The notes below the pieces were generated by a model. That model worked only from the letters and a program-made list of their open reading frames with translations, made no database searches and had not been told where the DNA came from. Below, piece after piece: positions 1 to 64,000 of a DNA stretch of 64,000 nt. Numbering within the stretch: the stretch's first letter is position 1; each line of letters opens with the position of its first letter. Position numbers and translations under genes: made by a program. The stretch is from Variovorax paradoxus (GTDB lineage Bacteria; Pseudomonadota; Gammaproteobacteria; Burkholderiales; Burkholderiaceae_C): contig NZ_CP102931.1 in assembly GCF_024734665.1 (NCBI RefSeq), positions 3,656,001 through 3,720,000 on the forward strand, read 5' to 3'.

Positions 1-1
1 G

Positions 2-1045
2 CCCGAGCGGCTACCGATCGGCGTGCTCGACCAGGACCACTCGTCGCTCTCGCGCCAGCTGGTGCGCTTTCTGGACGCTACGCCTGGCCTGCGCGTGGTG
101 CAGCGGTACAGCGACGAAGGCGAGATGGCGCGAGCCTTGACCAGCGGCGCGGTCGACGCGGCGGTGCAGTTGCCGCGCGACCTGAGCCGCGACGTCAAGC
201 AGGGTCGCGTCGGCCAGGTCGTGCTGCTGCACAACGCGCAGCTCGGCACTCACTCGAGCCTGATCCAGCGCGACGTGCGCACCGCCGTGGCCACAGTTTC
301 GGGCGGGGTCGAGCTCACGGTGCGCAACAAGCGCGGCGAGTCGATGACGGCGGCGCGCGTGAGCATGGAGCCGATCAAGGCGAGCATGGTGGCGCTGTTC
401 AACACCTCGACCGACTACGAGCAGTTTCTCGGTGCGGCGCTGATTCCGGCGCTTCTGCACATTCTTGCGATGACGGCCGGCGCCTGGGCCGTGGGGCGCG
501 AGTTGCGCGACCGCAGCATCGGCGAGTGGCTGGGCGCCGCGCCACGATGGCACGAGGCGCTGGCAGCGCTGGCGGGCAAGCTGGTGCTGCCGTTCGCAAG
601 CCTTTCCGCGGTAGCCATCGCGGCGATGCTGTGGATCACCGCGGGCCGCGGGTGGCATCCGGTCGGTTCGCTCGGGTGGACGCTGTTTGCGCTTGTGGTG
701 TTCCTGGCGCTGTCGATCGCGCTCGGGGCTTTCGCGGCGGCGCTCACGCGTTCGCTGCGCACCGCGCTGTCGGCCACGGGCTTCATCACTGCGCCGGCCT
801 TCGCGTTCGGTGGCGTGGGCTTTCCGCTGGTCGCGATGCCGTTCTTCGCGCAGATATGGGCCGGCCTGCTGCCCTACACGCACTACATCCGCGTGCAGAT
901 GGAGCAGTTGCAGATGGGCGCGCCGGTGGCGTATTCGGTCGCCACGCCGCTGTGGATGGTGCTGGGCACGGGCGTGCTGCTTGCCGTGTCTGCCGGTGCG
1001 CTGGTGCGCGCGGCCGGAACGCCCGACAGCTGGGGTGGACGCTGA
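2..1045 (+). CDS. ABC-2 type exporter permease, 5' truncated
   Basis: Inner-membrane permease subunit of an ABC-2 type exporter (YhhJ/YbhS-like), truncated by the window start; 347 residues are visible. The N-terminal part is a periplasmic loop beginning LPIGVLDQDHSSLSRQL, followed by several hydrophobic segments in the second half, the usual layout of a first TM, a large extracytoplasmic domain and then five TMs. The stop overlaps the next ATG by one base (TGATG at 1043-1047), so the two permeases are translationally coupled. The two loops are clearly paralogous (VLDQDHSSLSRQL against VVDQDHTALSRQI), which suggests a heterodimeric pore. The ATPase and the membrane-fusion protein would lie upstream, outside the window. 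Substrate unknown; drugs or an envelope component are the usual guesses. Confidence 0.85.
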   Translation, partial: PERLPIGVLDQDHSSLSRQLVRFLDATPGLRVVQRYSDEGEMARALTSGAVDAAVQLPRDLSRDVKQGRVGQVVLLHNAQLGTHSSLIQRDVRTAVATVSGGVELTVRNKRGESMTAARVSMEPIKASMVALFNTSTDYEQFLGAALIPALLHILAMTAGAWAVGRELRDRSIGEWLGAAPRWHEALAALAGKLVLPFASLSAVAIAAMLWITAGRGWHPVGSLGWTLFALVVFLALSIALGAFAAALTRSLRTALSATGFITAPAFAFGGVGFPLVAMPFFAQIWAGLLPYTHYIRVQMEQLQMGAPVAYSVATPLWMVLGTGVLLAVSAGALVRAAGTPDSWGGR

Positions 1046-2181
1046 TGACTGACGAACGGCTCCACCTCGGCGCCGCATGGCGCGACACCGCGCTAGCCGT
1101 GCTGCGCGACAAGGGCGTGCTGCTGATCATGCTTCTCGCGCCCATCATCTACGGCTTCTTCTACCCGTGGCCCTATGGCACGCAGGCCGTGACGCGCGTG
1201 CCGGTGGCAGTGGTCGACCAGGACCACACCGCGCTGTCGCGGCAGATCGCGCGCTTCGCGCTGGCCAATCCGCGGCTCGACGTGCGCATGGTCACGGGCG
1301 ATGTGCACGAGGCGCAGCAGGCGCTGTGGCGCGGCGACATCGAAGGCTATGCGCTGCTGCCGGCCGACCTCAAGCGCGACGTGCTGCGCGGCACCTCGGC
1401 TGTCGTCACCATCGAAGGCAACGGCGCCTATGCGCTGCTGAACAAGGCGGTGCTGTATGGCTTCTCGGAGGCTGTGGGCACGGTGTCGGCGGGGGTCGAG
1501 ATCCGCAAGCTGCAGGCCGGCGGCCAGAGCGCGATTCAAGCCGCGCGTAGCCGCAGTCCGCTCAACACGCAGCTGGTCGCTCTGTTCAACCCGACCGAGG
1601 GCTATGGCAGCTACGTGGTGCCGGCGGTGGCACTGCTGATCCTGCAGCAGACGCTGCTGATGGGCGTGGCGATGCTGGCTGGCACCTGGGCCGAGGCGGG
1701 GCGGCTGCGGGCCTCGATGGGAGCCTGGCTGGGGCGGCTGGGGGCTCTCTCGGCGTTCGGCTTTCTGAGCGGGCTCTTCTACTTCGGCTGGGTTTTCTTC
1801 TTGCAGGATTACCCGCGCGGAGGGAATCCGCTCGGTGCGCTGGTGCTGCTCGCGTTCTACGTGCCGGCGATCTGTACGCTGGGCCTGTTGCTGGGCTGCT
1901 GGTTCCGCGACCGCGAGCGGGCTTTGCAGGTGCTGCTGTTCACCGCCCTGCCAATGGCCTTTCTCTCGGGCTTCTCGTGGCCCGTGGAGGCCTTGCCGGG
2001 GCCGCTGCAGGCGCTGCGCTGGCTCTTCCCGAGCACGGCTGGCATCCAGGCATCGCTGCGGCTCAACCAGATGGGCGCGCCACTGCATGACGTGCTGCCC
2101 TACCTCGGCGTGCTGCTGTCGCTGACTCTCGCGGGGCTGTTGACGCTCTGGCTCGCGGCAACCCCGCCGAAGCGCGTCTAG
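1045..2181 (+). CDS. ABC-2 type exporter permease, second subunit
   Basis: 378-residue inner-membrane permease, paralogue of the upstream gene. A first TM lies near residues 17-35 (GVLLIMLLAPIIYGFF), then a periplasmic domain starting VPVAVVDQDHTALSRQI, then five or six hydrophobic helices from about residue 190. The ATG at 1045 overlaps the upstream stop. The 3' end overlaps the convergent TetR gene by four bases (2178-2181), so a shared or absent terminator is expected. Likely partner of the upstream permease in one exporter. The convergent TetR gene could regulate it, but the operators seen lie on the other side of the TetR gene, so this is uncertain. Confidence 0.85.
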   Translation: MTDERLHLGAAWRDTALAVLRDKGVLLIMLLAPIIYGFFYPWPYGTQAVTRVPVAVVDQDHTALSRQIARFALANPRLDVRMVTGDVHEAQQALWRGDIEGYALLPADLKRDVLRGTSAVVTIEGNGAYALLNKAVLYGFSEAVGTVSAGVEIRKLQAGGQSAIQAARSRSPLNTQLVALFNPTEGYGSYVVPAVALLILQQTLLMGVAMLAGTWAEAGRLRASMGAWLGRLGALSAFGFLSGLFYFGWVFFLQDYPRGGNPLGALVLLAFYVPAICTLGLLLGCWFRDRERALQVLLFTALPMAFLSGFSWPVEALPGPLQALRWLFPSTAGIQASLRLNQMGAPLHDVLPYLGVLLSLTLAGLLTLWLAATPPKRV

Positions 2182-2816
2182 CGCTGGCTCTCGGCCGCCA
2201 CGGCGCGCACCAGCCGCGTCGCGGGCACTACCAGCTCGCGCAGGTCGCCCGCACGGTCCTGCTCGATGGCCTGCAGCACCAATTCGTTGATGCCGCCGAC
2301 CACGGTCATTGCCATCTCGCTCGTCAGGTGCACGGCGGGGCCATCCGCGCCGTCGCTGCTGTTGATCGCCACCTGGATGAAGTTGGCGATCTCGTCGTTC
2401 ACCCGGCGCCGCACCACCAGGCCCGGCATGCCGAGCCCCAGGATCTCGACGAAGAGCGTGCGCAGCAGCACCGGGTCTTGCGCGAGGTAATCGAAGTACG
2501 CAGTCATGGCCTGCTCGACCTGCGCATGCCAGGGCTGCACCGGGTCGAAGGCCTCGCTCACCGCCTGCAGCGCGAGCCGGCTGGCGGTTTCGTAGAGCGC
2601 GATCAGGCACTCGGTCTTGGTGCTGAAGTGCTCGTAGAAGGTACGACGCGACACTGCAGCCTCGCGCACGATGTCGGCAATGGTTGTCTCGGCGTAGCCC
2701 TTGGCTGCCACGGCATGCGCCATGCCCTGCAGCAGACGCTTGTAGTGCTCGCTCCCTGGGCCCTCGGCGGACTTGGAAGGGGCTGCTTTTTCGATGGTTT
2801 CGCTCATGAACGGCAC
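2178..2816 (-). CDS. TetR/AcrR family transcriptional regulator
   Basis: 212-residue one-component regulator. An N-terminal helix-turn-helix at about residues 25-70 reads KGYAETTIADIVREAAVSR followed by RTFYEHFSTKTECL, the classical TetR signature; the C-terminal ligand-binding domain is helical. Starts at 2816 or three codons downstream (MSET, 2807) are both possible. The divergent intergenic region holds two identical GGTAC-N6-GTACC inverted repeats, the best candidates for its operators, so it probably represses itself and the divergent hydrolase gene. It is convergent with the exporter permeases. Ligand unknown; the neighbouring hydrolase suggests a fatty or aromatic small molecule, but that is a guess. 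Confidence 0.88.
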   Translation of the reverse strand: MPFMSETIEKAAPSKSAEGPGSEHYKRLLQGMAHAVAAKGYAETTIADIVREAAVSRRTFYEHFSTKTECLIALYETASRLALQAVSEAFDPVQPWHAQVEQAMTAYFDYLAQDPVLLRTLFVEILGLGMPGLVVRRRVNDEIANFIQVAINSSDGADGPAVHLTSEMAMTVVGGINELVLQAIEQDRAGDLRELVVPATRLVRAVAAESQR

Positions 2817-2831
2817 ATTTCCCTACGTCTC

Positions 2832-2847
2832 GGTACTTGACAGTACC
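2832..2847. promoter_or_regulatory. Candidate TetR operator 1 (GGTAC-N6-GTACC)
   Basis: Perfect 5-bp inverted repeat with a 6-bp spacer, and the spacer itself is TTGACA, a consensus -35 element on the + strand at 2837-2842. A weak -10 (CAACAT, 2860-2865) follows at 17 bp. Repressor bound here would directly cover the -35 of the hydrolase promoter. The site lies 15 bp upstream of the TetR start codon. Confidence 0.65.
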
Positions 2848-2875
2848 AATTCACAATTGCAACATGGCGGCATGC

Positions 2876-2891
2876 GGTACTGATTTGTACC
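2876..2891. promoter_or_regulatory. Candidate TetR operator 2 (GGTAC-N6-GTACC)
   Basis: Second copy of the same inverted repeat with spacer TGATTT, 44 bp (about four helical turns) downstream of operator 1 and 43 bp before the ATG at 2935. The identical arms and helical phasing argue for cooperative binding by the adjacent TetR protein. Confidence 0.65.
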
Positions 2892-2934
2892 AACCATCCA
2901 TCCAAGCAGCCCTGCTTTTCCCGAGGCTTGCTTC

Positions 2935-3777
2935 ATGACCGATCTCGTTGTCCGCCGCCTTCTGATCGACCTGCAACCGCCCTTTGCCCGCAACTGGTGT
3001 GGCGGCGATGCATTCTCGACCGCTTTCTTCAATGCCCTGTCGATGAGTTTCCCTTTCGGCGAGCAGTTCTTCATCGACGCGGTGCGCGACGCCGTCGCCA
3101 CGCTACCCCCCGAGGTGCAGAAAAAGCACAAGGCCGACGTGCGCGGCTTCATCGGACAGGAAGCCACGCACCGGCGTATTCATTCGCTCTTCAACAACCA
3201 TCTGGAAAGCCAGGGCCTGGTCGACGGCTGGACGGCGCGCGCCAGCAAGCGCATGGCCCTGATGGAAGAAGCCGACCCGCGCCACGCGCTGGCTGTGACG
3301 GCGGCCACCGAGCATTTCACGGCGATGTTCGCCGAGTGGCTGCTGGCGCACCCGCAGATCCTTGACGGCGCTGAGCCTCGGCTGCGCACCATGTGGCTGT
3401 GGCACAGCGCCGAGGAACTGGAACACAAGAGCGTGGCCTTCGACGTCTACCGGGCCGCGGGTGGCTCTGACGAATGGCGCACGCGCTGGTTCCGCCGCGT
3501 GACGATGATGTTCCTGGGCGACCTGATGCACCAGACCATCGACAACCTGCGCCACGAAAAGCAACTGTGGAAATGGTCGACCTGGAAGAGCGCCGCGCGC
3601 ATCCTGCTGAGCCGCGACGGCCTGCTGCGCGGCAACCTGGCCGGCTGGCGCAGCTACCTGCGGGCGGACTTCCACCCGATGCAGCAGGACAGCAGCCTGT
3701 CGGAGCGCTGGCTGGCGGACAACCGCGCGCAGTACACGCCGGTGGGCGCGGCGCCTGAAGCGGCCGCTGCCGGCTGA
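2935..3777 (+). CDS. Predicted metal-dependent hydrolase (PF10118-like)
   Basis: 280-residue cytoplasmic protein resembling the predicted metal-dependent hydrolase family PF10118. Visible conserved features are the N-terminal FPFGEQFFIDAVRD segment, RGFIGQEATHRRIH (about residues 75-90), ATEHFTAMFAEWLL and MWLWHSAEELEHKSVAFDVY (about 150-170), a set of Glu and His residues on helices that looks like a di-metal helical bundle. The gene is divergent from the TetR regulator across a 118-bp region with two operator-like repeats, so it is probably the main target of that repressor. Substrate is not known for the family. Confidence 0.75.
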   Translation: MTDLVVRRLLIDLQPPFARNWCGGDAFSTAFFNALSMSFPFGEQFFIDAVRDAVATLPPEVQKKHKADVRGFIGQEATHRRIHSLFNNHLESQGLVDGWTARASKRMALMEEADPRHALAVTAATEHFTAMFAEWLLAHPQILDGAEPRLRTMWLWHSAEELEHKSVAFDVYRAAGGSDEWRTRWFRRVTMMFLGDLMHQTIDNLRHEKQLWKWSTWKSAARILLSRDGLLRGNLAGWRSYLRADFHPMQQDSSLSERWLADNRAQYTPVGAAPEAAAAG

Positions 3778-3789
3778 CCGGCAAAAAAC

Positions 3790-4380
3790 TCAGTAGAAAT
3801 TGGCGCGGTGCGGCGCGCCGCTGCCGGCCTGCTGTTGCTGCTCGGGGCGCAGCGCCAGGTCGTGCAGGGTGTCGAAGTCGGAGGGAGCATCCGGCACGCG
3901 CATCACCACTTCGAGTTCGTGCATCGACGCGACCCAGCGGCCTGCCGGCGATTCGGCCGGCTCGTCATTGGCGAATACGCCGTCGCGGATGTAGAAGGTC
4001 TCGCCCTCCGGGCGCTCGGCATGCAGCTCGATCAGGCGCGCGATCGAGAAGTTGTACGTCACGAGCTTCTCGCGTGTCTTGCGGTCCTTGCCACCGCAGT
4101 TGAACGAGCCTTCGGCGGCGATGACGATGCAGGAGCCGTCCACGCCCCCGTCCATCTCGATCTCGTTGCCCGAGCGCCAGATGGCGTTGGGCAGGCGCAC
4201 GCGCACCTTGTCGATCACGAGGTCGCGCTGCTTGTTGAGGCTGCCCAGGGGCGGCACCAGCGAACGCAACTGCCGCAGGCGCTCGGCGAAGTTGTCGTCC
4301 ATCAGGAATTCGACATGATGGGTTGCGCTGCCGGATGAGCGCTTGACCACCTGCATGACCACGTGGCGCGACTTAGCCAT
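3790..4380 (-). CDS. Conserved hypothetical protein, 196 aa
   Basis: Not recognised. Start taken at MAKSRHVVMQ (4380); an in-frame ATG six codons upstream (4398) is possible. The protein looks soluble, with no signal peptide or TM segment, and alternates charged and hydrophobic stretches (HHVEFLMDDNFAERLRQLRS; TYNFSIARLIELHAERPEGE). One cysteine occurs in SFNCGGKDRK. The tail is Gln- and Ala-rich and looks disordered. It lies in the same direction as the lipid operon but 251 bp beyond its last small gene, so it probably has its own promoter in the AT-rich stretch around 4440-4520. Confidence 0.6.
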   Translation of the reverse strand: MAKSRHVVMQVVKRSSGSATHHVEFLMDDNFAERLRQLRSLVPPLGSLNKQRDLVIDKVRVRLPNAIWRSGNEIEMDGGVDGSCIVIAAEGSFNCGGKDRKTREKLVTYNFSIARLIELHAERPEGETFYIRDGVFANDEPAESPAGRWVASMHELEVVMRVPDAPSDFDTLHDLALRPEQQQQAGSGAPHRANFY

Positions 4381-4478
4381 GGCAGGACCCCTTTGCAAGC
4401 GTTGAATTCCATGACCCGCGAGGGGCGTCGACGGTGTGGCTGCAATTCATTGGAAATCGGCTACTAGTAGAACTTTAG

Positions 4479-4498
4479 ATTACATGCAATTACATGCA
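4479..4498. repeat. Tandem 10-bp direct repeat ATTACATGCA
   Basis: Two perfect adjacent copies of ATTACATGCA in an AT-rich island about 100 bp upstream of the minus-strand gene starting at 4380. This 251-bp gap (4381-4631) holds no convincing gene; the repeat may be a regulator site or simply part of a promoter region. Confidence 0.5.
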
Positions 4499-4631
4499 TC
4501 ATTTGTGTCCAACTGTATAACGATTGCCGGCAATGCGGAAGGCCATTCCGTGACTTATGCACGAGGAAATGTCTCCAAAATGCCTCCCCAATGTGCTAGC
4601 AGGCGCCCTGCCAGCAGCCGGGGTCAACCCC

Positions 4632-4862
4632 CTATTCGAGGGATTCGTCGAGCGCCTTGCAGGAAGGCGCGCACACGGTCTGGGACTTGCCCAGCACCTG
4701 GCGGGTACGCAGCTGCGAGCGTACGCGGTGCTTGCCGCACATGAAGCACGACATGGTCGCGCCGCTGAACGACGCCGAGGCGCGGAACGGCGAACCCGGC
4801 GTCTTGGACTTGTAACGCAGCCCATCCGCCACCACTGCCGTCTTCACTTCACCCTTCGCCAT
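4632..4862 (-). CDS. Small zinc-ribbon-like protein, 76 aa
   Basis: 76-residue basic protein of unknown function. Four cysteines form a CX2C-X21-CX3C pattern (C39, C42, C64, C68), which looks like a small zinc ribbon, preceded by a Ser/Ala/Gly-rich segment. It starts 22 bp after the stop of the 108-aa gene, so it is probably the last gene of the long minus-strand operon that begins near 11335. Whether it takes part in the lipid pathway cannot be told from sequence; it may be a small nucleic-acid-binding or regulatory protein. Confidence 0.6.
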   Translation of the reverse strand: MAKGEVKTAVVADGLRYKSKTPGSPFRASASFSGATMSCFMCGKHRVRSQLRTRQVLGKSQTVCAPSCKALDESLE

Positions 4863-4884
4863 GCGTCTTGTCCTTGCTGTTCAG

Positions 4885-5211
4885 TTATGCACTGCGCATT
4901 GCGCGTGCAATGGCTTCCCGTGCGCTGATTTCAGCGGCCAGGGAAACGTCCAACGCCGAGCGGCAAAGCCCGGCATGCTTGTAATTGAGGTTCTCGTAAA
5001 CCTCGGCCGCGGCCGGATAGGCATCGAGCAGGCGGCCTAGTTCGGCGCCCTGCTCGACGTCCTCGAACTCATGCACGAGGTGCTCGACCACGGAGCGGTA
5101 CTGCTCTGCGCCTACTGGCACAGGGCTGTGCTCAAGCTTTTCCAGCAGTTGTGCCAGCACGTGGGTCACTGCCAGATCGGTCTTGGGAGACGGATTATCG
5201 GTCGTGTTCAT
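4885..5211 (-). CDS. Hypothetical helical protein, 108 aa
   Basis: Not recognised. The start is MNTTDNPSPK at 5211; an ATG three codons upstream (5220) is an alternative. It is predicted to be all-helical and acidic, with heptad-like stretches (HVLAQLLEKLEHSP; VVEHLVHEFEDVEQ) and a C-terminal helix rich in Ala/Arg (SLAAEISAREAIARAMRSA). No signal peptide or TM. It sits 26 bp after the 303-aa gene and 22 bp before the zinc-ribbon gene, so it is probably cotranscribed with the lipid operon. Confidence 0.6.
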   Translation of the reverse strand: MNTTDNPSPKTDLAVTHVLAQLLEKLEHSPVPVGAEQYRSVVEHLVHEFEDVEQGAELGRLLDAYPAAAEVYENLNYKHAGLCRSALDVSLAAEISAREAIARAMRSA

Positions 5212-5237
5212 GGTTTCCATCTGGGGGCAGCATACGC

Positions 5238-6149
5238 CTATGCAAGTGGCTGCTCGTATAGGGATGTCTCCGGCTCCCCCGCCTTTTGCGCCGCCTGCAT
5301 CCGCTGGAGGAGGCTGTGCAGCATCTCGGTGGACAGCCCGTGGATCACCAGCCGGTGCCCCGCCCGCAGGGTCGACAGGGGCACCAGCGGGTGCTTGTTG
5401 TTGACCAGGATCAGGTGCTCGGGCGCATTCAGGAGCGTCGCCGTGTAGATGCCGATGGTTTCGTCCAGCTGCAAAGAATTGGCCGCGCGCCAGAAGTCGT
5501 TGTCCGTAAGCATCAGTTGATAGAGCGGCGTGAACAGCTCGATGGCGCTCTGCAGGTCGAGAAAATTGAGCCTGCCCTGGGGCATGTCTTCCAGCCGCAG
5601 CCCCGGCTCCCGGATCATCGAAAAATCGACCTTCTCCGCCTTGCACAGCGCCACGCCCTTGTCGCGCAGTGCCTTGTTCAACCGGATCACGAAGTTGAAG
5701 AGGTTCAGGTCATGCTTCAGGAACATCTCGTCCCTCAGGGCGTCGATGTCGGCCGGCTCCAGCGGGTTGGTGGCCACCGGAGCCGGCGAATTCCGCCCGA
5801 TGAAAGCCAGCACCTGCGAGCCCAGGTGAAAGTGCCGCAGGATCAGCCAGTTGGCCTCCGGCGACACAAAGCGCTTCAGCCCCCAGGCCAGAAACCGGTG
5901 CAGCAGCATCGAATGCGACCAGTTGCGCGGCACGAACACCTTCACGATCTGGATCAGGATGATCGTCAGCCGCGCGATCGGCCGCAGAAACGGCAGCAGG
6001 TATTGCCGCGAACCCGAACTCGAATCGGCCAGCCACGCCGCCTTGACGTTGTCGGGCAGCGGCGTGCTCTGGTCGAGGTACAGCGCGAGCCAGGGGCTGG
6101 GGTCGCGCTCGTCGTGCGCCTGCGTCAGGAAATCAGGTGTTCGATCCAT
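5238..6149 (-). CDS. Conserved hypothetical protein of the lipid operon, 303 aa (DUF6999-like)
   Basis: 303-residue protein, function unknown; it resembles what I remember as DUF6999, which I cannot verify. One strongly hydrophobic stretch near residues 50-75 (LPFLRPIARLTIILIQIVKV) suggests membrane association. His and acidic residues cluster on predicted helices: SPEANWLILRHFHLGS (about 98-113), MFLKHDLNLFNFVIRLNK (about 142-159) and LMLTDNDFWRAANS (about 213-226), which could be a metal site. Its start lies 17 bp inside the end of the ketoacyl synthase fusion gene, so it is translationally coupled and probably acts in the same pathway, perhaps as an oxidase or acyl-handling protein. That role is inferred from context only. 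Confidence 0.75.
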   Translation of the reverse strand: MDRTPDFLTQAHDERDPSPWLALYLDQSTPLPDNVKAAWLADSSSGSRQYLLPFLRPIARLTIILIQIVKVFVPRNWSHSMLLHRFLAWGLKRFVSPEANWLILRHFHLGSQVLAFIGRNSPAPVATNPLEPADIDALRDEMFLKHDLNLFNFVIRLNKALRDKGVALCKAEKVDFSMIREPGLRLEDMPQGRLNFLDLQSAIELFTPLYQLMLTDNDFWRAANSLQLDETIGIYTATLLNAPEHLILVNNKHPLVPLSTLRAGHRLVIHGLSTEMLHSLLQRMQAAQKAGEPETSLYEQPLA

Positions 6150-8049
6150 GGGGCATACGCTCCGTGATGTGCTGGAACTGCATCAGGTACAAGGCCGCAG
6201 TGTGGCGCGCGGTGTCTGTGATCTGGCGGGCGGCGCGCGCCTGCCCTTCCACGGCCATCACCATCTCGACCGCCGTGAGCCAGCGGCTCAGGTGGTGCTC
6301 GTCGTTGTGGCCGTGGTACTCGAGAAAACGGAAGGCATCGGGTGGCAGCTTCAGGCTGGCTTTGAGCAGCGGCAACAGCGCCGGCACGATGCGCTGGCCC
6401 GTGCCCTCGATGATGTAGATCGCACCCAGCAGGCCGATCGGGTCGCGCGTGGCGGCCAGGCCGTGCAGATAGGCGTTGAGCGCCTCGCCGCCGGGGTTGC
6501 GGCGCAGGTCTTCGATGCGCTCCACCGTACCGCCCGCCTTGCGGTAATCACTGAAAAGGATGTTGAAGTCGTTCTGCTCCTCGCCCGCGTGCACGCCGAT
6601 CAGCGAGGCCAGCACCTGGTACGGCTCGCTCAGCGAGGCCGCGCCTTCGCGCATCCACAGGCTGCCCTCTCGCACCTGCGGCACCCATTGCTCCATCCAG
6701 TTCAGGTAGTCGGGCACGGCAAAGCGGCGCTCGCGGATCTGGCGGATCAGCGGCGTGCGCCAGACGCGCGAGCGGTAGTCGTGCCAGATGGCGGCCAGTT
6801 CGGTGAGCAAGGCGCCGAGTCCTTCGGGCGCGGCAGTCGGGTCATGCGGGGGCGCAATGACGAAATCGTCGTCAGGCACAGCCGCCGCACGGGGCGCCAC
6901 GACCACCGGCGCCGCATCGACCGCCTCGACTTCGAGCAGCATGTAGGCCGCCATGAAGCGCCCCGACTCCGGCACGTAGCAGAAGATCTGCTCGCCGGGC
7001 TTCAGCGTCTTGGTGTGCAAAAACTCAGCCAGCATCACCAGGATCGACGCCGCCCCGGTGTTGCCGCGCCACGCGAGGTTGCTCCACCAGCGCTCGCGCG
7101 GAATCGACAGGTCGGCCTTCGCCATCAGGTCCTCGACCACCGGGATGAATTTCTCCGACGAGTAATGGCACAGGAAGTGATCGACCCGCTTCGGATCGAC
7201 CCAGCCGTCACGCACCAGCCCCGCGTACTCGTGGATGCCGATGTCGAACAGATGCGGCAGCAGGCGGATGTCCTGCCGCAGCGACAAGGCACCCGCCGCT
7301 TCGGCCTCGGCCCAGGAGCCGAAGTCGAGGTGGCCGCGCGCGCGGTCTTCGGTCAGGCCCAGTTGCATGCAGACCGGGTAGTCGCCCGAGAACGCGCGTT
7401 GATGCACCCACTTCAGCTTCAGGCGCAGCCCCGGCGCACCAGCCAGCGCGGGCGTGCCATCGGACAGCAGCAGGGCACCCGCGCCATCCGACAGCATCCA
7501 GCGCAGGAAGTGCGAGTCGAAGTCGGTTTCATAGCCGCGCGCCGCGAAGCGCGAACGTTTGAAGAGGCGCGACGGCATCTCGCTCGCCACCGCCATCGCC
7601 GAGCGGTGGGCGCCCAGCTCGATGCCCTGCGCGGCAGTCTGGATCGCCGACACGCCCGCCGCGCAGATGCCGTGCACCGAATGCGTTTCCATCGGCTGAG
7701 CCGCCAGCTCGCCCTGGATCATGTTGGCGAAGCCCGGCATCAGCGTGTCGCCGCCTGAGGAGCCGCTGGCCAGCAGCGACACGCGCGACAGCTCCGCCCC
7801 ACCCCGCCGCAGGCAATCGCGGATCGCGCCGGCCGCCAGTTGCGCGTTGGTGTGCTGCGTCACGCCTTCCGCGTCGATGGCGTAGTGCCGCGTGAGGATG
7901 CCGTTCTCCGCCAGGATGCGCCGCTTGATGCGCTCCGACATGCGGTTGAGCGGCGCGATGTACGCGTCCATGCGATCGTTGGGAATGGGCTCGCCCGGCA
8001 TGAAGTAGCCGGCGCTTTCGAGGTAGACGCGTTGGAATGAGACAGGCAT
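6133..8049 (-). CDS. Fusion: ketoacyl-ACP synthase III-like + heme-oxygenase-like diiron domain
   Basis: 638 residues in two domains. Residues 1 to about 375 are a FabH-like thiolase-fold condensing enzyme with an intact Cys129 (HGICAAGVSA), His295 (FLCHYSSEK) and Asn330 (WRGNTGAAS) triad, so it should carry out acyl loading and decarboxylating or non-decarboxylating Claisen chemistry. A Val/Ala/Pro/Asp-rich linker (about 376-410) leads to a helical C-terminal domain of the heme-oxygenase-like diiron oxidase type (iron-containing redox enzyme family): HAGEEQ (487-492), IIEGTGQRI with E548, and the H-x3-D-x2-H motif H579/D583/H586 in EYHGHNDEHH. Ordinary FabH is about 320 aa, so the fusion doubles it. 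The start lies 3 bp after the desaturase stop and the end overlaps the next gene by 17 bp. Product unknown; a modified fatty acyl or hydrocarbon is the natural guess. Confidence 0.85.
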   Translation of the reverse strand: MPVSFQRVYLESAGYFMPGEPIPNDRMDAYIAPLNRMSERIKRRILAENGILTRHYAIDAEGVTQHTNAQLAAGAIRDCLRRGGAELSRVSLLASGSSGGDTLMPGFANMIQGELAAQPMETHSVHGICAAGVSAIQTAAQGIELGAHRSAMAVASEMPSRLFKRSRFAARGYETDFDSHFLRWMLSDGAGALLLSDGTPALAGAPGLRLKLKWVHQRAFSGDYPVCMQLGLTEDRARGHLDFGSWAEAEAAGALSLRQDIRLLPHLFDIGIHEYAGLVRDGWVDPKRVDHFLCHYSSEKFIPVVEDLMAKADLSIPRERWWSNLAWRGNTGAASILVMLAEFLHTKTLKPGEQIFCYVPESGRFMAAYMLLEVEAVDAAPVVVAPRAAAVPDDDFVIAPPHDPTAAPEGLGALLTELAAIWHDYRSRVWRTPLIRQIRERRFAVPDYLNWMEQWVPQVREGSLWMREGAASLSEPYQVLASLIGVHAGEEQNDFNILFSDYRKAGGTVERIEDLRRNPGGEALNAYLHGLAATRDPIGLLGAIYIIEGTGQRIVPALLPLLKASLKLPPDAFRFLEYHGHNDEHHLSRWLTAVEMVMAVEGQARAARQITDTARHTAALYLMQFQHITERMPHGSNT

Positions 8050-8052
8050 GGT

Positions 8053-8997
8053 TCAGGTGATGGATGAATCGGGAGGCATCAGCGAGCGGCTGCGAAAACG
8101 CGGCCACACGGTCCCCAGCACGAACACGCGCACCATGTACGGCACCAGCCCGCCCTCGTTGAGCGCAGGATCCACCCGCGCGCGGTAACGCGTGCGATGC
8201 AGATGCGTGAGCTCGGACCAATGGGCATGCGGGTTCTCGTGGTGTGCGGTGTGCAGGCCGATGTTGAACAGCAAGGGGTTCACCAGCCCCTCGAAATTGC
8301 GGGCGTAGTTCAGCTGGCTACCCGAGGTATCGCCCGGCGCCTCCTTGCGCACGGGTTTCCGGCCGTCGGCATGCGCGTGCTGAAGGTAGTTGGTCGCCAG
8401 CAACCAGTGCAAGCCATGCAGCTGCGGCACGATCACGAACAGCAGGGCCTTGCGCCAATCGAGCACCAGCAGAGCCGTCCAGCTCACCAGCCACAGCACG
8501 TACTGCGCCATGCAGTAGCGCCACGCGCCGCGCCGGTGCTGCCGCAGCCGCGCGAGCCACGCGAAGAACACTGGCATCAGCACCCACACGGCCTGGAACG
8601 GATGCAGCAGATAGCCCCGCAGATGGTTGGTGTCGCCGCCGAAGCGGTAGGTGCGCGCCACGTCCTTCGGCCCGTGCCGGTGGCGATGGTGGTTGGCCAC
8701 GTGCGCGGGCCAGAACACGAAAGTCGGGTGCCCCTGCAGCAGCGTGATCCAGAAATCAGTCAGCCGGTTCATGCGCCGTCCGCGCCACATGCGCAGGTGC
8801 ACGTGGTTGTGATGGATCACGCCGACACCGAGCGTCAGGAACAGCATCAGCCCGTACAGCAGCGCGTTGAAGCCGTGTAGCCATTGCCACGCCGCCAGCG
8901 CAGGCAAGGCGGCGAGATAGGCAAGGCTCTGCCAGTCGCGCCAGTGGCGCAGCCCCGGCAGGCGACGGCTTGCGTCATCAGGCCGCGGTCGCGCCAT
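8053..8997 (-). CDS. Membrane fatty acid desaturase
   Basis: 314-residue integral membrane diiron desaturase. The three histidine boxes are visible: HHNHVH (about residues 62-67), HVANHHRHRH (about 98-107) and HTAHHENPH (about 247-255), with hydrophobic hairpins between (LAALPALAAWQWLHGF; YGLMLFLTLGVGVI; ALLFVIVPQLHGLHWLL). Start chosen at MARPRPDDAS (8997), giving a 20-bp overlap with the upstream sterol-desaturase gene; a longer frame from 9036 is less likely. It should introduce a double bond or hydroxyl into an acyl chain in the inner membrane. Its position directly before the ketoacyl synthase fusion suggests it acts on the same acyl product. Confidence 0.87.
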   Translation of the reverse strand: MARPRPDDASRRLPGLRHWRDWQSLAYLAALPALAAWQWLHGFNALLYGLMLFLTLGVGVIHHNHVHLRMWRGRRMNRLTDFWITLLQGHPTFVFWPAHVANHHRHRHGPKDVARTYRFGGDTNHLRGYLLHPFQAVWVLMPVFFAWLARLRQHRRGAWRYCMAQYVLWLVSWTALLVLDWRKALLFVIVPQLHGLHWLLATNYLQHAHADGRKPVRKEAPGDTSGSQLNYARNFEGLVNPLLFNIGLHTAHHENPHAHWSELTHLHRTRYRARVDPALNEGGLVPYMVRVFVLGTVWPRFRSRSLMPPDSSIT

Positions 8998-9751
8998 GCT
9001 TCTTTCGGAAAGCCTGAAGCACCGGCTCGGCCGCATCGGCCGCGATGCGCGTCCTGAAGAGCCGGTCCATGAACGTGAACTGGAAGCCGTAGTTGCCGTT
9101 GTGCACGGCGTGGTGCAAATGGTGGCGTCGACTCGCCGCGAACCAATGGCTGTACGACACGCCCGTGAAGAAGTCGTAGTTCGAATGCCCGATGCAGTTG
9201 AAGAACAGGCTGAACACCGGCACCGCCGCCAGCGCCCAGAAGCTGAAGTCGTGCACCACCATCGGCAGCAGGATCACGTTGCCGAGCATCAGCGCCTCGA
9301 CGGGATGAAAGCTGTAGGTCGCCCAAGGCGTGGTCACGAACGAGCGGTGATGCGGCCCGTGAAAGCGCCGCAGCCAGCGCGTGTGCAGCAGCCGGTGGTT
9401 GATCCAGAAATGCACGTCGTTCCAGAACGCGAGCACGAGGATCTCGACCGCGATCTGCCGCCACCCCGCATCGCCGTCGAGCCGCGCCCAGCCCAGCTGC
9501 AGCAGCCCCCACGGAAACACCATGCCCAGCCCGAAGATCAGCACCGACACTCCCGATTGCCCCAGCTCGCGCCGCAGTTGCCCCGGCTGCAGCGGCCGCG
9601 GATCGAGTTCGCGCCCAATGCCCAGCGCCGGCAGCACCCGCTTCGTCAGCAGCCACGTGATGCAGCCGAAGCCGAGATAGATGCCGCCGAAAAAAAGCAC
9701 GCCCCACAGCATGACCTGCAGGGCGGACAACGAGGTGAAGGTCTGCGCCAT
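8978..9751 (-). CDS. Sterol desaturase / fatty acid hydroxylase family protein
   Basis: 257-residue integral membrane non-heme diiron enzyme of the fatty acid hydroxylase superfamily. His motifs: HFWINHRLLH (about 114-123), FHGPHH (about 130-135) and RHHLHH (about 209-214), plus HSNYDF between. Four hydrophobic stretches are visible (first at residues 13-36). Family members hydroxylate or desaturate sterols, carotenoids, sphingolipids or alkylglycerols; bacteria with this gene usually act on acyl or isoprenoid lipids. The gene begins 9 bp after the PLD gene and overlaps the desaturase gene by 20 bp, so it is inside the same operon. Confidence 0.87.
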   Translation of the reverse strand: MAQTFTSLSALQVMLWGVLFFGGIYLGFGCITWLLTKRVLPALGIGRELDPRPLQPGQLRRELGQSGVSVLIFGLGMVFPWGLLQLGWARLDGDAGWRQIAVEILVLAFWNDVHFWINHRLLHTRWLRRFHGPHHRSFVTTPWATYSFHPVEALMLGNVILLPMVVHDFSFWALAAVPVFSLFFNCIGHSNYDFFTGVSYSHWFAASRRHHLHHAVHNGNYGFQFTFMDRLFRTRIAADAAEPVLQAFRKKHGATAA

Positions 9752-9760
9752 CCCCCGAGG

Positions 9761-11335
9761 CTACAACAGCATCTCGGGAACGATCGGCGCTATGAGCATG
9801 TTGTAGAAGCGCTGGAAGAAGCTCGACTCCGGCTCCGAGGTCAGGATCACTTCTTTCTCGCCGTCGTTCGTCAGCCATTGCAGCGTGCCGGTGTCCTTGG
9901 CCAGCCGCAGCCGGTAAGAGTTCTGCAGCTTGCTGATGTTGATGACGCGCATCATCTCGCGCGCCAGCTGCGGGCTGTCGACCACCAGCCCCATCTCGGT
10001 GTTCTGGCTGGCCGAGCGCGGGTCGAGGTTCATCGAGCCGATGAAGATGCGTGTCTTGTCGATGGCCGCAGTCTTGGCATGCAGCCGCCCGAGCGACTTG
10101 CCGAACATGCCGAAGCGCTCGCCCGCGCTGGTGCGCTGCGGGCTCAGTTCGTACAGGTCGGCGCCGCCTTGCAGCAACCGCTCGCGGTAGCGCGCGTAGC
10201 CGGTGTGCACCAGCGGCTCGTCGTTGGCGGCCAGCGAATTGGTCAGCAGCGTGAGCTTGACCTTGCGCCGGGTCAGGTCCTCGAAGGCTTCCATGCCGCG
10301 CTCGCCCGGCACCAGGTACGGCGAGGTCATGTCGACCTCGGTCTTGGCGTCGAGCAGCAGCGCCCAGACCTTCATCGTCACGCTGGTGGCGATGGCCTCG
10401 TCGGCGGTCATGGTCGCGGGCTTGGTGGGCGGATCGGCGATGGCGCGGGCCTCTCCCCACAGCAGGCCCATGCGGCCGCCGTCGAGCTCCTCGGCAATGG
10501 GGCCGTAGCCGAGGATGTCCGACGGCGGCAGCACGATCTTCGGCGGCGGCGCGGCCATGCCCACCCAGCTGTCGAAATCGGCGCCGGTCGGCTTGCGGCC
10601 GCCATCGCCCGTCACGATGTCGGCAATAGGCCAGACCTGCTCGCTGTTCCAGTAGGCGTCGAAGATCGATTCGAGCTGCGGCACCACCTTGCCGACCACC
10701 AGCGCGTCCATGTCGATGAAGTTCTGCGCCTCGCTCAGCACGAAATACTCGTCGGCGATGTTGCGCCCGCCCACCACAGCCATGGCACCGTCGGCAATGA
10801 AGAGCTTGTTGTGCATGCGGTGGTTGAGCCGCGGAATCTCCCACGGCGACGCCGCAAAGCGCGACAGGAAGCCGTTGCGCCCGCAGCAGAACGGGTTGAA
10901 CAGGCGCACGTCGACGTTGGGCGTCTCGGACAGCGCCAGCAGCAACTGCTGGCTCTTCACGGTGTACAGGTCGTCCACCAGCACCCGCACCTTCACGCCT
11001 CGGCCCGCGGCCTCGCGCAGCGTGCGCAGCAGCAGGCGGCCGACGGCGTCGTTCTCGAGCTGGTAGTACTGCACCACCAGCGAGCGCTGGGCCCGCTGGG
11101 CCAGCTGTATGCGCGCATCGAGCGAGTACACGCCCAGCGGCATCAGCCGGAAGCCCGAGTGCTCGTCCGGCGGTGTGGAGGCGGCGACGATCTTCGCCAG
11201 CGTGGTCGACGGGTCGGCCGAAGCGGCGAATTCGGCGGGCCGCTCCCGCGCCGGCGGCAGCGAGCCGCAGGCGCCGAGTGTCGCTATCAGGACGCTCGCG
11301 AACGCGATGCGCAGAAACGAGAGCCAAGTGTTCAT
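9761..11335 (-). CDS. Phospholipase D / cardiolipin synthase C-like lipoprotein
   Basis: 524 residues with two HKD motifs: HNKLFIADGAMAVVGGRN and HAKTAAIDKTRIFIGSMN, the PLD active-site pair, similar to ClsC/YmdC. The start is set at MNTWLSFLRIAF (11335), which gives a clean lipoprotein signal peptide ending LGAC (Cys23); the frame also opens 18 codons further upstream (11389), but that would bury the signal. The enzyme should therefore be anchored in the envelope and perform phosphatidyl transfer. It is the first gene of the tight minus-strand operon with two desaturase-type enzymes and the ketoacyl synthase fusion, so it may attach or exchange the head group of an unusual lipid; simple cardiolipin synthesis is the conservative alternative. 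Confidence 0.85.
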   Translation of the reverse strand: MNTWLSFLRIAFASVLIATLGACGSLPPARERPAEFAASADPSTTLAKIVAASTPPDEHSGFRLMPLGVYSLDARIQLAQRAQRSLVVQYYQLENDAVGRLLLRTLREAAGRGVKVRVLVDDLYTVKSQQLLLALSETPNVDVRLFNPFCCGRNGFLSRFAASPWEIPRLNHRMHNKLFIADGAMAVVGGRNIADEYFVLSEAQNFIDMDALVVGKVVPQLESIFDAYWNSEQVWPIADIVTGDGGRKPTGADFDSWVGMAAPPPKIVLPPSDILGYGPIAEELDGGRMGLLWGEARAIADPPTKPATMTADEAIATSVTMKVWALLLDAKTEVDMTSPYLVPGERGMEAFEDLTRRKVKLTLLTNSLAANDEPLVHTGYARYRERLLQGGADLYELSPQRTSAGERFGMFGKSLGRLHAKTAAIDKTRIFIGSMNLDPRSASQNTEMGLVVDSPQLAREMMRVINISKLQNSYRLRLAKDTGTLQWLTNDGEKEVILTSEPESSFFQRFYNMLIAPIVPEMLL

Positions 11336-11478
11336 GATGCTTCGCCCATTGCTGGTGCTTCCCGCCGTTTTTTCAGTTGTTGTGTTCAATACGCCGGCCA
11401 GCCCGCACCGGTTTCAGGACGGCCCATTCCGGGGATGCTCAAGCCTAGAATTCGCTCCACATCGCTCGGAGTTACATC

Positions 11479-12033
11479 ATGGCTCGTTCGCACCTCCATC
11501 GCATCGCATGGATGACGATTTTTGCAGCCCTTGCCCACCCCGCCTGGGCGGCCCTGGACATCGGCGACCCCGTGCCCAAGTTCACCGCCAACGCCGCCCT
11601 GGGCGGCAAGACCTTCCGCTACTCGCTGGCCGACGCGCTCGCCAAGGGACCGGTGGTGTTGTACTTCTTTCCTGCGGCAGATTCCAACGACTGCTCCATA
11701 GAGGCTCACGCCTTCGCCGAGGCCGTCGACCAGTTCGCCGCGCTGGGCGCCACCGTGATCGGTGTCTCGGCGGACGACATAGGTACCCTGTCGAAGTTCT
11801 CGGTCAAGTCCTGCCAGAGCCGCTTTCCGGTGGCGTCGGACGAGAACAAGACCGTGATCCAAGGTTTCGACGCGCTGATGCAGACGCGGCCGGACTTCGC
11901 CAACCGCCTGTCTTACGTAATCTCACCGGACGGCAAGGTCGCCTACTACTACCAGAACCTGAATCCGGACAAGCACGTGGAGCGCATGTTGAATGCCGTG
12001 AAGGCGCTGCCGAAAACCACCGCCGCCAAGTAG
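11479..12033 (+). CDS. Periplasmic peroxiredoxin (BCP/PrxQ-like)
   Basis: 184 residues with a Sec signal peptide (MARSHLHRIAWMTIFAALAH, cleavage after AWA near residue 24). The thioredoxin-fold peroxidatic motif is FPAADSNDC (Cys72), where the usual Thr of PxxxTxxC is Ser. A second cysteine, Cys112 (VKSCQSRF), lies 40 residues on and fits the alpha-3 position of the resolving cysteine in one PrxQ subclass. It reduces hydroperoxides, here in the periplasm. Divergent from the lipid operon across 143 bp. If that operon oxidises unsaturated lipids, a periplasmic lipid-peroxide scavenger next door would make sense, but this is inference. Confidence 0.83.
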   Translation: MARSHLHRIAWMTIFAALAHPAWAALDIGDPVPKFTANAALGGKTFRYSLADALAKGPVVLYFFPAADSNDCSIEAHAFAEAVDQFAALGATVIGVSADDIGTLSKFSVKSCQSRFPVASDENKTVIQGFDALMQTRPDFANRLSYVISPDGKVAYYYQNLNPDKHVERMLNAVKALPKTTAAK

Positions 12034-12100
12034 ACACGAGCAGAGGGGCGCCGGCCCGCCCGGCCACGGATTGCGCGTGCTTCGCGCAAAATCCAGCCCC

Positions 12101-13534
12101 ATGCAGCTCAACTACATCGCCAACGCGGACGTTCCGTCCTCCTCCGGCCGCACCCTGCCGGTCATCGATCCTTCCGACGGCCAGGCCTTCGACGAAATCC
12201 AGCGCAGCAATGCCGCCGACATCGACTCCGCCGTGCGCGCCGCGCGCGACTGCTTCGAGGGTGTCTGGCACAAGGTCAGCGCCGCCGACCGCAGCCGCCT
12301 GCTCTACAAGCTCTCGCAAAAGATCGCCGAACACGTCGACGAACTGGCGCTCATCGAGCAGCGCGACTGCGGCAAGCCCGTCAAGCAGGCGCGTGCCGAC
12401 GCGGTGGCGCTGGTGCGCTACTTCGAGTTCTATGCCGGCGCCTGCGACAAGCTGCACGGCGAGACCATCCCTTACCAGGACGGCTACAGCGTCTTCACCT
12501 GGCGCGAGCCGCACGGCGTGACCGGCCACATCATTCCGTGGAACTACCCGATGCAGATCTTCGGACGCAGCGTGGGCGGCGCCCTGGCGGCGGGCAACGT
12601 GTGCGTGGTGAAGCCGGCCGAAGACGCCTGCCTCTCGCTGATCCGCGTGGCGCAGCTGGCGGCCGAAGTCGGCTTTCCGGCGGGCGCGCTCAACATCGTG
12701 ACGGGCTACGGCCATGAAGTGGGCGACGCGCTCGCGCGGCACGAAGGCATCGACCACATCAGCTTCACCGGCAGCCCGAAGATCGGCACGCTGATCCAGC
12801 AGGTGGCGGCCGAGCGGCATTGCCCGGTCACGCTGGAGCTGGGCGGCAAGAGCCCGCAGATCATCTTTGCCGACGCTGATCTCGACGCGGCCATTCCCGT
12901 GGTCATCAACGCGATCGTGCAGAACGCCGGCCAGACTTGCTCGGCCGGCTCGCGCGTGCTGATCCAGCGCGACATCTACGAGCCGCTGCTCGAACGCCTG
13001 GGCCATGCCTTCGAAGCCCTGCGCGTCGGCCCCGCTGCCATGGATCTCGACGTGGGCCCGCTGATCCGCCAGACGCAGCAGCAGCGCGTGTGGGACTTTT
13101 TGAGCGACGCGCAGCATGCCGGCATCCCGATGGTGGCGCAGGGCATCGTGGTCGAGGAAGCGCCCGAGACCGGCTTCTACCAGGCACCCACCCTGCTGCG
13201 CGACGTGCCGGTCGGGCATCGACTGGCGCAGGAAGAAGTGTTCGGCCCGGTGCTGGCCGCGATGTCCTTCACCGACGAAGACGAAGCGGTCGCGCTCGCC
13301 AATGCCACGCAGTTCGGCCTGGTGGCGGGCGTGTGGACCGCCGACGGTTCTCGCCAGTTCCGCATGGCCAAGCGCGTGCGCAGCGGCCAGGTGTTCATCA
13401 ACAACTACGGCGCGGGCGGAGGCGTCGAGCTGCCCTTCGGTGGTGTGAAGTCGTCGGGCTACGGGCGCGAGAAGGGCTTCGAGGCGCTGTACGGCTTCAC
13501 CACACTGAAGACCGTGGCCGTCAAGCACGGCTGA
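12101..13534 (+). CDS. NAD(P)-dependent aldehyde dehydrogenase
   Basis: 477-residue soluble ALDH-superfamily enzyme oxidising an aldehyde to the acid. Visible motifs: FTGSPKIGTLIQ (Rossmann loop), the general base Glu246 in LELGGKSPQ and the catalytic nucleophile Cys280 in NAGQTCSAGSR, 34 residues apart as usual. EEVFGPVL and PFGGVKSSGYGRE near the C-terminus are typical of the betaine-aldehyde and gamma-aminobutyraldehyde branch. The start is MQLNYIANAD (12101); a GTG ten codons upstream is in frame but less likely. It stands alone, convergent with the ZIP transporter. Substrate not decidable from sequence. Confidence 0.88.
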   Translation: MQLNYIANADVPSSSGRTLPVIDPSDGQAFDEIQRSNAADIDSAVRAARDCFEGVWHKVSAADRSRLLYKLSQKIAEHVDELALIEQRDCGKPVKQARADAVALVRYFEFYAGACDKLHGETIPYQDGYSVFTWREPHGVTGHIIPWNYPMQIFGRSVGGALAAGNVCVVKPAEDACLSLIRVAQLAAEVGFPAGALNIVTGYGHEVGDALARHEGIDHISFTGSPKIGTLIQQVAAERHCPVTLELGGKSPQIIFADADLDAAIPVVINAIVQNAGQTCSAGSRVLIQRDIYEPLLERLGHAFEALRVGPAAMDLDVGPLIRQTQQQRVWDFLSDAQHAGIPMVAQGIVVEEAPETGFYQAPTLLRDVPVGHRLAQEEVFGPVLAAMSFTDEDEAVALANATQFGLVAGVWTADGSRQFRMAKRVRSGQVFINNYGAGGGVELPFGGVKSSGYGREKGFEALYGFTTLKTVAVKHG

Positions 13535-13548
13535 CCGCGCGGGGCTGG

Positions 13549-14469
13549 TCAGCCCAGCGCGGTGTCCAAGAGCATCATCAGCACGAAGCCGATCATCAGC
13601 CCGCTCGTGGCAAAGGCTTCATGCCCCTTGCGGTGCGACTCCGGAATGATCTCGTGGCTGATCACGAACAGCATCGCGCCCGCCGCAAAGCCGAGCCCCC
13701 AAGGCAGCAGCATCGCCGAATGGCCGACCACGGCCGCGCCCAGCACCGCACCCAGCGGCTCCACCAGCCCCGAGGCCATGCCGATCAGCACCGCGAACAT
13801 GCGGCTGTAGCCGGCGGCCAACAGCGCCACCGCGACCACCAGGCCCTCGGGCACGTCCTGGATCGCGATGCCGGTGGCCAGTGCGTCAGCGCGCAGCCCG
13901 TTGTTGGCCGCATAGCCCACGCCGATGGCCAGGCCCTCGGGCACGTTGTGCAGCGCGATCGCGAACACGAAGAGCCAGGTGCGGCGCAGCTGCTTGGCGG
14001 CCTGGCCCTCGCGGCCCTTGATGAAGTGTTCGTGCGGCAGCACGCGGTCCATCAGCATCAGCACGATGCCGCCAAGCAGGATGGCGGAGCCGATCACGCC
14101 GCCCGCCGCCCAGTTGCCGCCTCCGAACACGCCCACGTTCTTTGCAGCCTCCAGGCCCGGAATGATCAGCGAGAAGGCGCTGGCCGCCAGCATCACGCCG
14201 GCGCCGAAGCCGAACAGCGTGTCCTGCAGCCGCTCCGGGAGCTTCTGCGAGAACAGCACCGGCAGCGTGCCGAGTGCGGTCGCCAGCGCGGCGACCGAGC
14301 CGCCTAGCAGGGCATTCCACACCAGCGGATCGCCACGCACGAACTGCCAGAACTGCATCACGCCCACCAGCACGCCGGCCCCGACGATGGCGAAGCCGAC
14401 CCACTCGCGCATCGGGCGGGCCTGCCTGGGTTGCCGTCCGGCCATCGTGCCCTGCTGCGGCTCGTTCAT
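13549..14469 (-). CDS. ZIP family divalent metal transporter (GufA-like)
   Basis: 306-residue inner-membrane transporter with about eight hydrophobic segments. ZIP signatures are [13 protein letters not shown] (TM4), [13 protein letters not shown] and [12 protein letters not shown] (TM5 region), where His and Glu form the metal-binding pathway. The cytoplasmic loop has [11 protein letters not shown]. It starts 11 bp after the sodA stop, in the same direction, so the two are probably one transcript. ZIP proteins import Zn, Mn or Fe; next to a Mn-type superoxide dismutase, manganese import is an attractive guess. Confidence 0.87.
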
Positions 14470-14480
14470 GGGCCTGCTCC

Positions 14481-15116
14481 TCAGCCGCCGGTCGCGGCGG
14501 CGTGGCGCCGGGCCACCTCGACCCAGTTCACGACGTTGTAGAAGGCCGCGATGTATTCGGGGCGGCGGTTCTGGTACTTGAGGTAGTAGGCGTGCTCCCA
14601 CACGTCGAGCCCGAGGATCGGCGTGTTGCCCGAGCCGATGCCGCGCATTAGCGGGCTGTCCTGGTTGCCGCTGCTCTCCACGGCGAGCTTGCCGCCGGAG
14701 CCTACCGACAGCCACGCCCAGCCGCTGCCGAAGCGCGTGAGGGCGGCCTTGGTGAAGGCCTCCTTGAAGGCGTCGAAGCCGCCCAGGTCGGTGTCGATGG
14801 CTTTCGCGAGCGCCCCCGTGGGCGTGCCGCCGCCACCTTGGCCGACGGGAGCCATCACGGTCCAGAACAGGCTGTGGTTGGCGTGCCCGCCGCCGTTGTT
14901 GCGCACCGGCGCGCGCAGCGCCTCGGGCAGTTGCTCGACGCCGACGATCAGCTCTTCGACTTCCGTTCCCTCGTGCGGCGTGTCTTTCAGGGCCGCATTG
15001 AGGTTGTTCACATAGGTCTGGTGGTGCTTGCCATGGTGGATTTCCATCGTCTGCGCGTCGATGTGCGGTTCGAGCGCATCGAAGGCATAGGGCAAGGCTG
15101 GCAGGGTGTACGGCAC
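14481..15116 (-). CDS. sodA: Superoxide dismutase, Mn-type
   Basis: 211-residue Fe/Mn superoxide dismutase. Metal ligands: His in [14 protein letters not shown] (about 27), His in NHSLFWTVM (about 80), and Asp and His in [15 protein letters not shown] (about 172 and 176). The residues that distinguish the Mn from the Fe form point to Mn: [11 protein letters not shown] rather than the Fe-type AAQ-x-WNH, and a Gln in SSGNQDSPL. No signal peptide, so cytoplasmic. A Fur-like box lies 70-84 bp upstream, matching the known Fur control of sodA in enterobacteria. The ZIP transporter follows directly. Confidence 0.9.
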
Positions 15117-15185
15117 GGTCGAAAAGCTCCTTGGTTGGAAGAAGCCCTTTGCGTTGTCGACGTGTTGCGTACTCAGGCGTCCAAA

Positions 15186-15200
15186 TGATAGGAATTCTCA
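15186..15200. promoter_or_regulatory. Candidate Fur box upstream of sodA
   Basis: TGATAGGAATTCTCA fits the 7-1-7 Fur consensus (TGATAAT-N-ATTATCA) at 11 of 14 informative positions and is flanked by further symmetric bases (AATGA ... TCATT). It lies between sodA (minus, start 15116) and the + strand gene at 15314, so it could act on either side. Reading by eye only. Confidence 0.5.
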
Positions 15201-15313
15201 TTGTCCATGTCAAGACATCTGCGGCAGAGATGGCGCAAATCGGCCATCCCAGGAAGCGTTCGGCAACGATAGATACACTGCCCTGCGGCACGTTTCCCGG
15301 GAGATTTCCAACG

Positions 15314-16003
15314 ATGAAGCTCGAACGCCTCCTTCCCCTCGCCCTGCTCGCCTGCGCCGGCCTCGCTGCCGCGCAGACCGCCACGCCGCCGGCCGGCGAC
15401 TACATCTACGAACGGGGCAGCGGCTCGCTGCGCGTCAAGCCCGACGGGCACTTCGACATCACCACCATCGGCGCCAATGCCCACACCTGCGCACTCGACG
15501 GCGCCATCGTGCGCGGCAAGGCCAAGCTCGACGACTCGGCGTGCGTGGTGAACTTCGCGGTCAATGCCGACAAGGTGCAGGTCACGACCAACGGCGCGGA
15601 TCAATGCCGCGACAACTGCGGCGCACGCGCCGGCTTCGAAGGCACCTACACCCGCCCCACCCCCGCCTGCACCGACAAGGCCGTCGCCAACTCGCGCAAG
15701 ACCTTCAAGCGCCAGTACGACGCGAAGGACTACGCAGCCGCGCAAACCACCCTCGCGCCCGTGCTGTCGGACTGCGACAAGACCCTCGACTGGATCACCA
15801 AGGCCTGGCTGCGCAACGACCTCGCGCTCACGCAGTTCAAGCTCAACGACCGTGCCGCCTGCCTCAAGACCTTGCAGCCGCTGGCCGAGGACGCCGACCG
15901 CACCGACGACGGCATCAAGGACAACTACCCGCCGGCCGACGCCGAGATCTTCCTGCCCGTGGTCCGTGCCACCCGCACGAACCTGAAGCTCTGCCGCGGA
16001 TAG
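15314..16003 (+). CDS. Secreted hypothetical protein, 229 aa, Cys-rich
   Basis: Not recognised. A signal peptide is clear (MKLERLLPLALLACAGLAAAQ, cleavage near residue 20). The mature part has an N-terminal beta-rich region (GDYIYERGSGSLRVKPDGHFDITTIG) and then a helical region resembling a TPR (YDAKDYAAAQTTLAPVLSDCDK; LNDRAACLKTLQPLAEDADR). At least eight cysteines suggest disulphides in the periplasm. Start chosen because the ATG at 15314 directly precedes the signal peptide. It is followed at 63 bp by the serine hydrolase gene, possibly cotranscribed. Confidence 0.7.
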   Translation: MKLERLLPLALLACAGLAAAQTATPPAGDYIYERGSGSLRVKPDGHFDITTIGANAHTCALDGAIVRGKAKLDDSACVVNFAVNADKVQVTTNGADQCRDNCGARAGFEGTYTRPTPACTDKAVANSRKTFKRQYDAKDYAAAQTTLAPVLSDCDKTLDWITKAWLRNDLALTQFKLNDRAACLKTLQPLAEDADRTDDGIKDNYPPADAEIFLPVVRATRTNLKLCRG

Positions 16004-16065
16004 CCCCCAGCCGCCCACGAGAGGCGGCACAGGTTTTCCATTCACAACAAGACGGAGACAACACC

Positions 16066-17343
16066 ATGAGATTTCTGAAGCGCAGCCTGCGCGCGGCCGT
16101 GCTCGGCCTGGCCCTTCCCCTGCTGGCGGCGGCGCAATCGCTGCCTACAGCCAGGCCCGAGCAGATCGGCCTCTCGACCGGGCGCCTGCAGATGCTCACC
16201 GACGTGCTCAAGGCTGACGTGGCCGCCGGCAAGATCCCGGGCGCGGTGCTGCTGGTGGCGCGCCAGGGTAAGGTCGCGTGGTTCGAGCCGGTCGGCAAGC
16301 TCGACCCTGCGGCCGGCACTCCAATGCCACGCGACGGCATCTTCCGCATCTACTCGATGAGCAAGCCCATCACCACGGTGGCCGCAATGATGCTGGTGGA
16401 AGACGGCCGGCTGAAGCTCGACGACCCGATCGCGACCTACCTGCCCGAGTTCGCCACCATGACGGTGGGCGTGGAAAAGCCCGGCGCCGACGGCAAACCG
16501 GTGCTCGACACCGTGCCCGCGCGCCGCCCCATCACCGTGCAGGACCTGATGCGCCACACCTCGGGCCTGACCTACGGCTTCTTCGGCCCGGGCCTCGTGA
16601 AGCAGGCTTACAACGCCGCCGACCTGGGCGCCGGCGACCCGACGCTGGCCGAGTTCTCCCAGCGCCTCGCCAAGCTGCCGCTGGCCTACCAGCCCGGCAC
16701 GACCTGGGAGTACAGCCAGTCGACCGACATCCTCGGCCGCGTGGTCGAGGTGGTGTCGGGCCAGTCGCTCTACCAGTTCGAGAAAACCCGGCTGCTCGAC
16801 CCGCTGGGCATGAAGGACACCAGCTACTACGTGCCCGAGCCGGCGCGCCAGCCGCGCATTGCCGAGCCGCTGCCCAGCGACCGCAGCTTCGGCGTGGGCG
16901 CCGAGTTCAACGACCCGCGCATCGTGCGCAAGTACGAATCGGGCGGCGGCGGGCTGGTGTCGACCGCGAACGACTACGCGCGCTTCCTGCAGATGCTGCT
17001 CAACGGCGGCTCGCTCGACGGCAAGCGCTACCTCGGCCCGCGCACCATCGCGCTGATGACCGCCGACCATTCCAATGCGGGCGCCGGCATCGTGCCCGGC
17101 CCGCTCTACCTGCCGGGCCCGGGCTACGGCTTCGGCCTGGGCTTTGCGGTGCGCCGCAATGACGGCGAGGCGCCCTACCCGTCGGCCGGCGGCGAATACA
17201 ACTGGGGAGGTGCGGGCGGCACCTACATGTGGGTCGACCCGAAAAACGAAATGTTCGTCGTGCTCATGCTGCAGTCGCCAAAGTACAGAACACATTACAG
17301 AACATTGACCCGGGACATGATTTATGCGGCGGTGATCAAGTAG
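16066..17343 (+). CDS. Serine hydrolase, class C beta-lactamase-like
   Basis: 425-residue secreted protein (signal [20 protein letters not shown] to about residue 24). Beta-lactamase/transpeptidase fold: Ser97-x-x-Lys100 in IYSMSKPIT, a Tyr in WEYSQSTD in place of YxN, and a C-terminal [10 protein letters not shown] in the KTG position. These changes fit the esterase or D-aminopeptidase branch (EstB-like) rather than a true AmpC. It probably hydrolyses an ester or amide in the periplasm. It stands between a secreted protein gene and the molybdenum cofactor operon and shows no functional link to either. Confidence 0.83.
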
Positions 17344-17401
17344 CCTCCGTTTCACAGGCTCTTGGGGCCTGGCGCAAAATCGGAGCCCCCTCCACGAAGC
17401 C

Positions 17402-18553
17402 ATGAAGAACAGCAGCAGCACCGTCATCCCGATCTCCGCGATCGGCCGAGCACGTCCCGCCGTGGCCGTGCCGGAGGTTGCCGTGCCCGCCACGGGGTTG
17501 CTGCTCGACCGCCTGGGCCGGCCCATGACCGACCTGCGCATCAGCGTGACCGACCGCTGCAACTTCCGCTGCAGCTACTGCATGCCGAAGGACGTGTTCG
17601 ACAAGGACTACAAGTACCTGCCGCACAGCGCGCTGCTCAGCTTCGAGGAAATGACACGGCTGGCCCGCCTGTTCGCCGCCCATGGCGTGCGCAAGATCCG
17701 GCTGACCGGCGGCGAACCGCTGCTGCGCAAGAACATCGAGGGGCTCATCGAACAACTCGCCGAGATCCGCACACCCGCCGGCGAACCGCTGGCGCTGACG
17801 CTGACCACCAACGGCTCGCTGCTCGCGCGCAAGGCCGCCGCGCTCAAGGACGCCGGCCTGCAGCGCGTGACCGTGAGCCTCGACAGCCTCGACGACGCCG
17901 TCTTCCGCCACATGAACGACGTCGACTTTCCGGTGGCCGACGTGCTGGCCGGCATCGATGCGGCAATCGCCGCTGGCCTCGGCCCCATCAAGGTCAACAT
18001 GGTGGTCAAGCGCGGCGCCAACGATCAAGAGATCCTGCCGATGGCCCGCTATTTCCGCACGCACCACGGCGGCAAGGTGGTGCTGCGCTTCATCGAGTAC
18101 ATGGACGTGGGCGCCACCAACGGCTGGCGCATGGACGAGGTGCTGCCCTCGGCCGACGTCATCGCGCGCATCCATGCCGAATTTCCCCTGGTGCCGCTCG
18201 AAGCCGCCACGCCCGGCGAAACCGCCCAGCGCTGGGCCTATGCCGACGGCACCGGCGAAATCGGCGTGATCAGCAGCGTCACCCAGGCCTTCTGCCACGA
18301 CTGCAGCCGCGCGCGCCTGTCGACCGAAGGCAAGCTGTACCTCTGCCTCTTCGCGAGCGCCGGCCACGACCTGCGCCCACTGCTGCGCGGCACCGCCAGC
18401 GACGACGACATTACCTCGGCCATCGGCCACATCTGGCAGGGCCGCGCCGACCGCTACTCCGAGCTGCGCGCCCTGCACGGTCCGGATGACGACAGCAACG
18501 ATGCCGGCGACAAGGCCCCGCGCCGCGTCGAGATGAGCTACATCGGCGGATGA
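17402..18553 (+). CDS. moaA: GTP 3',8-cyclase (molybdenum cofactor step 1)
   Basis: 383-residue radical SAM enzyme converting GTP to 3',8-cyclo-GTP, the first step of molybdopterin synthesis. The radical SAM cluster motif is CNFRCSYC (Cys53, 57, 60); the second cluster uses Cys298 and Cys301 (FCHDC) and Cys315. The C-terminal Gly-Gly tail (SYIGG) needed for activity is present. An N-terminal extension of about 40 residues (Ala/Val/Pro-rich) makes it longer than the usual 330 aa, so a downstream start is possible, though none has a better context. The stop overlaps mobA in ATGA, and moeA follows the same way. Confidence 0.93.
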
Positions 18554-19203
18554 CGCAGGCGGCCGCCATGCCCGCGCACGCCACCATCGCGCCCGCCGAC
18601 ATCACGGGGCTGCTGCTGGCCGGCGGACGCGGCTCGCGCATGGGCGGAGTCGACAAGGGGCTGCAGCCTTTCAACGGCGAACCGCTGGCGCTGCATGCAA
18701 TACGGCGGCTGGGGCCGCAAGTCGGCCGGCTGATGGTCAATGCCAATCGCAACCTCGCCGACTACGAAATCTTCGGCGTGCCGGTCTGGCCCGACAGCCT
18801 CGCGGACTATGCGGGGCCGCTCGCGGGCTTTCTGACCGGGCTGGAGCACTGCGCCACGCCCTGGCTGCTGACCGTGCCTTGCGACACTCCCCTGTTCCCG
18901 ACTGACCTGGCCGCCCGGCTCGCCGAAGCGGTCGTTGCCGGCAATGCGGAGATCGCCATCGCCGCCGCGCCTGAAGCCGTCGAAGGCGACGTGGCGCTGC
19001 GCCTCCAACCCGTCTTCTGCCTGCTGCGCGCCGACCTGCGCGACAGCCTGCAGCGCTACACCGAAGCCGGCGGCCGCAAGGTTCACACATGGACCGCGCA
19101 GCACCGCACGGCGCACGTGCCCTTCGACCGTCCCGGCGACTCACCCGACGCCTTTTTCAACGCCAACACCCTGGCCGAACTGCACGCACTCGAAAACCGA
19201 TGA
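18550..19203 (+). CDS. mobA: Molybdenum cofactor guanylyltransferase
   Basis: 217-residue nucleotidyltransferase that attaches GMP to Mo-molybdopterin to make the MGD cofactor. The N-terminal signature [18 protein letters not shown] (about residues 21-38) is the GTP-binding loop, and VPCDTPLFP carries the metal-binding Asp. It overlaps moaA upstream and moeA downstream by four bases each (ATGA), so all three are translationally coupled. This operon implies that molybdoenzymes of the bis-MGD type are present elsewhere in the genome. Confidence 0.9.
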
Positions 19204-20513
19204 GCCGCATCGCAGACATCGCTTCCGCCCTCACGGGCTATGACGACGCCGCCGACCTGAGCGTCGAGGCCGTCCACGCCTTTCTTTCGCAACTGACGGC
19301 CACGTCCGTCGTCACGCAGCGCGAGAGCGTTTCGCTGCTCGACGCCCTCGGCCGCGTGCTGGCCGAAGACATCGTCTCGCCCGTCAGCGTGCCGCCGCAC
19401 GACAACTCCGCCATGGACGGCTACGCCTTCGACGGCGCAGTGCTGCCCGAGAACGCGCCCATCGACGCCTCCGTCACGTTGCGCGTGGCAGGCACGGCGC
19501 TGGCCGGCGCGGCCTGGCGCGGCGCGCTGGGCCCGGGCGATGCGGTGCGCATCATGACCGGCGCGATGATGCCGGCGGGCCTCGACACCGTCATTCCGCA
19601 GGAGTTCTGCAAGGTCGACGGCGACCGCGTGTGCTTCCCGGCCAAGGTGCTGCGCCGCGGCGACAACCGCCGTTTCGCGGGCGAAGACCTGATGAAGGGC
19701 CAGCCCGCGCTGCGCAAGGGCGAGCGCCTCTCGCCGGCCGCGCTCGGCATGGTCGCGAGCCTCGGTCTGCCGGGCGTGCCCGCGCTGCGGCGGCTGCGGG
19801 TGGCCTGCTTCTCGACCGGCGACGAGATCCTGAGCCTCGGCGACACGCCGCGCGAAGGCGCCGTGTACGACAGCAACCGCTACACCGTGATCGGCTTGCT
19901 CACGCGGCTGGGCTGCGAGGTGATCGACCTCGGCCTGGTACGCGACGACCCGGCCACGCTCGCCGCCACGCTGCAGCGCGCCGCACGCGAGGCCGATGCC
20001 ATCGTCACCAGCGGCGGCGTCAGCGCGGGCGCGGCAGACCACACGCGCGACGTGATGCAGCAGCTGGGCGACATGGCGTTCTGGCGCGTGGCCATGCGCC
20101 CGGGCCGTCCGCTGGCTGTGGGGTTGATTTCGCGCGAGGCCTCACCTCAGCCGGCCGTGCTGTTCGGCCTGCCGGGCAATCCGGTGGCCGTGATGGTCAC
20201 CTTCCTGGCCTTCGTGCGGCCGGCACTGCTGCGCATGATGGGCTGCCATGAAGCAGCCGCCGCGCCACCGCCGCTGCTGCGCGCGCGCAGCACGAGCCCG
20301 ATCCGCAAGAAGCCGGGCCGCACCGAATACCAGCGCGGTTTTGTAAAGAACGTGCGGGGCGCGTTGCCCGAAGTGTGCGTGGCGAGCCACCAGGGCTCGG
20401 GCGTGCTCAGCTCGATGGTCGAGGCCAACGGGCTTGTGGTGCTGCACCACGACCAGGGCAGCGTGGCGGCGGGCGACGAAGTCGACGTGATGATGTTCGA
20501 CGGCGTGATCTAG
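19200..20513 (+). CDS. moeA: Molybdopterin molybdenumtransferase
   Basis: 437-residue enzyme that inserts molybdate into adenylylated molybdopterin. Visible signatures: [13 protein letters not shown] (about 62-74), [17 protein letters not shown] (about 118-134), [27 protein letters not shown] and [13 protein letters not shown], all typical of MoeA domain III. The N-terminal extension of about 30 residues before the core is somewhat longer than in E. coli. The start ATG at 19200 overlaps the mobA stop. Last gene of the moaA-mobA-moeA operon. Confidence 0.92.
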
Positions 20514-20532
20514 CCAGCCAACGCCACCCGGC

Positions 20533-20982
20533 TCAGATCCTTCCGAGCGCCTTGTCCACGCCCTTGTTGGCCAGCATGTCGGCGCGCTCGTTGCCCGGAT
20601 CGCCCGAGTGGCCCTTGACCCAGCGCCATTCGATCTGGTGTCCGCCCTCGCTCACCAGCTTGTCGAGCCGCTGCCAGAGCTCGACGTTCTTCACCGGCTG
20701 CTTGCTCGCGGTGAGCCAGCCCTTGGCCTTCCAGCCGCGGATCCATTCGGTGATGCCCTTGCGCACGTACTGGCTGTCGAGGTACAGCAGCACCTTGCAG
20801 GGCCGCTTGAGCGCCGCCAGCCCCTCGATGACGGCGGTCAGCTCCATGCGGTTGTTGGTGGTGTTGAGTTCACCTCCGAACAGGTCTTTCTCGGTGGCGC
20901 CCGACTTGAGCCACGCGCCCCAGCCACCGGGTCCGGGATTGCCCTTGCACGCACCATCGGTGTAGATCACGACTTCGTTCAA
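20533..20982 (-). CDS. rnhA: Ribonuclease HI
   Basis: 149-residue RNase HI, which cleaves RNA in RNA-DNA hybrids. The catalytic carboxylates are all present: Asp9 ([16 protein letters not shown]), Glu47 (NNRMELTAV), Asp69 (LYLDSQY) and Asp134 ([10 protein letters not shown]), plus His124. The length matches the family. It lies 52 bp downstream of the methyltransferase gene in the same direction, an arrangement common in Burkholderiales. Confidence 0.95.
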
Positions 20983-21034
20983 ACTGACTTTTCCTTCTCT
21001 TTCATTCGATCCTCTTCATTCGATTTCGACCATT

Positions 21035-21805
21035 TCAATTCTTGTTCGGCTCGCTGCGATGCACCTTGCCGGCAATGGGCACGGGCGCGGTGGCGCGGGC
21101 GCCTGAGCGCCGCCAGTCGGCGCTCAGCAGGCGCATGCCGCGCACCCGCTTCACAGCGACCAAAAAATAGGCTGCGCCAAAGATCGGCCACCAGCGCTCG
21201 CCGGCGGCGTCCATCCAGCGCGAGCGCTCCAGCCAGGCCTCGCTGCGCACCGCCGGCCGGTAGATGCCGAAGCGGCCCGACTCCACCTCGAAGCTCAGCA
21301 GGCGCAGCCAGTCGCGCATGCGCCAGTAGCCGATGAACTCCCCGCCTTCTGGCAGGTAAAGATCGCCGATGCCCAGCCGGCGGTAGATGTGCGCGCGGCG
21401 CTGCCGCATGCCCCAGAGGCTGGCCGGGTTGAGCCCGCAGATCACCACGCGGCCCTCGGGCACCAGCACCCGCTCTACCTCGCGCAGGGTGGCGTGCGGG
21501 TCGGGGCTGAGTTCGAGCGCGTGCGGCATCACCACCAGGTCGAGGCTGTTGGCGGCAAAAGGCAGCGCCGCAAAGTCGGTCAGGAGCGTTGCCTTGCTGG
21601 CGCGGGCGGGGTCGTCCAGCGCCAGCCAGCGGTGCGGCATGCGGTTGGCGCGCAGCCCGTCGACCTCTGCCGCGCCCAGCTGCAGCGCGTGATAGCCGAA
21701 CACATCGGCCACCGCCTGATCGAACTGGGCCTGCTCCCAAGCCAGAAGGTAGCGCCCCGGGGGGGTCGCGAACCAATCCTGCAAACCTATAATTTGACCG
21801 CTCAT
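21035..21805 (-). CDS. SAM-dependent methyltransferase, class I
   Basis: 256-residue methyltransferase of the UbiE/BioC type. The conserved acidic motif and post-motifs are visible ([40 protein letters not shown]), but the motif I glycine loop is degenerate, which is common in this particular family. The start used is [12 protein letters not shown] (21805), whose ATG overlaps that of divergent gloB in the tetramer CATG; an ATG eleven codons upstream (21838, inside gloB) is the alternative. Substrate unknown. Confidence 0.82.
21788..21793 (+). promoter_or_regulatory. Consensus -10 element of gloB, leaderless or nearly so
   Basis: A perfect TATAAT ends 10 bp before the gloB ATG at 21804, placing transcription start at about 21800-21804. 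No good -35 is seen (GTCGCG at 17 bp). The gloB mRNA would therefore start at or a few bases before its AUG, with no Shine-Dalgarno. The element is inside the 5' coding part of the divergent methyltransferase gene. Confidence 0.55.
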
Positions 21806-22592
21806 GACCCTTGTTCCGCTGCCCGCCTTCGCTGACAACTACATCTGGATGCTGCACGACGGGTCCCACGCCATCGTGGTGGATCCGGGCGATGCCCAAC
21901 CGGTGTTCGACGCGCTGGCGCGCCACAAGCTGCAGCTGGCCGCGATTCTAGTCACGCACCACCACCCAGATCACACGGGGGGCGTGGCCGCGCTGCATGC
22001 AGCCACCGGCGCGCCGGTCTGGGGGCCCGCACGCGAGCGCATTCCCGAGCCGTACACGCCGCTGGCGCAGGGCGACATCGCGGAAGTGCTCGGCCTGCGC
22101 TTCGAGGTCATCGACGTGCCGGGCCATACCGCCGGCCATATCGCCTACTTCCTGCCCGCCGCGCAAACCGCGCTCAACGATGCACCGCTGCTGTTCTGCG
22201 GCGACACGCTGTTCTCCGGTGGCTGCGGCCGCTTGTTCGAAGGCACGCCCGCGCAGATGCTGGCCTCGCTCGATGCACTCGCCGCATTGCCCGGCGACAC
22301 GCGTGTCTGCTGCGCTCACGAGTACACACTTTCTAACCTGCGTTTCGCCCAGGCGGTGGAACCGGCCAACGCCGAACTGAGTCACTACAACGCGCGCTGC
22401 GAAAGCCTGCGCGCGAAGGGGCAGCCCACGCTGCCGTCGCAACTGGCGATCGAACGCCAGGTCAACCCCTTTCTTCGCAGCCGCGAAGCCACTGTCCTTA
22501 GAGCGGTGCGTGCCCATGCCGAGCTGGCTGCCGATGCAGCCGAAGCCGATGTGTTTGCCGCATTGCGCCAATGGAAAAACGACTTCCGATGA
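21804..22592 (+). CDS. gloB: Hydroxyacylglutathione hydrolase (glyoxalase II)
   Basis: 262-residue metallo-beta-lactamase-fold enzyme that hydrolyses S-D-lactoylglutathione in methylglyoxal detoxification. The metal-binding motif THHHPDH (residues 51-57) is intact, with further ligands in [18 protein letters not shown] and CCAHEYT. The N-terminus ([17 protein letters not shown]) matches the E. coli protein, which fixes the start at 21804. The stop overlaps the mltD start in ATGA, a gene pair conserved in betaproteobacteria. Confidence 0.95.
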
Positions 22593-24208
22593 AATTTATC
22601 GCTGCCACCTGCCTTGCAGGTTCACTGGTGCTCGCGGGCTGCGCGGGCACGAACAACAACAGCTCTTCCCCCTCTTCTTCATCGTCACCCCAGGCCGGCG
22701 GCACCGGCTCCAAGATTGCCGGCAGCGCGGCTCCCATCTACCCGCGCGACTCCCTCTCCCCCCTCACCAGCGGCCAGGCCCATTCGCAGAGCGTGGTCAC
22801 GCTCGCGCCGCCGGTCGACATGTGGGACCGCATCCGCCGCGGCTTCAAGATGCCCAACCTCGACAGCGACCTGGTGCGCGACCGCGAGCAGTGGTACGCC
22901 AGCCGGCCCGACTACATCCAGCGCATGACGGAGCGCTCGAACAAATACATCTTCCACATCGTCGAGGAACTCGAGCGGCGCAACATGCCGACCGAACTCG
23001 CGCTGCTGCCCTACATCGAGAGCGCATTCAACCCGCAGGCCATCTCCAGCGCGCGCGCCGCGGGCATGTGGCAGTTCATGCCGGCCACCGGCACCGACTT
23101 CGACCTGAAGCAGAACATCTTCCGCGACGACCGCCGCGACGTGGTGGCCTCCACCCGCGCCGCGCTCGACTACCTGCAGAAGCTCTACGGCATGTTCGGC
23201 GACTGGCAGCTGGCCCTGGCCGCCTACAACTGGGGCGAAGGCAGCGTGAGCCGCGCCATCGCCAAGAACCAGCGCCTGGGCCTGCCCACCACCTACAGCG
23301 ACCTCACGATGCCCGCCGAGACGCGCATGTACGTGCCCAAGCTGCAGGCCGTGAAGAACATCGTGGCGAACCCCCAGGCCTTCAACACCGAACTTCCGCT
23401 GATCGCCAACCACCCGTACTTCCAGACCGTCACGCTCACGCGCGACCTCGACGTGGAGCTCGCCGCCAAGCTGGCCGACGTACGGCTCGACGATTTCCGC
23501 GCCCTCAACCCCGCCGCCCACAAGCCGGTGCTGATCGCCGCCGGCACGCCGCAGATCCTGCTGCCGTGGGACAACGCAGCCGTGTTCCAGCGCAACTTCG
23601 ACGCCTATTCGCAGGGCCAGTACGCGAGCTGGACGGCCTGGGTCGTGCCCAACACCATGACGGTGGCCGACGCGGCCCAGCGCTCGGGCATGAGCGAGGC
23701 CGACCTGCGCGCCATGAACAACGTGCCGCCGCGCATGCTCATCAAGGCCGGCTCGACGCTGATCGTGCCGCGCGGCGCCCGCGTGAAGGAAGACGTGGCG
23801 GCCGTGGTGGCCGACGGCGGCCACCTGAGCTTCCAGCCCGAGATCGTCACCCGCCGCACGACCGTCAAGGCCGGGCGCGCCGACAGCGTTGCCAGCATCG
23901 CGCGCCGCTATAACCTCAAGCCGGCCAACGTGGCCGAGTGGAACGACGTGCAGCCCAACCACGCGTTCAAGCGCGGCTACAGCGTGGTGGTGTATCTGCC
24001 CGTTCGCGCGACGGTTGCGACCCGCGCTGGCACCGGCATCCGGCCCGTACAGACGTCTCACGTCGCGGCTTCTCCCGCACGCCGTGGCGGTGCGTCCTCG
24101 AAGGCGGCCGCACCGCGGGGCTCCAATGTGGCCAAGGTTCCCGCCAGCAGCAAGCAGCAGGTCGTGCGCGAGAAGCGCGGCGGCACGCCGGCGAAGAAGA
24201 AGCGCTAA
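22589..24208 (+). CDS. mltD: Membrane-bound lytic murein transglycosylase D
   Basis: 539-residue lipoprotein that cleaves peptidoglycan glycan strands. The start at 22589 gives a lipoprotein signal [18 protein letters not shown] (lipobox LAGC, Cys18); a start six codons upstream would extend it needlessly. A Ser/Pro linker precedes the SLT domain, with the catalytic Glu144 in [12 protein letters not shown], then [15 protein letters not shown] and [13 protein letters not shown]. Two LysM modules follow (about 335-385 and 405-460). The tail is Ala/Arg/Lys-rich. It overlaps gloB by four bases. Confidence 0.92.
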
Positions 24209-24218
24209 GGCCTGCGCT

Positions 24219-25400
24219 TCAGTGGGCCTTCTCGGCCCACGCCCTGCGGCGCACCACGGCCTCCAGCGTGGCCACGGCGATCATGATGACTGTGGTGAGC
24301 GTGCCCACCACCATCACCGTCATGTGCGACGCAAAAACCGCGAGCACCGCCAGCAGCCCCAGCCCATAGAGATGCGATTGCGGCAGGAAGCCGCGCACCA
24401 CGCGCTTGAACAGCGCATTGCCGAACAGATAGAGCGCCGGGCCGCCAATCAGCGCGCCTAGGTACTTGAGCTCGGCATGGTGCGAGCCCTCGCCGATCGT
24501 CAGCTCGTCCGCCACCGCGCAGACGATGATGCCCGCCACCAGAATGACGTGCGTGTAGTGGAACTTGGCGCCGACGCCGCCCGGGTCCGCGGCATGCTCG
24601 ATGACGTGCGTCGCCTCCTTGGCGCTGGTGTCGAAGTACATCCACCACATCGCCAGGCTGCCCGCGAAGCCCACGAGCAGCGCGAACAGATCGCTTCCGT
24701 GCCATTCAGGGTGGTGCCCGAAGGCGATGCCGGTGGCCAGCACCGACTCGCCCAGCGCGACGATCACGAACAGCTGGCAGCGCTCGGCGAGATGGCCGCC
24801 GTCGATGGTCCAGTCGCTGGTCAGCGAACGGCCCAGGCCCGGAAAGCGCAAGCCGATCATCGGTGCGATGTACTCGCACAAAACGCCGCCGAACCACAGC
24901 GCGAGACGCGCCGGCCCGTCGACCAGGCCACCGGCGATCCAGAACACGCCGGCCACGCAATTCCACGCCAGCAGGCGGCGGAAGTTGGGTGTGAGTGGAT
25001 CGTTCGGGCCGATGGCAATCAGCATGCAGAGCGTGCGCCCCGCCTGGATGCCCACGAAGCACAGCGCGAACGCCAGTCCCCGCTCGGCAAAGGCACCCGG
25101 CAGCGCCGAGGCCATCACCATCGCCAGCAGCATGATTGCGAACAGTACGCCGCGGATACGTAGCGCGCTGGGGTTGAACCAGTTGGTGGTCCAGGCCGTG
25201 TACTGCCAGCCCAGCCAGACAGCGAACCACATGACCAGCGTCTGGAGCGCGCCCAATAGCGTGAGGTGGTCGAGCAGGTAGTGGGAAAGCTGCGTGACTG
25301 AAAACGCGTAGACCAGGTCGAAGAACAGCTCTTCGTTCGAAACCTTGGCGGCCTGGTCGCGCGAGCGCAAGGTCGTGGCCCGCTTGTGGTCGTGGCTCAT
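24219..25400 (-). CDS. ltrA: Low temperature requirement protein A (LtrA) family membrane protein
   Basis: 393-residue polytopic membrane protein of the LtrA family (named for a Listeria gene needed at low temperature; molecular function unknown). The signature ELFFDLVYAFSVTQLSHYL (about 23-41) and GLRFPGLGRSLTSDWTIDGGHLAERCQLFVIVALGESVL are typical. About ten hydrophobic segments are visible, and the length is normal for the family. It is convergent with mltD (10-bp gap). No clear partner gene nearby. Confidence 0.82.
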   Translation of the reverse strand: MSHDHKRATTLRSRDQAAKVSNEELFFDLVYAFSVTQLSHYLLDHLTLLGALQTLVMWFAVWLGWQYTAWTTNWFNPSALRIRGVLFAIMLLAMVMASALPGAFAERGLAFALCFVGIQAGRTLCMLIAIGPNDPLTPNFRRLLAWNCVAGVFWIAGGLVDGPARLALWFGGVLCEYIAPMIGLRFPGLGRSLTSDWTIDGGHLAERCQLFVIVALGESVLATGIAFGHHPEWHGSDLFALLVGFAGSLAMWWMYFDTSAKEATHVIEHAADPGGVGAKFHYTHVILVAGIIVCAVADELTIGEGSHHAELKYLGALIGGPALYLFGNALFKRVVRGFLPQSHLYGLGLLAVLAVFASHMTVMVVGTLTTVIMIAVATLEAVVRRRAWAEKAH

Positions 25401-25467
25401 TGTTCGTTTACCCCCGTGAATCGTTGCAGCGCTCTCCGGCGCCGCGCAGGATCATCGCATGAGGGCT

Positions 25468-26304
25468 CTAGAGCTTTTCGGTCTCGCCGGTCTTCGGCTG
25501 CCACTTCATGAGGCGCTTTTCAATGAGCCCCACGATGCCGTCGAGCGCCAGCGCAAAGGCCGTGAGCACCACGATGCCGGCGAACACCGTGTTGACGTCG
25601 AATGTGCCCTCAGCCTGCAGGATCAGGTAACCCACGCCACGCGCCGAGCCCAGGTACTCGCCCACCACCGCACCCACGAAGGCCAGGCCGACCGAAGTGT
25701 GCAGGCTGGAAAACACCCAGCTGGTCGCACTCGGCAGGTACACCGTGCGCAGCAGCTGCCGCTGGTTGGCGCCCAGCATCTTCGCGTTGGCCAGCACCAC
25801 CGGGCTCACCTCGCGCACGCCCTGGTAGACGTTGAAGAACACGATGAAGAACACCAGCGTGACCGCCAGCGCCACCTTGCTCCAGATACCCAGTCCGAAC
25901 CACAGCGCGAAGATGGGCGCGAGGATCACGCGCGGCATCGAATTGGCGGCCTTGATGTAGGGGTCGAGAATCAGGCTCGCCGTGGGCGCGAGCGCCAGCC
26001 ACAGCCCGCAGGCCAGGCCCAGCACTGTGCCGATGACGAAGGCCAGCACCGTCTCCAGCAGCGTGGTGCCCAGGTGCTGGTAGATGTCGGCGTTGCCTTT
26101 CAGCCCGTCGGGAAAGAGCGCATTGGCCGGCAGTTCAAACGGCAGGAACCAGCTCCAGATGCGGCCCGCCACCTGGATCGGCTCGCCGAGGAAGAAGGCG
26201 AACTGCTGGTTGCGCGAGGCGATGTGCCACGCCGCCAGAATCACCACCAGCAGCGCCAGTTGCCAGAAGCGCGCATTGCGTTCATTGAGTCCGAGGCGCG
26301 GCAT
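25468..26304 (-). CDS. NitT/TauT-type ABC transporter permease
   Basis: 278-residue inner-membrane permease with about six TMs. The EAA-like loop AKMLGANQRQLLRTVYLPSA (about 180-199) contacts the ATPase. The ATG at 26304 shares one base with the ATPase stop (TGATG), so the two are coupled. Related to SsuC, TauC and ThiX permeases that import sulphonates, nitrate-like ions or pyrimidine precursors; the substrate cannot be fixed from sequence. Last gene of the three-gene importer. Confidence 0.88.
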   Translation of the reverse strand: MPRLGLNERNARFWQLALLVVILAAWHIASRNQQFAFFLGEPIQVAGRIWSWFLPFELPANALFPDGLKGNADIYQHLGTTLLETVLAFVIGTVLGLACGLWLALAPTASLILDPYIKAANSMPRVILAPIFALWFGLGIWSKVALAVTLVFFIVFFNVYQGVREVSPVVLANAKMLGANQRQLLRTVYLPSATSWVFSSLHTSVGLAFVGAVVGEYLGSARGVGYLILQAEGTFDVNTVFAGIVVLTAFALALDGIVGLIEKRLMKWQPKTGETEKL

Positions 26305-27119
26305 CACGCAGCCTTCCTCAGCTGCTGCGCATAGCCCTTGAGCACCTCGTCGCGCAGCACCTCCCAGATCTGGGTGTGCAGCTCGACGAAGCGCGGCTGC
26401 GTGCGCACCTCGGCCACGTCGCGCGGCCTTGCAAGGTCGATGGCGAACTCGCCGATGGGGTGCGTCGCCGGGCCTGCCGACAGCACCACCACGCGGTCGC
26501 TCATGGCAATGGCCTCGTCGAGGTCGTGCGTAATGAACAGCACGGCCTTCTTCTTTGCGCTCCAGAGGTCGAGCACCTCGTTCTCCATCAACTGGCGCGT
26601 CTGGACGTCGAGCGCGCTGAAGGGTTCGTCCATGAGGATGATGTCGGGGTCGAGCACCAGCGTCTGCGCCAGCGCCACGCGCTTGCGCATGCCGCCGGAA
26701 AGCTGGTGCGGATATCGGTCGCCGAAGCCCGTGAGGCCCACGCGCGAGAGCCAGGCCTCGGCCTGCCTGCGTGCCTCGGCATCGGGCACGCCGCGGTATT
26801 GCAAACCCACCATCACGTTGTCGACGGCGCTGCGCCAGGGCATCAGCGCTTCGGTCTGGAACATGTAGCCGGCGCGCGTGTTGATGCCCTCGAGCGTCTG
26901 GCCGAAGACCTTCACGGTGCCCGAAGAGGGTTCGAGCAGGCCCGCGCCCACGTTCAGCAGCGTCGACTTGCCGCAGCCCGTGGGGCCCACCACCGAGACG
27001 AACTCCCCTGCCCTGATGCGCAACGTGGTGTCGGCCACGGCCGTATAGCGTTGGCCCGGATCGTCCTTCGAATGGAAGGTGCAACTGATGGAGAGAAGTT
27101 CGAGTGCGTAGTCGGACAT
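26304..27119 (-). CDS. NitT/TauT-type ABC transporter ATP-binding protein
   Basis: 271-residue ABC ATPase. Walker [13 protein letters not shown] (about 46-57), Q-loop in YMFQTEALMPWRS, signature LSGGMRKRVALAQ, Walker B DIILMDEPFSALD and the H-loop FITHDLDEAIA are all intact. Start MSDYALELLS (27119) is preferred over an in-frame upstream ATG because it begins the canonical fold and clears the terminator hairpin at 27125-27147. It pairs with the permease and with the upstream substrate-binding protein. Confidence 0.92.
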   Translation of the reverse strand: MSDYALELLSISCTFHSKDDPGQRYTAVADTTLRIRAGEFVSVVGPTGCGKSTLLNVGAGLLEPSSGTVKVFGQTLEGINTRAGYMFQTEALMPWRSAVDNVMVGLQYRGVPDAEARRQAEAWLSRVGLTGFGDRYPHQLSGGMRKRVALAQTLVLDPDIILMDEPFSALDVQTRQLMENEVLDLWSAKKKAVLFITHDLDEAIAMSDRVVVLSAGPATHPIGEFAIDLARPRDVAEVRTQPRFVELHTQIWEVLRDEVLKGYAQQLRKAA

Positions 27120-27124
27120 GGCGT

Positions 27125-27147
27125 AAAAAACCCGGCCTGAGCCGGGT
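27125..27147 (-). terminator. Intrinsic terminator between the binding-protein and ATPase genes
   Basis: On the minus strand, ACCCGGCTCAGGCCGGGT followed by six T. The stem is 7 bp with a 4-base loop. It lies between the stop of the substrate-binding protein (27166) and the ATPase start (27119), so it should attenuate transcription within the transporter operon and keep the binding protein in excess. Confidence 0.8.
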
Positions 27148-27165
27148 CGCGGGGACGCTCGAAAA

Positions 27166-28206
27166 TCAGGCTTTGAACCTGTCTTTCGCGCGCCTAGCAA
27201 AATCGTTGGTGTAGGTTTTCGCGAGGTCGATCTTGTCGGCCTTCACGGTGGTGTCGAAGCTCGCGATCGCGGTGAGCGCGGTCTTGGGGCCGTCGACCGG
27301 CACGAGGCCGTCGGTTGCGATCGATTCGCGCACCTTGTCGAACGACGCGAGGTACAGCGCGCGATCGCCGAGCAGATAAGTCTCGGGCACCGTCTTGATG
27401 ATGTCGCCGGGCCCCGCCGTCTGCAGCCACTTCAGGCCGTGCACGATGGCATTCGCCAGCGCCTGGCAGGTGTTGGGATTCTTCTGGATGAACTCGCTCG
27501 ACGCATACAGGCAGGCCGCCGGCATCGTGCCGCCGAACACCTGCAGCGTGCCCTTGAGCGTGCGCGTGTCGCTGATGATCTTCACGTCACCCTTCTGCTC
27601 CAGCATCGTCATCACCGGGTCGGTGTTGCTGATGGCGTCGATCTGGCCCGAGCGCAATGCGGTGAGCGCACCGGCCGCCACGCCCACGCCGATGAAGCTC
27701 ACGTCGCTGGCCTTGAGCCCGCCGCGCGAGAGCACGAGGTTGGCCACCATGTTGGTCGACGAGCCCGGCGCGGAGACGCCGATCTTCTTCCCCTTGAGAT
27801 CCTGGATGCCGGTGTAGCCGGCCATGTTCTTGGTCGACACGCCCACCGCAATCTGCGGTGCGCGTCCCTGCAGCACGAAGGCCTGGAAGAACTGGTTCTT
27901 GGCCTGCAGGTTGATGGTGTGTTCGTAAGCGCCCGAGCAGACATCGGCCGAACCGCCGACCACCGCCTGCAATGCACGTGCGCCGCCGGCGAAATCGGAA
28001 ATCTCCACATCGAGCCCTTCGGCCTTGAAGTAGCCGAGCTGCTCGGAGATGGTGAGCGGCAGGTAGTAGAACGCCGCCTTGCCGCCGACCGCGATGGAGA
28101 TCTTCGTCTTCTCCAGCTTCGCCTGCTGCGCAAAGACGCGCGGCAACGCGATGGTTGCAGCAGCAATGGCGGCAGTAGCTGAAATGAGAGTGCGGCGATG
28201 AAGCAT
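27166..28206 (-). CDS. ABC transporter substrate-binding protein (NMT1/SsuA-like)
   Basis: 346-residue periplasmic binding protein. The signal MLHRRTLISATAAIAAATIA contains a twin-arginine-like RRTLI, with cleavage after VFA near residue 27. The mature fold is of the NMT1/THI5-like and SsuA type: AAFYYLPLTISEQLGYFKAEGL, DFAGGARALQAVVGGSADV and APGSSTNMVANLVL. Start at 28206 chosen to begin the signal peptide. It is the first gene of the importer. No TPP-riboswitch motif was found in the 176-bp upstream region. Substrate unknown. Confidence 0.87.
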   Translation of the reverse strand: MLHRRTLISATAAIAAATIALPRVFAQQAKLEKTKISIAVGGKAAFYYLPLTISEQLGYFKAEGLDVEISDFAGGARALQAVVGGSADVCSGAYEHTINLQAKNQFFQAFVLQGRAPQIAVGVSTKNMAGYTGIQDLKGKKIGVSAPGSSTNMVANLVLSRGGLKASDVSFIGVGVAAGALTALRSGQIDAISNTDPVMTMLEQKGDVKIISDTRTLKGTLQVFGGTMPAACLYASSEFIQKNPNTCQALANAIVHGLKWLQTAGPGDIIKTVPETYLLGDRALYLASFDKVRESIATDGLVPVDGPKTALTAIASFDTTVKADKIDLAKTYTNDFARRAKDRFKA

Positions 28207-28382
28207 GAAACGTTGCCCGTTGGCTCTGTGACTCGTAAGAACTGAATCGAGCTTAGGGGCCGCACCACACGGCTGCATCGGGGTGATCCCGTGCGGGTTT
28301 TCACGTAAGCACGAAGGCCTCTCCGAGAAGCCTTCGCCAGGGCGTCATTGCGCCAGAAAAAGTCTCGCGATATCGATCCGTG

Positions 28383-28973
28383 CTACCTGCGATCCACCAG
28401 CGCATGAGCGATGGTGCCGAGGTCGACGTACTCGAGCTCGCTGCCAGCCGGCACGCCGCGCGCAAGGCGTGTCACGGTCAGGCCGTGCTGCTTCAGCGCT
28501 TCGCCGATCACATGCGCGGTGGCCTCGCCCTCGGCCGTAAAGTTCGTGGCGAGGATGACCTCGCTCACCGTGCCGTCGCGCGCCCGGTCGAAGAGCTTCT
28601 GCAGGCCGATGTCCTTCGGCCCGATGCCGTCGAGCGGACTCAGCTTGCCCATCAGCACGAAGTAATAGCCGCGGAACGCACCGGTGCGTTCGAGCGCGGC
28701 CTGGTCGGCCGGCGTCTCGACCACGCAGAGCTTGCTCGCATCGCGCCGCGTGTCGAGGCAGACGTTGCAGACCGGCGCCTCGGTAAAGGTGTTGCAGCGC
28801 TCGCAATGCCGCACGTGGCCCGCAGCCTGCTGCAACGCGCGCGCGAGCAACTGTGCGCCCTCGCGGTCGTGCTGCAGCAGATGGAATGCCATGCGCGAGG
28901 CCGACTTGACGCCGACACCGGGCAGGCGGCGCAGCGCATCGACCAAGGCGTCGAGCGAACTGGCGTCTGCCAT
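28383..28973 (-). CDS. recR: Recombination mediator protein RecR
   Basis: 196-residue component of RecFOR, which loads RecA at single-strand gaps. The helix-hairpin-helix region [17 protein letters not shown] (about 17-33), a four-cysteine zinc finger ([16 protein letters not shown], about 57-72) and the Toprim domain ([41 protein letters not shown]) are all present. Forms the conserved dnaX-ybaB-recR cluster on the minus strand, 17 bp after ybaB. Confidence 0.96.
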
Positions 28974-28990
28974 TTACTTCGGCCGCTCGC

Positions 28991-29323
28991 TCAGAACGGC
29001 AGCTTCATGCCGGGCGGGAGACCTGGCATGCCGGCCGTCAGCTTGCCCATCTTCTGCTCGCTGGTTTCCTCGGCCTTGCGCACGGCGGCGTTGAAGGCGG
29101 CAGCCACGAGGTCTTCGAGCATGTCCTTGTCGTCCGCCAGCAGGCTGGGGTCGATGGTGATGCGCTTGACGTCGTGCTTGCAGGTCATGACGACCTTGAC
29201 GAGACCGGCGCCGGATTCGCCTTCGACCTCGATGTGAGCCAGCTCTTCCTGGGCCTTCTTGAGGTTGTCCTGCATTGCCTGCGCCTGCTTCATGAGGCCG
29301 GCCAGTTGTCCTTTGTTGAACAT
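28991..29323 (-). CDS. ybaB: YbaB/EbfC family nucleoid-associated protein
   Basis: 110-residue DNA-binding protein that forms dimers with tweezer-like helical arms. The N-terminal helix ([30 protein letters not shown]) and the core ([23 protein letters not shown]) are typical; the Met/Pro/Gly-rich tail ([12 protein letters not shown]) is characteristic. Located between dnaX (53-bp gap) and recR, the standard order in proteobacteria. Confidence 0.95.
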
Positions 29324-29376
29324 CGTTGGTCCTGTGTCTGGTTGGAAAGTGGGTGAAGGATAAGAGAGACGGAAGC

Positions 29377-31218
29377 TCAGGCTGGTTTCAGCGTGCCAGG
29401 GACGATCTTCGCATCGAAGTCGCGCATCAGCGCCTGCACTTCGGGGTCGCTGAGGATGGCCTCTTCGGCCACGCGCTGGCGCTCGTCGGCGGCCTGCTTG
29501 TTGCGGCGCGCGGGGCTGTCGACAACGCTGCCGATCTCGATGGCGAGCTTGACATCGTGGCCCAGGCTACCCAGCGCAGCCGTCAGCTTTTCGCGGCTGG
29601 ACGGCTGGTTGAGCGTTTCGCGCTCGATGCGCAGCAGCCACTGGTCGGTGTCGCGGCCCACCAGCTGCGACTGCAGCGCCAGTTCGCGCGCAAGGGCGGT
29701 GATGGCCTCGGCTGCGACCAGTTGGGAGACGGTGGCGTACCAGAAGTCGCCGTCTTCGCTGGTCGGAATGGGGGTGAAGGTGCTGCGCGGCTCGTCGGCG
29801 CGCGGCGTGTCGCGGGCACTGGGCGGAGGCTGCACGCGGATGGGCACGCCGACAACCCGGGCGGGTGCTTCGGCGGCAGCACCGGGGCGGGGTTCGGCCT
29901 GCCGGGGTTCGTCGACCACGGCGAGGCGATGGCCGGCGGGAACCGGGGCGGGCGCCGGCGCGGGTGTAGCAGGCGCGTCGACCGGAGGGCGAGCCACCGG
30001 CGCGGGGGCCGGAGCGGGTGGCACGGCGCGCGCCGGAGCTGCCGGCGCCACGGCCGCAGCTTCATTCAGAGTTTTTTTTTCCGTGGAGGCCGTCGAAGCA
30101 GCCGCGTTGGAAGGTTTGAAGGCCAATAGCCGCAAAAGCACCATGGTCAGCGCGGCGTACTCATCGGGGGCCAGGCCCAGTTCGCCGCGGCCATGCAGGC
30201 ACAGGCTGTAGAGCAGTTGCGTTTCGTCGGCCGGCATCAGCGCGGCAAGGCGCGCGGTGTCTGCCGCGTCGGGGTCGGTGGCGGAATCGGCCGACTCCGC
30301 GCGCGAGGGCACGGCCTGCAGCACGGCCATGGCCTGCAGCACCGCCGTCATTTCCTCGAGCGTGGAGGCGGCGGACATGCCGTCGACGCGCAGCGCCTCC
30401 GATGTCTCGACCACCGTCTTTCCGTCGCCCTGCGCCAGCGCCTCGATCAGGCGGAACACATGGCCGCGATCGACGCTGCCGAGCATCTGGCGCACGCCAG
30501 CCTCGACCAGTTCGCCGTTGCCGAAGGCGATGGCCTGGTCGGTGAGCGAGAGCGCATCGCGCATCGAGCCGCGCGCCGCGCGCGCCAGCAGGCGCAGCGC
30601 CTGCGGCTCGGCCGGAACGTTTTCAGTCTGCAGCACGCTGGTGAGGTGCTCGAGCACCGTCTCGGGCGCCATCGGCCGCAGGTTGAACTGCAGGCAGCGC
30701 GACAGCACCGTGACCGGCACCTTCTGCGGATCGGTCGTGGCCAGCACGAACTTGAGGTACTCGGGCGGCTCCTCGAGCGTCTTCAGCATCGCGTTGAACG
30801 CGGTGTTCGTGAGCATGTGCACTTCGTCGATCATGAAGACCTTGAAGCGCCCCTGCACCGGCTTGTAGACCGCCTGCTCGAGCAGCGACTGCACCTCGTC
30901 CACGCCGCGGTTCGAGGCCGCGTCGAGCTCGGTGTAGTCCACGAAGCGTCCCGAGTCGATGTCGCGGCAGGCCTGGCACACACCGCACGGCGTGGCCGTG
31001 ATGCCGCCCTGCCCGTCCGGCCCCTGGCAGTTCAGTGACTTCGCCAGAATCCGCGAGACCGTGGTCTTGCCGACACCCCGGGTGCCGGTGAAAAGATAGG
31101 CGTGATGCAGGCGCTGCGTGGTCAACGCGTTCTCGAGCGCCTGAACCACATGCCCCTGACCGACCATCTCACCGAAGGTTTTCGGACGGAACTTGCGAGC
31201 GAGCACGAGATAAGACAT
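29377..31218 (-). CDS. dnaX: DNA polymerase III subunits tau and gamma
   Basis: 613-residue clamp-loader ATPase. Start [15 protein letters not shown] (31218). Walker [17 protein letters not shown] (about 45-60), a zinc finger (Cys in SLNCQGPDG, then CGVCQAC), the DEVHML box (about 126-131) and the SRC arginine-finger motif are present. Residues from about 375 to 510 are an Ala/Pro linker, and the C-terminal part binds polymerase alpha. At codons 380-383 a run of nine A (30072-30080) is followed by stops in both other frames, so a 383- or 385-residue gamma form lacking the tau domains is predicted (see findings). First gene of the dnaX-ybaB-recR operon. Confidence 0.95.
30072..30080 (-). promoter_or_regulatory. 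A9 slippage/frameshift site in dnaX
   Basis: Nine consecutive A on the coding (minus) strand at codons E380-K381-K382-T383. Inserting one A gives K-K-N-S-E-stop; removing one gives K-K-L-stop. A bulged GC-rich hairpin (30038-30060, arms GCTGCGGC and GCCGGCAGC) begins 11 nt downstream. Comparable to the known dnaX slippage site of Thermus and the frameshift site of E. coli. Confidence 0.7.
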
Positions 31219-31304
31219 TGCGGGCATTCTAAAAGGCACGGCGCCGGCCCTCAGCCCTACCCCGCAATCAAAAAAGGCCTGCCTTTTCGTGGGACACCGA
31301 GGAA

Positions 31305-31360
31305 CCGGCTTCGCCGGGCCTCAGGTGTCGCCCCCAGCAGGGGGGAAGGAGAAGCGACAC
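31305..31360. repeat. Hairpin-rich REP-like element
   Basis: Three nested or adjacent inverted repeats lie within the 363-bp gene-free stretch between dnaX and the flavoprotein gene: CCGGC-TTC-GCCGG (31305-31317), CCCCC-AGCAG-GGGGG (31331-31345) and, enclosing the latter, GTGTCG ... CGACAC (31325-31330 and 31355-31360). From memory, similar segments are dispersed in Comamonadaceae genomes; only one copy was seen in this window. Confidence 0.45.
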
Positions 31361-31383
31361 GAAGTGCGCGCATCCTGGGGGGT

Positions 31384-31389
31384 TACAAT
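31384..31389 (+). promoter_or_regulatory. -10 element of the 4.5S RNA gene
   Basis: TACAAT, five of six bases of the consensus, ends 7 bp before the predicted 5' end of the RNA at 31397, the expected spacing. No good -35 is visible (the region is GC-rich and part of the REP-like element). Confidence 0.6.
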
Positions 31390-31396
31390 GCGTGCT

Positions 31397-31490
31397 GACG
31401 GGCCTCCCTGCATGGTGAAGTGGCCAACCGGGTCAGGTGGGGAACCAAGCAGCCCTAACTGCGTAGTCAGTGCCAGGGGTAAGGCTCGTC
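31397..31490 (+). ncRNA. ffs: Signal recognition particle RNA (4.5S RNA)
   Basis: About 94 nt. The conserved apical domain that binds Ffh is recognisable: GGTCAGGTGGGGAACCAAGC followed by AGCCC, matching the bacterial GGTCAGG-N-GGAA-N-AGCAGCC pattern. The ends pair (GACGGGCC at 31397-31404 with GGCTCGTC at 31483-31490), forming the long hairpin. A TACAAT box precedes it. Location upstream of and divergent to dnaX is typical in Burkholderiales. The exact ends could move by a few bases. Confidence 0.9.
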
Positions 31491-31504
31491 AACCTTTTCA
31501 GCGG

Positions 31505-31536
31505 CTTCGTTTCATTCCGTGCGAAATGAAACGAGG
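31505..31536 (+). terminator. Hairpin downstream of 4.5S RNA, possible terminator
   Basis: A 12-bp stem (CTTCGTTTCATT with AATGAAACGAGG, one G-T pair) with an 8-base loop, starting 14 nt after the RNA end. Only TTT follows the stem, so it may be a weak terminator or a processing signal. Confidence 0.5.
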
Positions 31537-31581
31537 TTTGCAAAAACTCTCAGCGACAGAAATTCCAACGGCGCGAGGCCT

Positions 31582-32820
31582 TCACAGGCCCAGCCGCTGG
31601 ATCGCACCGCGCGCAGCCGCCGCGCCACTGGCCATCGATGCAGTCAGCAAGTAGCCACCGGTCGGCGCTTCCCAATCGAGCATCTCCCCTGCCGCGAACA
31701 CGCCGGGCAGTGCGTTCGCCATCAACTGCGCATCCAGCGCGTCGAAGCGCACGCCGCCTGCCGTGCTGATCGCCTCGTCGATGGGGCGCGTCGCGACAAG
31801 CTTCAAGGGCACGGCCTTGATCGTGGCCGCCAGTTGCGCCGCGTCCTGCATCGCTTCGCGGCTCAATGCCTCGTGCAGCACGCCGGCCTTGATGCCTTCG
31901 AGCCCGAGCCGGCTCTTGAGGTGGCTGCTGAGCGAGCGAGCACCACGGGGATGCGTGACCGCGGCCAGCACCTGCTCGGCGTTGCGGTCGGGCAGCAGGT
32001 CCAGCAGCAGCGTCGCACTTCCTTTTGCAGCGATCTCGTCGCGCAGCAGCGCCGATGCCGCATAGATCAGGCTGCCCTCAATCCCCGTGGCCGTTGCAAC
32101 GAATTCGCCCTTGCGCGCAAAGTGCCGCCCCTGGCCGTCGGTAAAAGAAATCGCGACCGACTTGAAGGGCTGCCCCGCAAAACGGCTGGAGAAATGCTCG
32201 CTCCAGCCCGTGCCGTCGAAACCGGAGTTGGCGGGTAGCAGCGGCGCCACCTCCACGCCCTGCGCCTGCAGCCATGGCGCCCACGCGCCATCGGAGCCGA
32301 GGCGCGCCCAGCTTGCGCCGCCCAGCGCCAGTACCACGGCATCGGCCTTTGCAGTGACGTCGCCAGCGGGTGTCGAGAATCGCAACGCAGCCGCATCGAA
32401 CGGCCCATCGCCCACCCAACGATGCCGCATATGAAACTGCACACCCGCCGCACGCAGCCGATGCAGCCACGCACGCAGCAGCGGCGCGGCCTTCATGTCG
32501 GTCGGGAAAACGCGCCCCGAAGTGCCCACGAAGGTTTCGATTCCCAGGCCGTTCGCCCATTCGCGCACCTGCTGCGGCCCGAATTGCGCAAGCATCGGCT
32601 CCAGTTGCGCGCGGCGCTCGCCGAAGCGGCTCATGAACACATCGAAGGGCTCCGAGTGCGTGAGATTCAGCCCGCCGCGGCCGGCCAGCAAGAACTTGCG
32701 GCCCACCGAGGGCATCGCGTCATAGACATGTACTTGCGCACCGGAGGCGCTCAAGACTTCAGCTGCCATCAGGCCAGCAGGTCCGCCGCCGATGACGGCA
32801 ACGGTAGGGGAAACAGTCAT
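31582..32820 (-). CDS. FAD/NAD(P)-dependent flavoprotein, HI0933-like
   Basis: 412-residue flavoprotein of the HI0933/YhiN-related family. The FAD-binding Rossmann motif VAVIGGGPAGLMAAEVL is at residues 7-23, then GRKFLLAGRGGLNLTHSEP and a C-terminal ALPGVFAAGEMLDWEAPTGGYLLT box. Start MTVSPTVAVI (32820) chosen because it sits just before the Rossmann strand; the frame remains open far upstream. It overlaps the addA stop by four bases (ATGA) and so is the third gene of the addB-addA operon. The reaction is unknown for this family. Confidence 0.85.
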   Translation of the reverse strand: MTVSPTVAVIGGGPAGLMAAEVLSASGAQVHVYDAMPSVGRKFLLAGRGGLNLTHSEPFDVFMSRFGERRAQLEPMLAQFGPQQVREWANGLGIETFVGTSGRVFPTDMKAAPLLRAWLHRLRAAGVQFHMRHRWVGDGPFDAAALRFSTPAGDVTAKADAVVLALGGASWARLGSDGAWAPWLQAQGVEVAPLLPANSGFDGTGWSEHFSSRFAGQPFKSVAISFTDGQGRHFARKGEFVATATGIEGSLIYAASALLRDEIAAKGSATLLLDLLPDRNAEQVLAAVTHPRGARSLSSHLKSRLGLEGIKAGVLHEALSREAMQDAAQLAATIKAVPLKLVATRPIDEAISTAGGVRFDALDAQLMANALPGVFAAGEMLDWEAPTGGYLLTASMASGAAAARGAIQRLGL

Positions 32821-35800
32821 TCGAGATTTACCAGTTCGCCCTGCCCGGTGAGGAACGCGACGCGCACCGTGGCACCGGGGTAGGCATGTTGCACTGCCGC
32901 GCGGTAGCGCTGCATCTGTGCGATCAGCGCGGCGTCCCGTTCGGGGCGCGCCGCGGATTTGTAGTCGAGGATCCACCAGGCGCCACCGTCGCGCTCGCGC
33001 ACCAGACGATCGATGCGCAAGGTCTCGCCTTCATGCACCAGCGTGACTTCGTTGCCATGCCAGTCGACCCTGCGATCGTCCCACACCCACGCCCCTTCGC
33101 CCGCGCGGATGCGCTGGGCCAGCGCGGCCGCACCGCGCGCCTGCTGAGCGTCGAGCATGAATTCGCGGGCCGCGGCTCGCACGTGGGCCGCCGGCAGCGG
33201 TTCGCCCGGCACTGCCCATTCGAGCAGCCGGTGCATGGCCTGGCCGAAAGCGGCGGCGCGTGCATCGATCGTGGTGTTGGCAGCCTTCTTTGCAGACGGT
33301 TGTTCGGTGGGTGCAGGCGCTACCGGCATGTGCTTCATCGAGAAGCTGGCGGCGCCGGTCTCGGTCGGCAGCGCGACCAGTGGCTCGTCGGCCTCGGTGG
33401 GCTCGCACAGCGGCTCCAGGCGGGTCCACCAACTGCCTTCGTTGGCGCGCGCAGGGCGCACCGACGACAGCACCAGCCGTTCGCGCGCCCGCGTGGTGGC
33501 CACGTAGAGACCGTTGAGCTCTTCGCGATGGCGCGCACGCTGCTCTTCTTCGAGCAGCGTTGCAGCGCAGGCGGGCGGCGTCTTCTCGCTCGCGAGGAAC
33601 ACGAAGCGCGTCGGCGCGCTGTCGCTGCCCTTCCATTCGACCAGCACGCCCATGGTCTGGGCGCGTGGTGGCGGCGCGTCGCAATCGAGCATGAGCACGG
33701 TGTCGGCCTCCAGCCCCTTCGCGCCGTGCACGGTCAGCAATTGCACGGCGTCGGGCGCGGCCACGGTCGGGGCACGCACGCCGCCTGCACGCAGCGCGCG
33801 CACCAGTGCATACGGCGTGGCGAAACGCGCGCCATCGATGTCGAGCGACGCGGACAACACACCGCGCAGATTGGCCAGCGCGCTCTGGCGCATTGCGGCC
33901 GGAACCGCGGCGCCGAATTTCGCGAGCAAATCGCCGTCGTGGAAGATCGCGTCGAGCGCGTCGTGCGGCGGCAACGTCATCAACCAGCGCTGCCATTTCT
34001 TGAGCTTCGGGCCCACCTCGATCAACGCCGACGGCAGGCTCTCGTCCTTCTGGATCAGTGCGAACCAGCTCACCGCCCCGCGCTCGCGCTGGCGCAGCGC
34101 GAGCTGCACCAGCGCTTCATCGTCGATGCCGAACACCGGCGACTTCAGCGCCCGCGCCAGCGAAAGATCGTGCGCGGGCGACACCAGCGCGTCGATCAGC
34201 GCGACCACGTCCTGCACCTCGGGCGCGTCGTGCAGATCGTTCTTCTCGGGCTGCTGCACGGGAATGTGCCGCTGGCGCAGCGCGTCCTGCATGGCCGAGA
34301 GCCGGCTGCGCCTGCGTGCCAGCACCATGATCTGCCGCGGCGGCGTGCCGTCGGCGATGCGCTGCGCCACCCATTGCGCGGCCTGTTCGCATTCCTTCTG
34401 CAGCAATTGCTCTTCAGGCAGCACGCGCGGTGTGACGAGGCTGTCGCGCCAGTGCAGCATGCCGTCGTCGGCCGGCGCTGCTTCAGCCGTATCGCCGAGC
34501 GCGTCGCGGTCGATGGCAGGCAGCTTGAGCAGTTCGCCTTCGTCGCCGCGCTCGGTGGTGTGGGCGCGGTAGCCGTCGAACTCGCCGGCCTCCTGTGCAG
34601 CCAGCATCGCTGCATTGACCAGCGCGACCACGGAGCGTGCATTCCGGTGGGTGTGGTCGCAGTTCAGCAGCTCGCCGTCGAGCCCTTCGCGCACGAACTT
34701 CTTGGCCGCGATGAAAACCTGCGGCTCGGCACGGCGGAAGCGGTAGATGCTCTGTTTCGGGTCGCCCACGATGAACACGCGCGGCGCGCGGCCCTGCGCG
34801 CCCGTGTACGCGCTGAGCCAGCCGTAGAGCGCTTGCCATTGCAGCGGGTTGGTGTCCTGGAACTCGTCGATCAACAGGTGCGCGATGCGCGCGTCGAGCC
34901 GCTCCTGCACCCAGCCGGACAGCGCGGACTGGCCGAGCAGCAGCTGTGCAGCCTGCTCGACGTCGTTCATGTCGACCCAGCCGTGGGCACGCTTCACATC
35001 GGCAAAGGTCGCGATCAGGATGCGTGTGAGCCGCGTCATGCGCTGCTGATAGAGCCACGCGGCGTGCTGGGCTTGCGCACCGCACAGCACCTGCAGCTCG
35101 GCCTCGGCCTCCTGCGCAGCGGGGAATTTCTGCAGATTCTTGTTGAGGCGGTCTTCGGTCGCGACGAAGAAGTTTTTGCGCAGGTGCGCGAGTGCGGCCG
35201 CCAGCGAATCGCCAGCGGGCTCGCCCGTGCCGAACACGTCGATGATGGCTTCGGCCGCCTTCTGCGGCGTCTTGTTGCTCTCGCGGCCGAGCGCGGCGGC
35301 CCGGTCGAGCCAACGCTGGCGAACCTGCTCGCCGCGCAAGGCCGCGGTCGGTTCGGCCAGGCCCTCGAGCGATGGATAGAACACGCTGAAATGCAGCACG
35401 GCGTTCTCCGCATCGGCCAGAGAGAACTCGACCCGCTTCGACAGCGCCTCGCTCAAGGCCTTGGCCGTCTGCGAGCGCCCGTGCGTGGCGACGACGGCGT
35501 AGTAGTCGGCCAGCGCGTTCTTGTCGGCGGTCACGGCCTCGAAGAACGGACGCCAGGTGTGCCCGCGCGCCTCGGCGTCGTCTTCGAGCAGTTCGTAGTT
35601 CGAGGGCAGGCCCAGTTCGCGCAGCACCGCGAGCGGCGCATTGCGCAGCAGGCCCGCAAACCAGGCGTGGAAGGTGCGGAACTGCACCGGCCGGCCGCCT
35701 TCGAGCAAGCGTCGGTAGAGGCCTTTCAGGCGCGGCACGGCAGCCAGCGCGGCTGCAGGCTCGACGCCGCGCATCACAAGCTGGCTCATCAACTCTTCCG

Positions 35801-36077
35801 GGGTTCGCTCCGCGAAATCTTCGAGCCACTGGTCGAGCCGCTCGCGCATTTCACCGGCCGCCTTCTTCGTGAAGGTGATGGCCAGGATCTCGTGCGGCTC
35901 GCAGGCGGATTCGCCCTCTTCGAGCAGCGCGCGCAGGATGCGCGACACAAGCATCCAGGTCTTGCCAGCGCCGGCGCAGGCCTCGACGGCGACCGAGCGG
36001 CGCGGGTCGCAGGCGACGGTGTAGAAGGCCCCGCGCGTGACGTGTTGGCCGTTGTGCTCGTAGGCTGCGCCGTTCAT
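32817..36077 (-). CDS. addA: AddA-like helicase/nuclease (UvrD family)
   Basis: 1086-residue superfamily 1 helicase with a C-terminal nuclease, the AddA partner of an AddAB recombination complex. Walker A CAGAGKT (about 34-40), motif Ia ITFTKKAAGEMRERL, Walker B LLIDEFQDTNPLQWQALYGW, QSIYRFRRAEP and LLTVHGAKGLEADTVLMLD (motif V) are all visible. The C-terminus has the PD-(D/E)XK nuclease core LDYKSAARPERDAALIAQMQ. Start MNGAAYEHNG (36077); the longer open frame upstream is antisense-like and overlaps addB. The stop and start overlaps (ATGA) with both neighbours tie all three genes together. It processes double-strand breaks for RecA. Confidence 0.92.
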   Translation of the reverse strand: MNGAAYEHNGQHVTRGAFYTVACDPRRSVAVEACAGAGKTWMLVSRILRALLEEGESACEPHEILAITFTKKAAGEMRERLDQWLEDFAERTPEELMSQLVMRGVEPAAALAAVPRLKGLYRRLLEGGRPVQFRTFHAWFAGLLRNAPLAVLRELGLPSNYELLEDDAEARGHTWRPFFEAVTADKNALADYYAVVATHGRSQTAKALSEALSKRVEFSLADAENAVLHFSVFYPSLEGLAEPTAALRGEQVRQRWLDRAAALGRESNKTPQKAAEAIIDVFGTGEPAGDSLAAALAHLRKNFFVATEDRLNKNLQKFPAAQEAEAELQVLCGAQAQHAAWLYQQRMTRLTRILIATFADVKRAHGWVDMNDVEQAAQLLLGQSALSGWVQERLDARIAHLLIDEFQDTNPLQWQALYGWLSAYTGAQGRAPRVFIVGDPKQSIYRFRRAEPQVFIAAKKFVREGLDGELLNCDHTHRNARSVVALVNAAMLAAQEAGEFDGYRAHTTERGDEGELLKLPAIDRDALGDTAEAAPADDGMLHWRDSLVTPRVLPEEQLLQKECEQAAQWVAQRIADGTPPRQIMVLARRRSRLSAMQDALRQRHIPVQQPEKNDLHDAPEVQDVVALIDALVSPAHDLSLARALKSPVFGIDDEALVQLALRQRERGAVSWFALIQKDESLPSALIEVGPKLKKWQRWLMTLPPHDALDAIFHDGDLLAKFGAAVPAAMRQSALANLRGVLSASLDIDGARFATPYALVRALRAGGVRAPTVAAPDAVQLLTVHGAKGLEADTVLMLDCDAPPPRAQTMGVLVEWKGSDSAPTRFVFLASEKTPPACAATLLEEEQRARHREELNGLYVATTRARERLVLSSVRPARANEGSWWTRLEPLCEPTEADEPLVALPTETGAASFSMKHMPVAPAPTEQPSAKKAANTTIDARAAAFGQAMHRLLEWAVPGEPLPAAHVRAAAREFMLDAQQARGAAALAQRIRAGEGAWVWDDRRVDWHGNEVTLVHEGETLRIDRLVRERDGGAWWILDYKSAARPERDAALIAQMQRYRAAVQHAYPGATVRVAFLTGQGELVNLE

Positions 36078-38629
36078 TTCGACGCCTCCCAGAAATCTTT
36101 TCGGCAGAGGCCTCTTGCGGCGCAATAGTCGCAGACAGCGCCCTCTCCCAGTGGCGGTAGCGCCGCCCCCTGCGCGATGCGCGTGAAGTCGTCGATGATG
36201 CCGGCCACCAATGCGTCCCTGGCTTCCACTACGGCAGGCTGCTCGACGGTCTGAGTGCCGGAGGATTTCTCGCCCACGTTGACGTAGGCCGCGCGCAAGG
36301 TGTCGTCGGCCACCAGCGCGGCATAGAAGGCCAGCTGTGTGTCTTCGGTCGGGTCCTTCACACGCTCCTTGCTGACGGCGGCCGACTCGGTCTTGTAGTC
36401 GATCACGAAGGCCTGCCCGTCGGGCATGCGGTCGATGCGGTCGAGCCGGCCGATCAGGCGCAAGTCGCCCAGCGATTGCTCCTTCCAGGGCTCGGCTTCG
36501 GCGAAGACGGCACCGGCCGCCTCGTGCCCGGTCAGCCAGCCGAGGTAGCCGTCGCGCACCGCGGGCCATGCCGCGGCGAAAGGCAGGAACTCGGCCTCGG
36601 AGAGGCTGAGCTCGTGCATCGACCGTCGGGCCGCCTCCTCGATGAGAGCGGTGCGTTCCTCCGCATCCTGCGTCGGCGTTTCGGCCAGCACTTCGTGGAA
36701 GTGGCCGAGCACGGCGTGCAGCCAGTTGCCGAAGTCGCGTTTGTCGATCTCGGCGTCGAGTTCGTCCGCGCTGCGCAGGCCCAGTTGCCGCAGCGCGAAG
36801 AAACGATAGGGGCAGCGCCGCAGGTCTTCGTACACGCTGGTGGAGATGTTCTCCAGCGGCAGGAGCGCGCCCGAGGGGGTCGGATATTTTGTTGGCTGCA
36901 CTGCCACTTCGCGCGGTGTGCGTGGGTCGGCCGAGGGCTGCAGCGCGTGGTCGAGCTGCAGCGCCTGCACGAGGGGGCTGGGCCGCACCGGCTCACCGCT
37001 GGCGTCGGATTGGCGCCAGATCAACTCGCACGACGGGTTGTGCAAGGCCGCAGCCCAGGCCGCACGCTGCGCGGCTTCGAGCGTTTCGCGCGACGGCAGG
37101 CCCAGTTCGAGGCGCTGGGCCGCACTCCAGTTGCCGGGCGGCTCGGGCGATGCTGGCAGGCGGCGGTCGTCGCAGCCGGGAATGACCACCGCGCCGAACG
37201 CGCGACCCAGCAGTTGATACAGCGGCAGCACGACGACCTTTGGCGCCTGATCGCCAGCGGGGGGCACGAAACTCGCGTCTTCCAGCACGTCGCGGACCCA
37301 GGCGGTGAATTCGGCCAGCGTATGGCGGCCGCCGGGGAAATCGTCGTCATCGCCATGCGCGCCGGCATCGAGCCACAGGGCGCCAATCACCTTGCCGCCG
37401 GCCAGGTCTTCGTCGAGCAGCTCCCATTGGCTGCTGGCCTCCAGCAGTTCGCGCAGCGCGTGCAGCCATTCGGCCAAGGGACGCGAGCGGGCCATGGGCG
37501 CGCGGCGCTCTTCGATGGCCTCGGTGAAGGACAGCAGCGTGGCGTCTTGTGGTTTCTCGCTGCGTGCCATGAATGCACACCACGCAGACCAGTCGCGCTG
37601 GCCTTCGCGGCGCAGACGGGCTTCGAGCAGTTGTACGGTCGGTGCATCGCCGTCGGCGCCGCTCTTGAGCCATTCGAGCACCTGGTCGCTGGCGGCGTCG
37701 TGGGCGCAGGCGCGCAGCGCGCTCATCAGCGTGGCGGCGGCGCGCGTGGTCGAAAGCTTCCAGCCGGTTTCGTCGTGCGTGACGACGCCTTGCGCGCTCA
37801 ACTGGGCGCTGATGCGGCGCGTGAGGGCGCGGTCGGTCGCGACCAAGGCGACCGGTGCGCGGTCTTCGGCGAGGTGGCGCAGCACGCAGGCGGCGGCGAG
37901 CTCGGCTTCGTCTTCGGGGTCGAGGGCGACGTGCGAGGCACAGGTCTGCGCCGCTACGTCGGAAGGCACGAGCGAGAGATGAAGGGCATGGTCGCCCCAC
38001 AGTTTGCAGAGAGATTGCGTGAGCGGATCGGTCTGGAAGCCCTCGAGCACGATCAGCGCATCGACCTGCGCGCGCGTGGACTCGCGCTGAAGCACGTCGG
38101 TTGCGTAGCCCGAGGTCGAGGTCCACGCGACGGCGATGCGGATCAGCGCGCTTTCGATGCGGAACCACTCCGATTCGCTGCCCGCCTCGGCCACGCCTGC
38201 CGCGCGCTGCGCCCAATCACCGCCCCGTTCTTCGGGCGTCACGGCAGCCGCAAGAGGCGCCAGTTGATACGCCAGCTCGACGACGCGGCCGGCCAAGGCA
38301 AAGCGCTCGGCGTTGAAACCGGCCTGCGACAGCAGCGCCTGCGCCGTGACGAGATCGCGCGCCATGTCGTGCGCGATGTCGTAGCCAGTCGGCACGAAGC
38401 CGCCCGCGCTGCGGGCCCAGTTGTGGGTGGTTTCGAAGCGCGGCACGAAGCCGGGGCTGCCGCATCGCGCCCACATGGCGCGCGCCACGCCCATCAGCTG
38501 CGCATAGGGCACCAGCACCACGGTGCGGGCGGCATGCAGCTGGCGCTCGGCGAGCGCGCGGACGATCCGCGCGACGACGCCGTCGGCGGGATCGCACCAC
38601 AGAGCCTGGACAGGGTGGCCTTCGTTCAT
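36074..38629 (-). CDS. addB: AddB-like PD-(D/E)XK nuclease
   Basis: 851-residue partner of AddA. The N-terminal half is a degenerate helicase-like region with no Walker A. The C-terminal nuclease domain has RLDRIDRMPDGQAFVIDYKTES. An iron-sulphur staple is visible: one Cys in DLRRCPYRFFALRQLG plus CDYCAARGLC close to the C-terminus (CX2CX5C). Length is short against Bacillus AddB (about 1,160 aa) but typical of proteobacterial versions. ATGA overlap with addA. First gene of the operon, divergent from trxA. Confidence 0.9.
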   Translation of the reverse strand: MNEGHPVQALWCDPADGVVARIVRALAERQLHAARTVVLVPYAQLMGVARAMWARCGSPGFVPRFETTHNWARSAGGFVPTGYDIAHDMARDLVTAQALLSQAGFNAERFALAGRVVELAYQLAPLAAAVTPEERGGDWAQRAAGVAEAGSESEWFRIESALIRIAVAWTSTSGYATDVLQRESTRAQVDALIVLEGFQTDPLTQSLCKLWGDHALHLSLVPSDVAAQTCASHVALDPEDEAELAAACVLRHLAEDRAPVALVATDRALTRRISAQLSAQGVVTHDETGWKLSTTRAAATLMSALRACAHDAASDQVLEWLKSGADGDAPTVQLLEARLRREGQRDWSAWCAFMARSEKPQDATLLSFTEAIEERRAPMARSRPLAEWLHALRELLEASSQWELLDEDLAGGKVIGALWLDAGAHGDDDDFPGGRHTLAEFTAWVRDVLEDASFVPPAGDQAPKVVVLPLYQLLGRAFGAVVIPGCDDRRLPASPEPPGNWSAAQRLELGLPSRETLEAAQRAAWAAALHNPSCELIWRQSDASGEPVRPSPLVQALQLDHALQPSADPRTPREVAVQPTKYPTPSGALLPLENISTSVYEDLRRCPYRFFALRQLGLRSADELDAEIDKRDFGNWLHAVLGHFHEVLAETPTQDAEERTALIEEAARRSMHELSLSEAEFLPFAAAWPAVRDGYLGWLTGHEAAGAVFAEAEPWKEQSLGDLRLIGRLDRIDRMPDGQAFVIDYKTESAAVSKERVKDPTEDTQLAFYAALVADDTLRAAYVNVGEKSSGTQTVEQPAVVEARDALVAGIIDDFTRIAQGAALPPLGEGAVCDYCAARGLCRKDFWEASK

Positions 38630-38786
38630 GTTCTATCGAGGGGTTGGAGAGCGCGTGGACGTGACGCGCAAGGGCTTTGGCTATCGCCGCCATAGCGGCC
38701 CTGCAAGGCACGCCACCCCTTGGTTTCTGTCACAATGACCAGCACTTTAGCTGCACCGAAACTCTCTGCGCACAAGGATCCATCAC

Positions 38787-39119
38787 ATGGCCAGCGAACT
38801 CATCAAACACATCTCCGATTCCTCCTTCGAGGCCGACGTGCTCAAGTCCAGCCAGCCCGTGCTGGTCGACTACTGGGCCGAATGGTGCGGCCCCTGCAAG
38901 ATGATCGCCCCCATCCTCGACGAAGTGTCGGCTACCTATGAAGGCAAGCTGCAGATCGCCAAGCTGAATGTGGACGAGAACCGCGACATCCCCGCCAAGT
39001 TCGGCATTCGTGGCATCCCCACGCTGATGCTGTTCAAGGACGGCCAGCTGGCCGCCACCAAGGTCGGCGCCATGAGCAAGGCGCAACTCACGGCCTTCAT
39101 CGACCAGCAACTCGCTTAA
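38787..39119 (+). CDS. trxA: Thioredoxin 1
   Basis: 110-residue thioredoxin, the main cytoplasmic protein disulphide reductant. Active site [10 protein letters not shown] (Cys-Gly-Pro-Cys, about 32-35), cis-proline in [12 protein letters not shown]. It ends before a strong terminator and precedes rho, the order conserved in proteobacteria. Confidence 0.96.
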
Positions 39120-39131
39120 GCGACATTTCAA

Positions 39132-39167
39132 CCGGCCAGCGCGCAATGCGTTGGCCGGCGCGTTTTT
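39132..39167 (+). terminator. Intrinsic terminator after trxA
   Basis: 11-bp stem CCGGCCAGCGC / GCGTTGGCCGG with loop GCAAT, then CGCG and TTTTT at 39163-39167. The rho promoter (-35 TTGGCC at 39151-39156) lies within its descending arm. Confidence 0.85.
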
Positions 39168-39172
39168 CCTGT

Positions 39173-39178
39173 CATAAT
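39173..39178 (+). promoter_or_regulatory. -10 of the rho promoter
   Basis: CATAAT with a possible -35 TTGGCC (39151-39156, 16-bp spacing) inside the trxA terminator. Transcription from about 39185 would give a 120-nt leader before rho. Confidence 0.5.
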
Positions 39179-39284
39179 CTCTCTCAGTTCACCGGCCCTT
39201 TCATTCAGGCAACCGGTTCGAGTTCCCCGGTTGGTGAGGCAGTTCTCGCTTCACATCCAACCTCCCCCCGTTTTCCGTTCGATT

Positions 39285-39298
39285 ACCCCGCGAGGGGT
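39285..39298 (+). promoter_or_regulatory. Hairpin sequestering the rho Shine-Dalgarno
   Basis: ACCCC-GCGA-GGGGT: a perfect 5-bp stem closed by a GNRA-type GCGA tetraloop. The GAGGGG in it is the only Shine-Dalgarno before the rho ATG at 39305, so the hairpin would block ribosome binding. A second small stem (AACCGG ... CCGGTT, 39211-39232) lies upstream in the leader. Confidence 0.6.
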
Positions 39299-39304
39299 CA
39301 TTCC

Positions 39305-40570
39305 ATGCACTTAAACGAACTCAAGGCACTCCACGTGTCTGAAGTCCTCAAGCAGGCTGAAGCGCTTGAGATCGAAAACGTCGGCCGCATGCGCAAGCAG
39401 GAGCTGATGTTCGCGATCATCAAGAAGCGCGCAAAAGCCGGCGAGCAGGTCTTCGCCGACGGTGTGCTCGAAATACTGCCCGACGGCTTCGGCTTCCTGC
39501 GCAGCCCCGACACCAGCTTCACGGCCAGCACGGACGACATCTACATCTCGCCCAGCCAGGTGCGCCGCTTCAACCTGCACACCGGCGACATGATCGAAGG
39601 CGAAGTGCGCACGCCCAAGGACGGCGAGCGCTACTTCGCGCTGACCAAGCTCGACAAGGTCAACGACGGTCCGCCGGAGCAGAACAAGCACAAGGTGATG
39701 TTCGAAAACCTGACGCCGCTGTTCCCCAAGGAACAGATGAAGCTGGAACGCGACGGCGTCAAGGGCGAAGAGAACATCACGGGCCGCATCATCGACATCA
39801 TCGCCCCCATCGGCAAAGGCCAGCGCGCCCTGCTCGTGGCACCGCCCAAGAGCGGCAAGACGGTGATGATGCAGCACATCGCCCACGCGATCAGCGCCAA
39901 CTACCCCGACGTTCACATGATGGTGCTGCTCGTCGACGAGCGCCCTGAAGAAGTGACCGAAATGCAGCGCACGGTGAAGGGCGAAGTCATCGCTTCGACC
40001 TTCGACGAGCCCGCAGCGCGCCACGTGCACGTCGCCGAAATGGTGATCGAGCGCGCCAAGCGCCTGGTCGAACTCAAGAAGGACGTGGTGATCCTGCTCG
40101 ACTCGATCACCCGCCTGGCCCGCGCCTACAACAACGTCGTGCCCTCGTCGGGCAAGGTGCTCACGGGCGGTGTCGATTCCAACGCCCTGCAGCGCCCCAA
40201 GCGCTTCCTGGGCGCCGCGCGGAACGTGGAAGAAGGCGGCTCGCTGACCATCATCGGCACCGCGCTGATCGATACCGGCAGCCGCATGGACGAAGTGATC
40301 TTCGAAGAGTTCAAGGGCACCGGCAACTCCGAAATCCACCTCGACCGCCGCCTGTACGAAAAGCGCGTGTTCCCGTCGATCCAGCTCAACCGCAGCGGCA
40401 CGCGCCGCGAAGAACTGCTGCTGGCTCCCGAGATCCTGCAGAAGACCCGCATCCTGCGTCAGCTCATGTACAACATGGATGAGATCGAGTCGATGGAGCT
40501 GATGCTCAAGAACATGAAGGCGACGAAGACCAATGTCGAATTTTTCGACATGATGCGTCGCGGCGGCTGA
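39305..40570 (+). CDS. rho: Transcription termination factor Rho
   Basis: 421-residue hexameric RNA helicase that ends transcription of untranslated RNA. The N-terminal domain ([37 protein letters not shown]), the RNA-binding cold-shock-like domain ([20 protein letters not shown]), Walker [24 protein letters not shown] and [13 protein letters not shown] are all present. Start at MHLNELKAL (39305). No insertion in the N-terminal domain. Transcribed alone between two intrinsic terminators, with a long structured leader that suggests autoregulation. Confidence 0.97.
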
Positions 40571-40587
40571 GCATCACGCTCTTCCGC

Positions 40588-40625
40588 AAAAGCGCGTTGG
40601 CCCTACCGGGTCAACGCGCTTTTTT
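40588..40625 (+). terminator. Intrinsic terminator after rho
   Basis: Stem AAAAGCGCGTTG ... CAACGCGCTTTT with a GCCCTACCGGGT head, followed by a T-run to 40625. The last T is also the first base of the convergent gene's stop (TCA at 40625-40627), so the structure may serve both directions. Confidence 0.88.
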
Positions 40626-41692
40626 CATGGGCGCCCTGTGCGCAGGGCGCGGCCTTCGAGGGCGCTCTGGCGGCCGATGTCGAGCAGTTCCATCAGCGCA
40701 ACCGCCTGCTCAGGCGGCACGGGGTTCGGGCCGCGGCCCAGGATGGCGTCGCGCACTGCGGCGTAGTAGTCGACGTAGTTGCCGGCGCGCGTGGGAACGT
40801 TGCGCTTGCTGGACACGCCGTTGCTACCGATCAGTGTGAGCTCACCATCGAGCGGATCGGCGCCCCACCCTTCGGCCGGCGGCCGCAGCCCGGCACGCAG
40901 CGCATCCTCCTGCGTATCGACGCCGTGCTTGACGTAGCTGCCGCGCGTGCCGTGGACGATGTAGCGCGGCGCCGCGTGCGCCGCCAGCGTCGTCGAATGC
41001 AGCACTACGCGCAGCGGTGCGTGCGGTCCGCTGTCGTACCGCAGCACGGCGTGAAAGTAGTCCTCGACCACGGCGCCGTCGCGCAACACGGCGGTGTCGA
41101 GTTGAAGCGTGTCAGGGAGGCCAAACAGCTGCACCGCCTGATCGACCAGATGAGCACCCAGGTCCACCCAAAGGCCCGAACCCGGCACGGCCTGCTCGCG
41201 CCAGCGCTCCTTCACCTCGGGTCGGAAGCGGTCGAAATGTGACTCCAGGTACACAGGCCGGCCCAGCTCGCCGGACGTCAGAACATCCTTGAGGGTCAGG
41301 AAATCGGCATCGAAACGCCGGTTCTGGTAGACCGCCAGGACACGATTGTTGCGTATTGACAACAATTCAAGCGCCCTCGCCTCGGCCACATTGAGCGTGA
41401 AAGGCTTGTCCACCACCACGTGCTTGCCAGCCTCCAGCGCCGCCCTGGCGACTGGATGGTGCTGGGCGTTGGGGGTTGCCACCACGACCAAATCGATGTC
41501 GGAGCGGGCCATGAGCGCCGCAACGTCCGGCACCACGGCCACACCGGGCCAGTCGGCGTGCACCTTGTGCGGCTGCGAACTCGCCACAGCCGCCAGTTCA
41601 AGCCCCGGAACGGCCGAAAGCACGGGCGCGTGGAAGGTCTGGCCGGCAAAACCATAGCCAACGAGACCGACGCGCAGAGGTACAGAGGTCAT
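40625..41692 (-). CDS. Gfo/Idh/MocA family oxidoreductase
   Basis: 355-residue NAD(P)-dependent sugar or inositol-type dehydrogenase. The N-terminal Rossmann motif is [18 protein letters not shown] (about 8-25), then [30 protein letters not shown] with the conserved EKP-like DKP. The C-terminal domain has [21 protein letters not shown] with the catalytic His motif. Resembles YhhX/YdgJ. Convergent with rho; no sugar genes nearby. Confidence 0.9.
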
Positions 41693-41729
41693 GGGAAGGC
41701 CCGGTTTGCTCGGAAATGGGGCAGTATGC

Positions 41730-41735
41730 GATAAT
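41730..41735 (+). promoter_or_regulatory. -10 of the L31 gene promoter
   Basis: GATAAT with a possible -35 TTGCTC (41706-41711) at 18-bp spacing, about 97 bp before the rpmE2 ATG. The promoter lies in the 139-bp gap divergent to the oxidoreductase. No Zur-type palindrome was seen. Confidence 0.45.
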
Positions 41736-41831
41736 CATGGGCTCCGCGAAAAGTGCGGCTGGGCAGCTTCGTCCGGCACGTGGCTCTCGCATCGACCGCG
41801 CATTGATTCCAACAGCGCAAAAGGAAAGACC

Positions 41832-42101
41832 ATGGCAAAAGAAGGCATCCACCCGAATTACCGCGAAGTCCTGTTCGTCGACATGTCGAACGGCTTCAAG
41901 TTCGTGACCCGTTCGTGCGCGAACACCAAGGAAATGGGCAAGACCGACGACGGTCGCGAACTGCCGCTGTTCAAGCTCGACACCACGAGCGAATCGCACC
42001 CGTTCTACACCGGCACACAGAAGTCGGTCGACAACATGGGCGGCCGCGTCGAGAAGTTCCGCAACCGCTTCGGCAAGACCACCGGCGCTGCTTCGAAGTA
42101 A
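41832..42101 (+). CDS. rpmE2: 50S ribosomal protein L31, type B
   Basis: 89-residue L31 of the zinc-free type: it lacks the CxxC pair of zinc-binding L31 (one Cys in SCANTKE) and carries the longer type B insertion. [22 protein letters not shown] and [26 protein letters not shown] are signature segments. Start at 41832 after AAGGAAAGACC. In many bacteria type B L31 substitutes under zinc starvation; here it may be the only copy, which the window cannot show. Confidence 0.95.
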
Positions 42102-42121
42102 GGCACGCGCTTTTGCGTCGA

Positions 42122-42152
42122 GGGCAGCCCGGTTTACCGCGCTGCCCTTTTT
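42122..42152 (+). terminator. Intrinsic terminator after rpmE2
   Basis: GGGCAGC-C-CGG-TTTA-CCG-C-GCTGCCC followed by TTTTT; a 10-bp interrupted stem ending 28 bp before the next start codon. Confidence 0.88.
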
Positions 42153-42180
42153 CTTTCTGAATCCTGCCTTTTTCCGCCAC

Positions 42181-43920
42181 TTGAACCAGCCCACTCCCGC
42201 GATCGTTGCCCAGAGCGCCGTGCGCCGGCTGCCGCGCATCGCATTGCTTCTGCTGTGTGCGGCTTATCTGCTGCCAGGCCTGGTCGGCCGGGGCCCCTGG
42301 AAGAGCGCCGACATCACGGCCTTCGGCTACATGTCCGAACTGGCCCGCAGCACCGAAGGCATTGCGCGCTGGTTCGACCCCATGCTGCTGGGCCTGCGCC
42401 CGGAAACACCCGCCCTGATCCCTTACTGGATCGGCGCCCTGGCCATCAAGATCGCCCCGTCGTGGCTGAACCCCGACCTGGCCGTGCGCGTTGCCTTCGC
42501 GTTCCTGCTCTGGGGCGCCTTCACCGCCACCTGGTATGCCGTGTACTACCTGGCCCGCACAGCGCGCGCCCAGCCCGTGGCTTTTGCCTTCGGCGGCGAG
42601 GCCCGGCCCACTGACTACGCACGCGCCATCGCCGACGGTGGCTTGCTGGCGCTGATTGCCTGCCTCGGCCTCGCCCAGCTCGGCCACGAAACCACGCCCG
42701 CACTGGCGCAGCTGTTCTTCGCCTCGCACCTGTTCTATGGCGTGGCCGCACTGCCCTACCGCCGCACCGGCCCGGTGATCGCATTGACCGTCGGCACCAT
42801 CGGCATCACGCTGAGCGGCGCCCCCACCGTCGGCCTTGCGCTGGCCATCGGCAGCGCGCTGTACATCGCGTATGAACGCCAGCTTGCCGCGCAGTCCGAG
42901 CGCGAAAACGCCGACAACAACGAAGACAACGGCCCCGGCTACACACGAGGCGCCCTCCTCACGATGATCGGCATCACGGTGCTGACGGCGGTGCTCGTGT
43001 TCGGCCTGAAGCTGCCGACATGGAAGATCACCGTGGTCGGCGGTTCGCTGCTCGGCGACGTGCGCAGCCAGGCCAAGCTGCTGCTGTGGTTCACCTGGCC
43101 GGTCTGGCCGCTCGCCATCTGGACGCTGTGGCGCTGGCGGCGCCAGCTCACCTCGCGCCACGTCGCGCTGCCCTTCTGGTTCGCGCTGGTGCCACTGGCC
43201 GCCACCTGGACCACTGACTACTCCGACCGCTCGCTGCTGCTGGCTCTGCCCGCCTTCGCCACGCTCGCCGCGTTCGCCCTGCCCACCTTCCGGCGCAGCG
43301 CCGCGGCGCTGATCGACTGGTTCAACGTGCTGTTCTTCAGCGGCCTCGCGGTGCTGGGCTGGATCTACTGGATCGCCATGCAGACCGGCGTTCCACCCAA
43401 GCCCGCCGCCAGCGTCACACGACTGGTGCCCGGCTTCGTACCCGAGCTCTCGCCCATTGCCGTAGCGCTCGCCGTGGCTGCGACCATTGCCTGGTGCTGG
43501 CTGGTGCGCTGGCGCACGGGGCGGCACCGCGCCGCACTCTGGAAGACGCTGGTGCTGCCAGCCGGCGGCACCGCTCTTTGCTGGATGCTGCTGATGACGC
43601 TGTGGCTGCCGCCTATCGACTACGCACGCAGCTTCGCGCCGCAAGTGCGCGCCGTGGCTGAACGCGTGGGCCAGCCGCGCTGCATCGCCGAGCTCGCGCT
43701 CAGCCGCCCACACATTGCAGCGCTGCGCCACCACGGCAACTTCAACGTGCAGCCGCTGCTGCTGGGCACCGACTGCCCGTGGCTGCTCGCAAGCCCGGAC
43801 ACCATCGAGCGCCTGCACACCATCATTCCCTTCGACCAGTGGCGCTTTGCCGGCACGCTGCGCCGCCCCAGCAGCGCGGCCGACGACCTCTTGCTCTACC
43901 AGAAGATCACGCCGCAGTGA
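42181..43920 (+). CDS. Polytopic membrane protein, glycosyltransferase 39/ArnT-like
   Basis: 579 residues with about ten to twelve hydrophobic segments and a periplasmic C-terminal domain after about residue 480. Layout and the early motif GRGPWKSADITAFGYMSE recall GT-C fold transferases (ArnT/PMT family), where an Asp or Glu in the first loop binds the lipid-linked sugar. The start is TTG at 42181 (MNQPTPAIVA); no ATG fits the N-terminus. The end overlaps the MATE exporter GTG start in GTGA, so the pair is coupled. Sugar and target unknown. Being co-expressed with an exporter may hint at envelope modification, but this is weak. Confidence 0.65.
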   Translation: MNQPTPAIVAQSAVRRLPRIALLLLCAAYLLPGLVGRGPWKSADITAFGYMSELARSTEGIARWFDPMLLGLRPETPALIPYWIGALAIKIAPSWLNPDLAVRVAFAFLLWGAFTATWYAVYYLARTARAQPVAFAFGGEARPTDYARAIADGGLLALIACLGLAQLGHETTPALAQLFFASHLFYGVAALPYRRTGPVIALTVGTIGITLSGAPTVGLALAIGSALYIAYERQLAAQSERENADNNEDNGPGYTRGALLTMIGITVLTAVLVFGLKLPTWKITVVGGSLLGDVRSQAKLLLWFTWPVWPLAIWTLWRWRRQLTSRHVALPFWFALVPLAATWTTDYSDRSLLLALPAFATLAAFALPTFRRSAAALIDWFNVLFFSGLAVLGWIYWIAMQTGVPPKPAASVTRLVPGFVPELSPIAVALAVAATIAWCWLVRWRTGRHRAALWKTLVLPAGGTALCWMLLMTLWLPPIDYARSFAPQVRAVAERVGQPRCIAELALSRPHIAALRHHGNFNVQPLLLGTDCPWLLASPDTIERLHTIIPFDQWRFAGTLRRPSSAADDLLLYQKITPQ

Positions 43921-45260
43921 GGGGCGAACGGGCTCTGATCGCGCGGCACGCGGGCACGGTGCTCGTCGGCCAATTGGCCGTGATGGCCTTCGGCGTGACC
44001 GACACCATCATCGCGGGCCGCTACTCCGAGCACGCACTGGCCGCTCTCTCGGTCGGCGCTGCCATCTTCGTCAGCGTGTATGTCTCGTTGATGGGTGTGC
44101 TGCAGGCACTGCTGCCGGTCTGGGCCGAACTGCACGGCGGCGGCCGCAGCAGCGAAGTGGGCCGCTCGGTGCGGCAATCGCTCTACCTCGCGGCCATTGC
44201 CATTGTGGTCGGCATGGCGATCCTGCTGCTGCCGGGCGCGGCCCTGCGATGGACCCAAGTGCCGGCGGAAATGCGCAGCGAAGTCGAGGCCTATCTGGCC
44301 GTGCTGGCCTTTGCGCTGGCGCCAGCCCTGCTCTTCCGTCTGTTCAGCACCCTCAACCAGAGCCTGGGCAAGCCCCAGCTCGTGACGTGGCTGCAGTTGG
44401 GTTCGCTGGGCGTGAAGCTGCCGTTGTCGATCTGGTTCACTTTCGGCGGCGCGGGCCTGCCGGCCATGGGCCTCGTGGGCTGCGGCTGGGCGACGCTGTG
44501 CGTGAACTGGGCCATGCTCGGCTGCGCCATCTGGCTGCTGCGCAACCGCCCGTTCTACCGCGACTACGGGCTCTGGAAGCGCATCGAGGCGCCCGACTGG
44601 CAGCAGATCCGCAAGTTCGCGCGGCTCGGCGTGCCAGGCGGCTTGGCGGTGCTGGTCGAAGTGACCTCATTCACGCTGATGGCCCTGTTCATCGCTCGCC
44701 TCGGCACCGCAGCCGCTGCGGCGCACCAGATCGCGTCGAACCTGCTGGCCGTGGCGTACATGACCCCGCTGTCGCTGGCCATCGCAACCAGCGCGCGTGT
44801 GAGTTTCTGGCTCGGCGCCGGGGACGCTGCCAAGGCCCGGCACGCCTGCCGCCTGGGCTTCGAACTGACGGCCCTGTGCGCGCTGTTCTATGCCACCGCC
44901 ATGGCCGTGTTGCGCTACGAGCTCGCCAACGTGTATTCCGACAACCCGGCGGTGATCGCGATGGCCGGCGCGCTGTTGCTGGCCGTGGCGCTGTATCACT
45001 TCGCGGATGCGGTGCAGACCTTCTGCGTGTTCGTATTGCGGTGCTACCGCGTCACGCTGGCGCCGCTGGTGATCTATTGCGCGATGCTGTGGGGACTGGG
45101 TTTGGGCGGGAGCTATCTGCTGGCGTACCACGGTCTGGGCCCCTGGGCGGCCATGCAGTCGCCGCTGGCGTTCTGGATCATGAGCGCCGCCGCGCTGGCC
45201 GTGACGGCCCTGCTATTCGGTGCACTGCTGCGTTGGACGATGCGCCAGCGCGCAAAATAA
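43917..45260 (+). CDS. MATE family efflux transporter
   Basis: 447-residue multidrug and toxic compound extrusion transporter with about 12 TMs. The start is GTG at 43917, overlapping the upstream stop (GTGA), followed by RGERALIARHAGTVLVGQLAV. Typical segments: TDTIIAGRYSEHALAALSVG, a repeat half at KFARLGVPGGLAVLVEVTSF and ALFIARLGTAAAAAHQIASN. Length fits NorM/DinF-type proteins. It exports cations or drugs using Na+ or H+. Convergent with phoR at 6 bp. Confidence 0.88.
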   Translation: MRGERALIARHAGTVLVGQLAVMAFGVTDTIIAGRYSEHALAALSVGAAIFVSVYVSLMGVLQALLPVWAELHGGGRSSEVGRSVRQSLYLAAIAIVVGMAILLLPGAALRWTQVPAEMRSEVEAYLAVLAFALAPALLFRLFSTLNQSLGKPQLVTWLQLGSLGVKLPLSIWFTFGGAGLPAMGLVGCGWATLCVNWAMLGCAIWLLRNRPFYRDYGLWKRIEAPDWQQIRKFARLGVPGGLAVLVEVTSFTLMALFIARLGTAAAAAHQIASNLLAVAYMTPLSLAIATSARVSFWLGAGDAAKARHACRLGFELTALCALFYATAMAVLRYELANVYSDNPAVIAMAGALLLAVALYHFADAVQTFCVFVLRCYRVTLAPLVIYCAMLWGLGLGGSYLLAYHGLGPWAAMQSPLAFWIMSAAALAVTALLFGALLRWTMRQRAK

Positions 45261-45266
45261 GCCGTT

Positions 45267-46604
45267 CTACTTGGCCAGCACGCGCGCTTCCCGCACGCGC
45301 GCTGCCGGAAACAGCAGCGCAAAGCGGGAGCCCTTGCCCACCGTGCTTTCGATGCGCAGCTCGGCACCATGCCGCTGGGCGATGTGCTTGACGATCGCCA
45401 GCCCCAATCCCGTACCGCCAGTCTCGCGCGAGCGACTGCGGTCGATGCGATAGAAGCGCTCGGTCAGCCGCGGGATGTGCTCGGCGGCGATGCCAGGACC
45501 GGTGTCCTTCACGGCGTATTCGCCGCGCCCGTCGGGCAGCACCCGCCAGCTCACGGCCACCTCGCCACCGCCCGGCGTGTAGCGGATGGCGTTGCTCAGC
45601 AGGTTCGACATCGCGCTCTGCAGTTCGGTTGGCGCACCCGACAGTTCGGACTCCGCGTCGACCGTGAACGACAGTCGATGCCCCTGCGGCGTCAGGCGCC
45701 CCGACAGCCCTCGTCCTTCGTCTTCGCACTGCGCGAGCAGCGCACGAGTGCGGATCCACTGGTTTCCCGAAGGCGCCGCGCTCCCCTCCAGCCGCGACAG
45801 CGTCAGCAGGTCGTTCACCAGCGTCTCCATGCGGTGCGATTGCTGCCCCATCAGCGACAGATAGCGCGTGCGCTCGTCCGCATCGAGCGGCAGGTTCTGC
45901 AGTGTCTCGACGAAGCCGGCCAGTACCGTCAGCGGCGTGCGGATTTCATGCGACACGTTCGCCACGAAATCGCGCCGCATCGCCTCGGCCTGCTCCAGCG
46001 CCGTGATGTCGCGCGTCAGCAGCATGCGGCGATTGCCGGCATAGGGATGCACCTGCACCGACAACCGCACCGGATGGCCGCGCTGATGCCCATGGCCGAG
46101 TCCGGAGGCATCGATGACCACGTCGCGGCTGTAATTCCAGGACGCGAGATAGGCCACAAAAGCCGGATCACGTACAAGGTTGGCGAGGTGCTGCGCCAGA
46201 TCGCGTTCGGCGTCGATACCGAACTGGCTGGCCGCCGTCTGGTTGCACCATTCGATGCGGCCCTGCTCGTCGAGCAACACCACGCCATTGGGCGACGCCT
46301 GGATGGCCGCCAGGAATTCCTGCAGCCGGTCTTCGGCCTGCCGGGTCTGCTGCTCGCGGTCGCGCAGCAGCTTGCGGATGCGCTCGGACAACTCGCCCCA
46401 CACGCCGGACCCGCGCGACGGCAGGCCGGCGGCATCGTTGCGCAACACCCGCATCAGTCGCTCGGCGCGCCAGGCGTCGAGCCCCAGCCAGAGTACCGCA
46501 CCCAGCCAGGCGCCCAGCCACCCGAACTTCCATCCAAAAATGACGATAGCGCCCGCTCCTATTAAGAGGGACGCTATTAAAAATGTAGCAATTCGAAAAG
46601 GCAT
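45267..46604 (-). CDS. phoR: Phosphate regulon sensor histidine kinase
   Basis: 445-residue membrane kinase. Two N-terminal TMs (about 5-24 and 28-44), a PAS domain (about 95-200, IQASPNGVVLLDEQGRIEWCN), HisKA with His219 (ANVSHEIRTPL), and HATPase_c with N-box (SNLLSNAIRYTPGGG), DTGPGIAAEHI and GGTGLGLAIVKHI. Follows phoB at 44 bp in the pst-pho cluster, which identifies it. It phosphorylates PhoB when phosphate is scarce, under PstSCAB-PhoU control. Confidence 0.94.
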   Translation of the reverse strand: MPFRIATFLIASLLIGAGAIVIFGWKFGWLGAWLGAVLWLGLDAWRAERLMRVLRNDAAGLPSRGSGVWGELSERIRKLLRDREQQTRQAEDRLQEFLAAIQASPNGVVLLDEQGRIEWCNQTAASQFGIDAERDLAQHLANLVRDPAFVAYLASWNYSRDVVIDASGLGHGHQRGHPVRLSVQVHPYAGNRRMLLTRDITALEQAEAMRRDFVANVSHEIRTPLTVLAGFVETLQNLPLDADERTRYLSLMGQQSHRMETLVNDLLTLSRLEGSAAPSGNQWIRTRALLAQCEDEGRGLSGRLTPQGHRLSFTVDAESELSGAPTELQSAMSNLLSNAIRYTPGGGEVAVSWRVLPDGRGEYAVKDTGPGIAAEHIPRLTERFYRIDRSRSRETGGTGLGLAIVKHIAQRHGAELRIESTVGKGSRFALLFPAARVREARVLAK

Positions 46605-46648
46605 GGCGGGCGATTATCCGCGCCCGCGGCCAAAGGGTGCCACGGCGG

Positions 46649-47341
46649 TCAAACCGTGACTTGGGCGGTCAGGCGGTAGCCCGCTCCGCGGACGGTTTCG
46701 ACCATCGGCGCGGCCGCACCCAGCGATTCGCGCAGGCGCTTGACGTGCACGTCGACCGTGCGCTCTTCGATGTAGACGTGGTCGCCCCATACCTTGTCGA
46801 GCAGCTGAGCACGGCTGTGCACACGCTCGGCATGCTGCATCAGGTAAGCCAGCAGCTTGAACTCGGTCGGCCCGACCTTCAGGGCGCCGCCCTGCCAGGT
46901 CACGCGGTGCGTGGAGGTGTCGAGTGCCAGCTCGCCAATTTCGACGCGCTCCGTGACCACTTCCGGAGCCCGGCGGCGCAGCACCGCACGGATGCGGGCC
47001 AGCATTTCCTGGGTCGAGAACGGCTTGGTGATGTAGTCGTCGGCACCGGCGTCGAGGCCGGCAACCTTGTCGGGTTCGTCACCGCGCGCAGTCAGCATCA
47101 GGATGGGGATGGCCTTGGTGCGCGGGTCCTTGCGCCACTGGCGCGCGAGCTGCAGGCCGCTTTGGCCCGGCAGCATCCAGTCGAGCAGGATCAGATCCGG
47201 CAGGAAGGCGTCGATCTCACGCTGTGCCGCAGCGCCATCCTCCGACCAGATCGGCTCGAAGCCGTTATGGCGCAGGTTGACGGCGATCAGCTCGGCGATC
47301 GAGGACTCGTCTTCGACGATGAGGACACGGGGTTTCTTCAT
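46649..47341 (-). CDS. phoB: Phosphate regulon response regulator
   Basis: 230-residue OmpR/PhoB type regulator. Receiver with phospho-acceptor Asp54 (DLILLDWMLPGQSG) and acidic pocket EDE near residue 10; Thr and Lys in MLTARG and YITKPFS. The winged helix (about 130-230) has VGPTEFKLLAYLMQHAERVHSRAQLLDKVWG and RTVDVHVKRLRESL. It binds Pho boxes, which are visible before pstS, ppx and ppk in this window. 27 bp after phoU. Confidence 0.96.
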   Translation of the reverse strand: MKKPRVLIVEDESSIAELIAVNLRHNGFEPIWSEDGAAAQREIDAFLPDLILLDWMLPGQSGLQLARQWRKDPRTKAIPILMLTARGDEPDKVAGLDAGADDYITKPFSTQEMLARIRAVLRRRAPEVVTERVEIGELALDTSTHRVTWQGGALKVGPTEFKLLAYLMQHAERVHSRAQLLDKVWGDHVYIEERTVDVHVKRLRESLGAAAPMVETVRGAGYRLTAQVTV

Positions 47342-47368
47342 GCTTTCTTGGGAGTCTTGCCGCTGTTG

Positions 47369-48070
47369 TTACTGCAGCGCGGACTCGATTTCCTGCATCG
47401 AAGTGTGCCGGACATCGGCGCCCTTGACGATGTAGATGATGAATTCGGCAATGTTCTTGGCGTGGTCGCCAATGCGTTCGATGGCCTTGGCCAGGAACAG
47501 CAGGTCCAGGCTGGCGGAGATCGTGCGCGGGTCTTCCATCATGTAGGTGACCAGCTTGCGCACGAACCCGTCGAACTCCTTGTCGATAAGGTCGTCGTCC
47601 TTCAGGATGGACAACGCTGCGGAGGTGTCGAGCCGCGCGAATGCGTCCAGCGCCTTGCGCAGCAGGCCCGAGGCCAGGTCGGCCGCGATACGCAGCTCGG
47701 TCGTGGGCAGTTGCCGGGCCGAACCGCTTTCGATGATCGACTTGACCATGCGCGCGATCTTGTTGGCCTCGTCGCCCACGCGCTCGAGGTTGGCGGTGGT
47801 CTTGCTGATGGCGATCAGCAGGCGCAGGTCGCGTGCCGTGGGCTGGCGACGCGCGATGATCGACGACAGCTCGCGGTCGATGTCGATTTCCATCGCGTTG
47901 ACGCGCTGCTCGGTTTCCATCACGCGGTCGGCCGCTTCGACGTCGAACTGCAGCAACGCGTACACGGCTTGGTGAATCTGCGACTCGACCATGCCGCCGA
48001 GCTCCATCACGCGCGACGAGACGCCGTTGAGTTCGCTGTCGAACTGGCTGGAAAGGTGTTTCTCGGTCAT
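47369..48070 (-). CDS. phoU: Phosphate signalling regulator PhoU
   Basis: 233-residue helical-bundle protein with two PhoU repeats (about 15-110 and 120-215), each with a metal-binding E/DxxxD-type motif. MTEKHLSSQFDSELNGVSSRVMELGGMVESQ and ISKTTANLERVGDEANKIARM are canonical. It couples PstSCAB to PhoR and stops PhoB activation when phosphate is ample. 16 bp after pstB. Confidence 0.95.
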   Translation of the reverse strand: MTEKHLSSQFDSELNGVSSRVMELGGMVESQIHQAVYALLQFDVEAADRVMETEQRVNAMEIDIDRELSSIIARRQPTARDLRLLIAISKTTANLERVGDEANKIARMVKSIIESGSARQLPTTELRIAADLASGLLRKALDAFARLDTSAALSILKDDDLIDKEFDGFVRKLVTYMMEDPRTISASLDLLFLAKAIERIGDHAKNIAEFIIYIVKGADVRHTSMQEIESALQ

Positions 48071-48086
48071 GTTGTCTCCTTTGACT

Positions 48087-48866
48087 TCAACCGAAGCGGC
48101 CGGTGATGTAGTCCTCGGTCTCCTTGCGCTGCGGCTTGAAGAACATCTGCTCGGTGGCGCCGAACTCGATCAGATCGCCGAGGTACATGTAGGCGGTGTA
48201 GTCGCTGCAGCGGGCGGCCTGCTGCATGTTATGCGTCACGATGACCACCGTGTACTCATTCTTGAGTTCGGCGATCAGTTCCTCGATCTTCGCGGTCGAG
48301 ATCGGGTCGAGCGCCGAGCAGGGTTCGTCCAGCAGCAGCACTTCAGGCTTGATCGCGATGCCGCGCGCAATGCACAGGCGCTGCTGCTGGCCGCCGGACA
48401 GGCCCGAGCCGCTTTGCTGCAGCTTGTCGCGCACTTCGGTCCACAGAGCAGCCTTCTTCAGGGCCCACTCGACGCGGTCGTCCATTTCGCTGGCCGAGAG
48501 GTTCTCGAACAGCTTCACGCCGAAGGCGATGTTGTCGTAGATCGACATCGGGAACGGCGTGGGCTTCTGGAACACCATGCCGACCTTGGCGCGAATCAGC
48601 GCCACGTCTTGCTTCGACGTGAGCAGGTTTTCGCCGTCGAGGGCGATGGTGCCTTCGGCGCGCTGCTCTGGATAGAGCTCGAACATGCGGTTGAAGGTGC
48701 GCAGCAGGGTCGACTTGCCGCAGCCCGACGGGCCGATGAAAGCCGTGACCTTGTTCTCGGGAATCTCGAGGTTGATGCCCTTGAGCGCGTGGAACTTGCC
48801 GTAGTAGAAATTCAGGTCCTTGACCGAGATTTTCGAGCGCGACGGTTGTGCAACGGTATTTGGCAT
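48087..48866 (-). CDS. pstB: Phosphate import ATP-binding protein
   Basis: 259-residue ABC ATPase. Walker [21 protein letters not shown]-loop in [20 protein letters not shown], signature [15 protein letters not shown], Walker [15 protein letters not shown] and H-loop THNMQQAAR. Start [10 protein letters not shown] (48866). Cytoplasmic motor of the high-affinity phosphate importer. The ABC signature and FNRM segment are specific to PstB. Confidence 0.97.
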
Positions 48867-48886
48867 GTTGTCTTCTTCTGCTGGGT

Positions 48887-49771
48887 TCAGTGTTTGTTGC
48901 GCGTCAGGACCCGCGCCAGGATGTTGAGGGCGAGCACGGCAATGGTGATCAGGAACACGCCGGCCCATGCCAGCTGTTGCCAGTTCTCGTAAGGGCTCAT
49001 CGCGAACTTGAAGATCGTGACCGGCAGGCTGGCCATTGGCTGGCTCACGTCGGCGGTCCAGAACTGGTTGTTCAGCGCAGTGAAGAGCAGCGGCGCGGTT
49101 TCGCCGGCAATGCGCGCCACGGCCAGCAGCACACCGGTGACCACGCCAGCGCGGGCAGCGCGCAGCGTGATGCTGAGGATGACCTTCCACTTCGGCGTGC
49201 CCAGCGCGTAGGCCGCTTCGCGCAGGCCCGGTGGCACCAGCTGCAGCATGTTCTCGGTGGTGCGGATCACCACCGGAATCACGATCAGCGCCAAGGCGAT
49301 CGCACCGGCCAGACCCGAGAAGGTCTTGAAATAGGCCACCACCACGGCATACACGAACAGGCCGATCACGATCGACGGCGCCGACAGCAGGATGTCGTTG
49401 ACGAAGCGCGTGACCGAGGCGAGCCAGCCCTTGGGGTTGTATTCGGCCAGATAGATGCCGGCCATGATGCCGATGGGCGTACCCACGAAGGTGGCCAACG
49501 CCACCATCACGAACGAGCCGAAGATCGCATTCGCGATACCGCCTGCCTCGTTTGGCGGCGGCGTCATTTCGGTGAAGGTGGCGAGGGCGAGGCCGCCCAC
49601 GCCCTGACGCAGCGTTTCCCAAAGGATCCAGACCAGCCAGAACACGCCGAAGGCCATCGCGGCGAGCGACAGCGTGAGCGCGATCTTGTTGACGCGGTTG
49701 CGCGAGGCAAACTTGGCCTGGCGCGTTTCGGCCAATGCCTTGGCCGCGAGAAGATTCTGAGCGGTGCTCAC
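48887..49771 (-). CDS. pstA: Phosphate ABC transporter permease PstA
   Basis: 294-residue inner-membrane permease with six TMs. Characteristic segments: [35 protein letters not shown] and the EAA loop [20 protein letters not shown]. The start overlaps the pstC stop in ATGA. Heterodimer partner of PstC. Confidence 0.95.
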
Positions 49772-50850
49772 GATTTGGTTCCTTCGCTCTTCTTCATCTT
49801 GGCCAGCAGCATCTTGGAGAGCGACAGCACGACGAAGGTGATGAAGAACAGCACGAGGCCGAGGTACATCAGCGCGGCCTGATGCAGGCCCGCGCCGGCT
49901 TCGGCGAATTCGTTGGCGAGTGCCGAGGTGATGCTGTTGGCAGCCTCGAACACGGAAAGGGAGTTGAGCTGGTTCATGTTGCCGATCACGAACGTGACCG
50001 CCATCGTTTCACCCAGCGCCCGGCCGAGGCCGAGCATGATGCCGCCGATCACGCCGGCCTTGGTGTAAGGCAGCACCACCTTGGAAACGACTTCCCAGGT
50101 GGTGGAGCCGAGGCCGTAGGCCGACTCTTTCAGCAGCGGCGGCGTCACTTCGAACACGTCGCGCATTACCGAAGCGATGAACGGAATGATCATGATCGCG
50201 AGGATGATGCCGGCGGACAGGATACCGATACCCACTGGTGGGCCGGACACCAGCGCACCGAGGTACGGCACGCCGCTGAGCAGCTTCTGCAGCGGCTGCT
50301 GCACCCAGGTGGAAAGAATCGGGCCGAACACCAGCAGGCCCCACATGCCGTAGACGATGGAAGGCACCGCCGCCAGCAGTTCAATGGCCGTGCCCAGCGG
50401 GCGCTTGAGCCAGTTGGGCGAGAGTTCCGTCAGGAAGAGCGCAATGCCGAAGCTCACCGGCACCGCGATCACCAGCGCGATGATCGAGGTGGCCAGCGTG
50501 CCGTAGATCATGACCAGGCCGCCGTACTCCTCCTTGACCGGATCCCACACGCTGCTCGTGAGAAAGCCGAGGCCGTACTTCGAAATGGCGGGCCAGGCGC
50601 CGACAACCAGCGACAACAGGATGCCGATGAGCATCGCGAGCGTCAGCAGCGCGGCGCCCTTGGCGGCCCAGCCGAACAGCCGGTCGGCCATCGGGCCGGA
50701 GCGCGGAGCTTTCACGGGCGGCGGGGGTGCAGTAGCACGACCGCGCTCGGCCGCGAGGTCGAGAGAGGTGGTGGCGGCGGGAAAGGTGGATGACACGGGT
50801 CGCTCCGGCAAAGACGAAAGCGGCGCGTCCTGGAGCGAAGAATTGCTCAT
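49768..50850 (-). CDS. pstC: Phosphate ABC transporter permease PstC
   Basis: 360-residue permease. The N-terminal 60 residues are a Pro/Ala/Ser-rich cytoplasmic tail, longer than the E. coli protein (319 aa), before the first TM ([21 protein letters not shown]). Signature [30 protein letters not shown] and [21 protein letters not shown] loop [24 protein letters not shown] overlap with pstA and 30 bp after pstS. Confidence 0.95.
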
Positions 50851-50880
50851 GGGCGCGCCGTCCTGGACTGATGGGTGGAT

Positions 50881-51915
50881 TTACTTGAACGCGACGGCCT
50901 TGCCCGACGCGTCCTTCACATCACCCCATGCCTTGGCGATGGTGGCCTTCACGGCGTCAGGCATCGGCACATAGTCGAGATCGTCGGCCGTCTTGTCGCC
51001 GCTCTTGTAGGCCCAGTCGAAGAACTTGAGCACGGTGGTCGCGTTGGCGGGCTTGTCCTGCACCTTGTGCATCAGGATGAAGGTGGCGCCAGTGATGGGC
51101 CATGCGTCCTTGCCGGCCTGGTTGGTCAGCACCTGGTAGAAGCTCTTGCTCCATTCAGCACCAGCAGCAGCGGCCTTGAATGCCGAGTCGTCGGGCGACA
51201 CGAAGGTGCCGGCGGCGTTCTGCAGCTGGGCGTACGTCATCTTGTTCTGCTTGACGTAGGCGTATTCGACGTAGCCGATCGAGTTGGGCAGGCGGTTCAC
51301 GAAAGCGGCGACGCCTTCGTTGCCCTTGCCACCCGCGCCGGTGGGCCAGTTCACGGCCGTGCCTTCACCGACCTTGGTCTTCCACTCGGCGTTGACCTTG
51401 CTCAGGTAGTTGGTGAACAGGAAGCTGGTGCCCGAGCCGTCGGCGCGGCGAACCGGGGCGATGGCGGCGTCAGGCAGGGCCAGCGAACCGTTCAGCGCCT
51501 TGATGGCGGGGTCGTTCCACTTGGTGATCTTGCCAAGGTAGATGTCGCCCAGAACCTGGCCGTTGAGCTTCAGCTCGCCGGGCTTGATGCCCTGGATGTT
51601 GACCACGGGGATCACGCCACCGATGACGGTGGGGAACTGCATCAGGCCCTTGGCCTGCAGTTCGTCGTCCTTCAGGGGGGCGTCCGATGCGCCGAAGTCG
51701 ACGGTCTTGGCTTCGATCTGCTTGATGCCGGCGCCCGAGCCAACCGACTGGTAGTTGATCTTGACGCCGGTGGCCTTGTTGAAGTCGGAGGCCCACTTGG
51801 CGTACAGCGGCGCCGGGAAGCTGGCGCCAGCGCCGGTCACGTCTTGTGCGAAGGCGGGAATGGAGAACACCGCGGCCACCAGGCCGGCTGTTGCAAATTT
51901 GAACGTCGTTTTCAT
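50881..51915 (-). CDS. pstS: Periplasmic phosphate-binding protein
   Basis: 344-residue high-affinity phosphate-binding protein. Signal [20 protein letters not shown], cleaved after AFA near residue 23. [21 protein letters not shown] and the phosphate-contacting [15 protein letters not shown] and [11 protein letters not shown] segments are canonical. Start 51915 chosen for the signal peptide; an upstream in-frame ATG (51987) lies within the Pho box region. First gene of pstSCAB-phoU-phoBR and preceded by a Pho box. Confidence 0.97.
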
Positions 51916-51980
51916 GAAGCTTCCTTTAGAAGTAAGAAGTAGTCCCTTTTTCGGGCTTGGACGGACTCTAAAAAGCTTGT

Positions 51981-51998
51981 GTGACATCGGTGTGACAC
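51981..51998 (-). promoter_or_regulatory. Pho box of pstS
   Basis: On the minus strand GTGTCAC-ACCG-ATGTCAC, two 7-bp half-sites at 11-bp period, matching CTGTCAT-N4-CTGTCAT at 5 of 7 each. It ends 66 bp before the pstS ATG. A weak -10 (TTTAGA, 51968-51973) follows at the expected distance for a promoter in which PhoB replaces the -35. Confidence 0.75.
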
Positions 51999-52047
51999 CC
52001 CTCTGTCGAGGGAAAATGCCTTTATTCCCCCGGTGGTTCGTGTGACG

Positions 52048-52065
52048 CTGTCACATAACCGTCAT
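52048..52065 (+). promoter_or_regulatory. Pho box of ppx
   Basis: CTGTCAC-ATAA-CCGTCAT on the + strand, 6 of 7 in each half-site. It lies 112 bp before the ppx ATG and 50 bp from the divergent pstS box, so one intergenic region serves both. The preceding TGTGACGCTGTCACA (52041-52055) is also an imperfect palindrome. Confidence 0.7.
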
Positions 52066-52176
52066 GCGCCGCGCCTAGCCTTCCAAACCTCGCCATTGCG
52101 CGATCCGAGAGGTGGCGCGCCCTGTCACGGCGCTACGATCAAACACAAAGACACCCGCCTTCTTCTTCAGAACCAC

Positions 52177-53697
52177 ATGCAAAACGGCACCCGCCTCGCA
52201 GCAGTCGACCTGGGCTCGAACAGCTTCAGGCTTGAAATCGGACAGGTCGACCACGGCCAGATCCACCGCACTGAATATCTCAAGGAGACGGTTCGCCAGG
52301 GCAACGGCCTGGACAGCGCGCGCAACCTCACGGCCGAGGCCATGCAGCGCGGCTGGGACGCGCTCGCGCGCTTCGGTGAGCGCTTGGCCGGCTTCAAGCG
52401 TTCGCAGGTGCGGGCCGTGGCCACGCAAACGCTGCGTGAAGCGCGCAACCGTGAAGAATTCCTGCTGCGCGCACGCACCATTCTGGGCTTCGGCATCGAC
52501 GTGATCCCGGGCCGGGAAGAGGCCCGCCTCATATATCAGGGCGTAGCGCACATGCTGCCGCACACCGACGCCTCCGACAGCGAGCGCCGGCTGGTAGTCG
52601 ACATCGGCGGGCGCTCCACCGAAATGATCATCGGCCACGCCCTCGAGGCCGACCGCATGGAGTCGTACCGGGTCGGCAGCGTCGCCTGGTCGATGAAGCA
52701 CTTCGGCGAAGGCCTGTTCACCGCCAGCGCCTTCCGCGCCGCTGAAGTGGCCGCCAAGGCCGTGCTCGACGACGCCCTCGCCACATACACCCGCGACCAG
52801 TGGGACGTGGCCTACGGAGCCTCCGGCACCATCGGCGCCGTCGGCGACGTGCTGGCTGCGGCGGGTGGCGAGTCCGGCCTCGTCACGCGTGAAGGCCTCG
52901 ACTGGCTGCTCGACCGCCTGCTCAAGGCCGGTAGCGCCGACAAGCTGCGCATCGACGGCATGCGGGAAGACCGCAAGGCCGTCATCGGCGGCGGTGTGAG
53001 CGTGCTGCGCGCGGTGTTCGACCTGCTCGGCATCCAGGAAATGAAAGTCGCCCAGGGCGCTCTGCGCCACGGCGTACTCTATGAGTTGCTGGAACGCGAC
53101 GAAAGCGTGGCCGACATGCGCACCGCCACGGTGGCGCGGCTGGCCAATCGCTTCACCGTCGACACGGCCCAGGCCAAGCGAGTGGGCGAAACGGCCGCTG
53201 CGCTGTTCGTGCAGCTCTCCCCCGCCGCGCGTGGCGGCAGTACGTCGAGCCGGGCCGGCCGGGCCTTGCGCAAGCTGGGTTGGGCAGCGCAGTTGCACGA
53301 AATCGGCACGTTGATATCGCACAGCGACTACCACAAGCACGGCGCCTACATCCTCGACAACACCGACGCGCCCGGCTTCGCGGTGAACGAAATGCATGCG
53401 CTCGGCCAGTTGGTGCTGGGCCAGCGTGGCAAGCTGCGCAAGCTCGAAGCAGCACTGGACGATGAAACCTTCGTGATGCAGTTGCTGTCTCTTCGGCTCG
53501 CGGTGATCCTGTGCCACGCGCGCCGCGACCCCGACCCGCAGGCACTGCACCTCGCAGCGTTGGGCGCACGGGCTTTCACCATTGCCTGCGCGCCAGACTG
53601 GGCCGAGGCATTCCCACAATCGGCACACCTGCTGCGTGAAGAAGTGCTGGCCTGGCAGAAGACCAGCAGCTGGCGCGTCGAGCTCAGCGGCTGCTGA
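52177..53697 (+). CDS. ppx: Exopolyphosphatase
   Basis: 506-residue Ppx/GppA-family enzyme that removes terminal phosphates from polyphosphate. The ASKHA nucleotide-binding elements are visible: AAVDLGSNSFRLEIG (about 8-22), ATQTLREARNREEFL and VVDIGGRSTEMIIG. The C-terminal half is the HD-like domain (HEIGTLISHSDYHKHGAYIL). Start MQNGTRLAAV (52177). Divergent to pstS with its own Pho box, convergent with sixA-ppk. Confidence 0.93.
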   Translation: MQNGTRLAAVDLGSNSFRLEIGQVDHGQIHRTEYLKETVRQGNGLDSARNLTAEAMQRGWDALARFGERLAGFKRSQVRAVATQTLREARNREEFLLRARTILGFGIDVIPGREEARLIYQGVAHMLPHTDASDSERRLVVDIGGRSTEMIIGHALEADRMESYRVGSVAWSMKHFGEGLFTASAFRAAEVAAKAVLDDALATYTRDQWDVAYGASGTIGAVGDVLAAAGGESGLVTREGLDWLLDRLLKAGSADKLRIDGMREDRKAVIGGGVSVLRAVFDLLGIQEMKVAQGALRHGVLYELLERDESVADMRTATVARLANRFTVDTAQAKRVGETAAALFVQLSPAARGGSTSSRAGRALRKLGWAAQLHEIGTLISHSDYHKHGAYILDNTDAPGFAVNEMHALGQLVLGQRGKLRKLEAALDDETFVMQLLSLRLAVILCHARRDPDPQALHLAALGARAFTIACAPDWAEAFPQSAHLLREEVLAWQKTSSWRVELSGC

Positions 53698-53714
53698 GCA
53701 GCCTCGGTACTTAG

Positions 53715-54182
53715 TTAGAGCAGTTCCGGCGACTGCACCGTCACCACGACGGTCTGCACGTCGCCGTCGCGCTCGCGCGTGCGAATCCACCACAGCGCAC
53801 CCTTGCGCACCGGGCAGCTGTCCTGCTTGAGGCCCAGGAGCAGGGAGATAGCCTGCCCCACCGATGGCTGATGGCCAATCATCAGCACCACCGACTTGCC
53901 GTTGGGCCAGCCAGCCGCGCCGAGCAGCGCCTCTGCCGTTGTGTCGGGCGCGAGCTCCGAGCGCAGCTTGTACTTGCGGCCCAGCGCCAGCGCAGTCTGT
54001 TCGCAACGCCGCGCGGGGCTGCAGATGATGCGCGTGCCGTCCGGCAGCTGACGGTCCAGCCAAGTGGCCATCCGCTTGGCCTGCTTTTCGCCGCGCGCGG
54101 TGAGGGAGCGCTGCATGTCGTCGCAACCCTCGGTCCAGTCCTCGGCTTCGGCATGACGCCAGAAGATCAAGTCCATGGTCAT
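53715..54182 (-). CDS. sixA: Phosphohistidine phosphatase SixA
   Basis: 155-residue histidine phosphatase fold protein that dephosphorylates phosphohistidine (in E. coli on ArcB and on PtsN-type proteins). The catalytic RHAEAEDW (about residues 8-15) and MIGHQPSVGQ (second His) are present. The start is MTMDLIFWRH at 54182; MDL (54176) is possible. It begins 13 bp after the ppk stop, so the two are cotranscribed. Confidence 0.88.
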   Translation of the reverse strand: MTMDLIFWRHAEAEDWTEGCDDMQRSLTARGEKQAKRMATWLDRQLPDGTRIICSPARRCEQTALALGRKYKLRSELAPDTTAEALLGAAGWPNGKSVVLMIGHQPSVGQAISLLLGLKQDSCPVRKGALWWIRTRERDGDVQTVVVTVQSPELL

Positions 54183-54195
54183 CGTCTTTCGATCG

Positions 54196-56334
54196 TCAGT
54201 TGCTGGATGCATCTCTGAGATGCCCTCTGGATGCGTAGCGGTTCATGAGCGCGGCTTGCGCACCGTGGGCCTCGACGACGGGCGATGCGCCCGCTTCGCC
54301 CGAATGCGTATCGTGATCGACGCGCGTGTAGATGCCGTCCGCGCCCAGATCCCAGGCGTCGCGTCCGTCGTGCAGGTAGGCCACCAGGCACTCGTCGATC
54401 AGCCGCTGGCGCAGTCCTGGATCGGTCACGGGCCACGCAAGCTCGATGCGCCGCATCATGTTGCGGTTCATCCAGTCGGCGCTCGACAGGTACAGCGATT
54501 CGTCCTCGCCATTGCGGAAATAGAAGACCCGCGAATGCTCGAGGAAGCGGCCGATCACTGAGCGCACGCGGATGTTGTCGGTGAGACCTGGCACCTGTGC
54601 GGGCAGCGTGCAGGCGCCGCGCACGATCAGATCGATCTTCACGCCCTTCTGTCCCGCGCGGACCAGCGAGGCGATGATTTCGTCGTCGGTCAGCGCATTC
54701 ATCTTGGCGACGATGCGCGTCGAGTGGCCGGCCGCCGCGGCCAAACCCAGCGCATCGATCTGCGCCACGATGTTCTTGTGCAGGTCGAACGGCGCCAGCC
54801 ACATGCGGTTGAGCTTGGGCAAGCGGCTCTGGCTCGCCAGATGCACGAACACGGCCTCCATATCGGCAGTCAGCATCGGATCGGCCGTGAGGTGGCTGAT
54901 GTCGGTGTAGAGCCTGGCGGTGCGCGGGTTGTAGTTACCCGTGGACAGATGGCCGTAGCGGCGCAATTGCTTGCCCTCGCGCCGCGTCACCAGCAGCATC
55001 TTGGCGTGGGTCTTCAGGCCGACCACGCCGTACACCACCTGCGCGCCGATCGATTCAAGCATCTCGGCCCAGTTGATGTTGGCCTCTTCGTCGAAGCGCG
55101 CCTTCAGCTCCACCACCACTGTGACTTCCTTGCCACGGCGTACGGCTTCGCGCAGCAGGTCCATCATTTCCGAATCGGCACCGGTGCGGTAGATGGTCTG
55201 CTTGATCGCCAGCACCTGCGGGTCGAGCACCGCTTCGCGCAGGAAGGCCAGCACGCCCTCGAAGCTTTCGAAGGGCTGGTGAATCAGCACATCGCCGCGC
55301 TGCAGCTGCTCGAAGAACGACTGCCCGGGCGACAGCGCGACGGGGTAGGAAGCCGGATACGGCGGAAAGCGCAGTTGCGGCTCGTCGAGCAGGTCGGCCA
55401 GTTGCGTGAGCCGGGCCAGGTTGACCGGGCCATGCACGCGGTACAGCGCCTCGGGCGGCAGGTTGAACTGCGCCAGCAGGAAACTCGCAAGAGACTCGGC
55501 GCAGCTCGCGGACACTTCCAGCCGCACGGCCTGGCCATAGTGCCTGTGCTGCAGCCCCTGGCGCAACGCGGTGCGCAGGTTCTTGACGTCTTCCTCGTCC
55601 ACCGCGAGGTCGGAATGCCGGGTGACGCGGAACTGCGAGAAATCGCCCACCTCGCGCCCCGGGAACATGCTCGCGAGATGCGCGCGCACCACGCTCGACA
55701 GCGCCACGAACAGCGTCTTGCCATCCGACACCTTGGCCGGCATCTTGATCAGGCGCGGCAGCACGCGCGGCAGCTTGACGATCTGGATCGGGTTTTCGCG
55801 GCCGAAGGCGTCCTTGCCCCCCAGCCTCACGATGAAGTTGAGCGACTTGTTGGCCACCTGCGGGAACGGATGCGCCGGGTCGAGCCCGACCGGAATCAGC
55901 AGCGGGCGCACTTCGCGCTCGAAATACTCGCTGACCCACTTGCGCTGCGCCGGATTGCGCTCGCCATGCGAAATGATGCGGATGCCGTGCGTCGCAAAAG
56001 TCGGCATCAGCTCGTCGTTGTACAGCGCGTACTGGCGCGCCACGAGCTTGTGGGCCGCCTCGGCCAGCCGTTCGAACGACTCGACCGTGTAAGTGCCCTT
56101 GTGGTCCCCAGCGCTGCCCGCGATCAGGTGCGGCGCGGCGCGGACCTCGAAGAATTCATCGAGGTTCGACGAAACGATGCACAGATAGCGCAACCGCTCG
56201 ATCAGCGGCACCTCTTTGCGATGCGCCCAGTCGAGCACACGCTCGTTGAACGAAAGAATGCTGTGGTCGCGGTCCAGCAATGTGAACGTTGGTGCCGCAA
56301 CGTCGAGCGACGGATCTGCGGAGGCGGGTGACAT
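54196..56334 (-). CDS. ppk1: Polyphosphate kinase 1
   Basis: 712-residue enzyme that makes polyphosphate from ATP. Segments: LLDRDHSILSFNERVLDWA (N-terminal domain), SNLDEFFEVR, RFDEEANINWAEMLESIGAQ, the autophosphorylated His in VGLKTHAKMLLV, and HLSTGNYNPRTARLYTDIS in the C-terminal PLD-like domain. Start MSPASADPSL (56334) chosen: the frame is open further upstream, but the extra part covers the Pho box. No good Shine-Dalgarno is visible. A triple Pho half-site array lies 71-99 bp upstream. Followed by sixA. Confidence 0.95.
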   Translation of the reverse strand: MSPASADPSLDVAAPTFTLLDRDHSILSFNERVLDWAHRKEVPLIERLRYLCIVSSNLDEFFEVRAAPHLIAGSAGDHKGTYTVESFERLAEAAHKLVARQYALYNDELMPTFATHGIRIISHGERNPAQRKWVSEYFEREVRPLLIPVGLDPAHPFPQVANKSLNFIVRLGGKDAFGRENPIQIVKLPRVLPRLIKMPAKVSDGKTLFVALSSVVRAHLASMFPGREVGDFSQFRVTRHSDLAVDEEDVKNLRTALRQGLQHRHYGQAVRLEVSASCAESLASFLLAQFNLPPEALYRVHGPVNLARLTQLADLLDEPQLRFPPYPASYPVALSPGQSFFEQLQRGDVLIHQPFESFEGVLAFLREAVLDPQVLAIKQTIYRTGADSEMMDLLREAVRRGKEVTVVVELKARFDEEANINWAEMLESIGAQVVYGVVGLKTHAKMLLVTRREGKQLRRYGHLSTGNYNPRTARLYTDISHLTADPMLTADMEAVFVHLASQSRLPKLNRMWLAPFDLHKNIVAQIDALGLAAAAGHSTRIVAKMNALTDDEIIASLVRAGQKGVKIDLIVRGACTLPAQVPGLTDNIRVRSVIGRFLEHSRVFYFRNGEDESLYLSSADWMNRNMMRRIELAWPVTDPGLRQRLIDECLVAYLHDGRDAWDLGADGIYTRVDHDTHSGEAGASPVVEAHGAQAALMNRYASRGHLRDASSN

Positions 56335-56383
56335 GGGCACTGATTCTGGAGCAAGCGGCACAGGAGAACACGTAGGCTGAAAT

Positions 56384-56433
56384 ATGACAGTGTCAGCCCC
56401 TCTTGTGACAGTTCCATGACTATCTCGTGACGC
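56384..56433 (-). promoter_or_regulatory. Triple Pho box array of ppk
   Basis: On the minus strand GCGTCAC-GAGA-TAGTCAT-GGAA-CTGTCAC (56405-56433), three half-sites at exact 11-bp period, plus an extra CTGTCAT at 56384-56390 out of phase. It lies directly upstream of ppk, suggesting strong PhoB-dependent expression. Half-sites match 5, 5 and 6 of 7. Confidence 0.65.
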
Positions 56434-56513
56434 CTCTGAGCCAGTCGCATGCTGGCTGGCAGCGCCAAGCGTAGAAGCGGGCGGCCCGGCTTCGGGCCGG
56501 TCGGCCGCCGGCT

Positions 56514-57401
56514 TCATGCGCCCAGAAAGTGCTTGCGGTAGCGCGCCGGCAGATCGTCGATGCGCATCAGCATCGGCAGGTCGGCGGCGTTGAAATCCGG
56601 ATCCCAGGCGGGCGCCCCAAGCACCTTTGCGCCCAGGCGCAGGTAGCCCTTGATGAGCGCCGGCGGCTCCACGTCGAGCGTGCTGTCGAGTCGCTCGACT
56701 GGCAAGGGCAGGCGGGGTTGCACCTGATACTGGATCGGTGCCATGTGCTTGGCCGACACCTGGCGCCAGATGCTGGCTGCGGCGTCGCCGTTCGTGACAC
56801 CGTTGTGTGACATCGGAATACTTGCGCAACCGATCATCGTGTCCAGCTTGTTGCGGTGCATGAAGCCAGCCAGCGCACCCCAGAGTGCGAGGATCACGCC
56901 GCCCTGGCGGTGGTCGGGATGCACGCAGCTGCGGCCCAGCTCGACCATGCGCTCGCGCAGGTCGCGCAGGCGGGTGAGGTCGAATTCAGTATCGCTGTAG
57001 GTGCTGCCGACGCGGCGGGCCTGGGCAGGCGTGAGTACGCGATAGGTGCCGATGACCTGCTGGGTCAGTTCGTCGCGCACGAGCAGGTGCTCGCAGAAGT
57101 CGTCGAACAGGTCGATGTCGTGGCCGGCCAGCGGTGACGAAACCCGGGCGCCCATTTCGCCGACGAACACGTCGTAGCGAAGGCGTTGGGCGGCACGCAC
57201 ATCGTCAAGGTGGCGGGCCCAGCCCACGGTGATGCCTTGCTTGGACTCGACGGCCGGCGGCAGGATGACAGCGGGCGCCTGGGGCACCGATGTACGGGCA
57301 GCAGCAACAACGGTAGACACACCGGTTGCAGGAGCGGGCCACAAGGCCGCGCGCAGCCCGATCTGCGAAAGCGGAAACGTCGGGTTGGGCAGTTCTTTCA
57401 T
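56514..57401 (-). CDS. OlsB-like GNAT N-acyltransferase
   Basis: 295-residue acyltransferase of the GNAT/hemolysin-like type (PF13444), as in OlsB, which adds a 3-hydroxyacyl group to ornithine for ornithine lipid synthesis. Core segments: VRAAQRLRYDVFVGEMGARV, HDIDLFDDFCEHLLVRDELT, VIGTYRVLTPAQARRVG and ELGRSCVHPDHRQGGVILALWGAL. Start MKELPNPTFP (57401). N-terminal 60 residues are Ala/Pro/Val-rich. Ornithine lipids replace phospholipids under phosphate starvation; position next to ppk fits, though no convincing Pho box was seen here. Alternative: another N-acyl amino acid synthase. Confidence 0.65.
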   Translation of the reverse strand: MKELPNPTFPLSQIGLRAALWPAPATGVSTVVAAARTSVPQAPAVILPPAVESKQGITVGWARHLDDVRAAQRLRYDVFVGEMGARVSSPLAGHDIDLFDDFCEHLLVRDELTQQVIGTYRVLTPAQARRVGSTYSDTEFDLTRLRDLRERMVELGRSCVHPDHRQGGVILALWGALAGFMHRNKLDTMIGCASIPMSHNGVTNGDAAASIWRQVSAKHMAPIQYQVQPRLPLPVERLDSTLDVEPPALIKGYLRLGAKVLGAPAWDPDFNAADLPMLMRIDDLPARYRKHFLGA

Positions 57402-57574
57402 GGGGAACCCTTTCTGCCGAGGGAGTCTCCGCACCTGCGATGAAGCGGGCATGTCAGGAACATTGCAGGCACGTGACGTTGTTACAGCCCAAAGCCGCCC
57501 GTGAAACGCCTGCAAACCGCTTGGCGCCGCTTCGTCGTCTAATGCGGTGGATTCGCGAAATGGAGCTTCCACCC

Positions 57575-59257
57575 ATGGCCACCACCAACGCAACCGGCAC
57601 CGACAGCAGCCGCCTTCACCAGACTTTTCCAGTCCTCAGTGACACCGAGATTGCGCGCATTGCACGCTTTGGCAGCGTTCAGCAGTTCGCACGGGGCACC
57701 AGGCTATTTACAGCAGGCGAAACCGGCCCTGGCATGTTCGTGCTGCTGAAAGGCGTTGTCGCTGTCACGCAACGCGACGGCCTCGGCCATGTGGTGCCGA
57801 TCGTGCGGCAGGGTCCAGGCGAATTCCTGGCCGAAGTCGGCCAGCTGAGCGGCCGCCCTGCCCTGGTCGACGGCCACGCCGACGAAGACGTCGAAGCGCT
57901 GCTCGTATCACCCGCGCAACTGCGCGCGCTACTGGTGGCCGAAGCCGACTTGGGCGAGCGCATCACCCGCGCGCTGATCTTGCGGCGCGTGGCGCTGATC
58001 GAGTCCGGCGCCAGCGGCCCGGTGCTGATCGGCCAGCCGCAGTCGCCCGACATGGCGCGGCTGGAAAACTTCCTTCGCCGCAACGGCTATCCATATCACT
58101 TGGTCGACGCCGCCGAAGACCCCGATGCGGCTGCGTTGCTCGCGCAGTACGGCGCCAGCAAACTGCTGGCCGTGTGCCCCGACGGCTCGGTGCTGGTCAA
58201 CCCGGCCGACGAGGCGCTGGCGCGCTGCCTCGGCATGGTCGACACCGCCGAGCGCAACGAGCTGTTCGACGTGGCCGTTGTCGGCGCCGGGCCGGCCGGC
58301 TTGGCAACTGCGGTCTACGCTGCCTCGGAAGGCCTGCGCGTGATCGTGCTCGACTGCCGCGCCTTCGGCGGCCAAGCCGGCGCCAGCGCGCGCATTGAAA
58401 ACTATCTGGGCTTTCCGACCGGCATTTCGGGGCAGGCGCTCGCGGGGCGCGCATTCGTGCAGGCGCAGAAGTTCGGTGTCGAGATGCTGATTCCGGCCAA
58501 GGTCGTGTCACTCGACTGCTCGCGCGAAAACCCGCTCGAAAGCCTGGCCATTGCGCTGGCCGACGGCCGCACGATCCACGCGCGCACGGTGGTCATCGCC
58601 AGCGGCGCACGCTACCGCCGCCCCGATGTTCCACGCCTCGCCGAATTCGAAGGCCGCGGTGTCTGGTACTGGGCGTCGGCCATCGAGGCGAAGATCTGCT
58701 CGCAGCAAGAAGTGGCGCTGGTCGGCGGCGGCAACTCGGCCGGCCAGGCCGCTGTGTTCCTGTCGCGCCACGCGGCCAAGGTCAACGTGCTGGTGCGCGG
58801 GCCGTCGCTGGCGGCCAGCATGTCGCGCTACCTGATCGACCGCATCGAGGCCACACCGAACATCTCGCTGCAGCCGCACACCGAGCTCGTGCGCCTGCAT
58901 GGCGGCTCGGACGAAGGCCTCACCGGCGCGACATGGCGCTGTCACACCTCAGGCAACGAACACGACTGCGCGGCGCGCAACATCTTCCTGTTCGTGGGTG
59001 CGGAGCCTGAGACTTCATGGCTCGACGGCTGCGGCGTGGCGGTCGACAAGCACGGCTTCGTGCTGACCGGCGCCGCAGCCAGCAGCGGCTTTCCGGCGCG
59101 GCCGTCCACGGCGCTCGAATCGAGCGTATCGGGCGTGTTCGCCGTGGGCGATGTGCGCTCGGGCTCGGTCAAGCGTGTGGGCGGGGCCATTGGTGAAGGA
59201 GCGGCCGCGGTCGCGCTGATTCATCAGCACCTGTCGCAGGCCTCGGCGGTAGCCTGA
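57575..59257 (+). CDS. cNMP-domain flavoprotein, thioredoxin reductase-like without CXXC
   Basis: 560 residues in three parts. Residues 20-140 are a cyclic-nucleotide-binding-like domain (GTRLFTAGETGPGMFVLLKG). Residues 150-225 look like a glutaredoxin-type fold with SPDM in place of the CXXC. Residues 230-555 are a thioredoxin-reductase-type flavoprotein with FAD motif VAVVGAGPAGLATAVYAASEG and NAD(P) motif EVALVGGGNSAGQAAVF, ending GVFAVGDVRSGSVKRV. Where true reductases have CAxC the sequence reads WYWASAIEAKIC (single Cys375), so it cannot reduce thioredoxin in the usual way. Start 57575 with GGAG ten bases upstream. Followed at 43 bp by a UBP zinc finger gene. Confidence 0.82.
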   Translation: MATTNATGTDSSRLHQTFPVLSDTEIARIARFGSVQQFARGTRLFTAGETGPGMFVLLKGVVAVTQRDGLGHVVPIVRQGPGEFLAEVGQLSGRPALVDGHADEDVEALLVSPAQLRALLVAEADLGERITRALILRRVALIESGASGPVLIGQPQSPDMARLENFLRRNGYPYHLVDAAEDPDAAALLAQYGASKLLAVCPDGSVLVNPADEALARCLGMVDTAERNELFDVAVVGAGPAGLATAVYAASEGLRVIVLDCRAFGGQAGASARIENYLGFPTGISGQALAGRAFVQAQKFGVEMLIPAKVVSLDCSRENPLESLAIALADGRTIHARTVVIASGARYRRPDVPRLAEFEGRGVWYWASAIEAKICSQQEVALVGGGNSAGQAAVFLSRHAAKVNVLVRGPSLAASMSRYLIDRIEATPNISLQPHTELVRLHGGSDEGLTGATWRCHTSGNEHDCAARNIFLFVGAEPETSWLDGCGVAVDKHGFVLTGAAASSGFPARPSTALESSVSGVFAVGDVRSGSVKRVGGAIGEGAAAVALIHQHLSQASAVA

Positions 59258-59300
59258 GGCGCGCTCAATCAATCCATCGTCAAGACAAAGGAGCCCCACG

Positions 59301-59573
59301 TTGCCCATCAAACCCTGCGACCACGTGCCCGCCGAGATCGCGCAGCCCCATGACCAGCACGGCCAACGCGGCTGCGAAGACTGCCTGAAGACCGGCGACA
59401 CCTGGGTCCACCTTCGCCTGTGCGTGCACTGCGGCCATGTGGGCTGCTGCGATTCGTCGAAGAACCGTCATGCAACAAGGCATTCGCACGCCGAAGGCCA
59501 CCCCGTCATCCAGTCGCTCGAGCCTGGCGAAGACTGGATGTGGTGCAACGTGCACGAGAAGCAGGTCGGCTGA
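59301..59573 (+). CDS. UBP-type zinc finger protein
   Basis: 90-residue protein that is almost entirely a zf-UBP domain, the ubiquitin-C-terminus-binding fold of eukaryotic deubiquitinases. Zinc ligands: CDH (about 6-8), CEDC (25-28), CVHCGHVGCCDS and HATRHSHAEGH, plus the WMWC tail. Start is TTG at 59301 with a strong AAAGGAG eight bases upstream (59287-59293); no ATG is available. Bacteria have no ubiquitin of the usual kind, so the ligand is unknown. It lies 43 bp after the flavoprotein gene, probably cotranscribed. Confidence 0.82.
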   Translation: MPIKPCDHVPAEIAQPHDQHGQRGCEDCLKTGDTWVHLRLCVHCGHVGCCDSSKNRHATRHSHAEGHPVIQSLEPGEDWMWCNVHEKQVG

Positions 59574-59677
59574 GGTCCCGCCGAGCAGATTGCTGCGAAT
59601 TCCCGCGCCTGCACGCGTTTGAACTCGCACGTATAAGCTGCCGGGCTCGCATCACATCCACAGGAGTGCCAGACAAC

Positions 59678-60382
59678 ATGCCTGCATCGCCCATCGAGGT
59701 CTATTCGTGGCCCACGCCGAACGGCCACAAGGTTCACATCATGCTGGAGGAGTGCGGCCTGCCCTACCACGCGCACCCCGTGAACATCGGTAAGGGCGAC
59801 CAGTTCGCGCCCGACTTCCTGCAGATCAGCCCCAACAACAAGATCCCCGCCATCATCGACCCCGACGGTCCGGACGGCAAGCCGATCTCGCTCTTCGAGT
59901 CAGGCGCCATCCTCGTCTACCTCGCGGGCAAGACCGGCAAGTTTCTGCCCACCGGCGACCGTGAGCGCTACGACGTGCTGCAGTGGCTCATGTTCCAGAT
60001 GGGTGGCGTCGGCCCGATGCTCGGTCAGGCGCATCACTTCCGCCTGTACGCGCCCGAGAAGGTCGCCTATGCGATCGACCGGTACAGCAACGAGGCCAAG
60101 CGCCTCTACGGCGTGATCGACAAGCAGTTGTCGAAGAACAAGTTCATTGCCGGCAAGAGCTATTCGATTGCCGATATCGCCATCTTCCCGTGGCTGCGCA
60201 GCTGGGAAAACCAGGGCATCACCCTCACCGACTTTCCGCGCCTGAAGGACTGGTTCGACGGCATCGCTGCACGTCCGGCCGTGCAGCGCGGCGTGAAGGT
60301 GCTGGCCGATCTGCGCCAGCCGATCACCGGCGATAAAGAACGCGAGATTCTTTTCGGCAAAACGCAGTACGAGAAACGCTGA
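59678..60382 (+). CDS. Glutathione S-transferase, YfcG/YghU-like
   Basis: 234-residue GST-fold protein close to the nu-class disulphide-bond oxidoreductases YfcG and YghU. N-terminal thioredoxin-like domain with [20 protein letters not shown] and the glutathione-binding NNKIPAIID and [14 protein letters not shown]-terminal helical domain with [19 protein letters not shown]. Start 59678 with CAGGAG upstream. 104 bp after the UBP gene; may share a redox role with the two upstream genes. Confidence 0.9.
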
Positions 60383-60416
60383 CTGAGAAACTTCGGAAAC
60401 CGGCCAATATCCGGGC

Positions 60417-60422
60417 TAGAAT
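60417..60422 (+). promoter_or_regulatory. -10 of tRNA-Pro
   Basis: TAGAAT ends 11 bp before the tRNA 5' end. No strong -35 is visible. The same hexamer recurs at 60600-60605, upstream of tRNA-Arg. Confidence 0.45.
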
Positions 60423-60433
60423 AGAAGGCTTGT

Positions 60434-60510
<77 letters not shown>

Positions 60511-60520
60511 TAAAAATGAA

Positions 60521-60555
60521 ATGCACACAGTCACCAGCGGGCTGTGTGCATTTTT
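60521..60555 (+). terminator. Intrinsic terminator after tRNA-Pro
   Basis: Perfect 10-bp stem ATGCACACAG / CTGTGTGCAT with an 11-base loop and TTTTT at 60551-60555. Confidence 0.9.
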
Positions 60556-60674
60556 CGTTTTGGATCGTGGAGTGCAGCGAGCCGAGGTGTGGAACTCGGT
60601 AGAATCCGCCGCTGCTGCTTAAGAGAAAAAGCTCCTAAGTCATTGATTTTCTTGGCTTCTCTCCAGCCTGAAAT

Positions 60675-60751
60675 CTGCCCGTAGCTCAGTTGGATAGAGC
60701 ACCTGCCTTCTAAGCAGGTTGTCGGGGGTTCGATCCCCTCCGGGCAGGCCA
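60675..60751 (+). tRNA. tRNA-Arg (anticodon UCU), integration site
   Basis: 77 nt with encoded CCA. Acceptor CTGCCCG / CGGGCAG, D arm GCTC ... GAGC, anticodon arm CCTGC-CTTCTAA-GCAGG with TCT, T arm GGGGG-TTCGATC-CCCTC. An integrase gene begins 174 bp downstream, the standard layout when an element uses the tRNA 3' end as attB. No second copy of the 3' segment was seen up to 64000. Confidence 0.95.
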
Positions 60752-60759
60752 ATCCAGTC

Positions 60760-60834
60760 CTCCACGAAGCCCCACAAGGCTCCACGAGCACCCACTATCC
60801 CTCTGCAGAAGCCCTTCCTTTTGCTCCACGAGCA
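60760..60834. repeat. Short direct repeats between tRNA-Arg and integrase
   Basis: GCTCCACGAGCA occurs twice (60779-60790 and 60823-60834, 44 bp apart), and a related CTCCACGAAGC lies at 60760-60770. They are candidates for integrase arm-binding sites. Confidence 0.45.
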
Positions 60835-60866
60835 ACCACGATGAACCGGTGAGATTCATCAATCTT

Positions 60867-60925
60867 GGGGGAACAAACGGGGGAACGGGTACAGTTTCGA
60901 CCCCTGTCGTCGAATTTGTTCCCCC
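60867..60925. repeat. 11-bp inverted repeat flanking the integrase start
   Basis: GGGGGAACAAA (60867-60877) and TTTGTTCCCCC (60915-60925), a perfect 11-bp inverted repeat; the second arm abuts the integrase ATG at 60926. A third GGGGGAAC is at 60879-60886. No Shine-Dalgarno is present before the ATG. Confidence 0.7.
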
Positions 60926-62164
60926 ATGCTTACCGACACCGCCTGCAAGAAGACCATTTGCCCCGCCGATAAGCTGCGGTTGCGCCTCGCCGACTCCGGA
61001 GGCCTCTACCTGCAAATCGAGCCGGGCGGCTCGAGGCGTTGGTTCTGGAAGTACCGCTTCGACGGCAAGGAAAAGCGTCTCGCGCTGGGCAGCTACCCCG
61101 CAGTGACGCTCAAAGCTGCACGCACCGGCCGTGACGACGCACGCAAGATCCAGCAGCAAGGCATCGATCCCGCACAGCGCCGACAGCTCGAAAAGCTTGA
61201 ACGCAAGGTCGATACCGACGCCAGCTTTGAAGCTGTGGCGCGCGAATATCACAAGACCAAGAGTTCGTCATGGAGCCCGCGCTACGCCGAGCGCTGGATC
61301 TCGATCATGGAGAAGGATGCCTTCCCCTGGCTCGGCAGTCTGCCCCTGTCCATCATCACGGCCCCCATGCTGCTGCAGGTCCTGCGCCGCGTGGAGGCCC
61401 GCGGCGCGCACGAGACCGCGCACACGCTGCGCCAGTGGTCGGGCCAGGTCTTTCGCCATGGCATTGCCACCGGCCGGTGCACCAGCAACCCAGCACCCGA
61501 CCTGCAGGGCGCGCTGGTGCCGGTGCAGGTCAAGCACATGGCCGCGGTACTGGAGCCGGTGAAAGCCGGCGAACTGATGCGCGCGATCTCTGCCTACGCC
61601 GGCCAGCCCGCCACGCGCGCAGCGCTGCACCTCTCCGCCCTACTCTTCCAGCGGCCCGGCAACATCCGGCAGATGCGTTGGGCGAACGTCGACCTCGATA
61701 AAGCGTTGTGGACAATCCCTGCAGCGGACATGAAGCGCACGAAGACCGCCAAGATCAACGGCCGGCCGCACCTGGTGCCTCTGCCCATGCAGGCCGTCGC
61801 GATCCTGGAAGACCTCAAGCCGCTCACGGGCCACGGTCAGTACGTGTTCCCGAGCCTGCTGACCGGCGAGCGCCCGATGAGTGACAACACCGTGAACACC
61901 GCGCTGCGCCGCATGGGCTTCGACAACACCGAGATGACAGCTCACGGCTTCCGCGCGATGGCGCGCACGATCATGGTCGAGCAGATGGACGTTGAGGCAG
62001 AGGTGATCGAGGCGCAGCTCGCGCACGGCAAGAGCGGGCCGTTGGGTGCCGCCTACGATCGCGCAGAGTTTGTCGTGAAACGTCGGAAGATGATGCAACT
62101 CTGGGCCGATCACCTCGATGAACTGCGCCAGGGTGCGAAGATCATCGCCTTCAAGGCGGCTTAG
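60926..62164 (+). CDS. int: Tyrosine integrase, P4/DUF4102 type
   Basis: 412-residue site-specific recombinase. N-terminal DUF4102 arm-binding domain (LRLRLADSGGLYLQIEPGGSR; RLALGSYPAVTLKAAR), SAM-like core-binding domain (about 100-200), catalytic domain with Arg243 (FQRPGNIRQM), His340 and Arg343 (AHGFRAMART), His367 (AQLAHGKSG) and the nucleophile Tyr377 (AAYDRAEF). All catalytic residues are intact. It lies just after tRNA-Arg, so this is the left end of an integrated element. The 3' end overlaps a convergent gene by 14 bp. Confidence 0.95.
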   Translation: MLTDTACKKTICPADKLRLRLADSGGLYLQIEPGGSRRWFWKYRFDGKEKRLALGSYPAVTLKAARTGRDDARKIQQQGIDPAQRRQLEKLERKVDTDASFEAVAREYHKTKSSSWSPRYAERWISIMEKDAFPWLGSLPLSIITAPMLLQVLRRVEARGAHETAHTLRQWSGQVFRHGIATGRCTSNPAPDLQGALVPVQVKHMAAVLEPVKAGELMRAISAYAGQPATRAALHLSALLFQRPGNIRQMRWANVDLDKALWTIPAADMKRTKTAKINGRPHLVPLPMQAVAILEDLKPLTGHGQYVFPSLLTGERPMSDNTVNTALRRMGFDNTEMTAHGFRAMARTIMVEQMDVEAEVIEAQLAHGKSGPLGAAYDRAEFVVKRRKMMQLWADHLDELRQGAKIIAFKAA

Positions 62165-62576
62165 CGGCTACCCCGACTGCGGCAACGCGGTCGGCTTCTG
62201 GGGCAGACGACGGAGAGGTAGTTGCTGGGGGCGCTGCAGGCGGCAGCCGCGTGCCCCCGTTTGCCCCGTCCTTGCTGCCGAAGTAATAGCCCAGGATCAA
62301 CGTGATGATGGGCGGGATGACAGTCTTACATCCGTCGAAGATCTCTTTGCCGGCTTTATCGGCGCCACTCTGGCCCCAGTAGTACATGGCCATTGAGAGC
62401 GCGAATAGCATGCCGAGCCCAGTCAAGGTCACGGCTGCGAAGTGCAACTGCCGTGTCGAATGATCCGGTGGACCGCCCCTCTCCAGGTAGAAGGAATATC
62501 CAATCGCCGCGAATATTAGGACTACGACGATCAGAAGCCCAAAGGCAAAGGTCAGCACATTCGAACTATTCGCCAT
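62151..62576 (-). CDS. Small membrane protein of the mobile element, 141 aa
   Basis: Not recognised. Three hydrophobic segments (about 10-32, 50-68 and 88-102) and a Pro/Ala/Thr-rich tail. Start MANSSNVLTF (62576). Convergent with the integrase, overlapping by 14 bp. A holin-like role is possible from the topology and from the nearby spanin genes, but it is larger than most holins and nothing specific supports it. Confidence 0.55.
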   Translation of the reverse strand: MANSSNVLTFAFGLLIVVVLIFAAIGYSFYLERGGPPDHSTRQLHFAAVTLTGLGMLFALSMAMYYWGQSGADKAGKEIFDGCKTVIPPIITLILGYYFGSKDGANGGTRLPPAAPPATTSPSSAPEADRVAAVGVAAKPP

Positions 62577-62822
62577 GATGCGCAACTCCTCCAAGAGGCA
62601 GCCAATATGCCTGAGATCGCACTGGAGTGGAATCCTCAGATCTACTGCATCCGTTCTTGCATCAAGGCGTCTGCATGCCGCTCGCAGATGGTGCCGGCGG
62701 CGCCACGTTCGTCAGCGATTGCCGCCAGTTCTCTCGCTCACGCGTCACCTGATCTTTCTGCCAGTTGCGCCACCGACGGCCACTGAGGAACATGACAGCT
62801 ATCTCAACAGAGGGGCACCGGC

Positions 62823-63077
62823 ATGTCCTATCTAGAGCTAGGCGGCTCATTCGAACTCGAGGGCTACTTCGTCGTCATCACTACCGGTCAGCGTGGTGGT
62901 GCATGGTGGTCCTGGGTGGAGTTCGAGCAGGATATGGAATACGGGGAGCGGTCCGTTCATGTCCCTGTCTTCAGGCACAGAGTGCCAGGCACCTGCAGCA
63001 CGAAGCTGGCGTCAATCGAAGCGGGCTCTGAGTACGCGTATCAGACGCTTGCCGAAGGGACAGTTGTAATCCATTGA
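62823..63077 (+). CDS. Hypothetical protein, 84 aa
   Basis: Short soluble protein, not recognised. Support comes from a good Shine-Dalgarno (GAGGGG at 62810-62815, 7 bases before the ATG). The sequence is acidic with aromatic clusters (GGAWWSWVEFEQDMEYGE). It is opposite in direction to its element neighbours. The 246 bp before it (62577-62822) hold no convincing gene. Confidence 0.4.
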   Translation: MSYLELGGSFELEGYFVVITTGQRGGAWWSWVEFEQDMEYGERSVHVPVFRHRVPGTCSTKLASIEAGSEYAYQTLAEGTVVIH

Positions 63078-63124
63078 AGGAGTAGTAGCGGCGCCCCCCG
63101 CGAGTTCGCCTGCCGGCGCGGCTG

Positions 63125-63442
63125 TCAGAGATTGTTTTTCTTCAGCAGCTCACGGAAAACTTCGTTCCCGGCGTCGTCGAGATACTCCGAGGGGTTCTTG
63201 CGACAGTAGTCGTCGACGATCAGGAAAATCGAGGCGTTGCTGGTTCCCTTCAGGCCATCTTTGTGAAGCGCGGAGGCCAGGCCCGAGAGGTATGCCAGCA
63301 TCCAGAGCTGATTTGGCCCGGCTGCTGGATTTGAGCTCTGCCTGCTGCTGGCCCAATTGCCGCAAGAGGTTGCACCGCGGATCTCGATGGCCATAGTCGA
63401 TGAGCAGCAAAGAATCAAAAGTGCAGCAGTAAGTTTTCTCAT
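63125..63442 (-). CDS. Small secreted hypothetical protein, 105 aa
   Basis: Signal peptide MRKLTAALLILCCSSTMA, then a mature part with CGNW ... LSGLASALHKDG ... IFLIVDDYCRKNPSEYLDDA. The two cysteines and helical pattern resemble small periplasmic proteins of the Rap1a/HdeA-like kind often seen on mobile elements, but I cannot assign it. Start 63442 with GGAG and AGAAGG just upstream. Confidence 0.55.
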   Translation of the reverse strand: MRKLTAALLILCCSSTMAIEIRGATSCGNWASSRQSSNPAAGPNQLWMLAYLSGLASALHKDGLKGTSNASIFLIVDDYCRKNPSEYLDDAGNEVFRELLKKNNL

Positions 63443-63528
63443 CCTTCTCTCTCCAGTCAGGCAGGGTCCAAATTGTCGCCGCCGGCACGAGTGGGAACCA
63501 AGGCCAATGGTGAAGCATGGTCCCAAAC

Positions 63529-63560
63529 GAAAAAATCCCCCGGCCCGAAGGCTGGGGGAT
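63529..63560 (-). terminator. Intrinsic terminator after the Rz genes
   Basis: On the minus strand ATCCCCC-AGCC-TTCG-GGCC-GGGGGAT followed by TTTTT; stem with a tetraloop. It lies 26 bp after the Rz stop and would end the lysis transcript. Confidence 0.85.
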
Positions 63561-63585
63561 AGTTCGGTGGCAGTGATGAACGGCC

Positions 63586-64000
63586 CTACGGCGGCGCGAA
63601 CAGCGCGCGATCGTTGCTCACGGTGTCGAGCAAAAGCTGCACTTCGTTGTCTCGCCCTTCAACAAGGAGTCGACCTCCTTCAAGAAGCTCTCGACTTCGT
63701 GCAGCCATGGCTGCGAGGACTGCGGATCGATCTGCAACACGCTGGCAGGCAGCGGGGTCGGTTGCGGCTTGGTCCCGATCACGGGCGGCGAAGTCGTCGT
63801 ATTGCTTGCGCACCCGGTCACGATCAGCAGCAATAGCGCGGCCGCGGTCAGCGAGCACCTTGAGACGTGTTTCGAATGCATTGACGTTCTCCTGTTGGGT
63901 TTTGGCATGGTTCGCGACGAGCGCGAGAACGCGCTGCAGGTCGGCCAACGCGGCCATAGCGCGCGCGGTGTTGTCCTTGGCTCGATCAGCCTTTTCCGAA
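63586..64000 (-). CDS. Rz-like i-spanin (DUF2514-like), 5' truncated by window end
   Basis: 137 residues are visible; the frame continues open past 64000. It is a charged alpha-helical, probably coiled-coil protein (ARAMAALADLQRVLALVANH; ETRLKVLADRGRAIAADRDR; SRELLEGGRLLVEGRDNEVQ). The N-terminal TM expected for an i-spanin would be upstream, outside the window. An out-of-frame lipoprotein gene is nested in it, which is diagnostic of Rz/Rz1. It fuses inner and outer membranes in the last step of phage lysis. Confidence 0.72.
   Translation of the reverse strand, partial: SEKADRAKDNTARAMAALADLQRVLALVANHAKTQQENVNAFETRLKVLADRGRAIAADRDRVRKQYDDFAARDRDQAATDPAACQRVADRSAVLAAMAARSRELLEGGRLLVEGRDNEVQLLLDTVSNDRALFAPP
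63618..63881 (-). CDS. Rz1-like o-spanin lipoprotein, nested in Rz
   Basis: 87-residue lipoprotein. Signal MHSKHVSRCSLTAAALLLLI ending VTGC (Cys24), then a Pro/Thr-rich mature part (SPPVIGTKPQPTPLP) as in Rz1 proteins. Start 63881 with AGGAG seven bases upstream (63889-63893). Completely inside the Rz reading frame in another frame, the embedded arrangement of lambda Rz1. Longer than lambda Rz1 (60 aa). Confidence 0.75.
   Translation of the reverse strand: MHSKHVSRCSLTAAALLLLIVTGCASNTTTSPPVIGTKPQPTPLPASVLQIDPQSSQPWLHEVESFLKEVDSLLKGETTKCSFCSTP

Follow-up and report, generated by a model that had tools for sequence, protein, structure and literature searches.

A ketosynthase, haem-oxygenase-like oxidase and DUF6999 gene set of Variovorax and other bacteria, with an unusual oxidised lipid-like molecule as its probable product

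The joining of two acyl chains is the published activity of several ketosynthases related to the one described here, namely the dialkylcyclohexanedione synthases, OleA and PpyS (as set out in parts of PMC4578411). Haem-oxygenase-like diiron oxidases (HDOs) have been reviewed separately, and the words "ketosynthase", "ketoacyl" and "polyketide" do not occur in the main text of a 2026 review of them (PMC13108848). The locus analyzed here links a FabH-like ketosynthase (KS) to such an oxidase and to a protein of the DUF6999 family, in a gene set that is common to many soil and host-associated bacteria and whose product is probably an unusual oxidised lipid-like molecule. Although the module is widespread, our literature search found no description of the gene set among the entries listed, in agreement with the original prediction, which had called it uncharacterised, nor did it find the family name DUF6999 in use.

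The locus lies in a window of 64,000 nucleotides from Variovorax paradoxus (contig NZ_CP102931.1), and positions are those of this whole stretch. All five of the minus-strand open reading frames (ORFs) that had been predicted were found: a 524-aa PLD-superfamily lipoprotein (9761-11335), a 257-aa membrane oxygenase of the fatty-acid-hydroxylase/sterol-desaturase superfamily (FAH, 8978-9751), a membrane fatty acid desaturase (8053-8997), a 638-aa KS-HDO fusion (6133-8049) and a 303-aa protein (5238-6149). The spacings given in the original prediction (gaps of 9 and 3 bp, overlaps of 20 and 17 bp) hold to the base pair, provided that the desaturase starts at the ATG at 8997, which gives the 20-bp overlap with FAH; an alternative earlier ATG lies at 9036. 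Pfam backs the family assigned to each enzyme, with 78.2 bits for FAH (PF04116, cut-off 31), 81.4 bits for the desaturase (PF00487, cut-off 29.7) and, within the single ORF of the fusion, 33.4 bits for ACP_syn_III_C and 39.3 bits for Haem_oxygenas_2 (gathering score 28.9), and it places the 303-aa protein in DUF6999 (PF22523, 437.7 bits). Behind these genes on the same strand are the two small ORFs that had also been predicted, encoding a 109-aa protein of no significant family (4885-5214) and a 76-aa protein with CxxC...C cysteines and only sub-threshold metal-binding matches (4632-4862). On the plus strand, an AhpC/TSA peroxiredoxin (11479-12033; PF00578, 86.4 bits) diverges from the set, as had been noted, and is the divergent partner of the PLD gene.

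A contig scan gave 460 stretches encoding DUF6999 relatives, of which we compared the best-scoring 80 (42 Variovorax loci and 38 others), a choice that biases the comparison towards near relatives of the window. Across these named loci the order FAH, desaturase, KS-HDO, DUF6999 is shared by Variovorax, Pseudorhodoferax, Achromobacter, Bordetella and Pigmentiphaga. The KS to HDO and HDO to DUF6999 junctions are each kept in 78 of the 80, desaturase to KS in 77 and FAH to desaturase in 76, and because each junction is kept so often the arrangement is not a matter of chance. The flanks are unrelated between lineages (a his operon, a Na+/H+ antiporter, DHDPS, a molybdopterin oxidoreductase, a chaperonin, an RND pump and SelO), and the core has no recurrent companion gene for an acyl carrier protein, a thioesterase or electron transfer. 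In two Variovorax genomes (L070 and L073) the desaturase and fusion have moved as a pair to another contig, leaving FAH and DUF6999 behind, with all four frames open; a third (L081) is missing FAH; and in G768 the desaturase match is only 41% identical and FAH was not detected.

The genes that surround this unit in the window behave differently. PLD adjoins FAH in 36/42 Variovorax loci, with a gap of 9 bp in the window, but in 0/38 of the others, which puts it outside the unit. The divergent peroxiredoxin-PLD pair is instead kept in 39/42 Variovorax loci, including L068, L072 and L074, where it sits on the opposite side of the module. The 109-aa gene follows DUF6999 in 36/42 Variovorax loci and 0/38 others, and the 76-aa gene follows it in turn in 38/42. 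Judged by these neighbourhoods, the PLD gene and the peroxiredoxin are Variovorax-specific neighbours and the two small genes are Variovorax neighbours too, and none of them belongs to the module. Of the five genes whose co-occurrence across genera had been set as the test, FAH, the desaturase, the fusion and DUF6999 do so and PLD does not. The description of the PLD protein holds in part: it carries two stretches each of PF00614 and PF13091, equivalent to two PLD active-site motifs (PLDc_2, 121.9 bits), and a lipobox-like sequence (...LIATLGACGS, by eye), but with the two cardiolipin synthase models that match it best it scores only 93.3 bits (cut-off 290) and 79.8 bits (cut-off 281), both a long way short, and a phosphatidyltransferase role is therefore not supported. 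A five-gene operon that includes PLD and modifies an envelope (phospho)lipid, as first proposed, would fit the membrane-enzyme families of FAH and the desaturase, the tight spacing in the window and the adjacency of PLD and FAH in Variovorax, but the distribution of PLD, its attachment to the peroxiredoxin and its scores make this very improbable.

When more distant loci are included, the smallest recurring core is KS, HDO and DUF6999. The Burkholderiales loci and G019 carry KS and HDO fused into a single chain, while the three are separate neighbouring genes in Alphaproteobacteria, in two Gammaproteobacteria (G077 and G818) and on the Pseudoalteromonas plasmid NZ_CP045419. G679 is assigned to the Alphaproteobacteria on the strength of its DUF6999 relatives, which occur in Sphingomonas, Sphingobium and Novosphingobium. 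In one draw of 240 alphaproteobacterial genomes, searched with the HDO of G679 at E<=1e-20, HDO and DUF6999 occur in the same 6; this was the draw given a genome-wide HDO search, whereas in the draw from the class of the window fusion matches were compared with DUF6999, and the genome draws overlap. A protein search returned 3,075 relatives of DUF6999, and all 120 listed carry PF22523; the module is present in Variovorax, Achromobacter and Bordetella, and the protein matches listed place DUF6999 itself also in Sphingomonas, Sphingobium and Novosphingobium. Within the genus of the window DUF6999 occurs in 65/101 genomes, a few of which hold fragments only. In G074 a DUF6999 gene with no KS match lies beside an ORF that by eye resembles an IS3-type transposase.

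FAH and the desaturase are an addition to this core in Burkholderiales, where they are present in most loci read. Searches by tblastn with the window proteins (1e-8 or 1e-3) and Pfam analysis of selected flanks found neither of them next to the core in Alphaproteobacteria or in G019, G077 and G818, and both are absent from the annotated neighbours of the core in Pseudoalteromonas. Among members predicted by the gene caller, 13 histidines of FAH are kept in 81-83 of 83 aligned proteins (11 of these in all 83) and 19 of the desaturase in 52-53 of 53, and neither protein matched a PDB sequence at E<=0.1.

The KS part of the fusion (residues 1 to ~380) has a Cys129-His295-Asn330 triad that is kept in 43/43 aligned KSs and in all 87 fusion rows (the window and 86 frames called from 89 expected loci, L072, L082 and L129 not being called as such; 84 are distinct). 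Position Glu114 is Glu or Asp in the fusions and Ala or Arg in 5/9 separate KSs. The best PDB sequence match of the fusion is StlD (5gk0, E 1.9e-59), which also takes Foldseek ranks 1-6 at 34-35% identity. A pathway strictly like that of StlD and DarB might follow from this, in which the KS makes a 2,5-dialkylcyclohexane-1,3-dione and HDO replaces the usual aromatase to give a dialkylresorcinol or an oxidised quinone-like lipid, decorated by FAH and the desaturase. The curated NCBIfam StlD/DarB model (PRK06816) and the DarB model do detect the protein, but at 315.5 and 254.6 bits they stay below their cut-offs of 450 and 550. In the tree, 26 HDO-linked KSs and 17 StlD/DarB-type rows fall on opposite sides of a 100/99 branch, so that the core KSs lie outside the StlD clade under the midpoint root on which that wording depends. 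The residue before the catalytic His, which is Pro in 17/17 StlD/DarB-type rows, is Cys in 24/26 HDO-linked KSs, and HDO was present in none of the 16 StlD/DarB-type KS loci (flanks of ~1.5 kb a side, shorter in L008). With the KSs outside that clade, the type of condensation need not carry over, and we consider the strict ring pathway unlikely.

Foldseek also matches the KS part to OleA structures, and UndA-type HDOs break C-C bonds of fatty acids (as outlined in part of PMC13108848), which together would suit a hydrocarbon or ketone pathway with OleA-like condensation to a beta-keto acid and cleavage or decarboxylation by an UndA-like HDO to an alkene, ketone or aldehyde. This appears less probable again, as identity to OleA in that list is 16-19% (against 34-35% for StlD), ole/und partner genes were not seen among the selected genes sought in the flanks scanned, and a volatile product is a poorer fit to FAH and the desaturase than a lipid that is retained.

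The HDO part (residues ~400-638) is modelled as helices, with block pLDDT values of 72-94 over residues 401-630; the 50 Foldseek matches listed for the fusion are all of KS type. Residues H487, E491, D494, E548, H579, D583 and H586 are invariant in 87/87 fusion rows, and the corresponding columns are invariant in all 17 sequences of a further HDO alignment. The separate HDOs of G679, G077 and G956 match Haem_oxygenas_2 at 38.0-41.4 bits, while that of Pseudoalteromonas has no match to this model at E<=0.1. On alignment with 3dde, E491, E548, H579, D583 and H586 stand opposite like residues and Asp494 opposite a His, a substitution that may change the chemistry at the dimetal site; in a ligand set of three His and three carboxylates, H487 could supply the remaining His. 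HDO-domain proteins can have other roles: DtpC of Acinetobacter baumannii protects dried cells and requires its predicted metal ligands (reported in part of PMC13232832), and HDO and DUF6999 might counter oxidative damage in the way suggested for DtpC, with the KS secondary; the peroxiredoxin that adjoins the set in Variovorax would suit this. The joining of KS and HDO in a single chain in most loci read, with the KS triad kept, argues against such a role, as does the position of the peroxiredoxin outside the conserved unit; moreover, dtpC is described as co-transcribed with katE, and the word "ketoacyl" is absent from the main text of that report (PMC13232832). We regard stress protection as a highly doubtful explanation.

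DUF6999 is predicted to be all-helical (mean pLDDT 89.8). A diverse 25-row alignment holds R105, H106, H146, D147, D198, N224, D229, H270 and E275 invariant (the wider alignment has 226 rows, 213 distinct), and in the model H106, H146, D147, D198, D229, H270 and E275 map to different helices, within them or at their edges. A metal-binding role is possible from this conservation. The model gave no Foldseek match to the PDB at E<=0.001, and hhalign saw no similarity between the DUF6999 and HDO alignments (probability 0.4%, 25 columns).

Our leading interpretation, which we advance tentatively, is that the locus is a biosynthetic module in which two acyl thioesters are condensed and then tailored in O2-dependent reactions, with further membrane steps in Burkholderiales. 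The StlD/DarB-related KS would load one fatty acyl group onto Cys129 and condense it with a second (beta-keto)acyl thioester; the resulting two-chain intermediate would be of beta-diketo, cyclohexanedione-like or pyrone-like type. HDO, on the same chain, would use O2 at a dimetal site to oxidise this reactive intermediate, by ring oxidation or aromatisation, C-C cleavage or hydroxylation. DUF6999, helical and possibly membrane-associated, would be a partner in that step or a further metal-dependent enzyme. The alkyl chain or chains would, in Burkholderiales, be modified by the two membrane enzymes, FAH and the desaturase, and the product would be an alkyl metabolite or lipid with two chains, in oxidised form. 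In favour of this reading are the linkage of the genes, the joint move of the desaturase and fusion, the unrelated flanks, the StlD match, the kept active-site residues and the two-chain condensation published for related KSs; the place of the KSs outside the StlD/DarB clade, the variable Glu114, Asp494, the want of a recurrent carrier-protein, thioesterase or electron-transfer gene and the loci L081, G768 and G074 count against it. An envelope lipid is possible; StlD, the nearest solved KS, is a natural-product ketosynthase, and this indicates a small metabolite with an alkyl ring or of pyrone type as much as a phospholipid. A bolder version, which we would put forward only as a speculation, is that KS, HDO and DUF6999 form an undescribed three-protein machine for a new class of oxidised two-chain lipids or alkyl rings across Proteobacteria, and that what KS-HDO makes is the direct substrate of DUF6999, itself a helical metalloenzyme of new fold. 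If the module does make one shared class of molecule, this would be a missing metabolite of much-studied bacteria; a function would be gained for DUF6999, the haem-oxygenase-like oxidases would be extended to a ketosynthase-coupled reaction, and the label "StlD/DarB family" on some of these proteins would be corrected.

Set against known systems, the window protein is a member of DUF6999, a family that is itself a domain of unknown function, and FAH and the desaturase resemble the FA_hydroxylase and FA_desaturase membrane enzymes in scoring over the family cut-offs and keeping the His boxes. With OleA and PpyS, the KS has in common that it is a FabH-like enzyme of the kind that joins two acyl chains head to head (described in a portion of PMC4578411), but it is distant in sequence from OleA and the olefin and pyrone partner genes were not seen in the flanks scanned. 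It shares the thiolase fold and the Cys/His/Asn triad with StlD and DarB, the 2,5-dialkylcyclohexane-1,3-dione synthases of the stilbene and dialkylresorcinol pathways, but differs from them in its linkage to HDO and DUF6999, in the Cys that replaces Pro before the catalytic His and in its place across the branch. Finally, the E...E...H-x3-D-x2-H columns that the window HDO shares with 3dde relate it to UndA, BesC, SznF, CADD and DtpC, from which it is set apart by being fused to, or adjoining, a ketosynthase.

The five minus-strand genes named in the original prediction are real, and the spacings claimed for them are exact when the desaturase is started at 8997. By Pfam and NCBIfam, they encode a PLD-superfamily lipoprotein (9761-11335), a member of the fatty-acid-hydroxylase family (FA_hydroxylase, FAH; 8978-9751), a fatty acid desaturase (FA_desaturase; 8053-8997), a single ORF that joins a FabH-like ketosynthase (KS) to an iron-containing redox enzyme domain of the haem-oxygenase-like diiron oxidase type (HDO; 6133-8049), and DUF6999 (PF22523; 5238-6149). 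The fusion is present as a single copy in the window's own genome (G000, a 7.29-Mb, one-contig assembly in which the window spans C1:3656001-3720000), and its named best matches are nearly all from Variovorax. Elsewhere in the window, a plus-strand gene (2935-3777) assigned by Pfam to PF10118, 'predicted metal-dependent hydrolase', is divergent from a minus-strand TetR-like ORF recognised by eye (2178-2816).

When a DUF6999 alignment was compared with genome contigs, 460 encoding stretches were recovered, and the best 80 of these were taken for comparison. The KS>HDO and HDO>DUF6999 junctions are each retained in 78 of the 80 loci, desaturase>KS in 77 and FAH>desaturase in 76, while PLD>FAH and the junction of DUF6999 with the downstream 109-aa gene are each retained in only 36. 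Both PLD and small-gene junctions are confined to the 42 Variovorax loci, with none in the 38 others among the best 80 of 460 (26 Achromobacter, five Bordetella, two Pseudorhodoferax, Pigmentiphaga, a Rhodoferax MAG, a Gammaproteobacteria MAG and two other Burkholderiales). The PLD gene had been counted as a member of a five-gene operon; it adjoins FAH in 36/42 Variovorax loci and 0/38 others, and this membership is not supported. Because it is restricted to Variovorax in this way, and because the peroxiredoxin-PLD pair is found on the opposite side of the module in three loci (L068, L072 and L074), the PLD gene lies outside the module; its product goes with the peroxiredoxin (11479-12033, plus strand). 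This divergent pair (9761-12033) is conserved in 39 of the 42 Variovorax loci and seems to form a two-gene unit of its own. The minus-strand genes for the 109-aa (4885-5214) and CxxC-type 76-aa (4632-4862) proteins also form a conserved Variovorax pair (4632-5214; 38/42 loci), which in L072 and L074 lies ~2 kb away on the module's opposite side.

Four of the 80 loci depart from the core order: L079, which is a 3.3-kb contig, L081, which has no FAH at the locus, and L070 and L073. The last two represent a natural REARRANGEMENT, in which FAH directly adjoins DUF6999 and the desaturase and fusion are absent from that site. Whole-genome searches located one fusion in each of these genomes, on a contig of a different length and with the desaturase ahead of it. 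The two relocated sites share their surroundings over most of 18 kb, in pieces that are 89-96% identical, and the relocation was therefore probably one event. All four frames (FAH, desaturase, fusion and DUF6999) are open in both genomes despite the physical split, which is the outcome predicted by shared function in trans.

Outside Burkholderiales, the module is reduced to KS, HDO and DUF6999, mostly as three adjacent genes. This form occurs in five ~19-kb alphaproteobacterial loci together with G956, in the genomes G077 and G818, and on pTHAF3_a, a Pseudoalteromonas sp. THAF3 plasmid whose annotation lists the three genes as beta-ketoacyl-ACP synthase III, iron-containing redox enzyme and hypothetical protein. 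A genome of the window's class from a different order (G019) carries DUF6999 and a KS-HDO fusion with neither FAH nor desaturase beside them. Of the 240 alphaproteobacterial genomes in one draw, six gave a DUF6999 match, and HDO turned up in the same six. One draw of 274 genomes from the window's class also yielded six with DUF6999: three with the fusion, one with the split form (G077), one with KS and DUF6999 fragments on one small contig (G052), and one (G074) with no KS match, where DUF6999 lies beside an ORF resembling, by eye, an IS3-type transposase. The remaining 15 KS-matching genomes of the class draw gave no DUF6999, and HDO was found in 0/16 of the flanks read (about 1.5 kb a side, less in L008) around those 15 KS loci and the G000 paralogue. 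Overall the distribution is patchy (6/200 genomes in a family draw, 9/398 in a phylum draw); within the window's genus 65/101 genomes match DUF6999, a few of them through fragments only, and the control genome, Caulobacter vibrioides, matches both DUF6999 and the HDO family. Scanned flanks vary between lineages and are ordinary (histidine biosynthesis, an antiporter, DHDPS, a molybdopterin oxidoreductase, a chaperonin, an RND pump, SelO and a beta-lactamase-fold protein). We are highly confident that KS, HDO and DUF6999 function together as a single unit to which PLD does not belong. The module is a ketosynthase-led biosynthetic gene set that includes DUF6999, a family without an assigned function.

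Additional genes accompany some of these loci. In G679 (L127:5697-9098), the triad is followed by a 1133-aa protein that combines MFS, acyltransferase and AMP-binding domains and by a 424-aa protein without an assigned family; the former, of which no counterpart was seen in the other loci, would fit lipid metabolism. In Pseudoalteromonas THAF3 (L153:5621-6178) and G818 (L128:11941-12507), a 185-188-aa gene with no Pfam match precedes KS, and the gammaproteobacterial form may thereby include a fourth gene.

In the oxidase domain, H487, E491, D494, E522, E548, Y578, H579, D583 and H586 (window fusion numbering) are invariant in all 87 aligned fusion rows (84 distinct sequences), as are the corresponding columns in a second alignment of 17 fused and separate HDOs. 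The only PDB match of the HDO profile below E 0.1 is 3dde (E 7e-14), a haem-oxygenase-fold protein whose function is not assigned. In the alignment with 3dde, E491, E548, H579, D583 and H586 are matched by similar residues, whereas the counterpart of D494 is His. The usual HDO ligand set, as given in PMC13108848, is three His and three carboxylates; H487 could be the third His ligand, or the site could differ from the usual set. A second Haem_oxygenas_2 protein in G000 (C1:1385682-1386194, L158; 147.6 bits) is unlinked to the module.

The closest solved relative of the KS is StlD (E 1.9e-59 by PDB sequence search), which also occupies ranks 1-6 in Foldseek. Membership of the StlD/DarB group was rejected as tested, as the KS falls below the curated cut-offs and is separated in the tree. 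In this 43-row tree, a 100/99 branch parts 17 StlD/DarB-type rows (StlD, the only characterised one, 15 class matches and the G000 paralogue) from 26 HDO-linked KSs, and the fusion KSs form a single group (100/100). Cys129, His295 and Asn330 are invariant in 43/43 aligned KSs; the residue preceding the catalytic His is Cys in 24/26 module KSs but Pro in 17/17 StlD/DarB-type rows. The unfused StlD/DarB-type paralogue in G000 (C1:2164532-2168650, L002; wider region L133) lies in a different cluster, with a 349-aa protein without an assigned family ahead of it, then a BtrH_N/DUF4872 protein, ABC transporter genes and a beta-ketoacyl synthase; G155 (L134) has homologues of four of the cluster's genes.

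Related KSs are described in PMC4578411 as coupling two acyl chains to give cyclohexanediones, pyrones or beta-keto acids. In the most likely reading, which is for the most part inferred, the KS would condense two acyl thioesters, the HDO domain would oxidise the reactive product with O2, with DUF6999 as its partner, and in Burkholderiales the membrane hydroxylase and desaturase would alter the chain or chains. Taken as a whole, this route is a tentative proposal that falls slightly short of probable. Among the matches listed in a literature search, no published description of the gene set was found. Each enzyme is of an established type; what is new to us is their combination, together with the KS group.
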